Assembly: GCF_014252455.1 (NCBI RefSeq)
Contig: NZ_CP060245.1
Coordinates: forward strand, 345,690 to 409,689
DNA length: 64,000 bases
Source: Blattabacterium cuenoti
GTDB taxonomy: Bacteria > Bacteroidota > Bacteroidia > Flavobacteriales > Blattabacteriaceae
Direction: 5' to 3'
This document shows, one piece after another, positions 1-64,000 of this stretch (the stretch's first letter is position 1; each line of letters starts with the position of its first letter). The notes below the pieces were generated by a model, which saw only the letters and a program-made list of their open reading frames with translations, searched no databases and was not told where the DNA came from. The position numbers were made by a program, and so were the translations under genes.

Positions 1-1018
<1,018 letters not shown>

Positions 1019-1067
1019 TTTTTCTTTATCTCATTGTTATGTTATGTCAAAGAACTTAAAAAAAAAA

Positions 1068-1141
1068 TGGAGAATATCGGAGTCGAACCGATGACCTCCT
1101 GTGTGCAAAACAGGTGCTCTAGCCAGCTGAGCTAATCCCCC
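1068..1141 (-). tRNA. tRNA-Ala (anticodon TGC)
   Basis: The minus strand folds as a 74-nt cloverleaf: acceptor GGGGGAT pairing with ATTCTCC, anticodon stem CCTGT/ACAGG with loop TTTGCAC (anticodon TGC), and T-arm TTCGACT. The G3:U70 wobble pair, the main alanine identity element, is present. CCA is not encoded. It sits in the 16S-23S spacer, 8 nt after tRNA-Ile, and is processed from the rRNA transcript. Confidence 0.96.
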
Positions 1142-1149
1142 CTCCTAAA

Positions 1150-1223
1150 TAGTCTCGCGCGGAATTGAACCGCGGACCTCTACATTATCAGTGTAGCGCT
1201 CTAACCATCTGAGCTACGAGACT
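1150..1223 (-). tRNA. tRNA-Ile (anticodon GAT)
   Basis: A 74-nt cloverleaf on the minus strand: acceptor AGTCTCG pairs with CGAGACT, the D-arm contains TAGCTCAG, the anticodon stem CTACA/TGTAG surrounds loop CTGATAA (anticodon GAT), and the T-loop is TTCAATT. CCA is not encoded. It lies between 16S and tRNA-Ala, the standard spacer pair of bacterial rRNA operons. Confidence 0.96.
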
Positions 1224-1309
1224 GATAAAATCAATCTCTTCTACTTTATTTATAAATAATAAACTTCTAGCCTGATTTTAGTTTAATTTAATAAAAAAAA
1301 ATACTCTAA

Positions 1310-2848
<1,539 letters not shown>

Positions 2849-2975
2849 AAAAAAATAATATAATCAAATTACGCAATATTTTTATCAAAAAATCCTTACA
2901 ATCAGGTCTAGAAGCTTAATTTTAAAATCAAAAGAACAATATTATATAAAATTTTTTTAATACTTAAATTAAAGA

Positions 2976-2983
2976 CAAATGTA
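2976..2983 (-). promoter_or_regulatory. candidate -7 element of the rRNA operon promoter
   Basis: On the minus strand TACATTTG matches the Bacteroidetes -7 consensus TAnnTTTG. A run of T ending in TTG (complement of 2999-3009) lies 15 nt upstream and could serve as the -33 element, although the usual spacing is nearer 19. Transcription would start about 120 nt before the 16S 5' end. The motif is expected by chance about once per kilobase in DNA this AT-rich, so support is positional only. Confidence 0.35.
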
Positions 2984-3049
2984 TATATATTTTTTTTTCA
3001 AAAAAAAAAAATAATATAATTTTAATAAAATTATACTTTTATTTTTGAT

Positions 3050-4093
3050 ATGAGAACCTCAGATTTTAATTTTGATTTTTCATTTAATCTATTAGCCTAT
3101 CACCCTACTCAAGAAAGAGATGAATCCAGATTAATGATTATTCATAAAAAAAATCATTTAATTGAACATAAATTATTTAAAGATTTATATCAATATTTTG
3201 AAGAAGGAGATACCATAATTATGAATAATACAAAAGTTTTTCCAGCAAGATTATTTGGAAATAAAGAAAAAACAGATGCTAAAATAGAAGTTTTTTTATT
3301 AAGAGAATTAGATCCTATAGATAGAACTTGGGATGTATTAGTAGATCCTGCAAGAAAAGTAAGAGTAGGAAATAAATTAAATTTTGGATGTGGTTTAACA
3401 GGAGAAGTGATCGATAATACTACATCTAGAGGTAGAATTATACAACTTAATTTTAATGGAAACCATAAAAAATTAATAAAAATAATAAAAAAATTAGGAA
3501 AAACTCCTTTACCAAAATATATTAATAGATTACCTGAAAAAAATGATAAAGAACGTTATCAAACAATTTATGCAAAAATAGAAGGATCTGTTGCAGCACC
3601 TACAGCAGGTTTACATTTTTCAAAACATTTATTAAAAAAATTAGAAATTAAAGGAATTAATTTAGTAGAAATTACTTTACATTTAGGATTAGGTAGTTTT
3701 TTACCAGTAGAAGTAGAAGATATTTCAAAACATAAAATGGATTCTGAAAAATGTTTTATTGAAAAAAATATTTGTAATATTATTAATAAATCTATTAAAC
3801 AAAAAAAACGTGTATGTGCAGTAGGGACTTCATCTATGCGAGCTATTGAAAGCTCCGTTTCTTCTAAAAAATATTTAAATCCTTTTTCAGGATGGACTAA
3901 TAAATTTATATTTCCGCCTTATAATTTTAATATTGCTAATTGTATGATTACTAATTTTCATATGCCAAAATCCACATTACTTATGATGACTGTAGCTTTT
4001 GCTGGATATGATTTAATTATGAAAGCTTATAAAATTGCTATAAAAGAAAAATATCGATTTTATTCTTATGGAGATGTTATGTTAATTTTATAA
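3050..4093 (+). CDS. queA: S-adenosylmethionine:tRNA ribosyltransferase-isomerase QueA
   Basis: QueA transfers and isomerises the ribosyl part of S-adenosylmethionine onto 7-aminomethyl-7-deazaguanine at tRNA wobble position 34, giving epoxyqueuosine. The 347 residues match the family end to end: N-terminal SDFNFDF...ERDESRLM, then [21 protein letters not shown] and [13 protein letters not shown] near the C-terminus. The chosen ATG fits the family start, which is normally M-[KR]-x-SDF. It begins a plus-strand trio with the prenyl synthase and topA, 13 nt from the next gene. No other queuosine gene is in the window. No Shine-Dalgarno sequence precedes it. Confidence 0.95.
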
Positions 4094-4106
4094 ACTTCAT
4101 ATTATT

Positions 4107-5087
4107 ATGAAAAAAATTCTTGAAAAAATAAGAATTTCTATAAAAAAAGAAATGAAAATTTTTGAACAGGATTTTATAAATATTATTACTACTAAAAAAA
4201 TTGCTCTGATAGAAAAAATTTCTAATTATATTTTTCATAAAAAAGGCAAGCAAATTCGTCCTATGTTTGTTTTTTTAATTGCAAAAATGTTAGGTAACAT
4301 TCAAAAAAAAACTTATCATACAGCATCTTTAATAGAATTAATACATACTGCTACTCTTGTTCATGATGATGTGATAGATAATAGTTATTTACGACGTGGT
4401 TTTTTATCTATAAATGCTATTTGGAAAAATAAAATAGCTGTTTTAATTGGAGATTATTTAATTTCTAAAAGTCTTTTATTAGCTACAAATCATAATTATC
4501 ATGATATTCTTAAAATTATTTGCAGAACTATTAAAGAAATGAGTGAAGGTGAATTATTACAAATTGAAACATCTAAAAACTTAGAAATTACTGAAAAAAT
4601 TTATAATCAAATTATTTATCATAAAACAGCTAGTTTAATTGCAGCTTCTTGTGAAGGAGGTGCTAGATCCGTTAATGTTAATGAAAAAACAGCATTAAAA
4701 ATGAGAAAATTTGGAGGATTAGCTGGTATTGCTTTTCAAATAAAAGATGATTTATTTGATTATGAAGAAAATCATAATAATTTAATAGGAAAACCTATAG
4801 GAATTGATATACAAGAAAAAAAAATAACACTTCCACTTATTTATACCATACAAAAAGCATCTAAAAATGATCAAAAATGGATATTAAATTTTATTAAAAA
4901 TTATGACGAAAAAAAAAAACATCAAATAATTTTTTATGTTAAAAAATATGGAGGAATAGAATATGCTACTAAAAAAATGATAAAATTACGTAATAATGCA
5001 TTAAAAATATTAAATTATTATCCAGAAAGTAAAATTAAAGACACTTTAAAAATAATGGTTAATTTTCTTATTGAAAGAAATATATAA
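4107..5087 (+). CDS. ispB: polyprenyl diphosphate synthase (long-chain trans type)
   Basis: This enzyme extends an allylic diphosphate with isopentenyl diphosphate units to build the side chain of respiratory quinone, here presumably menaquinone. The 326-residue protein carries the substrate motif GKQIRPM, the first aspartate-rich motif DDVID (residues 87-91) and the second in IKDDLFD (Asp214, 215 and 218). Length and motifs fit octaprenyl/heptaprenyl synthases. The chain length of the product cannot be read from sequence. The menA prenyltransferase at 31490-32395 would use the product. The stop codon is one base before the topA start, so the two are probably cotranslated or at least cotranscribed. 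Confidence 0.9.
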   Translation: MKKILEKIRISIKKEMKIFEQDFINIITTKKIALIEKISNYIFHKKGKQIRPMFVFLIAKMLGNIQKKTYHTASLIELIHTATLVHDDVIDNSYLRRGFLSINAIWKNKIAVLIGDYLISKSLLLATNHNYHDILKIICRTIKEMSEGELLQIETSKNLEITEKIYNQIIYHKTASLIAASCEGGARSVNVNEKTALKMRKFGGLAGIAFQIKDDLFDYEENHNNLIGKPIGIDIQEKKITLPLIYTIQKASKNDQKWILNFIKNYDEKKKHQIIFYVKKYGGIEYATKKMIKLRNNALKILNYYPESKIKDTLKIMVNFLIERNI

Positions 5088-5088
5088 A

Positions 5089-7173
5089 ATGAAAAAAAAT
5101 TTAGTAATTGTTGAATCTCCTACTAAAGCAAATACTATAAAATTTTTTTTAGGAAAAGATTTTGATGTTGTGTCAAGTTATGGACACCTTATCGATCTTC
5201 CAGAAAAAAAAATAGGAATTAATATTTTAAAAAATTTTCAACCTAATTATGTTATTTTACCAAAAAAAAGAAAAATAGTTAAAAATTTTAAATCTTTAAT
5301 TAAAAATTATCATATTATTTGGTTGGCTTCTGATGAAGATCGTGAAGGAGAAGCTATTGCATATCAAATTTATAAAACTTTAAAAATACCTGATAAAAAA
5401 TTTAAAAGAATAATTTTTCATGAAATTACAAAAAAAGCTATTTTATATGCAATTAAAAATCCTAAATTAATTAATTATAATTTAGTTTATGCTCAGCAAG
5501 CTAGAAGAATTTTAGATAGATTAGTTGGATTTAAATTATCTCCTATTCTATGGAATAAAATTAATGCTGGACTTTCAGCAGGAAGAGTTCAATCACCAGC
5601 TGTTAGATTAATCGTAGAACGTGAAGAAAATATAAAAAATTTTATTCCTATTTCAAAATATCAAATATATGGTATTTTTATTCATGAAAAAAAAACAACA
5701 TTTAATGCTAAATTTGAAAAAAAAATAGAAGATAAAAAAAAGGTAAAAGAATTTTTATTTTCATGTATAGATACTACTTTTTTTGTTAAAAAAATTATTC
5801 TTAAAAAAGAAAAAAAAACACCTCCATCTCCATTTACAACATCTTCTTTACAACAAGAAGCTTGTAAAAAATTAAATTATTCTATATCTAAAACTATGTT
5901 TTTAGCTCAAAAATTATATGAAAAAGGATTTATTACATATATTAGAACTGATAGTACTAATTTATCAAAGGATATTTTATTAGAAATAAAAAAATATATT
6001 ATTCTTTCTTATGGAAAAGAATATTTTTTTACTAGAAAATATTTATCTAAAAATAAATTTTCTCAAGAAGCTCATGAAGCTATCCATCCTACTAATATAA
6101 GTAGTAATAATTTTTTAAAAATTAAAGATATAGATCAACAACGTCTTTATAAAATGATATGGGAAAGAACTATTATAGGACAAATGTCTGATACTATTTT
6201 TGAAATAAAAAATTTTTATATAAAATCTTTAAATTTAAAAAATTATTTTATTTACACTCAAAAAACAATTATTTTTGATGGATTTATGAAAATAAAAAAT
6301 TTAAAAAATAATAATAATTTTTTAGATTTAAAAAAAGGAACTTTTTTACAAAAAAAAGAAATTATAGCAAAACAAATTTTTACAAAAAACTTCCCTAGAT
6401 ATAATGAAGCTAGTTTAGTAAATCAATTAGAAAAATTAGGAATAGGAAGACCATCGACATATGTTCCTATTATTTATAATATACAAAAAAGAAATTATGT
6501 TCATTTACAAAAATTTATTAAAAAAATTAAAATACAAAAATTTTTTACTTTAAAAAATAATATAATTTTTGAAAAAAAAAAAGAATTTACTGAAATAGAA
6601 AAAAATAAATTTATTCCAACAGAAATGGGAATTATCACTACAAATTTTTTAAAAAAAAATTTTCAAGATATTATAGATTATAATTTTACAGCAAATTTAG
6701 AAAAAAATTTAGATGAAATAGCTCAAGGAAATGAATTTTGGAATAAAATTATTAAAGATTTTTATGATAAATTTCATAAAGAAATAGAATATGTAAAAAA
6801 AAATGTAACTAAAATTAATAAAAAACGTTTTTTAGGAATTCATCCTATATCTAAAAAAAAAATTTTTTCACAAATAGGTCGTTTTGGTCCTATTGTTCAA
6901 ATGGGTGAATTTAAAGATAAAGAAAAACCAAAATTTTCTCCCTTATTAAATAGTCAAAATATTAATACTATCTCTTTAAAAGAAGCATTAAAACTTCTTG
7001 AATTACCTAAATCTTTTGGTTTTTTTGAAAAAAAAGAAATTTTTTTAAAAATTAATAAATACAATATTTATATTTTTTATGATAAAAAAATTATTCCAAT
7101 TGAAGAAAAAATTTTTTTTAATTCTTTTGATTTAGAAAAAGCTATTCATATTATAAAAAATAAAAAAATTTAA
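5089..7173 (+). CDS. topA: DNA topoisomerase I
   Basis: Type IA topoisomerase that relaxes negative supercoils. The Toprim domain is at the N-terminus (VIVESPTKANTI, then DEDREGEAIA), and the catalytic tyrosine is Tyr284 in TYIRTDS. The ATG at 5089 is chosen over an in-frame TTG at 5071 because MKKNLVIVESPTKA is the family start. At 694 residues it is shorter than the 865-residue E. coli enzyme. The C-terminal part has one recognisable TopA C-terminal repeat (GRFGPIVQMGEF) and no cysteines for zinc ribbons. An A11 run inside the gene does not break the frame. The 3' end overlaps the opposite-strand gene by 4 nt. Confidence 0.95.
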   Translation: MKKNLVIVESPTKANTIKFFLGKDFDVVSSYGHLIDLPEKKIGINILKNFQPNYVILPKKRKIVKNFKSLIKNYHIIWLASDEDREGEAIAYQIYKTLKIPDKKFKRIIFHEITKKAILYAIKNPKLINYNLVYAQQARRILDRLVGFKLSPILWNKINAGLSAGRVQSPAVRLIVEREENIKNFIPISKYQIYGIFIHEKKTTFNAKFEKKIEDKKKVKEFLFSCIDTTFFVKKIILKKEKKTPPSPFTTSSLQQEACKKLNYSISKTMFLAQKLYEKGFITYIRTDSTNLSKDILLEIKKYIILSYGKEYFFTRKYLSKNKFSQEAHEAIHPTNISSNNFLKIKDIDQQRLYKMIWERTIIGQMSDTIFEIKNFYIKSLNLKNYFIYTQKTIIFDGFMKIKNLKNNNNFLDLKKGTFLQKKEIIAKQIFTKNFPRYNEASLVNQLEKLGIGRPSTYVPIIYNIQKRNYVHLQKFIKKIKIQKFFTLKNNIIFEKKKEFTEIEKNKFIPTEMGIITTNFLKKNFQDIIDYNFTANLEKNLDEIAQGNEFWNKIIKDFYDKFHKEIEYVKKNVTKINKKRFLGIHPISKKKIFSQIGRFGPIVQMGEFKDKEKPKFSPLLNSQNINTISLKEALKLLELPKSFGFFEKKEIFLKINKYNIYIFYDKKIIPIEEKIFFNSFDLEKAIHIIKNKKI

Positions 7174-7592
7174 TTATCAAAATATCTTTGATTTAAATAT
7201 GTTGTAGGATAAGCTTGATCATGTCCTGTCCGTTTTATATGATCTAAATATGTTGGAATATATGATAAAGCTTTAATTTTATCTGATAACGACATTCTAT
7301 TCCATAAATTTTCTGCCATTTTTTTTTTACCTATTTTATATTTATAATCAGTCCAAAAACGATGAAAAGATAAATCTACAGGAATTTCTTCTATTGAAAA
7401 TGAATTTTTTTTTTTTTTCATTTCATTTATAATACATTCATTATAAGGTAAATATTTACCAATCCAAATATAATGAGATAAAGAAAGTTTCTCGGGAAAT
7501 ATAATTTTTCTTAAAAAACCATTTAAATCATAATTAAATATAATTTCTCCAGAAAATAAATTACTTCTAAATATATATTGTTTCCCTTTCAT
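7170..7592 (-). CDS. conserved protein of unknown function, Bacteroidetes type
   Basis: The 140-residue protein has an N-terminal beta-rich part (FSGEIIFNYDLNGFLRKI), a lysine-rich linker, and a C-terminal helical segment with FWTDYKYKIGKKKMAENLWNR, a proline-tyrosine block, and TYLNQRYF. That C-terminal pattern (FW...Y..K..K..A...W..L......A...IP.Y......T......P.TYLNQR) resembles segments seen in unannotated Bacteroidetes proteins and at the ends of some phage-type replication proteins. This is recalled by eye and was not searched. I do not know the function. It converges with topA (4-nt overlap) and diverges from rsmI across a 153-bp spacer. Confidence 0.65.
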   Translation of the reverse strand: MKGKQYIFRSNLFSGEIIFNYDLNGFLRKIIFPEKLSLSHYIWIGKYLPYNECIINEMKKKKNSFSIEEIPVDLSFHRFWTDYKYKIGKKKMAENLWNRMSLSDKIKALSYIPTYLDHIKRTGHDQAYPTTYLNQRYFDN

Positions 7593-7745
7593 TTTTTTTT
7601 ATTTCATTAACATAATTTTTATAAAAAAAATTAAATAATGAAAAAAATATTTTTTATTAATGAATAATATAGTTTAAAAAATAATTTATAAAATTATAAT
7701 AAAAATTATTAATTTAAATAAATTAAAATTGATTTAATTTTTTTT

Positions 7746-8414
7746 ATGTTATATATAGTTCCTACTCCTATAGGAAATAGAGAAGATTTAACTTTTAGAA
7801 GTTTAAGAATTTTAAAAGAAGTAGATCTTATTTTAGTAGAAAATTATAAATTTTCAAAAAAATTATTAAATTTTTATAATGTAAAAACACCTATAAAAAC
7901 TTATCATATTTTTAATGAACATAAAATTATTAATTCTATTTTAAAAAAAATAAAAAAAGGAAAAAAAATAGCATTAATTTCTAATTCTGGGACTCCTAGT
8001 ATCTCTGATCCAGGGTTTCTACTTATCAGATCTTGTATTAAAGCTACTATTCCTATAGAATGTTTACCAGGAGCAACAGCTTTAATTCCAGCGTTAGTAA
8101 TTTCTGGATTACCTATTCATGAATTTACATTTATTGGTTTTTTATCTAAAAAAAAAAAAAGAAAAAAACAATTACAAAATTTATCAAAAGAAAATAGAAC
8201 TATTGTCTTATATGAATCTCCTCATAGATTATTGCGGACATTAAATGATTTAAAAATTTTTTTTGGATTAGAAACAAATATTGTAATCTGTAAAGAAATA
8301 TCTAAAATATTTCAAAAAACATTAAGAGGAAAAATTCAAGAAATCATTTCTCATTATCAAAATTCTAAAAAAATATTAGGAGAATATATTTTAATTATTG
8401 ATAATAATTATTAA
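7746..8414 (+). CDS. rsmI: 16S rRNA (cytidine1402-2'-O)-methyltransferase RsmI
   Basis: RsmI methylates the 2'-OH of C1402 in the ribosomal P site using S-adenosylmethionine. The tetrapyrrole-methylase fold is clear: YIVPTPIGNREDLTFRSL at the start, NSGTPSISDPG, CLPGATALIPALVISGLP and YESPHRLLRTL. At 222 residues it lacks the roughly 60-residue C-terminal extension of the 286-residue E. coli protein, and the catalytic core is complete. It converges with asd with only 5 nt between the two stop codons. Confidence 0.93.
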   Translation: MLYIVPTPIGNREDLTFRSLRILKEVDLILVENYKFSKKLLNFYNVKTPIKTYHIFNEHKIINSILKKIKKGKKIALISNSGTPSISDPGFLLIRSCIKATIPIECLPGATALIPALVISGLPIHEFTFIGFLSKKKKRKKQLQNLSKENRTIVLYESPHRLLRTLNDLKIFFGLETNIVICKEISKIFQKTLRGKIQEIISHYQNSKKILGEYILIIDNNY

Positions 8415-8419
8415 TTATG

Positions 8420-9421
8420 TTATTCAACATACAACATATTTTTATGTATTAAAAATTCTGCTATTTGTATAGCATTAGTAGCTGCACCTTTTCGTAAATT
8501 ATCTGCTACTATCCAAATATTTAATGAATTTTTATAAGAAAAATCATTTCGAATCCGTCCAACAAATACTTCATCTTTCCCATGAGCATATAAAGGCATA
8601 GGATAAATATTTTTTTTAGGATTATCTTGTATAATAATTCCTTTTTTTTTTGAAAATATTTCATATATTTGATTAATATTTGGTTTATTTTCAAATGAAA
8701 TATTTACACTTTCTGAATGGCCACCGATAACAGGAACACGGACACATGTTGCTGTAATTGATATATTTTGATCATTCATAATTTTTTTTGTTTCTTTCAT
8801 TAATTTTATTTCTTCTTTTGTATATCCATTTTTTTCAAAAGAATCACAATGTGGTAATACATTTTGATAAATAGGATGAGGATAAATTTTATTTATTATT
8901 TTTTTTCCATTTTTTTCTTTATTCATTTGATCTAAAGCTCTTTTTCCAGTACCTGTTACTGATTGATAAGTAGATATTATTACTCTAATAATTTTATATT
9001 CTATATGTAAAGGATATAAAATCATAACTAATTGTATAGTTGAACAATTAGGATTGGCTATAATTTTATCTTTTTTAGATAAAGAAAAAGCATTTATTTC
9101 AGGAATAATTAATTTTTTACCAGGATCCATTCTCCATGCAGAAGAATTATCAATAATAGTGGATCCAATTTCTTCAAATTTAGGAGCCCATTTTTTTGAA
9201 ATATTTGATCCAGCTGAAAATAATACAATATTTGGTTTATTATCCAATAAATTTTGAATACTAATTATTTTATATTTTTTTTTTTTAAAAAAAAACTTTT
9301 TACCAACTGAATTTTTAGAAGCAGATAAATATAAATTTTTAATTGGTAAATTTTTATGTTCTAAAATATCCATCATAATACGTCCTACTAATCCTGTCGC
9401 TCCTACTATTCCTAATTTCAT
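8420..9421 (-). CDS. asd: aspartate-semialdehyde dehydrogenase
   Basis: NADPH-dependent reduction of aspartyl phosphate to aspartate semialdehyde, the branch point to lysine/diaminopimelate, threonine and methionine. The 333-residue protein begins with the nucleotide-binding loop GATGLVGR (residues 7-14), has the active-site cysteine at Cys126 in NPNCSTIQ, and the substrate/dimer segment CVRVPVIGGHSE. Diaminopimelate is also needed for the murein made by the PBP in this window. Upstream, the minus-strand octamer TAATTTTG (9462-9455) fits the Bacteroidetes -7 element, which would give a short leader; this is weak evidence. Confidence 0.95.
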   Translation of the reverse strand: MKLGIVGATGLVGRIMMDILEHKNLPIKNLYLSASKNSVGKKFFFKKKKYKIISIQNLLDNKPNIVLFSAGSNISKKWAPKFEEIGSTIIDNSSAWRMDPGKKLIIPEINAFSLSKKDKIIANPNCSTIQLVMILYPLHIEYKIIRVIISTYQSVTGTGKRALDQMNKEKNGKKIINKIYPHPIYQNVLPHCDSFEKNGYTKEEIKLMKETKKIMNDQNISITATCVRVPVIGGHSESVNISFENKPNINQIYEIFSKKKGIIIQDNPKKNIYPMPLYAHGKDEVFVGRIRNDFSYKNSLNIWIVADNLRKGAATNAIQIAEFLIHKNMLYVE

Positions 9422-9501
9422 ATTAATTTTATATTAAAAATGATATAATTTTTACAAAATTAGTAAATAATTTTTCATCAATTAAATCAAAAAAATATAT
9501 A

Positions 9502-10083
9502 ATGAAAAAAGGAAAAATAATTATTTTATCTGGTCCTTCAGGATCTGGAAAAACAACAATTTCACAATTTTTACTTTCAAAAATTAAAAAATTAAAATTT
9601 TCAGTATCATGTACTACACGTTCTATACGAAAAAATGAAATACAAGGAAAAGATTATTATTTTATTTCTAATAATAAATTTATTTCTAAAATCAAAAAAT
9701 ATCAATTTTCTGAATGGGAAGAAGTATATCCTAAATTATTTTATGGAACTTTAAAAAGTGAAATATTAAAAATATGGAAATCAAATAAACATGTTTTATT
9801 TGATGTAGATGTAAAAGGAGGTTTAAATTTAAAAAAACAATATCCAACTAATTCATTATCAATTTTTCTAATGGTTAATTCTATTAAAATTTTAAAAAAA
9901 AGACTTTTTACAAGAAAAAAAAATAATTTTGAAAAAATAAATCAAATAGATATACGTTTAAATAAAGCAAAAAAAGAATGGAAATATGCAAATTTGTTTG
10001 ATATAATATTATTAAATATTAATTTAATTCAAACACAAAAAAAAATTATTAATTTAGTTTCAAATTTTATTAAATCGGGGTGA
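9502..10083 (+). CDS. gmk: guanylate kinase
   Basis: Phosphorylates GMP or dGMP with ATP. The P-loop GPSGSGKT is at residues 11-18, followed by the GMP-binding segment SCTTRSIRKNEIQGKDYYF and DVDVKGGLNLKK. The 193 residues are within the usual range. The last codons and the TGA stop (10081-10083) lie in the complement of the 3' acceptor end of the minus-strand tRNA-Pro, a 9-nt antisense overlap, so the C-terminal residues are dictated by the tRNA. Confidence 0.95.
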   Translation: MKKGKIIILSGPSGSGKTTISQFLLSKIKKLKFSVSCTTRSIRKNEIQGKDYYFISNNKFISKIKKYQFSEWEEVYPKLFYGTLKSEILKIWKSNKHVLFDVDVKGGLNLKKQYPTNSLSIFLMVNSIKILKKRLFTRKKNNFEKINQIDIRLNKAKKEWKYANLFDIILLNINLIQTQKKIINLVSNFIKSG

Positions 10084-10149
10084 CTGGATTTGAACCAGCG
10101 ACCACACGCCCCCCAGACGTGTACTCTAACCAATCTGAGCTACACCCCG
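10075..10149 (-). tRNA. tRNA-Pro (anticodon GGG)
   Basis: The minus strand folds into a 75-nt cloverleaf: acceptor CGGGGTG with CACCCCG and discriminator A, anticodon stem CACGT/GCGTG (T:G closing pair) with loop CTGGGGG, and T-arm TTCAAAT. Position 34-36 reads GGG, serving CCC and CCT. CCA is not encoded. The 3' end overlaps the gmk stop region on the other strand. It follows tRNA-Asn by 4 nt and is probably cotranscribed with rpiB and tRNA-Asn. Confidence 0.9.
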
Positions 10150-10153
10150 AAAA

Positions 10154-10227
10154 CTCCCCAGACTGGATTCGAACCAGCGACACCCTGATTAACAGTCAGG
10201 TGCTCTAACCAACTGAGCTACTGAGGA
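10154..10227 (-). tRNA. tRNA-Asn (anticodon GTT)
   Basis: A 74-nt cloverleaf: acceptor TCCTCAG pairing with CTGGGGA (one T:G wobble), discriminator G, D-arm TAGCTCAG, anticodon stem CCTGA/TCAGG with loop CTGTTAA (GTT), and T-loop TTCGAAT. CCA is not encoded. Its first 10 nt are also the last codons of rpiB on the same strand, so RNase P processing must cut within or remove the end of the rpiB message. Confidence 0.95.
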
Positions 10228-10661
10228 TTTTTTATTGGAATTTTTTCAATTCTTTTTTTGTGTCTTCCACCTTCAAAATCTGTTTGTAAAAATATTTTTA
10301 CTATATTTAATAATTCATTTTTTTTTAAAAAACGTGCAGGTAAACTAATCATATTTGCGTTATTATGTTTTTTTGCTAAAACGGCTATTTCTTCCTTCCA
10401 TACTAACGCAGCACGAATATTTGGATATTTATTGGCAGTCATAGCTGCTCCATTCCCACTTCCACAAATAATAATTCCAAAATCTGCTTTTCCTTTTTCT
10501 ACAATTTGAGAAGTAGGATGAATAAAATCAGGATAATCTACTATTTTTCCATAACTGGATAATCCACAATCTTGTATTTTATATCCTTTATTTATTAAAT
10601 ATTTAATAATTAAATATTTATATTCTATTCCAGTATGATCAGATCCTATGACTATTTTCAT
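10218..10661 (-). CDS. rpiB: ribose-5-phosphate isomerase B
   Basis: Interconverts ribose 5-phosphate and ribulose 5-phosphate in the non-oxidative pentose phosphate pathway. Family features are SDHTGIEYK at the N-terminus (Asp8, His9), the catalytic cysteine Cys66 in IIICGSGNG, and a late conserved GGRHKKRI. The 147 residues are normal. The frame ends ...AAT CCT CAG TAG, and this TAG is U8-A9-G10 of the downstream tRNA-Asn. The gene therefore has no stop codon of its own and overlaps the tRNA by 10 nt. Confidence 0.95.
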   Translation of the reverse strand: MKIVIGSDHTGIEYKYLIIKYLINKGYKIQDCGLSSYGKIVDYPDFIHPTSQIVEKGKADFGIIICGSGNGAAMTANKYPNIRAALVWKEEIAVLAKKHNNANMISLPARFLKKNELLNIVKIFLQTDFEGGRHKKRIEKIPIKNPQ

Positions 10662-10736
10662 TAAAAAAGTAATATATTATAAAATATACATCAAAAATTT
10701 ATATTTTTTTTAAAAAATTGTATTAAATTATATAAA

Positions 10737-11954
10737 ATGAATTTAATAGAAAAAATAAAAACGGTAAATGATTTTAATTTTAAAAATAAATTAGCTTTAG
10801 TAAGAGTCGATTTTAATGTTCCTATAAATAATGAAACTTTTAAAATTATTGATGATACACGTATTAAATATACACTACCTACTATTCAAAAAATTATTTC
10901 TGATAATGGAAAAGTAGTATTACTTTCTCATTTTGGAAAACCTAAAGGTAAACGTTTAAAAAATTATTCATTAAAATTTATAATTCCTTATTTATCTGAA
11001 AAATTACAAAAACCCATAAAATTCTCAAAATATTGTATAGGAAATACAGTAATGAAAAATGTTCATGAATTAAAAAATGGTGAAATTTTATTATTAGAAA
11101 ATATTCGTTTTTATAAAGAAGAAGAAGAAAATAATGATTTTTTTTCTTTTCAATTATCTAAACTTGGAGATATTTATATTAACGATGCGTTTGGAGTTTC
11201 TCATCGTTTACACTCTTCTATTACTAATACTCCTAAATTTTTTGGTCAAAAAAAAGGAATTGGTTTACTTATGAAAAAAGAAATTCAATCTTTAAAAAAA
11301 ATTTTAGGAAAAGGAAAAAAACCTATTACTATATTATTAGGAGGGGCGAAAATATCTTCTAAAATAGAAATATTAGAATATATTTTTAATAAAGTAGATT
11401 ATATATTAATAGGAGGTGGAATGGCTTATCCTTTTATTAAAGAAAAAGGAGGGAATGTGGGAGATTCAATAATTGAAAAAAATGAAATTTTTGAAAAAAA
11501 ATTAAAAAAAGTTTTTTTAAAATTAAAAAATAAAACTAATATATTGTTTCCAACAGATGTTATGATAGCTGATTCTTTTAAAAATTCTGCTAATACTAAA
11601 ATTGTTTCTATTGATTCTATTCCCAATGGATGGAGAGGGTTAGATATAGGTCCTAATTCTATAAAAAAATTTTGTAACATTATTAATAAATCTAAAACTA
11701 TTCTTTGGAATGGCCCTGTGGGAGTATTTGAATTTTCTAATTTTTCTATAGGAACTAAATCTATTATAAAAGCTATTGTAAATGTTACTAAACATGGAAC
11801 TTTTTCTTTAGTAGGTGGGGGTGATTCTCTTGCAGCATTAAAAATGGAAAATTGTGAAAAAAAAATTAGTTATTTATCTACAGGTGGAGGAGCGATGTTA
11901 GAAAGTTTAAAAAATAAACTTATTCCTGGTTTAAAAGCTATAATTTCATTATAG
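10737..11954 (+). CDS. pgk: phosphoglycerate kinase
   Basis: Transfers phosphate between 1,3-bisphosphoglycerate and ADP in glycolysis or gluconeogenesis. The protein is 405 residues and full length: LVRVDFNVP with substrate arginine/aspartate near residue 22, the hinge and ILLGGAKISSKIE, the Mg-ADP region, and the C-terminal GGGDSLAAL and STGGGAMLE. gpmI and eno, the next two glycolytic steps, are also in this window but far apart. The TAG stop lies inside a terminator hairpin. Confidence 0.97.
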   Translation: MNLIEKIKTVNDFNFKNKLALVRVDFNVPINNETFKIIDDTRIKYTLPTIQKIISDNGKVVLLSHFGKPKGKRLKNYSLKFIIPYLSEKLQKPIKFSKYCIGNTVMKNVHELKNGEILLLENIRFYKEEEENNDFFSFQLSKLGDIYINDAFGVSHRLHSSITNTPKFFGQKKGIGLLMKKEIQSLKKILGKGKKPITILLGGAKISSKIEILEYIFNKVDYILIGGGMAYPFIKEKGGNVGDSIIEKNEIFEKKLKKVFLKLKNKTNILFPTDVMIADSFKNSANTKIVSIDSIPNGWRGLDIGPNSIKKFCNIINKSKTILWNGPVGVFEFSNFSIGTKSIIKAIVNVTKHGTFSLVGGGDSLAALKMENCEKKISYLSTGGGAMLESLKNKLIPGLKAIISL

Positions 11955-11963
11955 CTTTTTTTT
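11933..11963 (+). terminator. intrinsic terminator overlapping the end of pgk
   Basis: AGCTATAAT (11936-11944), loop TTC, and ATTATAGCT (11948-11956) form a perfect 9-bp stem, extendable by A:T pairs, followed directly by a T tract to 11963. The final pgk codons form the 5' arm, and the pgk TAG stop (11952-11954) is in the 3' arm. This is the clearest factor-independent terminator in the window. It separates pgk from sodA. Confidence 0.8.
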
Positions 11964-12019
11964 AAAAAATTTATATTTTATATTTATTTTTTTCATTATA
12001 TTATTTAAAATTAAAAAAT

Positions 12020-12631
12020 ATGTCATTTAAACTTCCAAAATTATCTTATTCATATGAGGATTTTGAACCTTTTATAGATAAAAAAACTATGGAAATTCAT
12101 TATACGAAACATCATGAGGGATATACTAATAATTTAAATAAAGCAATTTCTAATACAGATATGATAAATTTATCTATAAAAGAAATTTTAAGAAGAGCTA
12201 AAATGGAAACTCCTATTATAAGAAATAATAGTGGTGGTTTTTATAATCATAATTTATATTGGGAAATATTAATTCCTCATTTAAAATATTCCCCTCCTAG
12301 TAAAAATTTTCATAATATTATTCAAAAAAATTTTGAATCTTTTGATTTATTTAAAGAAAAATTTTATTCATTATCAATGAATTGTTTTGGTTCTGGATGG
12401 GCATGGGTCTGTGTGAAAAATAAAAAATTATCTATTTGTTCTACAACTAATCAAGATAATCCTTTAATGTTAGGAATTGGTTGTGAAGGAATACCTATAT
12501 TAGGATTAGATGTTTGGGAACATGCTTATTATCTTCAATATCAAAATCGTCGTTCTGATTATATATTATCCTTCTGGAATATTATTAACTGGAAAAAAGT
12601 AGAAGAAAATTATCAATTAGCTATATCTTAA
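12020..12631 (+). CDS. sodA: superoxide dismutase (Fe/Mn family)
   Basis: Dismutates superoxide in the cytoplasm. The 203-residue protein has the N-terminal helical hairpin with metal ligand His27 (IHYTKHHEGY), the second ligand His in FYNHNLYWE, and the C-terminal LDVWEHAYYLQYQNRRSDY with the last two ligands (Asp, His). Whether iron or manganese is used cannot be decided reliably by eye. Its stop codon TAA and the folB start ATG share one base (12631), so the two are translationally coupled. Confidence 0.94.
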   Translation: MSFKLPKLSYSYEDFEPFIDKKTMEIHYTKHHEGYTNNLNKAISNTDMINLSIKEILRRAKMETPIIRNNSGGFYNHNLYWEILIPHLKYSPPSKNFHNIIQKNFESFDLFKEKFYSLSMNCFGSGWAWVCVKNKKLSICSTTNQDNPLMLGIGCEGIPILGLDVWEHAYYLQYQNRRSDYILSFWNIINWKKVEENYQLAIS

Positions 12632-12984
12632 TGGGAAAAATTCTTTTAGAGAATATAAAATTATTTGGATTTCATGGATGTATGCCGGAAGAAACTTTTT
12701 TAGGATCTTATTATACAGTCAATTTAGAGGTCGAATTAGATCTTTATCCAGCTTCTATTAGTGATGATTTATCAAAAACTATTGATTATGTGCATTTATA
12801 TCATATTATAAAAGAAGAAATGGCTATTAATTCAAAATTATTAGAACATTTAGCTCAAAGAATAATTCAAAGAATTAAAAAATATAGAATAGATTTAATA
12901 AAATATACAAAAATAAAAATTTGTAAAGAAAATCCACCACTACAAAGTAGTGTAGATAGAATCTGTGTAGTTTTAGATGACTAG
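12631..12984 (+). CDS. folB: dihydroneopterin aldolase
   Basis: Cleaves 7,8-dihydroneopterin to 6-hydroxymethyl-dihydropterin and glycolaldehyde in folate synthesis. The 117-residue protein shows ENIKLFGFHGCMPEE at the N-terminus (active-site Glu segment), TIDYVHLYHII, LLEHLAQRI and a C-terminal lysine strand KIKICKENPP, in family order. It overlaps sodA by one base. The last base of its TAG stop is the first base of tRNA-Cys. Confidence 0.92.
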   Translation: MGKILLENIKLFGFHGCMPEETFLGSYYTVNLEVELDLYPASISDDLSKTIDYVHLYHIIKEEMAINSKLLEHLAQRIIQRIKKYRIDLIKYTKIKICKENPPLQSSVDRICVVLDD

Positions 12985-13054
12985 GCACTGTGGCCGATTG
13001 GAAAGGCAGAGGTCTGCAAAACCTTTTATAGCGGTTCGATTCCGCTCTGTGCCT
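12984..13054 (+). tRNA. tRNA-Cys (anticodon GCA)
   Basis: A 71-nt cloverleaf: acceptor GGCACTG/CTGTGCC with one T:T mismatch at the sixth pair, discriminator T (U73, a cysteine identity element), anticodon stem GAGGT/ACCTT with loop CTGCAAA (GCA), and T-loop TTCGATT. CCA is not encoded. G1 is shared with the folB stop codon. The 3' 29 nt are covered on the other strand by the end of the DUF4296-like frame. Confidence 0.95.
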
Positions 13055-13339
13055 CTAATTTTTTTAAATTGTTTTTTATCTTTTTTAAAAGATCAATATG
13101 ATTATCTATTTTTTTTAAATAATAAAAATAATTCAATATTAATTTATATTCTGTAATATTATATTTTTTATAAATTTCTTTTTTTTTTATTAAAAACAAT
13201 TTTTTCTTAAAAAATTGATGATAAATAAAAAGTTCTGTAATAATATTTATCATTTTATTTTTAGAAATTAATAAACTAATAGTTATTGTTTTTTCTGAAA
13301 AAAATAAAAAAAAAATAGTAAAAAAATAATTTTTTTCAT
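13026..13339 (-). pseudogene. DUF4296-like small exported protein gene, frameshifted
   Basis: The intact frame from 13253 down resembles Flavobacteriia DUF4296 proteins: SKNKMINIITELFIYHQ, then IYKKYNITEYKLILNYFYYLKK, ending in a basic coiled tail. Upstream the same frame is open but lacks an ATG. An ATG at 13339 opens a hydrophobic leader (MKKIIFLLFFFYFF) in another frame that stops 19 codons on. Adding one base in the T10 or T7 tract (complement of 13306-13315 and 13298-13304) fuses leader and body. The C-terminal residues AQSGIEPL are read from the antisense of tRNA-Cys, so the original stop is lost. It may be a pseudogene or a gene rescued by slippage. The family call is by eye. Confidence 0.55.
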
Positions 13340-13418
13340 AATATAAAATATATATTTTTAATTTTTTATGTAAAATTTTAAATTTAATTAATTGTGATTT
13401 TATAATATATAAATAATA

Positions 13419-14147
13419 ATGAATATTCTTATTTCACAATCTTTTCAAAGTTCATATTCTCCATATATAAAACTCAGTAAAAATAAAAATATTAAAATAT
13501 ATTTTAGATCTTTTATATAAATTCAAGGAGTTTCTTCTATTGAAGTAAGAAAACAAAAAATTAATTTTTCTGATTTTACTGTAATTATTTTTTTAAGTAA
13601 AAATTCTATAGATCATTATTTTAGATTAGTAAAATCTATGAGATTTAAAGTTCCTATTTCTATGAAATATATTTGTAAAACTGAAGTAATAGCTTTTTAT
13701 TTAAAAAAATATATTGTTTCTAGAAAAAGAAACATTCATATTGGAAAAAAATCTTTTAAAGATATTATTCCATTTATAAAAAAAAATATAAAAGAAAAAT
13801 TCCTTTTACCATCTTCAAATATATTAAAAACAGATTTTCCTAAAATTTTAAATAAACTTAATATTTTTTGGAAAAGAGCGATTTTATATAAAACAATTTA
13901 TAGTGATTTATCAGATATTAAAAATATATATTATGATATCCTAGTTTTTTTTTGTCCAGCATGTGTTAAATCTTTATTTGAAAATTTTCCTAAAATTCAT
14001 CAAAACAATATAAAAATTGCTACTTTCGGAAAAAGTACTTTGGAAGCCGCTTATAAAGCAGGATTAAAAATACAAATTAAAGCCCCTACACCAAAATATC
14101 CATCGATGTCTATAGCTTTAGAAAAATATATTGAAAAATATCAATAA
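13419..14147 (+). pseudogene. hemD: uroporphyrinogen-III synthase, interrupted by one in-frame stop
   Basis: HemD closes hydroxymethylbilane to uroporphyrinogen III in haem synthesis. The frame from ATG 13419 reads NILISQSFQSSYSPYIKL...IKIYFRSFI, then TAA (13518-13520), then IQGVSSIEVRKQKINFSDF and on to 14147 without another break. Both sides of the stop match the Flavobacteriia HemD pattern (FRPFI-x-VEGV...R.QKI), so this looks like a single nonsense change, possibly CAA to TAA. An internal ATG at 13638 could give a 169-residue fragment lacking about 73 residues. The DILVFFCPACVKSLFENFP and APTPKYPSMSIAL segments remain intact, so the event seems recent or selection persists. Confidence 0.8.
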
Positions 14148-14149
14148 AA

Positions 14150-15994
14150 TTATTCTACTGTTACTGATTTTGCTAAATTTCTTGGTTGATCTACATTTTC
14201 TCCTCGTATAAAAGCTATTTGATAAGCTAAAAGTTGAAGTGGTATTATTGTAATTAATGGACTAAGTTCATCATAAGTTTCTGGAACATATATAACGTGA
14301 TCTGCTAACATACTTACTTGTATATCTCCTTCATTAACTATAGCTATAATTTTCCCATTTCTAGCTTTAATTTCTTGAATATTGACTATAATTTTTTCAT
14401 ACAATTTTTTTTTTGTAGCAAGAACTACTACAGGTATTTTTTCATCTATTAAAGCAATAGGGCCATGTTTCATTTCCGCAGCAGGATATCCTTCAGCATG
14501 AATATAAGATATTTCTTTTAGTTTTAACGCTCCTTCTAAAGCTACTGGAAAATTAATTCCTCTACCTAAATAAATAAAATTATTAACTTTATGATAAATT
14601 TTAGATATATTTTTAATATATTTGTCCGTTTTTAATGTTAAACTAATTTTATCTGAAATGTAATTCAATTCTGTACATAATTTTTTATAAAAATCATCTG
14701 TAATAGTAGATTTATGTTTTCCTATTTTTAAAGCTAATAAAATTAAAATTATAATTTGTGCAGTAAAAGCTTTTGTAGAAGCAACTCCAATTTCAGGACC
14801 TGCATGTGTATACACTCCTGCATCTACGTTTCTTGCTATATAAGATCCTACCACATTGCAAATACCAAAAACAAATGCTCCTTTTTTTTTTGCTAATTTT
14901 AAAGCAGCTATAGTATCTGCAGTTTCTCCTGATTGAGAAATTACAATAATAATATCTTTTTTTTTTACAATAGGATTTTTATATCTAAATTCTGAAGCAT
15001 ATTCTACTTCTACTGGAATTCTGGCTATATTTTCTAATATATATTCTCCAATTAAACTAGCATGCCAAGAAGTTCCACATCCTACTATAGTAATACATTT
15101 AGCATTAAAAAAAATATCTTTATTTAATTCAAATCCATCTATATAAATTAATCCATCAGTAATTAATAATCGACCTCTTAAAGTATCTAAAATTGTTTTT
15201 GGTTGTTCATAAATTTCTTTTAACATAAAATATTTATACTCTCCTTTTTCAATTTTTTTAAGATTAATTTGAAGTTCTTTAATAATTGGATTCAATTTAT
15301 GATTATTTCGTATCTTACGAAGATCTAATTCTTTATTTTTATTTAAGATTGCCATTTCTCCATCCTTTAAATAAAGAACATTATTAGTATAATTAATAAA
15401 AGGAATAGGATCCGATGCAATAAAAAATTCTTTTTTATTAATTCCTAAAGTTAAAGGACTTCCTAATTTGGCAATTATAATTCTTTCCGGATGTGATTTT
15501 TCTACTATAGCTATCGAATATGCACCAATAATTTCATTTAAAGAAATTCTAACGGCTTCTTCTAAAGATAATTTATTTTTTTTTTTTATATACTCAATTA
15601 AATTTACAAGAACTTCTGTATCTGTTTTACTTTTAAAAGTAAAACCATTATCTAATAAAATAATTTTTATAGCATAATAATTCTCTATAATTCCATTATG
15701 AATTAAAATAAGTTCTTGAGAATTAGAAACATGAGGATGCGCATTAATATCATTTGGAATTCCATGTGTAGCCCATCTAGTATGTCCTATTCCCGTAGTT
15801 CCATGAAGTTTTAAAGAAGAAATTTTTTTTTCTAATTGATTTACTTTTCCTTTAGTTTTATATAGACTATATCCTCCTTGATAAAAAATAGCTATACCAG
15901 AACTATCATACCCACGATATTCTAATTTTTTTAATCCATTAATAAGAATAGGATAAGCTTCTTTATTTCCTAAATAACCAATAATACCACACAT
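14150..15994 (-). CDS. glmS: glutamine-fructose-6-phosphate aminotransferase (isomerising)
   Basis: Makes glucosamine 6-phosphate from fructose 6-phosphate and glutamine, the entry to UDP-GlcNAc for murein. The 614-residue protein starts MCGIIGYLG with the nucleophile Cys2 of the glutaminase domain, has HTRWATHG and the SIS isomerase domains (GCGTSWHAS, SQSGETADT), and ends in the family tail DQPRNLAKSVTVE. It converges with hemD, the stops being 2 nt apart, and follows the starch-synthase-like gene on the same strand by 31 nt. Confidence 0.97.
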   Translation of the reverse strand: MCGIIGYLGNKEAYPILINGLKKLEYRGYDSSGIAIFYQGGYSLYKTKGKVNQLEKKISSLKLHGTTGIGHTRWATHGIPNDINAHPHVSNSQELILIHNGIIENYYAIKIILLDNGFTFKSKTDTEVLVNLIEYIKKKNKLSLEEAVRISLNEIIGAYSIAIVEKSHPERIIIAKLGSPLTLGINKKEFFIASDPIPFINYTNNVLYLKDGEMAILNKNKELDLRKIRNNHKLNPIIKELQINLKKIEKGEYKYFMLKEIYEQPKTILDTLRGRLLITDGLIYIDGFELNKDIFFNAKCITIVGCGTSWHASLIGEYILENIARIPVEVEYASEFRYKNPIVKKKDIIIVISQSGETADTIAALKLAKKKGAFVFGICNVVGSYIARNVDAGVYTHAGPEIGVASTKAFTAQIIILILLALKIGKHKSTITDDFYKKLCTELNYISDKISLTLKTDKYIKNISKIYHKVNNFIYLGRGINFPVALEGALKLKEISYIHAEGYPAAEMKHGPIALIDEKIPVVVLATKKKLYEKIIVNIQEIKARNGKIIAIVNEGDIQVSMLADHVIYVPETYDELSPLITIIPLQLLAYQIAFIRGENVDQPRNLAKSVTVE

Positions 15995-16025
15995 TCTAAA
16001 AAATTAGAATTTTAATATTTTTTTA

Positions 16026-16847
16026 TTATTCATTAATTTTTTCTAAAACAGTTTCTTTATAAAATTGTTTATAAACAGTTTCTATTTTATCTAAAGGACA
16101 ATATTTTAATACCAAAAATTTATTTTTATTTATATAATCTTCTATTTCTTGAGGAAAAATAGAATCTCCTTTAATAATAGCATCTGAAAAATACATACAT
16201 AATTTAATTAAATTAAAATAATTTGTATTTTCTAATATATCTAATTTTTTAGATAAAATTCCATCTAATTTTATTTTTTGAATAATATTTTTATTTAATT
16301 TTCCTTTAAAAGGTTTATTATATATAGATACAACTATTTTTAAATTTTTATAAATAGGATCATTTTGATAAAATTTTTTAATATATAATGGAATGAAAGA
16401 ACTAATCCACCCATATAAATGAATTATATCTGGTTTCCAATTTAATTTTTTTACAGTTTCTAAAACTCCTTTTGTAAAAAATAAGGTTCTTTCATCATTA
16501 TCATTAAAAAAATTTCCATTTTTATCTTCATATATTGCCTTTCTTTTAAAATATTCTTCATTATCTATAAAATAGACTTGTAATCTAGCATCAGGAATAG
16601 ATGCAACTTTAATTAATAAAGGTTGATCTATTTTATTAATCATTAAATTCATTCCTGATAATCTAATCACTTCATGCAATTGATGTCTTCTTTCATTTAT
16701 TATACCGAAACGAGGCATAAATATACGCACATCATTTCCTATAGTTTGCATAAATTTAGTAGCTTTTAATACAGATAAAGAAATAGTATTCTCTGAAGAG
16801 AAAGGAAATAAATCTGAAGTAATATATAATATACGTCGACCTGTCAT
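16026..16847 (-). CDS. short GT5 starch/glycogen-synthase-like protein
   Basis: The 273-residue protein matches the N-terminal Rossmann half of GT5 glycogen synthases in the short form found in Flavobacteriia: RRILYITSDLFPFSS, NDVRIFMPRFGIINERRHQLHEVIRL, VYFIDNEEYFKRKAIYEDKNGNFFNDNDERTLFF (key conserved block) and WKPDIIHLYGWIS. The Lys-x-Gly-Gly sugar-nucleotide motif is absent (ENTISLSVLK instead), and the whole C-terminal half of the enzyme is missing, so glycogen synthase activity is doubtful. The role is unknown. Linkage to glmS suggests a wall or amino-sugar connection, which is inference. Confidence 0.75.
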   Translation of the reverse strand: MTGRRILYITSDLFPFSSENTISLSVLKATKFMQTIGNDVRIFMPRFGIINERRHQLHEVIRLSGMNLMINKIDQPLLIKVASIPDARLQVYFIDNEEYFKRKAIYEDKNGNFFNDNDERTLFFTKGVLETVKKLNWKPDIIHLYGWISSFIPLYIKKFYQNDPIYKNLKIVVSIYNKPFKGKLNKNIIQKIKLDGILSKKLDILENTNYFNLIKLCMYFSDAIIKGDSIFPQEIEDYINKNKFLVLKYCPLDKIETVYKQFYKETVLEKINE

Positions 16848-16901
16848 CTTAAGAGTAATTTTTTTATTTTAAAAAATAAATAGTAAAAAAACGGATCATT
16901 G

Positions 16902-16909
16902 CAAAGATA
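16902..16909 (-). promoter_or_regulatory. candidate -7 promoter element ahead of the GT5-like gene and glmS
   Basis: The minus strand reads TATCTTTG, matching TAnnTTTG, inside the 177-bp spacer between divergent genes. It would give a leader of about 45-50 nt before the ATG at 16847. No convincing -33 TTG element is seen at the right distance, so this is tentative. Confidence 0.25.
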
Positions 16910-17024
16910 ATAAATAATATATCTAATACTAAATTGAATAGAGAAAAAAATGGATAGTTTTTTTTTAAAATAAATTCTTGTAGATTATAATTTTTTGAAC
17001 AATTAATTGATATGTATTTTAATC

Positions 17025-18968
17025 ATGAAATTAGAAAATAAAAAAAAGAAAAATTTTTTTAAAAAAAAAAAAATTATTGGGTTTATTAATATTACTCATA
17101 ATGGATATGCATTTGTTAATGTAAATGGATTTAAAAAAGACATTTTTATTCCTAAAAATAAAACTAATAGATCATTAGAAGGAGATTTAGTTCAAATAAA
17201 ATTATTAAAAAAATCAGGAAAAAAAATCAAAGGAGAAATTATAAAAATTATTAAAAGAAAAAAAAAAAAATTTATTGGAATATTAAAAATTAAATCTAAT
17301 TATAAATATGGATCTGTAATTTTTCCTAAAAAAACTATTCATGTCGATATTTATATTCCTAAAAATAAATTAAAAGGATTTCGTCATAATGAAAAAGTTT
17401 TAGTAAAAATCATAAAATGGCCTAAAAATTTAAAAAATCCTTTAGGAGAAATTATAAAAGTATTTGGATTATCTGGAGAATATCAAACAGAAATATTTTC
17501 TTTATTAGAAGAATATGGAATTTCATATAAATTTTCTAAAGAAGTAGAAAAAGAAACAAAAGAAATTTTTTTAAAAAAAAATTTCGATACCTCTTTTAGA
17601 AAAGATTGTAGAAAAATTAATACTTTTACAATAGATCCTATTGATGCTAAAGATTTTGATGATGCCATTTCTATTAAAAAATTAAATAATAATATATGGG
17701 AAATAGGAATACATATTGCTGATGTTACTCATTATGTAAAAGAAGGAAGTTTTTTAGATAAAGAAGCATATACAAGAGGTACTTCTATTTATTTAGAAGA
17801 AAAAGTAATACCTATGTTACCACATAAATTATCTAATAATATTTGTTCTTTACTTCCAGAAAAAGACAAATTAAGTTTTTCCTCTATTTTTAATTTTAAT
17901 AAAAAAGGAAAAATATTGAAAAGTTGGTTTGGAAAAACTATTATACGGTCTAATAGAAGATTTACATATGAAGAAGTACAAGATATAATAGATAAAAAAA
18001 AAGGAGATTTTTATGAAGATATTTCTACGTTATTATTTTTTTCTAAAATTTTAACTAAAAATAGATTAAAAAATGGAGCTCTTTCTTTAGAAAGATTAGA
18101 AGTAAAATTTAATTTAGATGAAAAAAAAAATCCAATTAAATTATTTTTTAAAAAAAATAATGATGCTCATCATCTAATAGAAGAATTTATGTTATTAACA
18201 AATAGAAAAATTTCAGAATTTGTAAGTTTAAATTTAGATAAAAAACCTTATCAAAGAATATATATTTATAGAGTACATGATAAACCAGATTTTAAAAAAA
18301 TTATAGATTTAAATAAAATAATAAAACCTTTAGGTTATTCTTTAGATAAAGAAAATTTTAAAAAATCTATTAATTTTCTATTAAAAAATATTCATAAAAA
18401 ACCAGAAAAAAACTTTATTGAAAATTTAATTCTTCGTGTTATGAGTAAAGCTAAATATTCTACCAAAAATATCGGACATTATGGTTTATCCTTTATATAT
18501 TATACTCATTTTACTTCTCCTATAAGACGATATTCAGATATTATTGCTCATCGTTTATTAAATAATTATTTATTATTTAATAAATATAATAAATCTAAAA
18601 AATTAAAAGAATTTTATGAAAAACAATCTCAATATTGTAGTTATAAAGAACGTTTATCCATAGATATAGAAAGAGAATTTTCAAAATTTTTACAAGTTAA
18701 ATATATAAAAAAATATATAGGACAAAAATTTGATGGAATTATTACAGGTTTTACAGATTGGGGTATCTATATTGATTTATTTTTATTTCAAATAGAAGGA
18801 ATGATTCGACTACGTGATATTCAAGAAGATATTTATATTTTACAATCAAAAAATAGTATTATAGGAAAAAAAAAAAGAAAAATTTATTATTTAGGGGATC
18901 AAGTCAAAGTTAAATTAATTGATGTCAATATAGAAAAAAAACAAATTACTCTTAATTTTTTAAATTAA
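17025..18968 (+). CDS. rnr: ribonuclease R (RNB-family 3'-5' exoribonuclease)
   Basis: Processive 3'-5' exoribonuclease for structured RNA. After two cold-shock-like OB segments, the RNB catalytic block DPIDAKDFDDAI occupies residues 204-213 with the four metal aspartates. HYGLSFIYYTHFTSPIRRYSD follows (key FTSPIRRY), and a C-terminal S1 domain ends the protein (FDGIITGFTDWGIYIDL). The ATG at 17025 is used rather than an in-frame TTG at 17007. At 647 residues it is shorter than usual; the N-terminal helix-turn-helix domain seen in many homologues is missing, and the protein starts with a lysine-rich stretch. Confidence 0.94.
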   Translation: MKLENKKKKNFFKKKKIIGFINITHNGYAFVNVNGFKKDIFIPKNKTNRSLEGDLVQIKLLKKSGKKIKGEIIKIIKRKKKKFIGILKIKSNYKYGSVIFPKKTIHVDIYIPKNKLKGFRHNEKVLVKIIKWPKNLKNPLGEIIKVFGLSGEYQTEIFSLLEEYGISYKFSKEVEKETKEIFLKKNFDTSFRKDCRKINTFTIDPIDAKDFDDAISIKKLNNNIWEIGIHIADVTHYVKEGSFLDKEAYTRGTSIYLEEKVIPMLPHKLSNNICSLLPEKDKLSFSSIFNFNKKGKILKSWFGKTIIRSNRRFTYEEVQDIIDKKKGDFYEDISTLLFFSKILTKNRLKNGALSLERLEVKFNLDEKKNPIKLFFKKNNDAHHLIEEFMLLTNRKISEFVSLNLDKKPYQRIYIYRVHDKPDFKKIIDLNKIIKPLGYSLDKENFKKSINFLLKNIHKKPEKNFIENLILRVMSKAKYSTKNIGHYGLSFIYYTHFTSPIRRYSDIIAHRLLNNYLLFNKYNKSKKLKEFYEKQSQYCSYKERLSIDIEREFSKFLQVKYIKKYIGQKFDGIITGFTDWGIYIDLFLFQIEGMIRLRDIQEDIYILQSKNSIIGKKKRKIYYLGDQVKVKLIDVNIEKKQITLNFLN

Positions 18969-18976
18969 ATTTTTTT

Positions 18977-19444
18977 TTAAATTCTTACAGAGTGAGGGAC
19001 AAATAAAGTATAATCTCCTCCATTTTTGATAATATCTCTAACTATACATGAACTAATATAAGATTTTTCATAAGAAGAAAAAATAAAAATTGTTTCAATA
19101 AAATTATTTTTATCTAATTTATTATTAACATAATATATATTTTTTTCAAATTCAAAATCTAATTGATTTCTAAGTCCTCTTAATAAAAAATTTGCATTTT
19201 TTTTTTTACAAAAAGAAATAGTTAATCCTTGAAAAAAATCAATTTCTATTTGAGAAAAATCTATAAAAGTTTTTTTTATCCACTCTTTCCTTTTTTTAAT
19301 AGAAAACATATATTTTTTTTTATAATTATTTCCAATAGCTACAATAATTTTATCAAATAATTTTAAAGATCTAAGAATAATATCATAATGACCTAAAGTT
19401 ATTGGATCAAAAGACCCAGGAAATACAGCTATTTTTTTTTTCAT
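18977..19444 (-). CDS. coaD: pantetheine-phosphate adenylyltransferase
   Basis: Transfers AMP from ATP to 4'-phosphopantetheine in coenzyme A synthesis. The nucleotidyltransferase signature is at the start (VFPGSFDPITLGHYDII, with the T-x-G-H motif), NFLLRGLRNQLDFEFE is the substrate loop, and ISSCIVRDI replaces the usual ISSTxVR. The 155 residues are standard. It converges with rnr, the stops being 8 nt apart, in AT-only DNA that could act as a weak bidirectional terminator. Confidence 0.95.
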   Translation of the reverse strand: MKKKIAVFPGSFDPITLGHYDIILRSLKLFDKIIVAIGNNYKKKYMFSIKKRKEWIKKTFIDFSQIEIDFFQGLTISFCKKKNANFLLRGLRNQLDFEFEKNIYYVNNKLDKNNFIETIFIFSSYEKSYISSCIVRDIIKNGGDYTLFVPHSVRI

Positions 19445-19526
19445 ATATTTTTATATATAAAATAAAATATAAAAAAATAAGAAAAAAAATAAAAGTTTTA
19501 TTTTTGTTTTTAAAATTATTAAAATA

Positions 19527-20561
19527 ATGGAAAAATTATGTTCGAATTGTTCAAAAATAAATCAATGTTATAATAAACATAAAAAATGTAATAAACTTAA
19601 TGTAATAGATTGGTTATCTCATATACCATATCCTTTTTTTTTCAACAAAAATGAATTGGTTGAAGTCCAATTTAAAAATGATAGAAAAGAATTTTTTTAT
19701 AATAAAAAAAAAATTAACCTCAATAAAGGAGATTTTGTAACTGTTGAATCTTCATATAAGATAGGATATGATATAGGAATAGTAACTTTAACTGGAAGGT
19801 TAGTAACCTTACAAATACGAAATATTAAAAAACCATTTGATTATTTAAAAATTAAAAATATATATAGAAAATCTACTGATAAAGAAATTTCTTTATGTAA
19901 TTTTTTTAAAAAAAAAGAACATAAAAGTCTTATAAAAGCTAAAAAAATTGTAAAAAAATTGAATCTTACTATGAAAATTTTTGATGTAGAATATCAAGCG
20001 AATGGAGATAAAGCAACTTTTTATTATACAGCTGAAAATAGAATTGATTTTAGAAAATTAATTAAAGAATTAGCTTTAACTTTTCATATCCGTATAGAAA
20101 TGCGTCAAATTGGATATAGACAAGAAGCCGCAAAAATTGGAGGAATAGGTTCTTGTGGGCGAGAACTTTGTTGTTCTACTTGGTTAAAAAATTTTAAAAG
20201 TGTGAATACTAATTCAGCTAGATATCAACAACTTTCTATCAATATAGATAAATTAACTGGACAATGTAATAAATTAAAATGTTGTTTAAATTATGAATTA
20301 GATACTTATTTATCTTATATAAAAAATTTTCCAGATTTTAATAGTAAAATTGATACAGAAAAAGGAATAGCAAAATGTATGAAAATTGATGTATTTAAAC
20401 AACAAATGTGGTTTTCTTATATTAAAAGCCCTAATACTTGGTATAATATAGAAATAAAAAAAATTAAAGAAATTTTAAAAAAAAATAAAACATCTGTTTC
20501 CTTAGAAAAATTATCAAAAAATAAAATTATTCATAAAACAGAATTAACATTTAAAGATTAA
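19527..20561 (+). CDS. ricT: PSP1 domain / RicT-like regulatory iron-sulfur protein
   Basis: The 344-residue protein carries a cysteine-rich N-terminus (CSNCSKINQCYNKHKKC), the PSP1 domain (FDVEYQANGDKATFYYTAE, RIEMRQIGYRQEAAKIGG) and the clustered cysteines GSCGRELCC and GQCNKLKCCLNYE that hold iron-sulfur clusters in the Bacillus Ric complex (RicA/F/T). In Bacillus this complex supports RNase Y mRNA processing; here the function is unknown. The gene keeps its Flavobacteriia position before a class A PBP. The gldH lipoprotein gene often between them is absent (46-bp spacer), as expected without gliding. Confidence 0.85.
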   Translation: MEKLCSNCSKINQCYNKHKKCNKLNVIDWLSHIPYPFFFNKNELVEVQFKNDRKEFFYNKKKINLNKGDFVTVESSYKIGYDIGIVTLTGRLVTLQIRNIKKPFDYLKIKNIYRKSTDKEISLCNFFKKKEHKSLIKAKKIVKKLNLTMKIFDVEYQANGDKATFYYTAENRIDFRKLIKELALTFHIRIEMRQIGYRQEAAKIGGIGSCGRELCCSTWLKNFKSVNTNSARYQQLSINIDKLTGQCNKLKCCLNYELDTYLSYIKNFPDFNSKIDTEKGIAKCMKIDVFKQQMWFSYIKSPNTWYNIEIKKIKEILKKNKTSVSLEKLSKNKIIHKTELTFKD

Positions 20562-20607
20562 TTTATTAAAAATCATTTTTATTATATAAAAAAAATAATT
20601 TTGTTAA

Positions 20608-22953
20608 GTGTATAAAAAAAAGAAAAAAATAAATTTTTATTTTCGTATACTTATTTTTTATTTTTGGTTTTTCTTTTTAATAGTACTTTTAACTTTTTTT
20701 ATAATTTTTTATGCAGCATATAAAGGTTATTTAGGATCTTTACCTAGTACTAAAGATATAGAAAATCCTATAATGGAAGTAGGATCCGAAATATATGATT
20801 ATAATGGTTTTTTATTAGGAAAATTTTTTTCAGAAAATAGAACTCTTATATCTTATAAAGAATTTCCCAAAAATCTTATTAATGCTTTATTATCCAAAGA
20901 AGATATTCGTTTTAAATATCATTCAGGTATTGATGCTAAATCTTTTTTAAGAGCTATTTTTTCTTTAGGAAAAAAAGGAGGGGGGAGTACTATTACTCAA
21001 CAATTAGCTAAATTACTTTTTACAGGAAAATCTGCTAAAAATAAATTACAAAGAATACATCAAAAATTATTAGAATGGGTAATGGCTATTGAATTAGAAA
21101 AACGTTATACAAAGGAAGAAATAATTACTATGTATTATAATAAATTCGATTTTTTATATAATGCAAAAGGAATAGAAACAGCGGCTCATACTTATTTTAA
21201 TAAAAAAACATCAAATCTAAATTTAGGAGAATGTGCCATTCTTGTGGGGATGTTAGAAAATCCTTCTTTATTTAATCCTAAATTATATCCTAATAGAGCA
21301 AAAAAACAAAGAAATTTAGTTTTATCACAAATGCAAAAATATCATTTTTTAACTAAAAAAATATATAATCAAGAATTAAAAAAACCTATAAAAATAAATT
21401 TTAAAATACAAAAAAAAGATTTTGAATTATTAACTTATTATAGTGATTTTTTAAAAAAAGAAATTCAAGAAGCATTAGATGATTACGAAAAAAAAACAGG
21501 GAAAAAACTAAATCTTTATTCTAGTGGATTAAAAATATATACATCAATTGATTTAAAAATGCAAGAATATGCAGAACAATCGATAAAAAAACATCTTAGT
21601 AAATTACAATTATTATTTAATAATTCTCAAAAAAAAAATAAAAATGCTCCATTTTTAAATATTTCTACAGAAAAAACTAATAGAATTATTTTATCTGCTA
21701 TGCATAGAACACAATTTTATCAAAATCTTAAAGAAAAAGGATATACAGAAGAAAAAATTATAAAACAATTTAAAAAACCACAAAATATCAAATTATTTAC
21801 TTGGAATGGATATAAAACTGTATCCATCTCACCATGGGATTTCATTCGTTATCAAAAAAGTATTATTCAAGGTGGAATGTTATCAATAGAACCTTATACA
21901 GGATATATAAAAGCATGGGTTGGAGGAATAGATTTTAATTATTTTCAATATGATCATGTAGCAAAAACACAACGTCAAGTAGGTTCAATTTTTAAACCGA
22001 TTCTATATGCCACAGCAATTAATGAATTACATTATAATCCTTGTACAAAAATTTCTAATGAAAAATTTCATTTAGGGACATGGAGTCCTAGAAATTCAAA
22101 TGGTAAATATGGAGGATATCTTACTTTAAAAGATGGATTAGCATTATCTGTCAATACTATTTCAGCTCGTCTTATATCAAAAATTACACCTGGACCAGTT
22201 ATTCATTTAGCTAAAAAAATGGGAATAGAATCCATAATTCCTGAACATCCATCTATAGCTTTAGGATCTGCAGATATCACTTTATATGAAATGACAGGTG
22301 CTTTTAATACATTTGCAAATTATGGATTTTATATTAAACCTACTATTTTAATAAAAATAGAAGATGAATATGGAAAATTAATTAAGGAACATACTGATAT
22401 CAGTAGAAGACAAGTTTTTAGTGAAGAAGTAGCATATATTATGTTAAAACTAATGCAAGGTGTAGTAGAATATGGAACTGCTAAAAGATTATTATATCAA
22501 TATAATTTTTTTAATATAGATATAGCAGGTAAAACAGGAACAACTAATGAAAATTCAGATGGATGGTTTATAGGAATAATTCCAAATTTAACTACTGGAG
22601 TTTGGGTAGGTTGGGAAGATCGATTTTCTCATTTTGTAAATATAAAATTAGGTCAAGGAGCTAATATGGCTTTGCCAATATGGGCTCATTATATGAAATA
22701 TTTATATAAAGATACGAATCTTAAATATCATAAAAATTTATTATTTAGAAAACCAAAAAATTATCAATCTAATTGGAATCATTGTGATGAAAATTATAAA
22801 AATAAAAATGCTTTAAAAGAAATTATAGATCTCAATGAAAATTTTAATGATGAAAATAATGAAAATTTTAATGATGAAAATAATGAAAATTTTAATGATG
22901 AAAATAATGAAAATTTTAATGATGAAAATAATGAAAAAAATTATGATAATTAA
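20608..22953 (+). CDS. class A penicillin-binding protein (bifunctional glycosyltransferase/transpeptidase)
   Basis: Polymerises and cross-links murein at the outer face of the inner membrane. It starts at GTG (no ATG fits), then one membrane helix at about residues 11-38. A GT51 domain follows with the catalytic Glu98 in SKEDIRFKYHSGID and GGGSTITQQLAK. The transpeptidase has Ser460 (SIFK), SVN from Ser514, and Lys642 (KTG). All active-site motifs are intact over 781 residues. The C-terminus is an asparagine/glutamate-rich tail encoded by four identical 24-bp repeats. It is preceded by ricT and followed 2 nt later by the serA-like gene. Confidence 0.94.
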   Translation: MYKKKKKINFYFRILIFYFWFFFLIVLLTFFIIFYAAYKGYLGSLPSTKDIENPIMEVGSEIYDYNGFLLGKFFSENRTLISYKEFPKNLINALLSKEDIRFKYHSGIDAKSFLRAIFSLGKKGGGSTITQQLAKLLFTGKSAKNKLQRIHQKLLEWVMAIELEKRYTKEEIITMYYNKFDFLYNAKGIETAAHTYFNKKTSNLNLGECAILVGMLENPSLFNPKLYPNRAKKQRNLVLSQMQKYHFLTKKIYNQELKKPIKINFKIQKKDFELLTYYSDFLKKEIQEALDDYEKKTGKKLNLYSSGLKIYTSIDLKMQEYAEQSIKKHLSKLQLLFNNSQKKNKNAPFLNISTEKTNRIILSAMHRTQFYQNLKEKGYTEEKIIKQFKKPQNIKLFTWNGYKTVSISPWDFIRYQKSIIQGGMLSIEPYTGYIKAWVGGIDFNYFQYDHVAKTQRQVGSIFKPILYATAINELHYNPCTKISNEKFHLGTWSPRNSNGKYGGYLTLKDGLALSVNTISARLISKITPGPVIHLAKKMGIESIIPEHPSIALGSADITLYEMTGAFNTFANYGFYIKPTILIKIEDEYGKLIKEHTDISRRQVFSEEVAYIMLKLMQGVVEYGTAKRLLYQYNFFNIDIAGKTGTTNENSDGWFIGIIPNLTTGVWVGWEDRFSHFVNIKLGQGANMALPIWAHYMKYLYKDTNLKYHKNLLFRKPKNYQSNWNHCDENYKNKNALKEIIDLNENFNDENNENFNDENNENFNDENNENFNDENNEKNYDN
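22834..22929 (+). repeat. four perfect 24-bp tandem repeats in the PBP C-terminus
   Basis: A 24-bp unit beginning AATGAAAATTTTAATGATG is repeated four times without a mismatch, and a partial fifth copy follows (22930-22936). The length is a multiple of three, so each copy adds eight residues (NENFNDEN). The identity of all copies points to recent slippage expansion or array homogenisation. Confidence 0.95.
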
Positions 22954-22955
22954 TT

Positions 22956-23942
22956 ATGAAAATTAAAAAAATTTTAATTTTAGATAAAAATCATCCTTTT
23001 ATTATATATAAATTAAAAAAAGAAGGATTTATTTGTCATGAAAATTATTTTGATCCTATAGAAAATATTTTATCAATTATATCTTTATATGATGGAATTA
23101 TTTTTAGAAGTAGATTTTCTATAAATAAAAAATTTATTCAAAAAGCAATAAATTTAAAATTTATTGCACGTATTGGATCTGGAATAGAACATATAGATAA
23201 AAATTATGCTTTAAAAAAAGGAATTAAAATAATCACTACTCCAGATGATAATAAAGATTCTGTTGCAGAACATGCTATAGGAATGCTTTTATCCATGATG
23301 AATCATATATTTCGTTCTCATCAAGAAATTCAAAAAGGAAAATGGAATAGAAAATCTAATCTAGGAATAGAAATTATGGGAAAAACAATAGGAATTATTG
23401 GATATGGACATACTGGAAAGGCTTTTGCTCAAAAATTATCAGGATTTAAAACTACAATATTTTGTTATGATATTATACCAAACAAAGGAGATATTTATGC
23501 AAAACAAGTAGATATGAAAACAATATTTTTGAAATCAGATATAATTAGTTTACATGTTCCTTATACTCATAAAACAAAAAAAATGATTAATAATAATTTT
23601 ATTAACAATTTTTGTAAACCTTTTTATTTTATTAATACATCTAGAGGAGAATGTGTTTTTACAGATCATTTAGTAAATGCCTTAAAAAATGGTAAAATAT
23701 ATGGAGCATGTTTAGATGTATTAGAATATGAAAAATCTTCTTTTGAAGATTTGTTTTTTTGTCCTAAAAAATATAAAACTTTTTTTTATTTGATTCATTC
23801 TAATAAAGTAATTTTAACTCCACATATAGCTGGATGGACTAAAGAATCTAAATATAAAATGGCTAAAAAAATTGTAAAAAAAATTATCAATTTTAATAAA
23901 CATCTTTTAAATATCTACCTTCTTGTTTCATTTTTTTTATAA
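22956..23942 (+). CDS. serA: D-3-phosphoglycerate dehydrogenase-like 2-hydroxyacid dehydrogenase
   Basis: Probably oxidises 3-phosphoglycerate to 3-phosphohydroxypyruvate, the first step to serine, which feeds cysE. The 328-residue protein has ARIGSGIEHID, an NAD loop GIIGYGHTGKAFA, and the catalytic triad Arg (NTSRGE), Glu (LDVLEYE) and His (TPHIAG). The regulatory ACT domain of longer SerA forms is missing. The last roughly 15 residues (NKHLLNIYLLVSFFL) look like run-on, because the frame continues 50 nt into the convergent cysJ end before reaching a stop. A different hydroxyacid substrate cannot be excluded. Confidence 0.85.
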   Translation: MKIKKILILDKNHPFIIYKLKKEGFICHENYFDPIENILSIISLYDGIIFRSRFSINKKFIQKAINLKFIARIGSGIEHIDKNYALKKGIKIITTPDDNKDSVAEHAIGMLLSMMNHIFRSHQEIQKGKWNRKSNLGIEIMGKTIGIIGYGHTGKAFAQKLSGFKTTIFCYDIIPNKGDIYAKQVDMKTIFLKSDIISLHVPYTHKTKKMINNNFINNFCKPFYFINTSRGECVFTDHLVNALKNGKIYGACLDVLEYEKSSFEDLFFCPKKYKTFFYLIHSNKVILTPHIAGWTKESKYKMAKKIVKKIINFNKHLLNIYLLVSFFL

Positions 23943-24939
23943 ATAAAATCGGAGAAACTTTTCCTATTATTTCTATTATTCGATATATAGTATTTTCTAC
24001 ATCTATACTCATAGGTTTTTTTTTCCCACATATATATATATATGCGCCTTTTTGTATCCAAAAAAAAAATTCTTTTCTATTTTCCCATATTTTATGTTGT
24101 ATATATATTTTTTTTTTATTATCTCTAGAAAAAGCAACATCTACACGATATAGGATCCTATTTTTTTCCCATCTTTTAATTTCATTATGATATAAAAAAT
24201 CATTCAAAAAATACTGATTTCCAAAAAAAAGCCAATTTTTTCCTGTTGCTTGCATTATTTCTCTTTCATATAAAAAAGAACGAAAAGGAGCTATACCTGT
24301 CCCTGTTCCAATAAGAATTATATCCTTATTATTTTCTGGCAATTTAAATACATGGTTTTTTTTAATAGAAAAAGAGATTTTATCTCCTATTTTTAACTGA
24401 GAAAGAAAATTAGAACAAAAACCATATTTAATTTTTTCATTAATTTTAAATTGATGACGTGATATTGTAATATGTATTAAATTATTATGAACTCTATGAG
24501 AAGAAGAAATAGAATATAATCTAGGTTTTATAGGATCCATAATTTTAATTAAATTATATAAATAATTTATATTATTAGGAATAGGATATCTTTTCAAAAG
24601 ATTTAATAAATCCCAATTATATTTATGAAAAAAAATATTTTTTTTTATTAAAAAAGAATATTTTTTTAACATTTTGAATGATAAAAAAATAATATTTAAT
24701 TTTTTTTTTAATAAAAAAAATATTTTTTTTTTATATGCATAATCATTAAATAAAATTTTTTGAAAAAAATTAATAATTGCATTAACCATAAATGAAGAAT
24801 TTTCAGCTTTTATAGCTATAGAATCTCCTGGAGAATAATCTATTTTATTATTATTTTTTATTTCAATATGATATATTTCTTTATTATATCCTTTTTTTTT
24901 TTTATTTAATAATTTTTTATTTATAATGATTCCATTAAT
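23893..24939 (-). pseudogene. cysJ: sulfite reductase flavoprotein CysJ, FAD/NADPH part (second frame of a split gene)
   Basis: This is the reductase half of NADPH-sulfite reductase flavoprotein: YHIEIKNNNKIDYSPGDSIAIKAEN, FAD motif RLYSISSS, NADPH loop GTGTGIAPFRSFL, WLFFGNQYFLNDFLY and the terminal GRYLKDVY. It has no start codon at its true beginning; the first ATG (24789) falls inside the FAD-binding domain. Its frame joins the flavodoxin half if one base is added in an A11 run (24939-24949), giving 550 residues overall, close to family length. It overlaps the convergent serA-like gene by 50 nt. All reductase motifs remain, so selection probably still acts on it. Confidence 0.85.
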
Positions 24940-25544
24940 TTTTTTTTTTCTTCTATGTTAATGTCTAGTTTAAAAAAAGTGAATATTTTAATAAACCAAT
25001 CATCTGCCTTTTTTTTAAAATCTGTTACATCACATTTATATAATGGTATTATTCTACTAGCTCCTAGTTTATATAACCGTTTATCAATATCTTCTCCAGC
25101 TTTACAAAAAAAAGTATAAGAACGATCACCTAATGCTAAAACACTATATTTTATATTTTTTAAATTAAGATTTTTTTCTTTATGAATAAAATTAAAAAAT
25201 GATTTAGCAGATGAAGGAGGTTCTCCTTCACCATGTGTACTAATAATAATAAAAAAATAATTTTCATTTTTTAAATCTATTAAATTATATAGATCTAAAT
25301 CAATCAATTTAATATTTAATTTTTTTTCTTTAGCTTTTTTAATCATAGAAAAAGCTAAATTTTTAGAATTTCCTGATACTGTACTATAAACTAATGTTAT
25401 TTTATAATTAAAATTATTTTTTATTTTTTTTTTATAATATATAGATAATATTCCAGACATATATCCAGACATCCAAATAATTTCTTCTACAGTAGAAGAT
25501 TTAATTAAATTAACAAAATTTTTTTTATTCAATTCAGATAACAT
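24921..25544 (-). CDS. cysJ: sulfite reductase flavoprotein CysJ, flavodoxin part (first frame of a split gene)
   Basis: CysJ passes electrons from NADPH via FAD and FMN to the CysI haemoprotein, which reduces sulfite to sulfide. The 207-residue frame carries the FMN-binding flavodoxin domain: TLVYSTVSGNSKNLA (phosphate loop), STHGEGEPPSSAKSF and LALGDRSYTFFCKAGEDIDKRL. It ends prematurely at TAA 24921-24923, shortly after an A11 tract. With a +1 slip there, translation continues as NGIIINKKLLN into the reductase half. It lies 23 nt after cysK on the same strand, and cysE is further upstream, so sulfite reduction, serine acetylation and cysteine synthesis share one operon. cysI is not in this window. 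Confidence 0.9.
   Translation of the reverse strand: MLSELNKKNFVNLIKSSTVEEIIWMSGYMSGILSIYYKKKIKNNFNYKITLVYSTVSGNSKNLAFSMIKKAKEKKLNIKLIDLDLYNLIDLKNENYFFIIISTHGEGEPPSSAKSFFNFIHKEKNLNLKNIKYSVLALGDRSYTFFCKAGEDIDKRLYKLGASRIIPLYKCDVTDFKKKADDWFIKIFTFFKLDINIEEKKKLMESL
24939..24949 (-). other. A11 homopolymer at the cysJ frame junction (candidate slippage site)
   Basis: The coding strand has GAAG followed by ten more A then TTAATGG, eleven consecutive A in total. Reading it as twelve A joins the flavodoxin frame to the FAD/NADPH frame exactly. RNA-polymerase slippage on poly(A) tracts has been described as rescuing split genes in AT-rich insect symbionts, so the site may be functional. A sequencing error or a true null mutation would look identical. 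Confidence 0.7.
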
Positions 25545-25567
25545 AAATAAAAATATTAAATTTTTTT

Positions 25568-26479
25568 TTATAAAAAAAGATTATCTACGGATAGATATCT
25601 TTCTCCAGAATCATAATTAAATGTTAAAATTGTAGAATTTTCAGGAAAATTAGATAATTGTTTATCTATTGTAGATAAAACTGCTCCTGTAGAAATTCCG
25701 ACTAATATTCCTTCTTTTTTTGCTGTTTTACGAACAAATTTAAATGCTTCTTTTTTAGTAACTAAGAAAGTTCCATCTAAAATTTGAACATTCAATATTG
25801 ATGGAATAAACCCTGCACCTAACCCTTGTAATGAATGTGGATGAGGATCCCCACCAAAAATTACTGGAGATTCTATAGGTTCCACAGAAAATATTTTTAT
25901 TTTTGGAAATTTTTTTTTTAAAATTTCTCCTATTCCAGTAATATGTCCGCCAGTTCCAACTCCAGTGATAAAATAATCAATTCCTTCAGGAAAATATTTT
26001 ATAATTTCTTTAGCTGTAGTATTTCTATGTATTTTAACATTAGACATATTGTCAAATTGTTTAGGCATCCATGAATTAGGAATTTTTTTCATTAATTTTT
26101 CTGCTTTTTCTATCGCACCTTTCATTCCTTTTTCTTTAGGTGTAAGTATATATTTTGCTCCATAAATAGAAAAAAGTTTTCTTCTTTCAATGCTCATAGA
26201 TTCAGGCATTACTAAAATTAAACGATATCCTTTGACAGTGCTTACCATTGCTAAACCTACTCCAGTATTTCCAGAGGTAGGTTCTATAATAGTATCTCCT
26301 TTTTTAATAATTTTTTTTTTTTCTGCATCTTCTATCATTGATAATGCTATTCTATCTTTGATACTACCTCCTGGATTATTTCTTTCTAATTTTATCCATA
26401 TATTATGATATGGAAATAAACGACGAAGACATATATGAGGAGTATTTCCAATAGTATCTAATATACACTCTACTTTCAT
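25568..26479 (-). CDS. cysK: cysteine synthase (O-acetylserine sulfhydrylase)
   Basis: A PLP enzyme that makes cysteine from O-acetylserine and sulfide. The 303-residue protein has GNTPHICL, the PLP lysine Lys41 in GGSIKDR, the phosphate-binding [17 protein letters not shown] and a late [11 protein letters not shown]-like tail ([14 protein letters not shown]). It sits directly downstream of cysE (7 nt) and upstream of cysJ, matching the order of substrate supply. No riboswitch or operator is visible upstream. Confidence 0.96.
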
Positions 26480-26486
26480 ATTTTTT

Positions 26487-27320
26487 TTATATCATATAAT
26501 TAATAGGATCAGGAAATGGATTATTATCCCTCATTTTTATTTCATTTTTTTGATATACTATAGAAAAAGGAGGAATACTATGTGTGACCCATACATTTCC
26601 TCCAATAACACTATCATGTCCAATAATAGTCTCTCCTCCTAATATAGTTGCTCCAGCATAAATAGTAACTTTATTTTCTATAGTAGGATGACGTTTTTTA
26701 TTAGCTAATTTTTTAGATACATGTATCGCCCCTAAAGTCACTCCTTGATATATTTTTACTTTATCTCCTATTTTTGTACTAGATCCAATAACGATTCCAG
26801 TTCCATGATCTATAACAAAAGATTTTCCAATTTTTGCTTCAGAATGAATATCAATTCCAGTTTTACTATGAGCATATTCAGTAATTAATCTTGGAAAAAT
26901 TGGTATTTTTAATAAACTAAGTTGATGAGCTATTCTATATAAAGCAGTAGCAAAAAAACCAGGATAAGATAAAAAAATTTCTTCTATAACTTTTGCTGCA
27001 GGATCAAAATTTAATATAGCATTAGCATCTATAATTAATATTTTATAAATAATAGGAATTTTATTAAAAAATATTTTTACAAATTTTTTTGATTCTTTTT
27101 CTTCAATATTTAGTTCTAAAAAAATAGAATATAATTTATTTTTTAAATTTTGATAAACTTTATTTAATAAATTTTTATTTTTTAATAATATTTTATCTGG
27201 AGTAAAAAGTAAATAAAATAAATCTTCTATAAATTTTTCATATATCTTTTTTTTTATAAAAGAATAACCGCCTTTTGTATTATTATAATATAATTTTTTT
27301 ATAAAATTGACATCAGACAT
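26487..27320 (-). CDS. cysE: serine O-acetyltransferase (EpsC/CysE type)
   Basis: Acetylates serine with acetyl-CoA, committing it to cysteine. The 277-residue protein has a helical N-terminal half and a left-handed beta-helix of hexapeptide repeats: [36 protein letters not shown] (active-site His in HGTG and GAIH region), [21 protein letters not shown] and ending [11 protein letters not shown]. First gene of the cysE-cysK-cysJ unit, divergent from icd. A minus-strand TATTTTTG at 27390-27383 fits a -7 element, without a clear -33 partner. Confidence 0.93.
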
Positions 27321-27417
27321 TATTAATTTTTTTTATAAAAACAAATTTCGAAAATTTTCTTATATTAAAAAAAAAATATTCACAAAAATATCAATTTCTT
27401 TTTTTAAAGAAAATACA

Positions 27418-28659
27418 ATGAAAAAAATTAAAGTACTTAATCCGATAGTAGAAATAGATGGCGATGAAATGGCTAGAATTTTATGGAAAAAAATAAAAAA
27501 ATATTTAATTTTTCCATATTTAGATATAAAAATTATCTATTTCGATCTTGGAATAAAAAATAGAGATTTAACTAATGATCAAATTACTATAGATGCAGCT
27601 TTTGCTATAAAAAAATATCATGTTGGAATAAAATGTGCTACAATTACACCTGATAAAGAAAGAATGATAGAATTTAATTTAAAAAAAATGTGGCCATCTC
27701 CCAATGGGACAATAAGAAATATTATTAATGGAACTATATTTAGAGAACCTATCATAATAAAAAATATTCCTCGTATTATATCAAATTGGAAAAAACCGAT
27801 ACATATTGCTCGTCATGCTTATGCAGATCAATATCAATCTATTGATCTTTTAATTAAAGAAAAAGGAAAATTATATTTATATTTTGAAAGCGAAAATAAA
27901 AAAAATTCCAAAAAAATAAAAATTCATAATTTTATAAACCCAGGCATTGCAATGGGGATGTTTAACACAGATGAATCTATATATGGATTTGCTCGTTCTT
28001 GTTTTCATTATTCTATTAATAAAAAAATTCCTCTTTTTTTATCTACAAAAAATACTATTCTTAAAGCATATGATGGAAGATATAAAGATATTTTTCAAAA
28101 AATATATAAAAATGAATTTTTATTAAAATTTAAAAAACTCAATATCACTTATGAACATCGTTTAATAGATGATATGATTTCATACGTTATAAAATCTAAT
28201 GGAGGTTTTTTATGGGCTTGTAAAAATTATGATGGAGATGTTCAATCTGATACAATTGCTCAAGGATTTGGATCATTAGGGATGATGACATCTATATTAT
28301 TAAATTCAAATGGAAAAATTTTAGAATCTGAAGCTGCTCATGGAACAATTACTAGACATTATAGATTATATAAAAAAGGAGAAAAAGTCTATACTAATCC
28401 AATTGCATCTATTTTTACTTGGACACGTGGACTTAAACATCGTGCTATTATAGATAATAATATTTTTTTAAAAAAATATTCTCAAATAATGGAAGAATCT
28501 TGTATAGAAGTTATAGAATCAGGAAAAATGACTAAAGATTTATTTCAATTAATTAAGGGTAAGGGAATAAATAAAAAAATTAATTATTTAGATACAGAAT
28601 CTTTTTTAAAAATTTTAAAAATTCAATTTGAAAAAAATTATATAAAAATTTTTTCTTAA
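27418..28659 (+). CDS. icd: NADP-dependent isocitrate dehydrogenase (eukaryote-like type)
   Basis: Oxidatively decarboxylates isocitrate to 2-oxoglutarate, supplying the glutamate skeleton and NADPH. The 413-residue protein starts MKKIKVLNPIVEIDGDEMAR and has the phosphate-binding SPNGTIRN, ATITPDKERM, DDMISYVIKSNGG (metal aspartates), GDVQSDTIAQGFGSLGMM and EAAHGTITRHY. It follows the homodimeric type shared by eukaryotes and many Bacteroidetes rather than the E. coli type. The ATG at 27418 is preferred to an upstream in-frame TTG, which would add a 37-residue low-complexity leader overlapping cysE. The 3' end overlaps menE by 4 nt (convergent). Confidence 0.94.
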   Translation: MKKIKVLNPIVEIDGDEMARILWKKIKKYLIFPYLDIKIIYFDLGIKNRDLTNDQITIDAAFAIKKYHVGIKCATITPDKERMIEFNLKKMWPSPNGTIRNIINGTIFREPIIIKNIPRIISNWKKPIHIARHAYADQYQSIDLLIKEKGKLYLYFESENKKNSKKIKIHNFINPGIAMGMFNTDESIYGFARSCFHYSINKKIPLFLSTKNTILKAYDGRYKDIFQKIYKNEFLLKFKKLNITYEHRLIDDMISYVIKSNGGFLWACKNYDGDVQSDTIAQGFGSLGMMTSILLNSNGKILESEAAHGTITRHYRLYKKGEKVYTNPIASIFTWTRGLKHRAIIDNNIFLKKYSQIMEESCIEVIESGKMTKDLFQLIKGKGINKKINYLDTESFLKILKIQFEKNYIKIFS

Positions 28660-29702
28660 AATAAAAATTTTTCTTTTAAAAATTTATTAACTATTTTTTT
28701 TCTTTGTATTTTCCCTAAATTATTTTTTATAAATTTTTTTATAAAAAAAATTTTTTTAGGTTTTAAAAATTTATTTTTATAAAAAATATAATTAGGAATT
28801 CGAATAATAGAAAAAGATCCTTCAATAAATAAAATAATTTTTTCTCCTAAAATTTTATCTGGGATTGAAGATATAAAAAATTTTTTTTTAATAAATGGAG
28901 CTATTTTTTTTTCTATTAATTCAGGAATAATTTTAATTCCTCCACTATTAATTATATTATCATATCTTCCTATCCAATTAAATTTATTATTAGAAATAAT
29001 ATTTACAATGTCATTTGTTTGGATATAATTATCCTCAATATAAGGAGAAAATATCTTTAAACAATTTCTATGATCTAAATTAATAGATATATCTTTAAAA
29101 ACTTGATAATAATTTGACTTATTAATTCCATTAATTTTTTTTAATGCTATAGGTCCTAATGTTTCAGTCATTCCATAAGTAAGATAACAAATAGTTGAAA
29201 TTTTTTTTAATTGATTTTCAATATTATTAGAAATCGGAGCTCCTCCTATTAAAATAATTTTTATTTTATTTAATTTTTTTAAACTATAAAAAATTTGCAT
29301 AGGAACCATAGATATAATATCAAAATCTTCTTGTATATTTTCTATAGGATGAGATGATGGAGGAATACAATATATAATCCATTTATATATAATTGCTCTT
29401 ACTAAAAACATTTTACTAGCAATACTATTTGGTGATAAACATAAAAGACCTTTAATTTTTAAATTATCTAATTTTAAAAATTTTACAGTTCTTTTTGCAC
29501 ATTTATACATATTTTCTTTTTTTAAAAAAATTTTTTTTTGAATTCCTGTAGTAGTTCCAGAAGTAAAACTAATTAAATATGATAATTTTTGATTATACCA
29601 ATTTTTTAAAAAAGTTAAAATAGATTCTTGCCAATAATATAATGGATGATGTGGATTTACTAAAGGAGTTAATATTTTTTTAGAATTAAAATCAATCCAC
29701 AT
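28656..29702 (-). CDS. menE: o-succinylbenzoate-CoA ligase
   Basis: Activates o-succinylbenzoate with CoA and ATP in menaquinone synthesis. The 348-residue adenylate-forming enzyme is of the short Bacteroidetes type: SFTSGTTTGIQKK (ATP loop), YGMTETLGPIAL, IGRYDNIINSGGIKI and a C-terminal IQRKK with the catalytic-lysine region (KNNLGKIQRKK). It is the last gene of the men operon, 2 nt after menC. Confidence 0.9.
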   Translation of the reverse strand: MWIDFNSKKILTPLVNPHHPLYYWQESILTFLKNWYNQKLSYLISFTSGTTTGIQKKIFLKKENMYKCAKRTVKFLKLDNLKIKGLLCLSPNSIASKMFLVRAIIYKWIIYCIPPSSHPIENIQEDFDIISMVPMQIFYSLKKLNKIKIILIGGAPISNNIENQLKKISTICYLTYGMTETLGPIALKKINGINKSNYYQVFKDISINLDHRNCLKIFSPYIEDNYIQTNDIVNIISNNKFNWIGRYDNIINSGGIKIIPELIEKKIAPFIKKKFFISSIPDKILGEKIILFIEGSFSIIRIPNYIFYKNKFLKPKKIFFIKKFIKNNLGKIQRKKIVNKFLKEKFLF

Positions 29703-29704
29703 GA

Positions 29705-30805
29705 TTAATTTTTTAAATTAAAAATTTTTTTAAAATTCCATTTTTTTAATGGATTATACCATATTTTTCCTTCTTTTACTTCTAAAGTAGTAATAAAATC
29801 ATTATAATAATAATTGATATTTAAACCATGAATTCCAATATTATAAGAAGATTTATTTTTGAAATAATTAAAAATCCATTGTGAAATAGCATTAATTCCA
29901 ATATTACTTTCTAAAGAAGAAGTTATCCACCATTTTATATTTCTTTTTTCAGCTTCAATTATCCATTCTTTAATTCCATAAAAACTACCACAAATATTAG
30001 GTTTAAGTACTATATAATGAGGATTGATAAAATCTAATAATTTTTTTTTATATTTCAACTTATTAATTCCAATTAATTCTTCATCTAATGCAATTGGTAA
30101 TTTTGAATATTTACATATATTTGATATATTTTTCCAATTACCCTCTTTTATAGGTTGTTCTATAACATCAATAATATTTAATTCATAAAGTTTATTTATA
30201 TAATAAAAAGCTTTTTCTTTACTATTAAAAGATCCATTAGCATCAATTCTTATTTTTAAATAAGGATATTTTTTTTTTATTTTTTTTAAAAAAAAATATT
30301 GATAATGAAAAAATTTTTGATTAATTTTTAATTTAATCATTAAATAATTTTTCAAATTATTATTATAAATTTTATTTATTTCTTGTTGAAGATTTTCATA
30401 TGATTTTAACCAAAAAATCCTATTAATAGGAATTCCTACTTTACCTTCTGTAAATTTTGAATAAAAAAATATTGGAAATTTATGAATTAAACTTAAAAAA
30501 GCCTGTTCTAATCCAAATAAAATAGAAGAATAAGAAATATAAGGAAAATAATAAAAAATTTCTATTTTTTTTAAAATATTTATCTTTTTAGAAAGATATT
30601 GTAATTCTTTTTCATATTTATTATTAGATATTTTTTCCAAAATTGGATTACATTCTCCAATACCTATTTTATTTTCTTTTTTTATAATTAAAAACCATAT
30701 TTTATTGTTAATAAAATTTTTTTTAGAATTTTTAATTTTTTTTTTAAAAAAAAATTTTTTTTTTTTAAAAAAGATTTTATCATATTTAAATAAATATTGA
30801 TTCAC
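29705..30805 (-). CDS. menC: o-succinylbenzoate synthase (enolase superfamily)
   Basis: Dehydrates SHCHC to o-succinylbenzoate. Enolase-superfamily residues are in order: the K-x-K motif in MIKLKIN, metal ligands in RIDANGSF, VIEQPIKEG and LDEELIGI, and the second catalytic lysine in VLKPNICG. The 366-residue frame starts at GTG 30805, since no suitable ATG exists, and overlaps the end of the upstream metallo-hydrolase by 20 nt. Its N-terminus (FFKKKKFFFKKKIKNSKKN) is unusually lysine-rich, typical of AT drift. Confidence 0.9.
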   Translation of the reverse strand: MNQYLFKYDKIFFKKKKFFFKKKIKNSKKNFINNKIWFLIIKKENKIGIGECNPILEKISNNKYEKELQYLSKKINILKKIEIFYYFPYISYSSILFGLEQAFLSLIHKFPIFFYSKFTEGKVGIPINRIFWLKSYENLQQEINKIYNNNLKNYLMIKLKINQKFFHYQYFFLKKIKKKYPYLKIRIDANGSFNSKEKAFYYINKLYELNIIDVIEQPIKEGNWKNISNICKYSKLPIALDEELIGINKLKYKKKLLDFINPHYIVLKPNICGSFYGIKEWIIEAEKRNIKWWITSSLESNIGINAISQWIFNYFKNKSSYNIGIHGLNINYYYNDFITTLEVKEGKIWYNPLKKWNFKKIFNLKN

Positions 30806-31481
30806 ACATATCTAATAAAAAAAGTTTTTTTTTATTTTCTAAAAATCTTTTTTTTGCATCTTTATGATTAATTTTAATTTCTTCAAAAGTATCATAATGT
30901 ATACCTAATATTTTATTACAATTTAAATAATTGGAAGCTAAAATTGCTTCTTCAATATCCATTGTATATCTTCCTCCTATAGGAAGAATAGACAAATTTA
31001 ATTTTCCATATGTAGAGATATTTTTCATTTCACAATGAATAGAAGTATCTCCAGATAAATAAATCTTTTTTCCAGTTACGCTATGTATAAGAAAACCACC
31101 AGGATTACCTCCATAAGTTCCATCATTAAAAACACTAGAATGGATCGCCCAAATATATTTTAATTTTCCGAAAGGAAAATTAATAAAAGATCCATAATTA
31201 ATTCCATATGTTTTTAATCCTTTTTTCTCAAAAAAATTAGAAATTTCATAATTTGAAATAATTAAAGCATTAAATTTTTTTGAAAAAAATTCTACATCAC
31301 ATGTATGATCATAATGTGCATGAGTTACTAAAATATAATTTATATTTTTTATCTTATTATTAATATAATTATTAAATAATAATTTAAAATTAGGATTTTT
31401 AGATAAAAAAGGATCAATTAATAAATTAATTCCTTGTATTTCTAAAATACAAGTACTATGAGTTAAAAAAATAACTTTCAT
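30786..31481 (-). CDS. metallo-beta-lactamase-fold hydrolase, UPF0173 type
   Basis: A 231-residue metal-dependent hydrolase: THSTCILEI and LLIDPFLSKNP at the start, zinc motif HAHYDH (His54, His56, Asp58, His59), IHSSVFNDGTYGGNPGGFLI, LSGDTSIHCEM and GIHYDTFEEI. The ATG at 31481 is chosen over an in-frame TTG at 31502, which would overlap menA. The substrate of UPF0173 proteins is unknown. Its place between menA and menC raises the possibility of a missing men step, such as thioester hydrolysis. Confidence 0.88.
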   Translation of the reverse strand: MKVIFLTHSTCILEIQGINLLIDPFLSKNPNFKLLFNNYINNKIKNINYILVTHAHYDHTCDVEFFSKKFNALIISNYEISNFFEKKGLKTYGINYGSFINFPFGKLKYIWAIHSSVFNDGTYGGNPGGFLIHSVTGKKIYLSGDTSIHCEMKNISTYGKLNLSILPIGGRYTMDIEEAILASNYLNCNKILGIHYDTFEEIKINHKDAKKRFLENKKKLFLLDMCESIFI

Positions 31482-31489
31482 ATTTTTTT

Positions 31490-32395
31490 TTATAAAATAC
31501 AACCAAATCCTATACTCATAGAGTATAAAAAAATAATAAAAATTAATTTTTTTAATAAAAAATTAAAATTTTTTATTTTTTTTTGAAAAAAAATTTCATT
31601 CAAATGTTGTATAAAAAAAGGAATATTTAATATAAATAAAAAAAATTGATAAATATTATGATAATTTAATATTATAAATTTAATTCCTAAAAAAATAGAA
31701 ACTAAAATAGTACAAAAATGGTATAATTTTGCATTTTTAATTCCTAAAATCCCAGCTATTGTATATTTTCTATTTTTAAAATCACTTTCTATATCTCTCA
31801 TATTATTAATATTTAAAACAGAAATATTTAATAATCCTATAGATAAAGATAAAATAAATACATCTAAAGAAAAAATATGAGTATATAAAAAATAACTACC
31901 TTCTACAGATATAATTCCAAAAAAAATAAAAACTAATAAATCACCAAATCCTAAATATCCATATGGATAAAACCCAATTGTATAATTAATAGAACTATAT
32001 ATACAAATTAAAATTCCAAAAAAATAAAATAAAAAAAAATATATATTATTTTTTAAATCAAAAGATTTTAATAATAATATAATACCAAAAAAAAAAGATA
32101 AAAAAGAAAATATTTTTATAACTTTTTTCATTTTATATTTTGATATATATCCACTTTGAACCATTCTCAATGGACCTATTCTTTTTGTATTATCTACTTC
32201 TTTTACACTATCCCCATAATCATTCGAAAGATTTGCTAATATTTGTAATAATAAAGCTGTAATAAGACTTAATATATAAATTATATAATCCTCTTTCCCT
32301 TGAGATTTAGCAATTAAAAAACTTAAAGTTATTCCAGAAAATGATAAAAATAAAGTATATAAACGTATTGCATACAACCAATATTTTATATTCAT
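31490..32395 (-). CDS. menA: 1,4-dihydroxy-2-naphthoate polyprenyltransferase
   Basis: Integral membrane UbiA-family enzyme that prenylates and decarboxylates 1,4-dihydroxy-2-naphthoate to demethylmenaquinone. The 301-residue protein is strongly hydrophobic with about eight predicted membrane segments and has the first aspartate motif [15 protein letters not shown] followed by GPLRMVQSG, and a second polar loop [15 protein letters not shown]. It would use the product of the prenyl synthase at 4107-5087. It overlaps the stop of menB by 4 nt. Confidence 0.92.
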
Positions 32396-33216
32396 AAAAA
32401 TTTTGAAAATTTTTTAAAATTTGGATTTCTTTTTTCTAAAAAAGCTTTATTTCCTTCTATAGATTCTTCCATCAAATAAAACATTAAAGTAGCATCTCCT
32501 GCTAATTGCATTAATCCATGTTGTCCATCTAATTCTGCATTTAAACAACGTTTAATCATTCTTAATGCCATAGCACTTTTTTTTTGAATAATTTGACACC
32601 ATTTTATAGTAATTTTTTCTAATTCTTTTAAAGGAACAACTTTATTAATTAATCCCATTTTTAATGCTTCATCTGCAGTATATTTTTTACATAAAAACCA
32701 CATTTCTCTAGTTTTTTTTTGTCCAATATGACGAGCTAAATATATAGATCCAAATCCCCCATCAAAAGATCCTACTTTTGGTCCTACTTGACTAAAAATA
32801 GAATTATGAGAAGCTATTGTTAAATCACAAACTACATGTAATACATGCCCCCCTCCTACAGCATAACCATTTACCATAGCAATAACTGGTTTAGGAATTT
32901 CTCTTATTTTTTTATAAAAATCTAAAATATTTAATCTAGAAATACCATCTTTTCCTAAATATCCACCTCTACCTCTAGTTCTTTGATCACCACCAGAACA
33001 AAAAGATTGTTTTCCAGCTCCAGTAATAATTAATACATCAATATCTTTTCGTTCATAACATATATTGATAGCATTTATCATTTCTTTTACTGTTTCTACA
33101 CGAAAAGCATTATGACAATTAGGTCTATTAATTACTATTTTAGCAATTCCTTTGCAAAATAAAAATAAAATGTCTTCATATTTTTTGATTACTAACCAAT
33201 TTATTTTAGAATTCAT
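32392..33216 (-). CDS. menB: 1,4-dihydroxy-2-naphthoyl-CoA synthase
   Basis: Crotonase-family ring closure of o-succinylbenzoyl-CoA. The true start is the ATG at 33216 ([18 protein letters not shown]), giving 274 residues. The frame stays open upstream into nhaD, but that part is an out-of-frame shadow. Motifs are [30 protein letters not shown] (oxyanion hole) and [13 protein letters not shown], with [16 protein letters not shown]. First gene of menB-menA-hydrolase-menC-menE. menD and menF are not in this window. Confidence 0.95.
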
Positions 33217-33257
33217 ATATATAGTAGTTGATATTTTTAAAATATTAATTAAATAAA

Positions 33258-34508
33258 TTAAAAAATTATTAAGTATAAATAACCAAATAAATAACCTATA
33301 AAAGCTACAAAACTTATTTTTTTTAAATACCAAAAAAAATCTATTTTTTCCATTCCCATTGCTGCTATTCCGGAAGAAGATCCTATAATAAAAATACTTC
33401 CTCCTGTACCAGATACATATGCTATAAAGTGCCAAAATTCATGATCAATAGAATAAGAAAACATTGCTATAGTTGCAGCTACTAAAGGAACATTATCTAT
33501 AAAAGAAGAAATTAATCCTAATATAAAAGTAGTTATTTTCCATGTAGAAACCATATGAATAATTAAATTAGATAAATAATATAATTTCCCTATAACTTCT
33601 AAAGAAGAAATAGATAGTAAAATACCTAAAAAAAATAAAATACTAGAAAAATCTATTTTTTTAAAAATTTTTTCTATAAAAAAAGATTTTTTAAAAAAAA
33701 TATTAGTAATTAAACAAAAAATACTAAAAGACAACATCATTCCCATATATGGAGGTATTCCAATTAATGTTTTCATAATAGGAACTAACAACATAAAAAA
33801 TAATCCTATTTGTAATAAAAAAAATCCTTTTCTAAGTTCTAATTTTGATAAATTACTTTTTTTTATTTTAATTTTTCCATTAAAAATAGACATTTTTGAT
33901 CCAATATAAGTAGAAATACACATACATAAAATAGATGGAATTAATATTTTTTTTATAAGATTTATGGTGGTTACTTTATTGGAAATCCATAACATTGTAG
34001 TAGTTATATCTCCAATTGGAGACCATACTCCTCCTGCATTAGCAGAGATAAGAATTAAACCTATATAATATAAACGTTCTTTATAATTTCTAATTATTTT
34101 TTTTAAAATAGTAATAACGACGATAGTCGCTGTTAAATTATCTATTACAGCAGATAATGTAAAAGATATTATATTTATAATCCATAAAAATTTACGTTTA
34201 GTACTTACAGTAAATAAATTAATTAAAGATTCAAAACTAGAATACATATCCATAATAGAAATTATAGACATTGCTCCAATAAGAAAAAAAATAATTTCAG
34301 ATGCTTTTCCTAAATGAAATAATAATAAATTATAAGAATTTTGAAATTGAATAATGTTTTTATCTAATTCAAAAACAGGAATTTTAAAAAAAATAATTAA
34401 GCCCCAACAAATAGAGGCCATAATTAATGATGGAATAAATTTGTTTAATTTAATAAAATTTTCAATAATGATAAATAAATATCCAATGATAAAAATTAAA
34501 ATTATCAT
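33258..34508 (-). CDS. nhaD: NhaD-type sodium/proton antiporter
   Basis: An inner-membrane antiporter expected to expel sodium in exchange for protons. The 416-residue protein is almost wholly hydrophobic with about ten to twelve membrane segments. It has the NhaD/ion-transporter features [33 protein letters not shown] and, near the C-terminus, [15 protein letters not shown] and [20 protein letters not shown]. It lies 13 nt from eno, upstream of menB with a 41-nt gap, and could be cotranscribed with the men genes. Confidence 0.9.
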
Positions 34509-34521
34509 TGATTTTTTTAGT

Positions 34522-35802
34522 TTATTTTAAATTCCATCCTGGATAATAAGAATTTTTTCCTAAAAAATCTTCAATACGTAATAATTGATTATATTTTGAA
34601 GTTCGTTCAGAACGACAAATACTTCCTGTTTTAATTTGTTCAATATTAAAAGCTACAGATAAATCTGCTATAAAAGTATCTTCTGTATCTCCAGAACGAT
34701 GAGATATAATATTTTTATATCCATTTTTTTTAGCAAAATTTATAGTTTTTATTGTTTCAGTTAATGTTCCTACTTGATTAGCTTTTATAATAATAGAATT
34801 AGCAATTCCTTTTTGAACTCCTTTTTTTAATTTATTTATTTGAGTAACAAATAAATCATCACCGACTAATTGAATTTTATTTCCTAATTCTTTAGTTAAT
34901 AAAGTCCAGCCTTCCCAATCATTTTGATCCATTCCATCTTCAATAGATACAATTGGATAACATTTGGTTAAGTAAGTTAAATATTTAATATGCTCTTCTT
35001 TCGATTTATTACAATTGTGTTTTTCAAAAAAAGAATAATCATATTGATTATTTTTATAAAATTCAGAAGCAGCACAATCTAATGCTATTCCTATTTGATC
35101 ATAAGGTTCATAATGAGCTTTATGAATAGCTTCTAATATATTATCTAACACATCTTCAATACCATTAAAATTAGAAGAAAACCCACCCTCATCACCTACA
35201 TTAGTAGATAATCCTTTTTTTAATAAAATATTTTTTAATTGATAAAAAACATTATATCCCATTTCAATAGCTTCTAAAAAAGTATTTGCACCAATAGGTA
35301 TTATCATAAACTCTTGAAAAGCGATAGGAGCGTCTGAATGTTTACCTCCATTTATAATATTAATTAAAGGAACTGGTAAAACATAAGTATGTATTCCTCC
35401 CAAATATTTATATAAAGGAATATTTAATTCTTTAGACGCAGCTTTTGTCACCGCTAATGAAATACCTAAAATAGAATTAGCTCCTAATCTTTTTTTATTT
35501 TTAGTTCCATCTAAATCTAACATTAATTGATCAATATGCATTTGATCCATTACTGAAATTCCTATTAATTCAGGAGCAATAATATTATTTACATTATTAA
35601 CTGCTTTAGTAACTCCTTTTCCAAAAAATAAATTTAAATTTTCATCTCTTAATTCAAATGCTTCATTTTCCCCCTTAGAAGCTCCAGAAGGAATTGATGC
35701 ACGTCCTAATACATTATTTTGAGTTAATATATCTACTTCTATAGTAGGAATACCTCTAGAATCTAATATTTGTCTAGCCTTAATATTTTTAATTTTACTC
35801 AT
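34522..35802 (-). CDS. eno: enolase
   Basis: Dehydrates 2-phosphoglycerate to phosphoenolpyruvate. The 426 residues are full length: ARQILDSRGIPTIEVD, SGASKGENEAFELRD, the metal site in SIEDGMDQNDW and VGDDLFVT, the catalytic lysine in IIKANQVGTLTET, and SHRSGDTEDTFIADL. The first 8 nt overlap the end of rplQ, so it is the distal member of the alpha operon. In many Flavobacteriia I recall carA lying between rplQ and eno; here nothing separates them. Confidence 0.97.
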   Translation of the reverse strand: MSKIKNIKARQILDSRGIPTIEVDILTQNNVLGRASIPSGASKGENEAFELRDENLNLFFGKGVTKAVNNVNNIIAPELIGISVMDQMHIDQLMLDLDGTKNKKRLGANSILGISLAVTKAASKELNIPLYKYLGGIHTYVLPVPLINIINGGKHSDAPIAFQEFMIIPIGANTFLEAIEMGYNVFYQLKNILLKKGLSTNVGDEGGFSSNFNGIEDVLDNILEAIHKAHYEPYDQIGIALDCAASEFYKNNQYDYSFFEKHNCNKSKEEHIKYLTYLTKCYPIVSIEDGMDQNDWEGWTLLTKELGNKIQLVGDDLFVTQINKLKKGVQKGIANSIIIKANQVGTLTETIKTINFAKKNGYKNIISHRSGDTEDTFIADLSVAFNIEQIKTGSICRSERTSKYNQLLRIEDFLGKNSYYPGWNLK

Positions 35803-36253
35803 TCTCTTCTCTTTTTTTTAAAAAATTATTATTCATTTTTTTTTTTTTATGACTACGTCTAATAATTTTTTTCTTTATTTTAGAATTATACATTTTATTA
35901 AAATCTACAAATTCAATAAGAGATACTCTTGACATATCTCCAATACGAAATCCTATTTTTATAATTCTAGTATAACCACCATAACGTTCACGAACTTTAT
36001 TAAAAGATTTTTGAAACAATTCATTAACTGCTATTTTATCTCTTAAAAAAGTAAATATATTTCTTCTAGAAGAAGTTGTATTTATTTTAGATTTAGTAAT
36101 AATAGGCTCTATATATCTTTTTAAAGCTTTAGCTTTAGAAATAGTAGTAAATATTTTTTTCTTTTTAATTAAAGAAGAAGACATGTTAGAAAGAATAGAT
36201 TTTTTATATCCATATTTTTTACCTAAAAATTTTTTTTTTTTTCTATGATTCAT
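35795..36253 (-). CDS. rplQ: 50S ribosomal protein L17
   Basis: Large-subunit protein near the exit tunnel. The 152-residue protein shows KKFLGKKYGYKKSILSNMSSSLI, TTISKAKALKRYIEPIITKSK and RVSLIEFVDF, in family order. The C-terminal tail (KKKIIRRSHKKKKMNN) is a lysine-rich extension and runs 8 nt into eno. It follows rpoA by 12 nt, as in other bacteria. Confidence 0.96.
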   Translation of the reverse strand: MNHRKKKKFLGKKYGYKKSILSNMSSSLIKKKKIFTTISKAKALKRYIEPIITKSKINTTSSRRNIFTFLRDKIAVNELFQKSFNKVRERYGGYTRIIKIGFRIGDMSRVSLIEFVDFNKMYNSKIKKKIIRRSHKKKKMNNNFLKKREENE

Positions 36254-36265
36254 TATTTATAAAAT

Positions 36266-37267
36266 CTATTCTTTATTTAATTTAAAATGTCTAATATCCA
36301 TGCCAAATGATAATCCCTTTTTTTTCATTTTATTTTCTAATTCTTCTAATGATTTTTTTCCAAAATTTCTCATTTTTAATATAGTATTTCGATTACTATT
36401 AACTAAATCATATATATATTTTATAGAAGCAGATTTTAAACAATTTTTTGTTCTAACAGATAAATCCATATCATTTAATTTAGATTTTAATAACGTTTTC
36501 ATACGTAAATATTCTTCATCATATTTTTTTTTTTTATAAATATTTTCTTTTTCTTTTTTTCCTATTTTTTCATAAGTAAAAATAGAAAAATATTGTATTA
36601 AAATATTAGATGCTTCCATTAAAGCTTTTTTAGGATTAATGGATCCATCTGTTTTGATTTCTAATGAAAGATTTTCAAAATCTGTTTTTTGACCAATACG
36701 ACAATTTTCTATTGTATATTTAACATTTTTAATAGGTGTATAAATAGAATCTATTGGAATAGATCCAATAAAATTATCATTATTTTTTTTATTTTCTTCC
36801 GCAGGAACATACCCTCTTCCCTCTTCTATCGTAAAACTTATTTCCAATGGAATAGATTTATCTTTATGACATAAAATTAAATCTTTATTTAAAATTCTAA
36901 AATTAGAAATATATTTATTCAAAATACTTCCTGTTATTTTTTCTTGATCATTATTTATATATGCATTTACTATTTCTTTTTTAATTCCATTAATTTTTCG
37001 TTTTAGACGAATTTTTTTAAAATTTAAAATCATTTCAGTAACATCTTCTACTACTCCATTAATAGTAGAAAATTCATATTTTACACCTTTGATTCTAATA
37101 GAAGTAATTGCAAAACCTTTTAATGAACTTAAAAGTACTCTTCTTAATGAATTTCCTAATGTAATACCATATCCAGGTTCTAAAGGTTTTAAATGAAAAA
37201 TACCTTTAAAATCTGAACATTCAGATATAATAACTTTTTCTGGTTTTACAAAATCTAAAATAAACAT
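36266..37267 (-). CDS. rpoA: RNA polymerase alpha subunit
   Basis: Assembly platform of RNA polymerase. The N-terminal domain is clear (EPGYGITLGNSLRRVLLSS, with KGVKYEFSTINGVVEDVTE), and the C-terminal domain with the helix-hairpin-helix DNA/activator face is retained (RTKNCLKSASIKYIYDLV, LKMRNFGKKSLEELE). The 333 residues are full length, so the genome has kept a complete alpha-CTD. It lies between rpsD and rplQ. Confidence 0.97.
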   Translation of the reverse strand: MFILDFVKPEKVIISECSDFKGIFHLKPLEPGYGITLGNSLRRVLLSSLKGFAITSIRIKGVKYEFSTINGVVEDVTEMILNFKKIRLKRKINGIKKEIVNAYINNDQEKITGSILNKYISNFRILNKDLILCHKDKSIPLEISFTIEEGRGYVPAEENKKNNDNFIGSIPIDSIYTPIKNVKYTIENCRIGQKTDFENLSLEIKTDGSINPKKALMEASNILIQYFSIFTYEKIGKKEKENIYKKKKYDEEYLRMKTLLKSKLNDMDLSVRTKNCLKSASIKYIYDLVNSNRNTILKMRNFGKKSLEELENKMKKKGLSFGMDIRHFKLNKE

Positions 37268-37279
37268 ATTGATTATTTC

Positions 37280-37891
37280 TTATTTTGAATATAATTCTAC
37301 AATTAATTGTTCTTTAATATTTTCAGGAATTTGTGATCTTTTAGGTATCATTATAAATGTTCCCAACATTTTCTCTTCATTTAAAATCAACCATTCTACT
37401 AATTTCCCTATTTTATTATTTTTTATAGATTCTAAAATTACTGGATGTTTTTTAGATTTTTCTTTTATTCCTATTATATCTCCAGGTTTTAATCTAAAAG
37501 AAGGAATATTAACCACTTGATTATTTACCATAATATGTTTATGAGAAACTATTTGACGTGCAGAAGATCTAGATGGTGCAAATTTTAATCTAAAAACAAT
37601 ATTATCTAAACGTGATTCACATGCTTGTAATAATAATTCTCCAGTAATTCCTTTTTTTTTTGCTGATTCTAAAAATAATCTTTTAAATGAACGTTCTAAT
37701 ATTCCATAAAGATATTTTGCTTTTTGTTTTTCTGCTAATTGGATAAAATATTCTGAACGTTTTCCTCTACGACGATTATTTCCATGTTGTCCAGATGGAT
37801 ATTTTTTTCTTTCAAAATATTTATCTGTACCATATAAAGATTCTCCAAATTTTCTAGATATTTTTGTTTTTGGTCCTATATATTTTGCCAT
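37280..37891 (-). CDS. rpsD: 30S ribosomal protein S4
   Basis: Primary 16S-binding protein and translation-fidelity factor. The ATG at 37891 ([21 protein letters not shown]) gives 203 residues; upstream open sequence belongs to the rpsK end. It has the zinc-less N-terminus of Bacteroidetes S4 and the S4 RNA-binding domain [32 protein letters not shown] (key R..S..ARQ). In some bacteria S4 represses this operon; no site is recognisable here. Confidence 0.96.
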
Positions 37892-37907
37892 AATAAATTC
37901 AATAATA

Positions 37908-38294
37908 TTAAACTCTTCTTCTTTTCGGAGGACGACATCCATTATGAGGTAATGGTGTTATATCTTTTATTAAAGTTACTACAATTCCAGAATTACTTAA
38001 TGCTCGTATAGCTGCATCTCTTCCTGCTCCAGGTCCTTTTACTTTTACTTCTATTTTTTTTATTCCAGCATTTAACCCTATTTTTGCTACATTTTCTGCA
38101 GCTATTTGAGCTGCATAATGAGTATTTTTTTTAGATCCTTTAAAATTCATTTTGCCAGCAGATGACCATGCAATTACATCTCCTTTTTTATTTGTTAATG
38201 TTATAATTATGTTATTAAAAGTAGATTTAATATGAGCTATACCAAAAATATCAACTATTACTGATTTTTTTTTTTTTGATAATAATTTTCCCAT
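37908..38294 (-). CDS. rpsK: 30S ribosomal protein S11
   Basis: Platform protein of the small subunit contacting the mRNA exit region. The 128 residues include [62 protein letters not shown] and the C-terminal [15 protein letters not shown], essentially identical to the family pattern. It lies 16 nt from both rpsM and rpsD. Confidence 0.97.
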
Positions 38295-38310
38295 TTTTTT
38301 TCAAAAAATT

Positions 38311-38691
38311 TTATTTAGTAACTTTTTTCTTATTTGCTACAGTTTTTTTCTTTCCTTTTCTAGTTCTACAATTATTTTTTGTTTTTTGCCCTCTTAAAGG
38401 TAAATGTTTTCTATGTCTAGTTCCTCTATAACATCCAATATCCATTAAATTTTTAATATTTAATTGTATTTCAGATTTTAATTCCCCTTCTATTTTAATA
38501 TTTTTAGATATATATTTTCGGATATTACTAATATCTTCATCTGACCAATTAATTACTTTAATATTTTCGTCAATTCCAACTTTTTTTAAAATTTTTTTAG
38601 CAAGACTTTTATTTATTCCATATAAACAAGTAAGTCCAATAATTCCTCTTTTATTTTTAGGAATATCTATTCCAGATATACGAGTTCCCAT
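38311..38691 (-). CDS. rpsM: 30S ribosomal protein S13
   Basis: Head protein contacting tRNA and L5. The 126-residue protein has [23 protein letters not shown], the helix-two-turn-helix with KILKKVGID, and the C-terminal [19 protein letters not shown] followed by [11 protein letters not shown]. It is followed by rpsK and preceded by rpmJ (6-nt gap), the usual alpha operon order. Confidence 0.97.
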
Positions 38692-38697
38692 TATTAA

Positions 38698-38814
38698 TTA
38701 ACCTTGTTTTTGTTTAAATCTAGGATTTTTTTTATTAATAATACGTAAACAACCTTTTCTATTAATTATTTTACAATCCTTAGTTCTTTTTTTTAAAGAA
38801 GTTCTAACTTTCAT
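38698..38814 (-). CDS. rpmJ: 50S ribosomal protein L36
   Basis: A short 38-residue gene between infA and rpsM. Translation from ATG 38814 gives [19 protein letters not shown], then [19 protein letters not shown]. The zinc-ribbon pattern is partly kept (Cys14 and Cys22), in the form with fewer cysteines that is common in Bacteroidetes. The position is the standard infA-rpmJ-rpsM order. Confidence 0.95.
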
Positions 38815-38829
38815 AAAAAAATATTTTAA

Positions 38830-39045
38830 TTAATATCTATAAGTAATTCTACCTCTTTGTAAATCATAAGAAGACATTTCTAATCTTACCTTATCTCCAG
38901 GTAATATTTTTATATAATGCATTCTCATTTTACCAGATATATGAGCTTTTACTATACATCCATTTTCTAATTTAACTCTAAACATTGCATTAGGAGAAGA
39001 TTCTATAATAATTCCATCAATTTCTATGTGTTTTTGTTTAGCCAT
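38830..39045 (-). CDS. infA: translation initiation factor IF-1
   Basis: An S1/OB-fold protein binding the ribosomal A site at initiation. The 71 residues match throughout: [44 protein letters not shown] and [11 protein letters not shown]. It lies between secY (53 nt) and rpmJ (15 nt). IF-1 retention is relevant because the 16S anti-Shine-Dalgarno core appears lost here. Confidence 0.97.
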
Positions 39046-39098
39046 ATACTAAAAAAAAATAATATAAAAACTATAACAAATATAAATATATAAATTCA

Positions 39099-40490
39099 TT
39101 ATTTATGTATATAATATCTATTATTACGATTTTTTTTTATAATCATTAAATCATCATAATAATTATTTAATAAATAAATATTAATTTGTTGGATTATATC
39201 TAATATTACTCCTACTATAATTAATAAAGATGTTCCTCCAAAAAATAAAGAAAAATTTTGAGTAATTCCAATACGAAAAACTATAGAAGGAAGTATCGCA
39301 ATTATAGCTAATAAGATAGCTCCAGGAAGTGTAATTTTAGATAAAATAGAATCTATATATTCTACAGTTTCTCTTCCTGGTTTAATTTTTGGAATATGTC
39401 CTCCATTTCTTTTTAAATCATCAGAAATTTGATTACTAGGAATAGTAATTGCTGTATAAAAAAAAGTAAAAATTATTACTAATATAGAAAATAATAAATT
39501 ATACCATAATCCATAAATATCTTGAAAAAGATTAAAAATTTTTTTTATTTTTTCATTGTGAATATAATTATAAAAAGTCAATGGAAATAACATAATAGCT
39601 TGAGAAAAAATAATAGGCATCACTCCAGCTGCTGTCATTTTTAAAGGAATATATTGATGTTTTTTATGATGAAAATAATTTAATCCTAAATTTTTATAAT
39701 GTGATACATATTGAATTGGAATTTTTCTAATAGCTTGAATAATTAAAATAGAAAAAAAAATTACTAAAAACCATAATAATATTTCAATTAATAAAATCAT
39801 TAAACCTCCATTTCCAATTTTTAATCTATTTAATATTTCCTTAACAATAGCATCTGGAAAACGAGCTATGATTCCAGACATAATTATTAAAGAAATTCCA
39901 TTTCCTATTCCTTCATTAGTAATTTTTTCTCCTAACCATATAGTAAATAAAGTTCCAGATGTTAATATAAAAATTCCAATAACCCAAAATAAAGTTTTTC
40001 CAAAAATAGTATTTATATTTAATAAATATGTAGAAGAATAAGTAGAAAAAGGAATAAATTGTTTTGTTAAAGAAATTAAATATATAGGAGCCTGTATTAA
40101 ACATATTCCAATAGTTAACCATCTAATAAGAAAATTAATTTGTCTTTTTCCGCTTTCTCCATCTTTTTGTAATCTTTGTAATGAAGGAATAACAATACAC
40201 ATTAATTGCATAATAATAGATCCTGATATATAAGGCATTACTCCTAATGCTAAAATAGAAGCACGATTAAAAGCCCCTCCTGTGAAAGAAGAAAGAATTT
40301 GCATTAATCCTTTAGATCCTGAATTAATATTTTCCATAAAATCACTAATTCCTACAGGATTAATTCCAGGCAATGGAATATATGCACCAAAACGATATAT
40401 TAATAAAAAGCTTAAAGTAATTAAAATTTTTTTTCGTAATTCTTTTGCATTCCAAATATTATAAAATTTAATTAACACATTAGACATCAT
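39099..40490 (-). CDS. secY: protein translocase subunit SecY
   Basis: Channel subunit of the Sec translocon. The 463-residue protein has ten hydrophobic helices and the family landmarks YRFGAYIPLPGI, ALGVMPYISGSIIMQL, LIRWLTIG, ITNEGIGNGISLIIMSGI, IPLKMTAAGVMPIIFSQAI and KIKPGRETVEYI. Located at the end of the spc operon after rplO (5-nt gap), as in other bacteria. No secE is seen here. The encoded PBP is an obvious inner-membrane client. Confidence 0.97.
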   Translation of the reverse strand: MMSNVLIKFYNIWNAKELRKKILITLSFLLIYRFGAYIPLPGINPVGISDFMENINSGSKGLMQILSSFTGGAFNRASILALGVMPYISGSIIMQLMCIVIPSLQRLQKDGESGKRQINFLIRWLTIGICLIQAPIYLISLTKQFIPFSTYSSTYLLNINTIFGKTLFWVIGIFILTSGTLFTIWLGEKITNEGIGNGISLIIMSGIIARFPDAIVKEILNRLKIGNGGLMILLIEILLWFLVIFFSILIIQAIRKIPIQYVSHYKNLGLNYFHHKKHQYIPLKMTAAGVMPIIFSQAIMLFPLTFYNYIHNEKIKKIFNLFQDIYGLWYNLLFSILVIIFTFFYTAITIPSNQISDDLKRNGGHIPKIKPGRETVEYIDSILSKITLPGAILLAIIAILPSIVFRIGITQNFSLFFGGTSLLIIVGVILDIIQQINIYLLNNYYDDLMIIKKNRNNRYYIHK

Positions 40491-40495
40491 AATTT

Positions 40496-40954
40496 TTATT
40501 TACATAAAGCTTTCCCACCAAATTTTTCTATATAAAAAATAGCTTTTTTACTAAATTTAGATGCTTCAATCTTTAAAGAAGATTTAAATTTTCCTTTACC
40601 AGCTAAAATTTTAATTAAATCTTTTTTTTTAATTAAATTTTGATTTAAAAAAACTTTTTTATCAATAATTTTTGTATTTAAAAATTTTCCTTTATTTATT
40701 AAATCTTGTATAAGATCTAAATTAATTACTTTATATATTTTTTTTTTTATATTTTTAAATCCAAATTTAGGTAATCGTCTTTGAATAGGCATTTGTCCTC
40801 CTTCAAATCCAAATTTTTTAGAATATCCAGAACGGGATTTAGCTCCTTTATGTCCTCTACCACAAGTCCCTCCTTTTCCAGATCCTTGTCCTCTTCCTAA
40901 TCTTAATTTTTTTTTTTTTGATCCTTTTTTAGGAATTAAAAAATTTAATTTCAT
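40496..40954 (-). CDS. rplO: 50S ribosomal protein L15
   Basis: Late-assembly protein binding 23S rRNA. The 152 residues contain [49 protein letters not shown] and a C-terminal [23 protein letters not shown]. It begins only 17 nt after rpsE; the rpmD (L30) gene normally found between rpsE and rplO is absent. Confidence 0.96.
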
Positions 40955-40971
40955 AAAATTTAATATTTTAT

Positions 40972-41484
40972 TTATCCATTTAATATTTTTTGAATTGAAA
41001 CCCCTCTTTGTTTTGAAATTATATAAACATCTCTCATAATACTTAATGCTTTAATAGTTGCTTTAATAATATTATGAGGATTAGAAGATCCTTTTGATTT
41101 AGATAAAACATTTCGTAATCCTACAGTTTCTAAAACTGCCCTCAATGCCCCTCCTGCAATAATTCCAGTACCTTCCGATGCCGGTCTAATAAGAATATGT
41201 GCTCCTCCATATTTTGCCTCTTGTTCATGAGGAATCGTTCCATTAGATATACAAACTTTACATAAATTTTTTTTTGCTTGTTCTCCAGCTTTATGTATAG
41301 CATCAGGAGCTTCTTTGGATTTTCCAAAACCATATCCTACTATTCCCTTTTCATTTCCTTTAATAACAATAGCACTAAAACTAAAATATCTCCTCCCTTT
41401 AGTCACTTTACAAACTCTAGTAACTCCGACTAATCGTTCTTTTAATTCTAAAAATTTAATTTTTTTTTCTTTATTAAAAACCAC
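40972..41484 (-). CDS. rpsE: 30S ribosomal protein S5
   Basis: Accuracy and mRNA-helicase protein of the small subunit. The 170 residues show [52 protein letters not shown] and the second domain [29 protein letters not shown]. It lies downstream of rplR (10 nt) and is followed directly by rplO. Confidence 0.97.
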
Positions 41485-41494
41485 TTTTTTTATT

Positions 41495-41803
41495 TTAAAA
41501 ATCTAAACCCATTTTTCTAATTCCTTCTGCCAATGATTTAACTCTTCCATGATATAAATATTTTCTTTTATCAAAAACTAATTTTTTTATTTTTAAAACA
41601 AGAGCTTTATTTCCTAAATATTTACCTACTTCATAAGATAATTTTTTTTTATTAATTTTTTTATTTCTAAAAATTTTATTATTTGAAGAAATAGATACTA
41701 AAGTTTTTCCGGAAAGATCATCTATTATTTGAGCATAAATAGCTTTATTACTTCTAAAAATAGATATTCTAGGTCTATCATTATTTCCAATAATTTTTCT
41801 CAA
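41495..41803 (-). CDS. rplR: 50S ribosomal protein L18, short N-terminus, TTG start
   Basis: L18 binds 5S rRNA in the central protuberance. The 102-residue frame has [36 protein letters not shown] and the C-terminal [19 protein letters not shown]. No ATG is available. The first possible starts are TTG 41803 or ATT just before it, with an in-frame TAA right upstream. The basic N-terminal tail of about 15-17 residues that reaches 5S rRNA in homologues is therefore missing. It is packed 16 nt from rplF. Confidence 0.93.
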
Positions 41804-41819
41804 AATTTATTTATTTTTT

Positions 41820-42371
41820 TTAAGCAGATTTTCCAGTTTTTCTACGAACTTTTTCATTAAAATATCTTATTCCTTTTCCTTTATAAGGTTCAGGTTTTCT
41901 AAAAGAACGTATTTTCGCCGCTATAATACCTAACAATTGTTTATCATACGATTTTAAAATTAAAATAGGATTTTTTCCTTTTTCTATTTTAGTTTCTACT
42001 AAAATTTCTTTAGGAATTTTCATCATAATACTATGAGAAAATCCTAAATTAAATTCTAAAATTTTTTCATTTTTAAAAAAAGAAACTTTATATCCTATAC
42101 CTATTAATTCTAATATTTTAATAAAACCAACAGAAACTCCTTCTATCATATTGTTAATTAATACACGATATAATCCATGTAAAGATTTAGATTCTTTATC
42201 ATTTTTAATTCTATGTAATAATAATTTATTATTAGTTAATACTAATTTTATTTTATTAGAAATAATTTGACTTAAAATACCTAATTTTCCTTCTATTATT
42301 ACTGTATTTTTAACAATTTTTATATCTATATTTTTAGATATAAAAATTGGTTTATTCCCAATTCTAGACAT
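41820..42371 (-). CDS. rplF: 50S ribosomal protein L6
   Basis: Protein at the base of the L7/L12 stalk near the sarcin-ricin loop. The 183 residues start SRIGNKPIFISKNIDI, include GLYRVLINNMIEGVSVGFIKILELIGIGYK, and end with AAKIRSFRKPEPYKGKGIRY and FNEKVRRKTGKSA, the characteristic terminus. Confidence 0.96.
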   Translation of the reverse strand: MSRIGNKPIFISKNIDIKIVKNTVIIEGKLGILSQIISNKIKLVLTNNKLLLHRIKNDKESKSLHGLYRVLINNMIEGVSVGFIKILELIGIGYKVSFFKNEKILEFNLGFSHSIMMKIPKEILVETKIEKGKNPILILKSYDKQLLGIIAAKIRSFRKPEPYKGKGIRYFNEKVRRKTGKSA

Positions 42372-42386
42372 AATAATAAAAAATAT

Positions 42387-42779
42387 TTAATAAATAAAAC
42401 ATATAATTTCTCCTCCTATTTTTTTTTTTCTAGCTATTTTATCTGTAATTAATCCTTTAGAAGTTGAAATAATAGCTATTCCTAATCCGTTTAATACACG
42501 AGGAATATTTTTATACTTTGAATATTTTCTTAATCCTGGTTTACTAATTCTAATAATTTTTTGGATAACAGATATTTTTTTGTAATATTTTAAAGCTATT
42601 TTAATAATTTCTTTATTATTTTTTTTTTCTATTTTATAATCTAAAATATATCCATTTTCTAATAAAACATAAGTCAATTTTTTTTTTAATTTAGAAGATG
42701 GAATTGATAATAACAAATGTTTTGCAAAACAAGCGTTTCTAATTCTAGTTAAAAAATCAGCAATAGGATCTGTATTCAT
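42387..42779 (-). CDS. rpsH: 30S ribosomal protein S8
   Basis: Central-domain 16S-binding protein. The 130 residues show [53 protein letters not shown] and [19 protein letters not shown] with GGEIICFIY at the end. In E. coli S8 also represses the spc operon; no such site can be identified here. Lies 4 nt from rpsN. Confidence 0.96.
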
Positions 42780-42783
42780 AAAA

Positions 42784-43053
42784 TTACCAACTAGCTTTTT
42801 TAACTCCTGGGATTAACCCTTGAGATACCATATTTCTAAAAATAATACGTGATATACCAAATTTACGCATATATCCTCTACATCTACCTGTTATAGAACA
42901 TCTATTTCGTAAACGTACTGGAGATGCATCTCTAGGTAATTTTTGTAATAATTCATAATTTTTAGAATTTTTTAAAAATTTTCTTTTTTTTGCATATTTT
43001 AAAACAATTCTTTCTCTTTTTTTTTGTCTAGCTTTTACTGATTCTTTTGCCAT
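42784..43053 (-). CDS. rpsN: 30S ribosomal protein S14 (zinc-independent type)
   Basis: The ATG at 43053 ([17 protein letters not shown]) gives 89 residues. A GTG or TTG further up would add ten residues and overlap rplE, without family support. It ends [26 protein letters not shown]...[11 protein letters not shown]. The paired zinc CxxC motifs are absent, so this is the longer zinc-independent form. Confidence 0.96.
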
Positions 43054-43060
43054 TATATTA

Positions 43061-43609
43061 TTATTTTTGAAATGGAATACCAAAATAAGATAAAAGACTC
43101 TTCGCTTCTATATTATTCTTAGCAGTAGTTACAAATGTAATATTCATCCCCATATTTTTTCTAATTTTATCAATATTAATTTCAGGATAAATGATTTGTT
43201 CTATTATTCCCATATTATAATTTCCTTTTCCATCAAAACTACTATTCTTTACACCATTAAAATCTCTTACTCTAGGTAAAGAAATTGTAATTAATCTATC
43301 TAAAAATTCATACATTTTAATTCTTCGTAAAGTTACTTTCACTCCAATAGGAACTCCTTTCCTTAATTTAAAACCAGATTCATCATGTTTAGAATAACAA
43401 AAAATAGCTTTTTGTCCTACAATTTCTGTTATTTCTTTCATAGAAATATCTAAAATTTTTTTATCTAAAATAGATATTCCAATACCTTGATGTACTACTA
43501 TTTTTTTTAAAATAGGAACTTCCATAATAGAAGTATATTTAAATTTTTTTAATAAATTAGGAATTATTACCTCATAATATAATTTTTTTAATCTAGATTG
43601 ATATATCAT
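43061..43609 (-). CDS. rplE: 50S ribosomal protein L5
   Basis: Binds 5S rRNA and forms the B1b bridge. The 182-residue protein has [52 protein letters not shown] and the loop [18 protein letters not shown], ending [13 protein letters not shown]...[11 protein letters not shown]. The position between rplX and rpsN is canonical. Confidence 0.96.
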
Positions 43610-43615
43610 TCTATT

Positions 43616-43855
43616 TTAGACTTTTTTTATATTATTACTTAATTTTTTTAAATTAGTTATATGTATAGGTGCTTCTTTTTCTATAATACCACCTTTAGTT
43701 TGTTTTGAACTAGGTTTAATATGTTTTTTAATCATATTGATCCCTTGAATAATCGCTTTTTTTTTTTTAACAATTACTTTCAAAACTACTCCTTGATTTC
43801 CTTTATAATTTCCAGATAAAATAGAAACTAAATCTCCTTTTTTAATCATAATCAT
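43616..43855 (-). CDS. rplX: 50S ribosomal protein L24
   Basis: Early-assembly protein with a KOW motif. The 79-residue frame MIMIKKGDLVSILSGNYKGN is followed by QGVVLKVIVKKKKAIIQGIN and IEKEAPIHITNLK. The start could equally be the second ATG two codons downstream (43849), since the family often begins MKIKKGD. It is shorter than typical L24 (about 100 residues), lacking part of the C-terminal tail. Confidence 0.94.
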   Translation of the reverse strand: MIMIKKGDLVSILSGNYKGNQGVVLKVIVKKKKAIIQGINMIKKHIKPSSKQTKGGIIEKEAPIHITNLKKLSNNIKKV

Positions 43856-43860
43856 TTTTT

Positions 43861-44232
43861 TTATAAAACTTCTTTTGCTAAAGATATAATTTTCATATAT
43901 TCTTTATCTCTTAATTCTTTAGCTACTGGACCAAATACTCTAGTTCCCATCATCTCTCCAGATGTATTTAAAAGCACACAAGCATTATCATCAAAACTAA
44001 TATAAGTCCCATCTATTCTTCTAATTCTTTTTTTAGTTCTAATTATTATTGCTTTAGCTATTTGTCCTTTTTTAATTATATTTCCACCAGAAATAGCTTC
44101 TTTAATTGTAACAATAATAGAATCTCCTAAAGAAGCGTATTTTTTTTTTGATCCACCTAATACACGAATAATTAACGCTATTTTAGCTCCAGTGTTATCA
44201 GATACTCTACATTTAGATTCTTGTTGTAACAT
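43861..44232 (-). CDS. rplN: 50S ribosomal protein L14
   Basis: Intersubunit protein, also the docking site of RsfS (encoded at 62601-62918). The 123 residues are MLQQESKCRVSDNTGAKIA, then DSIIVTIKEAISGGNIIKKG, DNACVLLNTSGEMMGTRVFGP and RDKEYMKIISLAKEVL. Its first 20 nt overlap the run-on 3' end of rpsQ. Confidence 0.97.
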   Translation of the reverse strand: MLQQESKCRVSDNTGAKIALIIRVLGGSKKKYASLGDSIIVTIKEAISGGNIIKKGQIAKAIIIRTKKRIRRIDGTYISFDDNACVLLNTSGEMMGTRVFGPVAKELRDKEYMKIISLAKEVL

Positions 44233-44524
44233 TATTTTTTTTTTCTAAAATAGAAACTAACCTCCAACATTTATATTTACTAATAGGACGTGTTTCCATA
44301 ATTTTTACTTTATCACCTTTTTTAGAAACATTTTTTTCATCATGAACCATATATTTTTTTTTTATTAAAATACTTTTTCCATAATATTTATGTTTTACTT
44401 TTTTTAACTCAACAACAACTATAGTTTTTTTCATTTTATTACTAACTACAATTCCTTGTCTTTGTTTTCTAACATTTCTTTTTTTTAAAGAAAAAATAGA
44501 TAATTTTTTTTTTTCATTTATCAT
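44213..44524 (-). CDS. rpsQ: 30S ribosomal protein S17
   Basis: Primary 16S-binding OB-fold protein. Core: KRNVRKQRQGIVVSNKMKKTI, KKYMVHDEKN, GDKVKIMETRPISKYKCWRLVSI. The frame is 103 residues against about 85 in homologues. There is an extra N-terminal stretch from the ATG overlapping rpmC by 4 nt, and a C-terminal run-on (KKNNVTTRI) that crosses 20 nt into rplN because the ancestral stop is lost. Confidence 0.95.
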   Translation of the reverse strand: MINEKKKLSIFSLKKRNVRKQRQGIVVSNKMKKTIVVVELKKVKHKYYGKSILIKKKYMVHDEKNVSKKGDKVKIMETRPISKYKCWRLVSILEKKNNVTTRI

Positions 44525-44712
44525 TTCTTTCTTATATTTAATTCTGTTTTTAATTGAGCAATATTTTTTCTTAAAAATCTAATTTCTATAGGATTTTTTT
44601 TTAATCCAAAAGTATGATCAAAAATTATTTTTTGATAAAAATTTTTTTTTTTTATTAAATAATCTTGAATATTTTCTATAGTTAACTTTTTTAAAGTTGT
44701 ATCTTTTTTCAT
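44521..44712 (-). CDS. rpmC: 50S ribosomal protein L29
   Basis: A small helical-hairpin protein at the tunnel exit. The 63 residues have the family pattern with the conserved segment GLKKNPIEIRFLRKNIAQLKTEL (key N-P and R..IA.L.T). Its stop and the rpsQ start overlap by 4 nt, and its start shares one base with the rplP stop, so L16-L29-S17 are translationally coupled. Confidence 0.93.
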   Translation of the reverse strand: MKKDTTLKKLTIENIQDYLIKKKNFYQKIIFDHTFGLKKNPIEIRFLRKNIAQLKTELNIRKK

Positions 44713-45128
44713 TATATCAATTCTTTGGAAAAAACAAATTTAATTTTTATAGGAAGTTTTTGAGAAGCTAATCTTAAAGCTTCTTTAGCAATTTGAATTT
44801 CTACTCCATCTATTTCAAATATAATTCTTCCAGGTTTTACTACAGCAACCCAAAATTCTACAGGCCCTTTTCCTTTACCCATACGAACTTCTTGTGGTTT
44901 TTTAGTAGCAGGTTTATCAGGAAAAATATTAATCCATAATCTTCCCTCTCTTTTCATATATCTAGTCGCAGCAATACGAGCTGCTTCTATTTGTTGAGAA
45001 GTAATCCATTTCCCTTCTAAAGCTTTAATTCCATATAAACCCCTTGATAAAAAAACACCTTTAGATGAATTTCCACGTATACGTCCTTTTTGCTTTTTTT
45101 TATATTTTGTTTTCTTTGGTTGTAACAT
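44712..45128 (-). CDS. rplP: 50S ribosomal protein L16
   Basis: Protein near the peptidyl-transferase centre and A-site tRNA. The 138 residues show [59 protein letters not shown] and [19 protein letters not shown], a full match. Shares one base with rpmC. Confidence 0.97.
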
Positions 45129-45155
45129 ATCAATAAAACTAACTAATAAAAAAAA

Positions 45156-45866
45156 TTAATATTTTTTTTTCCTATTTAAAAAAGAATTTTTATTATATGT
45201 TCTGTGTTTTTTTTGTATTCCTCCAAATATAGAAAATAATTCTTTTTTTCCATATATCTCTCCTTTCATTATCCAAACTTTAATTCCTATACTACCATAA
45301 ATAGTATGAGCTACTGACATATAATAATCTACATTTGCACGAAATGTTCCCAATGAAATACGTCCCTCTTTATAAGATTCACATCTTGCCATTTCAGCTC
45401 CATTTAATCTTCCAGAAATTTGAATTTTAATACCTATAGCATTCATTCTCATTGCAGATAAAATAGAAATTTTTATTGATTTTTTATAAGATATTCTATT
45501 TTCTAATTGTCTCACTAAATTTTTAACCACTAAAGGAGCATCTAATTCAGGACGTTTAACTTCTGAAATATTAATTTTAACTTCTTTTTTTGTTAGTTTT
45601 TTTAATTCTTTTCTAACTGTATCAACCTCATCACCTCCTCTTCCTATAACCAAAGCAGGTCGTGATGTTCTAATTGTTAATATTAATACTTTTAATGTTC
45701 TTTCTATAAAAATTCTAGAAACAATCCCTTTTGGAAGACGTGCTTCAATATATCTTCTTACTTTAAAATCTTCTTTAATTCTATCTTTATAATTATTACA
45801 CCAACTAGATTCCCATCCTTTAATAATTCCTAAACGATTTACAATTGGATTAGTTTTTTGACCCAT
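45156..45866 (-). CDS. rpsC: 30S ribosomal protein S3
   Basis: mRNA-entry protein. The 236-residue protein has [20 protein letters not shown], the KH domain with [20 protein letters not shown], and the C-terminal [19 protein letters not shown]...[14 protein letters not shown]. The start overlaps the end of rplV by 17 nt. Confidence 0.97.
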
Positions 45867-46248
45867 AATTAATATTTCTATTTTCTAAAAAAACAATAAT
45901 TTTACTTGATCTTTTTCTAATTTTATGACCTCTTCCTTGAGGAACAGGACGTAATCTTTTTAAAGTTTTTCCTTGATTTACTTGAATATTTTTAATATAT
46001 AAAAAATCTTCTTGTAAATTAAGATTATTCATACTACATTTTTTACGCCAATTAAATAATGATGAAATAAGTAATTTTCTTAAAAAAATAGAAACTTGTT
46101 TTTTTTTGCTATATTTTAATATATCTAAAGCAGATAATAATTTTTTATTTTTAATTAAATTAACTATCAACCTCATTTTTCTTGGAGATTTTCGAATTCC
46201 ATTTAAAATAGCAGATACTTTAATAATCTTATCTTCTTGATAATTCAT
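45850..46248 (-). CDS. rplV: 50S ribosomal protein L22
   Basis: Lines the exit tunnel with its beta-hairpin. The 132 residues contain [36 protein letters not shown] and the tunnel hairpin [21 protein letters not shown]. The last residues overlap rpsC by 17 nt. The family pattern is clear despite heavy lysine/isoleucine drift. Confidence 0.95.
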
Positions 46249-46268
46249 TTATTTATAAATAAATTTTT

Positions 46269-46553
46269 TTAATTTTTGATTGTTTTTAATTTTTTAGATC
46301 CAGCATGTCCTTTAAAATTTCTAGTTGGAGCAAATTCACCTAATTTATGTCCAATCATATTTTCTGTAATATACACATTAATAAATTTTATTCCATTATG
46401 AACTGCAAAAGTTTGTCCTACAAAATCTGGTAAAATTGTTGATCTTCTTGACCATGTTTTAATTATAACTTTTTTTTCATGCTTTATATTTTTTAATACT
46501 TTTTTATATAATTTATAAAAAACAAATGGCCCTTTTTTTAAAGATCTAGCCAT
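46269..46553 (-). CDS. rpsS: 30S ribosomal protein S19
   Basis: Head protein next to S13. The 94 residues begin [19 protein letters not shown] and include [40 protein letters not shown] and [19 protein letters not shown], a near-perfect family match. Confidence 0.97.
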
Positions 46554-46566
46554 AATAATAAAAATT

Positions 46567-47391
46567 TTATTTTTTTCTTCTTTCTAAAATATATTTATCT
46601 GAATATTTTTTTTTAGAACGAGTTCTAAATCCTTTAGATGAAATTCCTTTTCTACTTCTAGGAATACCTCCAGACGCTTTTCCTTCTCCACCACCCATTG
46701 GATGATCAACAGGATTCATAGCTACACCTCTAGTTCTAGGTCTCCTTCCTAAATGACGTTTTTTTCCTGCTTTTCCATATACTTCTAATTGATGATCTAT
46801 ATTAGAGACTATTCCTATAGTAGCCATACAATGAATAAAAATCATTCGAACTTCTCCAGAAGGAAATTTAATAGTAGCATATTTTTTATCTTTTGCAAAT
46901 AATTGAGCATAAGCTCCTGCACTTCTAGCTATTTTAGCTCCTTGTCCAGGAATTAATTCTATACAAGATATATTAGTTCCTAATGGAATTTCACTTAAAA
47001 AAGTAGAATTTCCTATATTAAAAGGTATTTTTTTTCCTGAAATAATTTCTTGTCCTACTTTAAATCCATCCATAGTTATTATATAACTTTTTTCTCCATC
47101 TTTATAATGTATTAATGATATATAAGAGGATCTATTAGGATCATATTCTATAGATTTAACAATACCCAATATTCCAAATTTTTTTCTTTTAAAATCAATT
47201 ATTCTATATTTTTTTTTATGTCCACCACCAAAATACCGAATAGTTCTTTTGCCATAATTATTTCTACCACCAGATTTAATTTTTCCTTTAGTAAAACATT
47301 TTTCAGGAAATGATTTAGTAATTTCATTAAAACTATTAATAATTTTAAATCTTTGACCAGGTGTTGTTGGTTTTAATTTTTTTATGGGCAT
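46567..47391 (-). CDS. rplB: 50S ribosomal protein L2
   Basis: Required for peptidyl-transfer activity and subunit joining. The 274 residues have [14 protein letters not shown], the repeated-glycine core, [20 protein letters not shown], and the catalytic-region loop [20 protein letters not shown] (the conserved histidine is in DHPMGGGEG). Its start shares one base with the rplW stop. Confidence 0.97.
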
Positions 47392-47681
47392 TATATTTCT
47401 TTTTTATCAAAAAAATCAATTTTATGATTTTTTTTTAATTGAACTATTACTTTTTTAAATTTATTAGTTTTCCCATATAAAAAACCTTTTTTTGTAAATT
47501 TAGATTTATTTTTTCTATAATAAATCATTGTTCTTATTTTTTCAATATCAACTCCAAATATTTGATTAATTCTTTTTTTTATTTGATTTTTATTATTATT
47601 AATATCAACAGAAAAAGTATAACAAAATCTTTTTTCTTCTTTAGAAGACTTCTCTGATATAAAAGGTTTTATTAAAATCAT
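47391..47681 (-). CDS. rplW: 50S ribosomal protein L23
   Basis: Tunnel-exit protein that docks trigger factor and SRP. The 96-residue protein begins [20 protein letters not shown] and has [31 protein letters not shown], the family signature region (key N..I...I...F.V....VRT). The position between rplD and rplB is canonical. Confidence 0.93.
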
Positions 47682-47683
47682 AA

Positions 47684-48310
47684 TTAATAAAATAATTTAT
47701 GAATCATTTTTACTGAACTTTCAGTAAAAATAATATATAAATAATTTAATAAAAAATAACTATTCAATTCAGATATAGTTAATAATTTAATTTTTTTTAA
47801 ATTTCTAGATGATAAATATAAATTATTATTTAATTTTTCTACAACAATTAATGATTTTTTATTCATTAATTTTAATGATTTTAAAATATTTACAAATAAT
47901 TTAGTTTTAGGACTATTTAATTGAATATCTTCAATAATTTTAATTTTATTTTTTTTTAATTTATATTCTATAATTGATTTTTTTACTAAATGCTTAGTTT
48001 TTTTATTAATTTTTATTATATAATTTCTTGGTTTTGGACCAAAAATTCGACCTCCACCTCTAAATATAGGATTTTTAATACTTCCTTTTCTAGAACCTCC
48101 AGTTCCTTTTTGTCTATGTAATTTTCTATTACTTCCAGATATATCTCCTCTTTCTTTAGATTTATGAGTACCTTGTCTTTGTGCTAATAAATATCTTTTT
48201 ATTTCTAAATAAATAGAATGATCATAATTTTTTTTAGAAAATAAAGAATCATTAAATTCTATTACTTTTTTAGTAAAATTTCCTTGAATATTTAAAATTT
48301 GTAATTTCAT
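47684..48310 (-). CDS. rplD: 50S ribosomal protein L4
   Basis: Tunnel-constriction protein. The 208-residue protein has [41 protein letters not shown] and [17 protein letters not shown], the RNA-binding loop. In E. coli L4 represses the S10 operon; no leader for that is visible here. Its start lies 41 nt inside the end of the rplC frame. Confidence 0.95.
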
Positions 48311-48935
48311 ATTTTTTTTTTATCATTAAATATGATTTTTTATTTCCTGGAATTGATCCTTTTAATATTAAAAAATTATTATCACTATCTATTTTTAAAA
48401 TTTTGATATTTTTAATAGTAACATTTTTTCCACCCATTCTACCAGCCATTTTTTTTCCTTTAAAAACACGAGAAGGATCTGATCCTGCGCCAATAGATCC
48501 AGGAGATCTTAAACGATTATGTTGTCCATGACTACTTTCTCCTACTCCTGAAAATCCATGTCTTTTTACTACACCTTGAAATCCTTTTCCTTTAGAAAAA
48601 CTTTTTACATCTACATATTCTCCTTCTAAAAATGAATTAATATTTATTATAGATCCTAATTTTAATTCAGGATAAAAAATTTTACTTTTAAATTCTAATA
48701 ATTTTTTTTTTGGAGTAACTCCAGATTTTTTAAAATGACCTTGTAAAGATTTACAAGTATGTTTTTTCTTTTTATCAATTATTCCTAATTGAACAGAAAA
48801 ATATCCATCTGTTTTAATAGTTTTTATTTGTATAATATAACATGGATAAATTTTTATTATTGTACATGGAATATTTTTTCCATTTTTTGAAAAAATACTT
48901 GTCATTCCACAATTTATTCCTATTAATCCAACCAT
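48270..48935 (-). CDS. rplC: 50S ribosomal protein L3
   Basis: Early assembly initiator at the A-site entry. The 221 residues have [37 protein letters not shown] and [20 protein letters not shown] with KKMAGRMGG. The last 14 residues ([14 protein letters not shown]) follow the normal end around SYLMIKK and look like run-on into rplD after stop-codon loss. Confidence 0.96.
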
Positions 48936-48939
48936 TTTT

Positions 48940-49245
48940 TTATACTTTAATTTCAGCTTCTACTCCACTAGGTAATTCCAATTTCATTAAAGCATCTACT
49001 GTTTTGGATGATGCATTATGAATTTGCAATAATCTTTTATGAGTAGGAAGTAAAAATTGTTCTCTTGATTTTTTATTAACATGAGGAGATCGTAAAACTG
49101 TAAATATTTTTTTTTCCGTAGGTAATGGAATTGGTCCATTTAAAATAACTCCTGTTGGAATAACAGATTTTACAATTCTCTCAGCAGATTTATCTAATAA
49201 ATTATAATCATAAGATTTTAATTTAATTTTTATATCATGACCCAT
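48940..49245 (-). CDS. rpsJ: 30S ribosomal protein S10
   Basis: Head protein; in E. coli also NusE in antitermination. The 101 residues contain [41 protein letters not shown] and [20 protein letters not shown], ending [10 protein letters not shown]. First gene of the S10 block, 15 nt after fusA. Confidence 0.97.
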
Positions 49246-49260
49246 ATAATTAATTTATTC

Positions 49261-51387
49261 CTATTTATTTATTTTATTTTGATAATTTATACGATTGTTA
49301 ATTTTATTATTAATAATAATATTATCTATAATATTTTTAGGAACTATATCATAATGAGAAAATTCCATTACAGAAGTTCCTCTCCCAGAAGAAAGTGTAC
49401 GTAAAATAGTAACATATCCAAACATTTCAGATAATGGAACTAAAGATTGAATAATTTTTATATTATTTTTATTATTCATATTTTGAATTATTCCTCTTCT
49501 ACGATTTAAATCCCCTATAACATTTCCCATATTAGTTTCTGGAACTATTACTTCTAATTTCATAATTGGTTCTAATAATATAGGATTAGTTTTTTGAGCA
49601 GCTTTTTTAAAACCTAATTTACCTGCTATTTCAAAAGATAATTGATCAGAATCTACTGAATGATAAGACCCATCTAATATAGTTATTTTTGCATTATCAA
49701 TTTCATATCCTGATAAAGGTCCACTTTTCATCATTTCTTTACATCCTTTTTCTATAGAAGAAATATATTCTTTAGGAATACTACCTCCTTTAATTTTATT
49801 AATAAATTCTAATCCATATTTTCCTACATTTCCTGGTTCTAATATAAATAATATTTCAGCAAATTTTCCTCTTCCTCCTGTTTGTTTTTTATAAATTTCT
49901 CTATGTTTTACTGTATTTGTTAAAGCTTCTTTATATTCTACTTGAGGAGTTCCTTGATTAATTTCTACCTGAAATTCTCTCTTCATACGATCCACTATAA
50001 TTTCTAAATGAAGTTCTCCCATACCAGATATAATAGTTTGTCCAGTATAAGTATCTATTCGTACTTGAAAAGTTGGATCTTCATCCATTAATTTAGATAA
50101 TGCTAAACTCATTTTATCTATATCAGATTTAAATTTAGGTTCAATAGCTAAACCAATCACAGGATCTGGAAAAGAGATATTCTCTAATATAATAGGATTT
50201 TTTTCATCACATAAAGTATCTCCTGTTTTAATATCTTTAAATCCTACTACAGCAGCTATATCTCCCGCTTCAATTTTATGAATTGGATTTTGTTTATTAG
50301 CGTGCATTTGATAAATCCGAGAAATACGTTCTTTATGTCCAGATCGAACATTAAAACTATAAGAACCCGCATAAATTTTTCCTGAATATACTCTAAAAAA
50401 AGCTAAACGTCCAACAAAAGGATCTGTAGAAATTTTAAAAGCTAAAGCAGAAAAAGGTTCTTTCTTACTAGGAATTCTTATTTCTTTATTATTATTTATA
50501 GGATTTATTCCTATCACCTCTTTACCTTCTAAAGGAGATGGCAAATAACAACATATCGCATCTAACATAGTTTGTACGCCTTTATTTTTAAAAGATGATC
50601 CACATAAAATAGGAATAATTTTCATTGTTATTATATTCTTTCTTAAAGAAAGAATAATTTCTTCTTCAGAAATAGAAGATGAATTATATAAAAATTTTTC
50701 CATAATAATATCATCATATTCTGATAATGATTCTATTATATTATTATAATAATTATTGACTAGCCCTTTCATTTTATTAGGAATTGGAATTTCTTTATAT
50801 GTTACTCCATAATTATTATCATCCCATATAATTCCTTTTTTAGATATTAAATCTATTATCCCAATAAAATTATCTCCAGAACCAATAGGAATTTGTAATG
50901 GAACAGAATTAGCCCCTAACATTTTTTTAATTTGTAAACAAACATTAAAAAAATCAGCACCTTGACGGTCCATTTTATTTACAAATCCTATTCTAGGAAT
51001 AGAATATTTATCAGCTTGTCTCCAAACTGTTTCTGATTGAGGTTCTACTCCATCAACTGCACTAAATAAAACTATCATTCCATCTAAAATTCTTAAAGAT
51101 CTTTCTACTTCTACAGTAAAATCAACATGTCCGGGTGTATCAATAATATTTATTTTATATTTTTTATTTTTATAATTCCATTCACAATAAGTAGCTGCAG
51201 AAGTAATAGTAATTCCACGTTCTTGTTCTTGTAACATCCAATCCATAGTAGCAGCTCCATCATGGACTTCTCCTATTTTATGATTAACTCCTGTATAAAA
51301 TAATATTCTTTCTGTAGTAGTTGTTTTACCTGCATCTATATGAGCTACTATTCCGATATTTCTTGTATATTCTAAATTTTCAATCAT
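49261..51387 (-). CDS. fusA: translation elongation factor G
   Basis: GTPase that drives tRNA-mRNA translocation. The ATG at 51387 ([20 protein letters not shown]) gives 708 residues; the frame is open further upstream into rpsG, but without family support. G motifs are [16 protein letters not shown] and NKMDRQGAD. Domains II-V are complete, with GRGKFAEI and a C-terminal [20 protein letters not shown]. It lies 4 nt after rpsG. EF-Tu is not in this window. Confidence 0.97.
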
Positions 51388-51391
51388 TTTT

Positions 51392-51871
51392 TTAAAATCT
51401 AAAATGAGAAAAAGCTTTATTAGCTTCTGCCATTTTATGAATATTTTCTTTTCTTTTAATAGCCTCTCCTTGTTCTTGAAAAGCATCTAATATTTCATAA
51501 GCTAATTTATAAGACATTGTTTTTTCTTTTCTAAGAGTAGCACTATTTATTAATAATTTTATAGCTTTTGTTATTTGATTTTCATAAGATAAAGGGACTG
51601 GAATTTGAATATTAGATCCTCCCATTCGACGACTTCTAATTTCTACATTAGGCATTAAATTTTTTAAACTTTTTTTCCAAATTTCTAAAGAAGATTTTTT
51701 TTCCTTTTTATTATTTAAATCATCAATTTTATCCATTGCTTTATAAAATATTTTATATGCTAAATTTTTTTTTCCATTTTTCATTAAATGATTAATAAAT
51801 CTACTTACTAAAATGTCCTGATATTTTGGATCTGGATAATATATTTTTTTTTTCCTTTTTATTTTTCTCAT
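51392..51871 (-). CDS. rpsG: 30S ribosomal protein S7
   Basis: Head-assembly nucleator. The 159 residues have [43 protein letters not shown] and ELLDA-type C-terminal helices ([21 protein letters not shown]). Lies between rpsL and fusA with 3-4 nt gaps. Confidence 0.97.
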
Positions 51872-51874
51872 TAA

Positions 51875-52255
51875 TTATTTACTTTTTTTAGAAATTTTTG
51901 CTCCATATTTACTTCTACTTTTTTTTCTTCCATTAACTCCAGCTGTATCACGAGCTCCTCTAATTATTTTATATTTTACTCCAGGTAAATCTTTTACTCT
52001 TCCACCTTTTACTAAAACAATAGAATGTTCTTGTAAATTGTGCCCTTCTCCAGTTATGTAACTAATTACCTCTTTTCCATTGGAAAAACGAACACGTGCA
52101 ACTTTCCTCATAGCAGAATTAGGTTTTTTTGGTGTTGTTGTATATACTCTAATACAAACACCTCTTCTTTGAGGACAAAAATCTAATGCAATAGATTTTC
52201 TTTTTTTAAGAACTGATGTTCTTCCTTTTCTTATTAATTGTTGTATAGTTGGCAT
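51875..52255 (-). CDS. rpsL: 30S ribosomal protein S12
   Basis: Decoding-centre protein. The 126 residues have [60 protein letters not shown], and [20 protein letters not shown]. The lysine of TPKKPNS, the streptomycin-resistance position in other bacteria, is wild type. First gene of the str-S10-spc-alpha run, so a promoter is expected in the 80-bp spacer upstream. Confidence 0.98.
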
Positions 52256-52283
52256 ATTTTATTCTAAATTAAAATAAAATGAA

Positions 52284-52307
52284 TACAAATTATATATATA
52301 ATTTGTA
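52284..52307. repeat. perfect 24-bp palindrome upstream of rpsL
   Basis: TACAAATTATAT is followed immediately by its exact reverse complement. It lies in the only 80-bp spacer (52256-52335) of a long minus-strand run, 29 nt before the rpsL start. It could be an operator, a -7 promoter region (TTTG appears on both strands), or a cruciform. AT-only palindromes arise easily here, but 24 bp with a CAAA/TTTG edge is notable. Confidence 0.6.
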
Positions 52308-52335
52308 ATTAATTAATGATTAATAAAAAAATTAA

Positions 52336-53154
52336 TTAATTAATATAAATATTTTTATTTTTAAAAGGTTTTTCTTCTGAAGATTTAATATTAAGTTCTT
52401 TATAAATATAAGAAAAAGTAGATAGTAAACAAGGAGATCCATCAACAATAGCTACATTATGTTCATAATGAGATGATAAACTTTTATCAAAAGTTGTTAT
52501 AGTCCATCCATCATTATGAAATATAACATCTGGTTTTCCTTGATTTATCATTGGTTCAATAGATAAAACTAAACCTTCTTGTAATTTTAATCCTTTTCCT
52601 TTTTTTCCAAAATTTGGAACTTTAGGATCTTCATGCATTTTTTTTCCTAATCCATGTCCTACAAAATCTTTTACTATACTATATCCATTTTTTTCGATAT
52701 AAGATTGTATATAATATCCAATATCTCCTATATAATTTCCAATTTTACATTTAGATAATCCAATATAAAGAGATTTTTTTGAACAATAAAGAAATTTTTT
52801 AATTTTATTCGAAACTTCTCCTACTTCAAAAGTATAAGCATGTTCACCATAAAATTTATTCATATAAACACCACAATCTATAGATAAAATATCTCCTTCA
52901 GATAAATATTTTTTATTAGGAATTCCATGAACTACTTGATAATTAGGCGAAACACACAAAGTATTTGGAAAATTATATAAACCTAAAAAAGCTGGAATTC
53001 CCCCATTATCACGAATAAAATTTTCAGCTAAATGATCTAAATAAAGAGTATTAACTCCAGGTTTTACTTCTTTAGCTAACATTCCTAGTGTTTTAGATGC
53101 TAAAAAAGCACTTTTTTTAATCAATAGTATTTCTTCTTTTGTTTTTATTATCAT
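52336..53154 (-). CDS. map: methionine aminopeptidase, type I
   Basis: Removes initiator methionine. The 272-residue protein has the family order GVNTLYLDHLAENFI, NYQVVHGIPNKKYL, the first metal Asp93 in SIDCGVYMN, the histidine segment DFVGHGLGKKMHEDPKVPNFG, and the C-terminal glutamates in LSIEPMINQG and HYEHNVAI. The second metal ligand, normally Asp in YGDxxxTF, is Glu104 here (FYGEHAYTF). It lies 5 nt after gpmI, upstream of the str block. Confidence 0.94.
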   Translation of the reverse strand: MIIKTKEEILLIKKSAFLASKTLGMLAKEVKPGVNTLYLDHLAENFIRDNGGIPAFLGLYNFPNTLCVSPNYQVVHGIPNKKYLSEGDILSIDCGVYMNKFYGEHAYTFEVGEVSNKIKKFLYCSKKSLYIGLSKCKIGNYIGDIGYYIQSYIEKNGYSIVKDFVGHGLGKKMHEDPKVPNFGKKGKGLKLQEGLVLSIEPMINQGKPDVIFHNDGWTITTFDKSLSSHYEHNVAIVDGSPCLLSTFSYIYKELNIKSSEEKPFKNKNIYIN

Positions 53155-53159
53155 TTTTT

Positions 53160-54722
53160 TTATAAAAAAATATTTTTTTTAATTATAGATCTCCCATTCA
53201 TAATAGAAGGTTTTTTTAAATTTAATAATTGAAGTATTGTAGGAGCAACATCTGATAAAATAGCTTTTTTTCTTAAAAAATTTTTTTTATTATAAATAGA
53301 ATCTATTAAAATAAATGGAACTAAAGCATTACTATGATTAGTATTAGGACTTCCATCCATATTAATCATATAATCAGCATTTCCATGATCACCAACTATT
53401 ATTATTGAATAATCATTTCTAATAGCTTCTTCAGAACAAATTTTTACACATTTATCCACAAATTCACAAGCTTGTATTGTTTTTCCCATTTTTCCTGTAT
53501 GCCCTACCATATCCGGATTAGCAAAATTTAAACAAATAAAATTAGTTTTTTTTCTTCTTAATTCAGGAACAATTTTATCTACAATTTTTTTTGCACTCAT
53601 TTTAGGTTGTAAATCATAAGTAGACACTTTAGGAGAATCACATAATATTCTTATTTCTCCATCAAAAGGCTTTTCACGTCCACCTGAAAAAAAAAAAGTA
53701 ACATGTGGATATTTTTCTGTTTCAGCAATACGAATTTGTTTTTTTCCTTCTGATTCTAAAATTTCACCTAAAGTATGAATAAGATTTTTTTTTTTAAAAA
53801 TTACATAAACATTTTTATATTTATCATTATAACAAGTCATAGTAATATAATACAAATTTAATTTTTGTATTTTTTTATAAAAAAAATTTTTTTTATTTAA
53901 ATTATTTGTTAATAATTCTGTAATTTGTCTCATACGATCCGAACGAAAATTAAAAGACAGAACCACATCTCCTTTTTTTATCCTAGTAATAGGTTTACCT
54001 AATAAATCAGTAATTATCACTGGAGATAAAAATTCATCTGTTTTTCCTTTTTTATAAGAAAAATTTAAATATTCTAAAATATTTTTCACATATATTCCTT
54101 TTGAAGTAACCATAGCATCATACGCTTTTTTTGTCCTATCCCATCTATTATCTCTATCCATTGAATAATATCTTCCAATAACTGATGCTAATTTTCCTAC
54201 ATTATTTTTCATTACCATTAATAATTTTTTTATAAAAAATAAACCTTTTGTTGGGGATGTATCTCTTCCATCTGTAAAAGCATGTATAAATATTTTTTTT
54301 ATATTTTTTCTATGAGCTATTTTTATTAAATAAAAAAGATGATTGATATGAGAATGAATGCCTCCATCAGATAATAATCCAATTAAATGAAGTTGTTTTT
54401 TTGAATAAAGAATATAATCAAAAATAAAATTAATTTTTTCTTTTAAAGAATTCATTTTTATTGAAAAATTAATTTTTTCTAAATTTTGAATAATTTTTCT
54501 TCCAGATCCTAAATTCATATGTCCTATTTCTGAATTTCCCATTTGTCCTTTTGGTAACCCAACAGATAATCCAGAAGCTGATAATTTACTCCATGGATAA
54601 ATTTTATAACAATAATCTATAAATGGAGTATGAGCTTTTTCTATAGCAGAAACAGAAGAAAATATTAAATTATTTTTAGATAATCCCCATCCATCCAATA
54701 TTATTAATATTAATTTTTTCAT
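53160..54722 (-). CDS. gpmI: 2,3-bisphosphoglycerate-independent phosphoglycerate mutase
   Basis: Interconverts 3- and 2-phosphoglycerate, linking pgk and eno. The 520-residue alkaline-phosphatase-superfamily protein has ILDGWGLSK, the phospho-serine in GQMGNSEIGHMNLGSGR, HAFTDGRDTSPTKG, GRYYSMDRDNRWDRT, NFRSDRMRQI and the C-terminal metal sites NFANPDMVGHTG and GDHGNADYM. The stop of tsf overlaps its start by 4 nt, so it is coupled to translation genes. Confidence 0.96.
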   Translation of the reverse strand: MKKLILIILDGWGLSKNNLIFSSVSAIEKAHTPFIDYCYKIYPWSKLSASGLSVGLPKGQMGNSEIGHMNLGSGRKIIQNLEKINFSIKMNSLKEKINFIFDYILYSKKQLHLIGLLSDGGIHSHINHLFYLIKIAHRKNIKKIFIHAFTDGRDTSPTKGLFFIKKLLMVMKNNVGKLASVIGRYYSMDRDNRWDRTKKAYDAMVTSKGIYVKNILEYLNFSYKKGKTDEFLSPVIITDLLGKPITRIKKGDVVLSFNFRSDRMRQITELLTNNLNKKNFFYKKIQKLNLYYITMTCYNDKYKNVYVIFKKKNLIHTLGEILESEGKKQIRIAETEKYPHVTFFFSGGREKPFDGEIRILCDSPKVSTYDLQPKMSAKKIVDKIVPELRRKKTNFICLNFANPDMVGHTGKMGKTIQACEFVDKCVKICSEEAIRNDYSIIIVGDHGNADYMINMDGSPNTNHSNALVPFILIDSIYNKKNFLRKKAILSDVAPTILQLLNLKKPSIMNGRSIIKKNIFL

Positions 54723-55534
54723 ATTCTTTTTCTTATAAAAAAATTAATTTTTATATTTTTATCACTTTTTTTAAGATATTCTTTAATAGTAATTTTATTA
54801 TTTTTTATAAATTTTTGATTTAATAAAGTATTCTCTGATATAAATTTTTTTAATTTACCTGAAACTATTTTTTCTTTTTTATCATATGGAAGTTTTTCTA
54901 TTTTAATTTGTTTATGAATAATTTCAATTTCTTGTTTTATTAAATCATTTGGAATTTTATCTTTATCTATAGTAATAGGATTCATAGCTGTAATATGCAT
55001 TGCTATATTTTTTGCTATATTGTTATTAACATTTTTATTAAATCCTATTAAAGTTGCTATTTTATTATTATGATGAGTATAATTCATGACAAATAATGAT
55101 TCTATTCTTTCAAAAATTTTTAATTCTAATTTTTCACCAATAATTCCCATTTTTTCAAAAATAAGATCTTGAATACTTTGTTTTTTGTATAAACTAGATA
55201 AAAATTCTTTTTTATTTTTAAATAATAAAGAATGTTTAGATAAAAAATTTAAAAATTTTAAAAAAATTCTACTTTTAGAAAGAAAATCAGTTTCACAACT
55301 TAATCCAATAATAGTACCAATAGTATGATCCATTGTTATTGATGATATAACTCCTCCTTCTTTAGTTTCAATAAATGAACGATTTAAAGCTATTTTTTCC
55401 CCTTTTGTTTTTAACCAAAAAATAGCTTTATCAAAATTTTCATTTGTTTTTATAAGAGCAATTTTACAATCCATAAACCCAATACCAGTTATTTTTCTAA
55501 GTTTTTTAATTTTATCTACTAAAGAACTTTTCAT
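54719..55534 (-). CDS. tsf: translation elongation factor Ts
   Basis: Nucleotide-exchange factor for EF-Tu. The 271 residues have the UBA-like N-terminus VDKIKKLRKITGIGFMDCKIAL, WLKTKGEKIA, GLSCETDFLSK (the TDF contact) and HITAMNPITI, in order. Only a short coiled-coil follows. It lies 17 nt after rpsB. Confidence 0.94.
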   Translation of the reverse strand: MKSSLVDKIKKLRKITGIGFMDCKIALIKTNENFDKAIFWLKTKGEKIALNRSFIETKEGGVISSITMDHTIGTIIGLSCETDFLSKSRIFLKFLNFLSKHSLLFKNKKEFLSSLYKKQSIQDLIFEKMGIIGEKLELKIFERIESLFVMNYTHHNNKIATLIGFNKNVNNNIAKNIAMHITAMNPITIDKDKIPNDLIKQEIEIIHKQIKIEKLPYDKKEKIVSGKLKKFISENTLLNQKFIKNNKITIKEYLKKSDKNIKINFFIRKRI

Positions 55535-55551
55535 AATAATATTTTAATTTC

Positions 55552-56238
55552 TTATACTTTTTTATTATTTGTTTGTTTTATAGTATTTATTATAAATTCT
55601 AAAATAATATTAATAGATTTAGAAGAATCATCATTAGATGGAATGGGATATTCTATCCCATGTGGATTTGTATTAGTATCTATTATTGCAAAAATTGGAA
55701 TATTTAATTTTTTTGCTTCAGATAAAGCTATTTTTTCTTTATAAGGATCAATTAAAAAAATACCTCCAGGTAAATGATTCATAGTAGATATACTTCCTAA
55801 ATTTTTATATAATTTCATATATAATTTATTAATAGATAAACGTTCTTTTTTTGATAATGTATCAAATGTTCCATTCTTTTTCATTTTTTCTATATTATTC
55901 ATTTTTTTAACAGATTTACGAATAGTAGTAAAATTAGTTAAAAGTCCACCTAACCATCTTTCTGTTACACAAGGCATATTAATTTTTTTTGCATATAAAC
56001 AAACTTTTTCTTTAGCTTGTTCTTTTGTTCCTACAAATAAAACTTTTTTTCCTATAGAAATTATTTTTTTTAAACCTATACAAGCTTCTTTTAATTTTAT
56101 TATAGTTTTTGATAAATCTATAATATGAATCCCAGATTTTTTCATAAAAATAAAAGGTCGCATATTTGGATTCCATTTTCGAGTTAAATGTCCAAAATGG
56201 ACTCCAGCTTTCAATAAATCTTGAATATTAATATCCAT
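55552..56238 (-). CDS. rpsB: 30S ribosomal protein S2
   Basis: Needed for S1 binding in other bacteria. The 228 residues show LLKAGVHFGHLTRKWNPNMR, FIFMKKSGIHIIDLSKTI, VLFVGTKEQAKE, RWLGGLLTNFTTIRKS and IFAIIDTNTNPHGIEYPIPSNDD. The tail after residue 220 is short compared with free-living homologues. Confidence 0.96.
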   Translation of the reverse strand: MDINIQDLLKAGVHFGHLTRKWNPNMRPFIFMKKSGIHIIDLSKTIIKLKEACIGLKKIISIGKKVLFVGTKEQAKEKVCLYAKKINMPCVTERWLGGLLTNFTTIRKSVKKMNNIEKMKKNGTFDTLSKKERLSINKLYMKLYKNLGSISTMNHLPGGIFLIDPYKEKIALSEAKKLNIPIFAIIDTNTNPHGIEYPIPSNDDSSKSINIILEFIINTIKQTNNKKV

Positions 56239-56263
56239 TTTTTTTGATAATTTTATTTATTTT

Positions 56264-56641
56264 TTAACGTTTTGAAAACTGAAATTTTTTTCTTGCTTTT
56301 TTTTGTCCAAATTTCTTTCTTTCTACTTCTCTAGAATCTCTAGTTAATAATCCTTTAGATTTTAATACATTTCTATTTTTTATATCTAATTTACAAAGAG
56401 CTCTAGTTATCGCTAATCGAATAGCTTCTGCTTGACCATTAAATCCACCTCCACAAACTTTAATAAAAATATCAAATTTATTATTATTTATTATTTGAAA
56501 TGGATATAATATTTTTATATTAATATTTTTTATAAAATATTTTTTATAATCTTTAGAATTAATAATAATTTTTCCATTCCCATATGTTAAATATATACGA
56601 GCTAATGATCTTTTTCTTCTTCCTATAGTATGAATAATCAT
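56264..56641 (-). CDS. rpsI: 30S ribosomal protein S9
   Basis: Its C-terminal tail touches P-site tRNA. The 125 residues include HTIGRRKRSLARIYLTYGNG, GGGFNGQAEAIRLAITRALC, and the end LLTRDSREVERKKFGQKKAR followed by KKFQFSKR, retaining the terminal arginine. One base separates it from rplM. Confidence 0.96.
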   Translation of the reverse strand: MIIHTIGRRKRSLARIYLTYGNGKIIINSKDYKKYFIKNINIKILYPFQIINNNKFDIFIKVCGGGFNGQAEAIRLAITRALCKLDIKNRNVLKSKGLLTRDSREVERKKFGQKKARKKFQFSKR

Positions 56642-56642
56642 T

Positions 56643-57086
56643 TTAATTTTTTATTAAAAAAGGTTTTTGAGCTTTATGGTTATGTTTCTCTTTTTGATAA
56701 ATATGAAGATTTTTAATTATTTTTTGACTTAACCTATTTTTAGGTAACATACCTTTTACAGATTTATATAATAATTTATTAGGATTTTTTTTAAAAAGAT
56801 CTTTAATAGAAATAATTTTTTGTCCACCAGGATACCCTGTATAATAAATATATTTTTTTTGCATCCATTTTTTTCCAGATAATTTAATTTTTGTAGAATT
56901 AATTACTATTACATAATCACCACAATCTATATTTGGAGAAAAATAGGATTTATGTTTCCCTCTTATTATTAAAGATATTTTAGACGCTAATCTTCCAAGA
57001 TATTGATTATTAGCATCAATAATAACCCATTTTTTATTATAATTTATTTTATTTTTTGAATTAGTTTTAAAACTTAAAAAATCCAT
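56643..57086 (-). CDS. rplM: 50S ribosomal protein L13
   Basis: Early assembly protein. The 147 residues show KKWVIIDANNQYLGRLASKI, GKHKSYFSPNIDCGDYVIVI, YYTGYPGGQK and MLPKNRLSQKIIKNLHIY. First gene of rplM-rpsI-rpsB-tsf-gpmI-map; divergent from dnaK across a 179-bp spacer. Confidence 0.96.
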   Translation of the reverse strand: MDFLSFKTNSKNKINYNKKWVIIDANNQYLGRLASKISLIIRGKHKSYFSPNIDCGDYVIVINSTKIKLSGKKWMQKKYIYYTGYPGGQKIISIKDLFKKNPNKLLYKSVKGMLPKNRLSQKIIKNLHIYQKEKHNHKAQKPFLIKN

Positions 57087-57185
57087 TTTTTTATAAAATT
57101 TTAATATATAAAAATATGAAAATTTTTAAAATTATAAGATATAAATATGTCTTTTTGTCATATTAATAATAAAATTTTTTTAGTT

Positions 57186-57193
57186 TAAATTTG
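57186..57193 (+). promoter_or_regulatory. candidate -7 element upstream of dnaK
   Basis: TAAATTTG matches TAnnTTTG, 73 nt before the dnaK start in the 179-bp divergent spacer. A TTTTTG lies at 57152-57157, too far upstream (28 nt) for the usual -33 spacing. No inverted-repeat CIRCE element or sigma-32-like box is seen in the spacer. Confidence 0.3.
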
Positions 57194-57265
57194 CCATATT
57201 TATTAAAAATTTTATTATGGCATAATGATTGAACATGAATATATAAAAAAAATGTATTAAAAAAC

Positions 57266-59176
57266 ATGAGTAAAATTATAGGAATAGATTTAGGAACTAC
57301 AAATTCTTGTGTTTCAGTTATGGAAATAAATGATCCTATTGTTATCCCTAATTCAGAAGGAAAAAGAACTACTCCATCTATAGTCGCTTTTATCGATGGA
57401 GGAGAAAGAAAAATAGGAGATCCAGCAAAAAGACAAGCAGTAACTAATCCACAAAAAACTATTTTTTCTATAAAACGTTTTATGGGAAGAAATTTTTCTG
57501 AAATTTCAGAAGAAATCAAAAATTTTCCATATAAAATAATTAAAGGAAATAATAATACTCCTAGAGTAAGTATTGATAATAGATTATATGCACCTCAAGA
57601 AATATCTGCTATGATTCTTCAAAAAATGAAAAAAACAGCAGAAGATTATTTAGGTAAAATAATTAATAAAGCAGTTATTACTGTTCCTGCATATTTTAAT
57701 GATGCACAAAGACAAGCTACTAAAGAAGCGGGAGAAATAGCTGGACTAAAAGTAGAAAGAATTATTAATGAACCTACTGCAGCAGCATTAGCATATGGAT
57801 TAGATAAATCTCATCAAAATAAAAAAATTGTAGTTTATGACTTGGGTGGAGGAACTTTTGATGTTTCTATTTTAGAATTAGGAGATGGTGTTTTTGAAGT
57901 ACTTTCCACTAATGGTGATACTCATTTAGGTGGAGATGATTTTGATCAAATCATTATTAATTATTTAGCTAATGAATTTAAATATCAAGAAAAAATTGAT
58001 CTAAGAAAAGATCCTATGGCATTACAACGTTTAAAGGAAGCTTCTGAAAAAGCAAAAATAGAATTATCATCTTCTAAACAAACAGAAATTAATTTACCAT
58101 ATATCACCGCTACAGATTCTGGTCCAAAACATTTAGTTATAAAATTAACTCGTTCTAAATTTGAACAATTATCTGAAAATTTAATTCGTCGTTCTATTAA
58201 TCCTTGTAATAAAGCATTAAAATCTGCAAATTTAACTATTAAAGATATAGATGAAATTATTTTAGTTGGAGGGTCTACACGTATTCCAAAAGTTCAAGAA
58301 GAAGTAAAAACCTTTTTTCAAAAACAACCATCTAAAAATGTAAATCCAGATGAAGTAGTCGCTATAGGTGCTGCTATACAAGGAGGAGTTTTAAGTGGAG
58401 ATGTTCAAGATGTTTTATTATTAGATGTTACTCCTTTATCTTTAGGAATTGAAACTTTAGGTAGCGTTTTTACTAAATTAATAGAATCTAATACTACTAT
58501 TCCTACCAAAAAATCAGAAATTTTTTCTACAGCAGCAGATAATCAATCCGCTGTAACTATTAGAGTAGGTCAAGGAGAAAGACCAATGTTTAATGATAAT
58601 AAAGAAATAGGGAGATTTGATTTAGTAGATATTCCTCCAGCTCCAAGAGGAACACCTCAAATAGAAGTTATTTTTGATATTGATGCTAATGGAATATTAA
58701 ATGTTTCAGCTAAAGATAAGGGAACAAATAAAGAACAATCTATTCGAATTGAAACTTCATCAGGATTAAATCAAGATGAAGTATCTAGAATGAAAAGAGA
58801 AGCAGAAGAAAATGCTAAAAAAGATGAAAAAATTAAAGGTAAAATAGATAAATTAAATATGGCTGATAATCAAATTTTTCAAACTGAAAAACAATTAAAA
58901 GATTATGGAGAAAAATTATCAGAAAATAATAAAAAAAATATTGAATCTTTATTAGAAGAATTAAAAAAAGCTTATAATAAAAAAGATATTAATAATATAG
59001 ATACTTGTATGAATAAATTAAATCAAGCATGGACACAAGCATCACAAGATATTTATTCTGATAAAAATAAAACGACTAATACAACAAAAAATAATAAAAC
59101 TAATAATCCAGAAAATAAAAAAAATAATAAAGGAACTGAAAACGTGCAAGACGTTGAATACGAAGAAGTTAAGTAA
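57266..59176 (+). CDS. dnaK: chaperone protein DnaK (Hsp70)
   Basis: ATP-dependent chaperone. The 636 residues are full length: [57 protein letters not shown], the linker [16 protein letters not shown], the substrate-binding domain, and an acidic C-terminal ...[11 protein letters not shown] after a low-complexity Asn/Lys/Thr stretch. Neither dnaJ nor grpE is adjacent. The end overlaps psd by 8 nt on the other strand. Codon use is less biased to A/T at conserved sites than in neighbours, as usual for an abundant protein. Confidence 0.98.
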
Positions 59177-59825
59177 CTTCAGCTATAATTGTTTTTCCCC
59201 CAAAAACATAATCACCTTTTTGAATCAATAGAATAGATTTTAAAGGAAGATAAAGATCTATTCTAGATCCAAATTTAATAAAACCAAATTCTTTACCTTT
59301 TATAGCAAAAGAATTTTTTTTAGCATAAATTTTAATACGACGGGCTAAAAAACCTGCTATTTGTCTCAATAAAAAATTTTTTTTTGTATTTTTTTCTTCT
59401 ATAACAAGAGTTGTTCTTTCATTATATATTGAAGATTTATCATTCCATGCTAAAAAATGTTTACCTGGATAATATTTTACATAAATAATTTTTCCAGATA
59501 TAGGAAATCTATTTACATGGACATTTAATGGAGACATAAAAATAGAAATACAAATACAATCATGATGTAAAAATTCATTTTCAAAAAGTTTTTTAATTTT
59601 AACAATTTTTCCATCAGCAGGTGAAAGTATTTCTTTATTATTTTTATTATTAATAATTATTTTTGGATTTCTAAAAAAAAATAAAAAAAAACAATAAAAT
59701 ATAATTAAACAACAAGAAATTATTAATATAATTAATTTAGAAAATAAAAAAATAGAAAATAAAATTATTATTAAAAATAAAATTAAAAAATATAATAAAA
59801 AAGAATATCCTTCTTTATGAATCAT
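59169..59825 (-). CDS. psd: phosphatidylserine decarboxylase (short Psd family)
   Basis: Makes phosphatidylethanolamine. The 218-residue proenzyme has N-terminal membrane segments (about residues 9-30 and 31-50), [23 protein letters not shown]-type [20 protein letters not shown] and the self-cleavage site Gly186-Ser187 ([11 protein letters not shown]) that creates the pyruvoyl group. The length fits the archaeal/Bacteroidetes-type short enzymes. It lies 5 nt after cdsA and is probably in one unit with cdsA and ftsH. Confidence 0.92.
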
Positions 59826-59830
59826 ATTAA

Positions 59831-60667
59831 TTATTTAATGATAATAGTAGTCTCTATTATAGTAGCTATAATCGGAATAACAAATATAAAACTATCTAAT
59901 CTATCTAAAAACCCACCATGGCCAGGAAACAATATTCCTGAATTTTTCACATTACAAAATCTTTTAATAGTTGATTCTACAAGATCTCCTATTGTAGAAA
60001 AAATTGGAATAATAACAGAAAATATTAACCAATATTTATCTATCCATATTTTATACAAAAAAATACCAAATATAAAACTAAAAAAAAATCCTCCTATAAT
60101 ACCTTCTATTGATTTTTTAGGAGATATAGATACAGAAATTTTTCTTTTTCCCCATTTTTTTCCTATTAAATAGGATAAAGTATCATTAATCCATATAAGT
60201 ATAAAAGTCCCTAATATTAATTCTTTACCTTTATTATATTTTGTATACATATAAGAAGCTAAATAAAAAGGAATTATGATATAAACTAATCCAACAATTA
60301 AATTACTAATTTGTATATATTTTTCTTTATTAGAATATTTTATAGAAAATAATTGAATAGTAAAAAATATAATAAAATAAGGAATAAAACATATTATATA
60401 TAAATATAAACCTTTTGACATAAAAATATCTAAAATAATTGAAAATAATAAAATAAAGGAAGATAATTTAATTAATAAAATATTTGTTTTTAAAATTATT
60501 AAAAATTCAATAAAACATAAAATAGACAGAAACATCATAATAACTCTAAAAAATTTTTCTCCTTTTTCAATAGAAAAAAGAATTAAAAAAACATAAATTA
60601 ATCCATAAAAAAATCTGATTAAAAATTCTTTTTTATTTTTTTTGTATTTTTTTATATTATTTAACAT
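59831..60667 (-). CDS. cdsA: phosphatidate cytidylyltransferase
   Basis: Makes CDP-diacylglycerol from phosphatidate and CTP in the inner membrane. The 278-residue protein has about seven membrane helices and the C-terminal family signature STIKRFCNVKNSGILFPGHG followed by GFLDRLDSF. The signature aspartate after KR....K is Asn242 here (KNSG where KDSG is expected). Overlaps ftsH by 7 nt and precedes psd; no phosphatidylserine synthase is in the window. Confidence 0.93.
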   Translation of the reverse strand: MLNNIKKYKKNKKEFLIRFFYGLIYVFLILFSIEKGEKFFRVIMMFLSILCFIEFLIILKTNILLIKLSSFILLFSIILDIFMSKGLYLYIICFIPYFIIFFTIQLFSIKYSNKEKYIQISNLIVGLVYIIIPFYLASYMYTKYNKGKELILGTFILIWINDTLSYLIGKKWGKRKISVSISPKKSIEGIIGGFFFSFIFGIFLYKIWIDKYWLIFSVIIPIFSTIGDLVESTIKRFCNVKNSGILFPGHGGFLDRLDSFIFVIPIIATIIETTIIIK

Positions 60668-62559
60668 GAAAATGATCTTTCTCCAAAGATATTTTTTAAA
60701 TCTTCTCTAAAAAGAACTTCTTTTTCCAATAATTTATTAGCCAATAAAGATAATTTTTTTTCATTATTTTTTAATATATTTTTAGCTCTTTTATATTGTT
60801 CATTAATAATTTTAGAAATTTCTTCATCAATAATTTGAGCAGTTTTTTCACTATAAGGTTTAGAAAAAGTAAATTCATTTTGTCCTGTGGAATCATAATA
60901 AGAAATATTTCCTATTTTTTCATTTAAACCAAAAATTACTACCATAGATTGTGCTTGTTTCGTTACTTTTTCTAAATCATTTAAAGCTCCAGTAGAAATA
61001 CTATTAAAAATAATTTCTTCTGCTGATCTTCCAGCTAATAAAGCACATATTTCATCTTTCATTTGTTCTGGAGTAGTTAGTTGTCTTTCTTCAGGAAGAT
61101 ACCACGCTGATCCTAAAGATTTTCCTCTAGGAACAATGGTTACTTTAACTAAAGGAGCTGCATGTTCTAATAACCAACTAATCATCGCATGTCCAGCTTC
61201 ATGATAAGCTATTCTTTTTTTTTCATTTGGTTTAATAATTTTATTTTTCTTTTCCAATCCTCCTATAATACGATCTATCGCATCTAAAAAATCTTTATTT
61301 TCTATTTGAGATCTATTTTTTCTAGCAGCAATCAATGCTGATTCATTACAAATATTAGCAATATCCGCTCCACTAAATCCTGGTGTTTGTCTTGCTAAAA
61401 AATCAATATCTACTTTTTTAGATAATATTAATTTTTTTAAATGTACTTGAAATATTTCTTTTCTTTCATTTAATTCAGGTGGATCTACTAATATAGTACG
61501 ATCAAAACGTCCAGGACGAAGTAATGCTTTATCTAAAATATCGGATCTATTAGTTGCTGCTAAAACAATAACATTAGTATGAGTCCCAAAACCATCCATT
61601 TCTGTCAATAATTGATTTAAAGTATTTTCTCTTTCATCATTAGATCCAGCGATACTACTTTTTCCTCTAGCTCTTCCTATAGCATCTATTTCATCTATAA
61701 AAATTATACATGGTGATTTATCTTTAGCTTTTTCAAATAAATCTCTTACTCTAGAAGCTCCAACTCCTACAAACATTTCTACAAAATCAGAACCAGATAA
61801 AGAAAAAAATGGAACTTTTGCTTCTCCTGCTACAGCTTTTGCTAATAAAGTTTTTCCAGTACCGGGGGCTCCTATTAAAAGTGCTCCTTTTGGGATTTTA
61901 CCCCCTAATTTAGTATATTTTTTAGGACTTTTTAAAAATTCTACAATTTCTTGAACTTCTTCTTTAGCTCCTTCTAAACCAGCAACATCTTTAAATGTTA
62001 TTTTTATATTATCACTTTCATCAAATAATCTAGCTCTAGATTTTCCAATATTAAATATTTGTCCACCAGGTCCACCACCAGTAGCACCTATTTTTCGGAA
62101 AATAAAAACCCAAAAAATAATTAATAATATTAAAAATATTCCATAATCAAAAAAAAATTTAGTAATAGTATATTCTTGTTGATTTTTAAAATCAATAATA
62201 GTATTTAAATGATATTTTTTTTTATATTCTTCAAATTTTCTTTGAAAAAATTGTAAATCTCCTATTTCAAATTCATATTGAAAAGAATTTGTCATAATTT
62301 TTTTTCTATTTATAAATGGATTTATTCTATCTGTATATGATAAATTTTCTTTTTTTAAATAAACTAAAACTAATTCTCTATGTTTTATGATTATTTTTTT
62401 AACATCTCCTTTTATAAAAATTTTAAAAAAATAATCTTGATTTATTTTTTTAGGATTATAAAAAGAAGATTTTAAAAAAAATATACCTAAAAATATGGCT
62501 AATATTACAGCATATATCCAAAAAAAGTTATTTTTACTTTTGACTTTTTTATTTATCAT
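60661..62559 (-). CDS. ftsH: ATP-dependent zinc metalloprotease FtsH
   Basis: Membrane AAA+ protease for membrane and regulatory proteins. The 632 residues contain two membrane helices (about 12-30 and 136-152) flanking a periplasmic domain, Walker A GAPGTGKT, Walker [17 protein letters not shown], the second region of homology [20 protein letters not shown], and the zinc site HEAGH at residues 453-457 with a later conserved Asp (LNDLEKVT). All catalytic elements are intact. It overlaps cdsA by 7 nt and follows rsfS by 41 nt. Confidence 0.97.
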
Positions 62560-62600
62560 AAATTTTCTTCATTTATTTTAATATAAATCAAGTTTATTTA

Positions 62601-62918
62601 TTAATTTTTTTTCCAAAGATTTTCTATATTATAATGTAATCTAATTTTTGTTTGAAAAATATGTACAACTATAGAAATATAATCTATTAAAATCCATTCT
62701 CCATTTTTTATTCCTTCTATGTGCCAAGGTGTTTGATTTAATGTTTTAATTGTAGTTTTTTCTATAGATTGAAATATAGCATAAACTTGATTTTGAGATT
62801 TTCCTTCACAAATAATAAAATAATCACAAATAAAATTATTCCTATTTTTTAAATCTAAAATAGATATATTTTGACCTTTTACAATTTTAATTCCTTCTAT
62901 AATTTTTTTTAATAACAA
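62601..62918 (-). CDS. rsfS: ribosomal silencing factor RsfS
   Basis: Binds L14 and blocks subunit joining in starvation. The 105-residue protein has ISILDLKNRNNFICDYFIIC, EGKSQNQVYAIFQSIEK, PWHIEGIKNGEWILIDYISI and VVHIFQTKIR. It starts at TTG 62918 with a stop two codons upstream, so the N-terminus is about ten residues shorter than in relatives. It is divergent from birA. Confidence 0.9.
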   Translation of the reverse strand: MLLKKIIEGIKIVKGQNISILDLKNRNNFICDYFIICEGKSQNQVYAIFQSIEKTTIKTLNQTPWHIEGIKNGEWILIDYISIVVHIFQTKIRLHYNIENLWKKN

Positions 62919-63012
62919 AACTTATATATTTTATATAAAATTTATAGTTATTTTTTTTAACAAAAATAAAATTTTCACTGTAAAAAAAAGTAATTTTTTT
63001 AAATTAAAAAAT

Positions 63013-63774
63013 TTGAAAAAATTTATTTGGCCAATATATCTAATTTTATTAAAAAAAGTTGATTCTACTAATCAATATGCAAAAAAAAATATTATAAAAT
63101 ATAAAAAAAATTGGACTATTATTTTGTCTTTCAATCAAAAGAATGGAAAAGGTTTTAGAAATAATTATTGGATTACAGAAAAAGGAAAAAATTTAACTTT
63201 TAGTATTATTTTACAATCATTAATACTCCCTATACATAAAGGATATATAATTAATGTTATTATTAGTAATGCTATTCATAAAATTTTATTAAATTATAAT
63301 AAAAATTTTTGGATAAAATGGCCAAATGATATTTTTTTTAAAAAAAAAAAAATAGGAGGAATATTAATAGAAAATAATATTTTTTATAAAAAAATACATA
63401 CTTTTATTATTGGAATTGGATTAAATGTAAATCAAACTGATTTTGATAATAAAATTAATGCATCTTCTTTAAAAAAAATTTTAAAAAAACAATTTAATTT
63501 AAAAAAATTATTGAATAAAATAATTTTTTCAATTCAAAAAGAATATATTTTTTTTAAAAATTACGGTGAAATTTTTATTAGAAATTATTATATTAATAAT
63601 CTTTATTTAAAAGATAAAATATCTTTTTTTTATATTTATTCTTCTAATTATAAAAAAAAAATTATAAGTGGAATTATTAGAAATATAACAAAAACAGGAA
63701 ATATAGTTATTGAACTTTATAATAATAAAAAAATATCTTTTTTTTCTCAAAAAGAAATAAAATTAATTATATAA
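63013..63774 (+). CDS. birA: biotin-[acetyl-CoA-carboxylase] ligase, BirA without DNA-binding domain
   Basis: Attaches biotin to the carboxyl-carrier protein of acetyl-CoA carboxylase. The 253-residue catalytic domain has KKVDSTNQYAKKN, the biotin/AMP loop region NQKNGKGFRNNYWITEKGKNL (the usual GRGR motif is degenerate: GKGFRNN), IKWPNDIFFKKKKIGGILIE and IIGIGLNVNQTDF. The start is TTG 63013, as no ATG exists. There is no helix-turn-helix, so no repressor role. Strong lysine/isoleucine drift. Confidence 0.88.
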   Translation: MKKFIWPIYLILLKKVDSTNQYAKKNIIKYKKNWTIILSFNQKNGKGFRNNYWITEKGKNLTFSIILQSLILPIHKGYIINVIISNAIHKILLNYNKNFWIKWPNDIFFKKKKIGGILIENNIFYKKIHTFIIGIGLNVNQTDFDNKINASSLKKILKKQFNLKKLLNKIIFSIQKEYIFFKNYGEIFIRNYYINNLYLKDKISFFYIYSSNYKKKIISGIIRNITKTGNIVIELYNNKKISFFSQKEIKLII

Positions 63775-63783
63775 AATAAAAAA

Positions 63784-64000
63784 TTATTTTTTTTTATTTT
63801 TTTGAATTATATTAAAAATTTTTTTCTCATTCAAAATATATTTTTTAATAATAAAAATTAAACTAATATTAATAATATTAGATATTAAATAATAAAGAGA
63901 TAAAGCAGAAGCATAACTATTTATAAATAATAACATCATTATAGGCATCAAATATAATAAAAAATTCATATTTGGCATATTATTTTTATTATAATCATTA
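63784..64000 (-). CDS. yidC: membrane protein insertase YidC, C-terminal part (gene continues beyond the window edge)
   Basis: The frame stays open to base 64000. It reads NMNFLLYLMPIMMLLFINSY, ASALSLYYLISNIINISLI and FIIKKYILNEKKIFNIIQKN, the last two membrane helices and basic tail of YidC (compare MPIMM..F.N..S.GL.LYY..SN). The start and main insertase domain lie to the right of the window. It converges with birA across 9 nt. Confidence 0.85.
   Translation of the reverse strand, partial: NDYNKNNMPNMNFLLYLMPIMMLLFINSYASALSLYYLISNIINISLIFIIKKYILNEKKIFNIIQKNKKK

Follow-up and report, generated by a model that had tools for sequence, protein, structure and literature searches.

A cysJ gene split at a poly(A) tract in Blattabacterium may still supply an NADPH-dependent reductase

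Results

We analyzed a 64-kb window of DNA from a Blattabacterium genome, labeled G000, that consists of a single contig of 608,467 bases (608 kb). The gene cysJ lies on the minus strand of the window at positions 25544 to 23893 and is divided between two frames. The 5' half is an open reading frame of 207 aa for the flavodoxin (FMN) domain (24921 to 25544, minus strand), ending in ...IEEKKKLMESL with its stop at 24921. The 3' half is an open frame for an FAD/NADPH (FNR-like) reductase (23893 to 24957, minus strand) that starts HRRKKKINGIIINKKLLNKKKKGYNKEIYHIEI and whose first ATG is at position 24789 (24787 to 24789, minus strand). The frame changes in the interdomain linker at a run of 11 A (24939 to 24949, minus strand), where the preliminary description had placed it, and we read the run directly as T11 on the plus strand. 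Judged by tblastn frames, the tract needs one more A for the halves to share a frame; a second long linker tract, A12 (24892 to 24903, minus strand), is in frame with the reductase half. Adding one A fuses the halves into 551 codons, or 550 aa, with the peptide IEEKKKKINGII across the junction. In the DNA as it stands, one continuous CysJ polypeptide is attainable only via recoding. A one-base change in a homopolymer of at least nine bases restores the frame and the remainder of the gene is undamaged, which is the DNA pattern by which slippage rescue is recognized.

Directly upstream of cysJ are cysK (25568 to 26479, minus strand) and cysE (26487 to 27320, minus strand; 75% identical to its G030 ortholog), both full open reading frames, as the preliminary description had stated. 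Of the 49 genomes compared, 48 have cysK in one uninterrupted frame and the remaining one lacks it at the locus; in G006 the fused CysJ is intact though cysK and cysE are both absent from the locus. On the other side, a serA-like dehydrogenase gene (22956 to 23942, plus strand) overlaps the 3' end of cysJ tail to tail by 50 bases (23893 to 23942) in this genome without cysI. In the cysI-positive genome G030, cysI sits between the serA-like gene and cysJ. Further along the window (22834 to 22937), a 24-base repeat (ENFNDENN) occurs in about 4.3 perfect copies at the 3' end of a penicillin-binding-protein gene.

The two halves together account for both domains of a CysJ. They match complementary parts of the cysJ model TIGR01931, the flavodoxin half at profile positions 11 to 209 and the ATG-to-stop part of the reductase half at positions 354 to 597, and neither alone reaches the whole-protein cut-off. 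This agrees with the earlier claim that a run of twelve A would join the halves into a single protein of 550 residues. The flavodoxin half also matches PF00258, and the reductase half matches PF00667 and PF00175. An AlphaFold2 model of the reductase half (pLDDT 85) has 6efv, 9c91, and 1ddg as its best Foldseek matches, with a probability of 1.00 to the FAD domains of CysJ and P450 reductase; 1ddg is also the top PDB sequence match. The half thus resembles CysJ (SiR-FP; TIGR01931; 6efv, 1ddg), its best PDB matches being CysJ structures, whereas the G000 gene differs from that system in lacking the partner CysI and in occupying two frames, and eight relatives lack the flavodoxin half altogether. 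It also contains the complete FAD-binding and NADPH-binding module of the plant-type FNR fold, the same module found in plant-type FNRs and in isolated FAD/NADPH domains of diflavin reductases. Compared with plant-type FNRs, it has a longer, CysJ-type FAD region and scores best as cysJ: the NCBIfam PetH FNR models match it with lower scores than the cysJ model. The isolated FAD/NADPH domain of CysJ folds by itself (1ddg). Work on the E. coli SiR flavoprotein is cited in PMC3509625.

The metabolic context of this CysJ is reduced. We found no cysI in the G000 genome and no PAPS_reduct proteins, and therefore neither CysH nor CysD, so that every partner looked for in sulfite reduction is absent. 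The preliminary description had proposed that a dead cysJ would end sulfite reduction and the supply of sulfide for CysK; that consequence falls away, as the pathway is already missing and the split in cysJ therefore cannot decide sulfide production. We accordingly ruled out sulfite reduction as the role at stake, and infer that the G000 CysJ no longer serves it. Among 49 Blattabacterium genomes (G000 and 48 relatives), CysI is intact in 8, and CysH and CysD are intact in the same 8. The absence of sulfate assimilation from some Blattabacterium has been published (PMC6039017 and PMC3287516). According to PMC3287516, strain BPLAN retains an isolated cysJ, like G000 without cysI; there the reaction was dropped from the metabolic model as isolated, and no function is proposed in the passages concerned. 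In another genome, G060, the matches to cysH and cysD are full of stops, cysI was undetected, and the N-terminal part of cysJ has frame damage within TTCAAAAAAA repeats.

We next compared the two halves across the 49 genomes. The reductase half is recognizable in all 49 and frame-intact in 48, of which 40 have no intact cysI. PF00175 has a single match per genome in 49/49, always in CysJ, making this the only plant-type FNR module found, in a count that covers plant-type modules and places type-2 (TrxB-like) ferredoxin reductases outside it. PF00258 matched only in CysJ, in 41/49 genomes. The flavodoxin half is missing in the other eight (G007, G024, G026, G033, G036, G014, G020, and G063), and in these the gene after cysK encodes a reductase alone. 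About five losses are implied by the tree, and a single origin is rejected by the AU test (p = 0.003; 0.011 with G000 included). G000 itself clusters with the flavodoxin-less G033 and G036 (UFBoot 95). In G026, which is missing the flavodoxin half, a run of nine A inside the reductase half carries a frameshift. This is either a further candidate for slippage or a genuine loss of the last FNR, in which case that genome might do without the reductase. Downstream near cysJ, G063 has a long tandem repeat region that is open in two frames (FNSLFILSSV repeats).

On these sequence comparisons, the flavodoxin half appears to be expendable in the genus and the reductase half does not. Many genomes without cysI nonetheless retain an apparently constrained flavodoxin half, which therefore has some use too. 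Damage to the flavodoxin half was not significantly associated with the absence of cysI (12/41 versus 0/8, p = 0.086, with relatedness ignored), and this half showed no significant relaxation once cysI had been lost (median branch ratios of 1.14 and 0.79, p = 0.09). In a literature search that fell short of most subscription papers, we saw no prior account of a reductase half retained across the genus while the flavodoxin half was repeatedly lost. Poly(A) slippage and orphan cysJ are themselves already known.

Beyond the tract, neither half of the G000 gene is damaged, as had been claimed. Conserved columns are kept at 45 of 47 positions in the flavodoxin half and 97 of 99 in the reductase half, compared with about 98% in leave-one-out controls. 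Two changes fall in the FMN loop (YSTVSGNSKNLA versus YGTETGNAKNLA). With a terminal-branch N/C ratio of 0.81, the flavodoxin half shows neither acceleration nor relaxation on the branch leading to G000, and the 56 codons ahead of the first ATG in the reductase frame are conserved like those of intact genes.

The linker emerged as the recurrent site of splitting. The halves lie in different frames in three genomes, G000, G010, and G068, each time at linker poly-A (A11, A10, and A14, respectively), and in each the reductase half is offset from the flavodoxin half in the same direction. Comparison with the 48 relatives, of the kind that the preliminary description had called for, shows sulfite reduction, the textbook job of CysJ, already gone and the reductase half kept. 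Splits concentrate in the linker because 27 of the 31 runs of at least 11 A/T sit there; tract length alone accounts for the clustering, and selection is not needed to explain it.

The same tract length raises the question of whether the split is real. The chromosome could truly carry A12, or a mixture, with cysJ one intact gene and the A11 an assembly error or minority allele. A run of 11 A is of error-prone length, both halves appear fully constrained, and the three splits in the genus all fall at the longest tracts of the gene. We therefore audited A/T runs of at least 10 inside the genes of the 64-kb window that could be aligned to G030 orthologs. Only 1 or 2 of about 50 such runs are off frame, a rarity that itself would suit an isolated error at cysJ, whereas the approximately 50 other runs of 10 to 14 are in frame. 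Because nearly all audited runs are in frame, a systematic homopolymer problem is unlikely, and the error would have to be a single miscall at A11. Against such a miscall, cysK is frameshift-free in 48 genomes and two other genomes, from different parts of the tree, also have their split in this linker. Taken together, we regard an intact chromosomal gene as unlikely. Besides cysJ, only one small gene among the audited runs shows a frame change (12977 to 13339, minus strand). It aligns in two frames to its G030 ortholog of 123 aa, and the frame seems to change near a T10 run (13306 to 13315) in the signal-peptide region, making it a second homopolymer frameshift candidate.

If the split is real, the gene could have been inactivated very recently, with no useful reductase made and decay yet to show. 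In endosymbionts, frameshifts in poly-A are seen as initial steps toward the loss of a gene (PMC3017870), and the pathway that CysJ served is already gone. A flavodoxin half evolving neutrally would probably remain without stops for no more than about 0.05 substitutions per site (P = 0.13 to 0.19 at 0.05), so an unrescued split must be young. Because both halves are undecayed and this neutral stop-free span is short, either the split is recent or its product is still made. The nearest relatives are only about 57 to 66% identical to G000 in the reductase half, so that a very recent frameshift looks the same as a rescued one. Synonymous sites are expected to be saturated, and all known sisters are too distant for the split to be dated. 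Weighing against inactivation is the genus-wide record of the reductase half, kept in frame in 48 of the 49 genomes that have it, even where no intact cysI remains. We consider recent inactivation less likely still than an error at the tract.

We then asked how a whole reductase could be made from the split gene. In G000, no ATG, GTG, or TTG precedes the FAD domain in the reductase frame; by comparison, all seven flavodoxin-less genes with an intact frame have an ATG ahead of that domain, and so do the split genes of G010 and G068, in which the ATG is in the frame of the reductase and precedes the tract (ATGGTTTT). Since G000 has no canonical start there, a whole reductase would most naturally come from slippage or some other recoding. 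The reductase half could instead be translated separately, as a second protein, from the ATT, ATC, or ATA codons just after the A run or from the ATG at 24789. The stand-alone reductases of seven relatives, each with its own ATG, and the upstream ATG of G010 and G068 are consistent with such an arrangement. However, in the AlphaFold2 model the FAD-domain strands at residues 7 to 16, 26 to 34, and 46 to 49 precede residue 57, so that a start at 24789 would remove the first three strands of the domain, a stretch that is conserved nevertheless. With that start too late and no ATG ahead, what remains is recoding at A11 or initiation at ATT, ATC, or ATA, and we judge separate translation to be improbable.

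Poly(A) slippage by RNA polymerase in insect endosymbionts restores 12 to 50% of transcripts (summarized in PMC5009743), and slippage candidates in Blochmannia include visC with A11 (PMC3017870). The G000 gene resembles the Buchnera and Blochmannia frameshifts (PMC5009743, PMC3017870) in having a one-base change in a long A tract of an otherwise undamaged gene, and resembles visC of B. vafer in particular in the indel within an A11 tract (PMC3017870). In contrast to those cases, its tract lies exactly at a domain boundary, its relatives lose a domain there, and it is known from DNA alone. Slippage by RNA polymerase would be the simplest route to the G000 reductase. The least probable route is that -1 ribosomal frameshifting, and not polymerase slippage, joins the frames: a shift of -1 at A AAA AAA is what is required, and the three split genomes agree in the relative frame of the reductase half, but chance alone would put three cases in the same direction one time in four, and no RNA structure downstream of A11 is clearly beyond chance (z = -1.2 and -1.9), which weighs against programmed -1 frameshifting and not against slippage.

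Discussion

The reading that we favor, and to which we give an even chance, is that CysJ, freed from sulfite reduction, acts as an NADPH reductase, and that the G000 gene was split by a poly-A indel while recoding still yields the reductase. The FAD/NADPH half would have been retained as the NADPH-dependent reductase of the cell after sulfite reduction ended. The Lys-rich linker would gather long A runs and so become an indel hot spot, and a one-base change in length at the G000 linker poly-A would have severed the halves. At A11, slippage by RNA polymerase may give some transcripts with A12 (or A9), perhaps with help from ribosomes that slip by -1 on A AAA AAA; the output would be fused CysJ and surplus free flavodoxin domain. 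G000 would then resemble an early step toward the stand-alone reductase of its nearest relatives, G033 and G036.

We considered which electron acceptors such a reductase could serve. A YfhL-type 2[4Fe-4S] ferredoxin is present in G000 and in 13/13 tested relatives, all eight flavodoxin-less genomes among them. The radical-SAM enzymes LipA, MiaB, and MtaB are present in G000, and every genome has 3 or 4 radical-SAM matches. Radical-SAM enzymes require low-potential electrons. This co-presence points to NADPH-ferredoxin reductase as the most likely second function of CysJ, and the likeliest clients would be the YfhL-type ferredoxin, passing electrons to LipA, MiaB, and MtaB, or else free flavin. 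IspG of the MEP pathway was ruled out as a client (0/49 genomes). We also rejected a 2Fe-2S ferredoxin as the partner: the sole Fer2 match in each genome is in an open reading frame of about 255 aa, which by its size is probably SdhB-like.

Extended to the genus, and more tentatively, the freed CysJ may be a general NADPH-to-ferredoxin (or flavin) reductase that has been trimmed repeatedly to a stand-alone FNR by linker deletion or frame splitting, with G000 as an intermediate in which slippage would give the fused enzyme plus a free flavodoxin domain. Orphan cysJ has so far been treated as the leftover of a lost pathway. That the reductase half persists in every genome, while its partner and its own flavodoxin half are repeatedly lost, is evidence for a second function. 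The CysJ reductase becomes a candidate for the sole source of the electrons with which a minimal cell makes lipoate and modifies its tRNA, and the fused, frame-split, and stand-alone forms of cysJ offer a natural series in which to see how slippage may cushion the loss of a domain.
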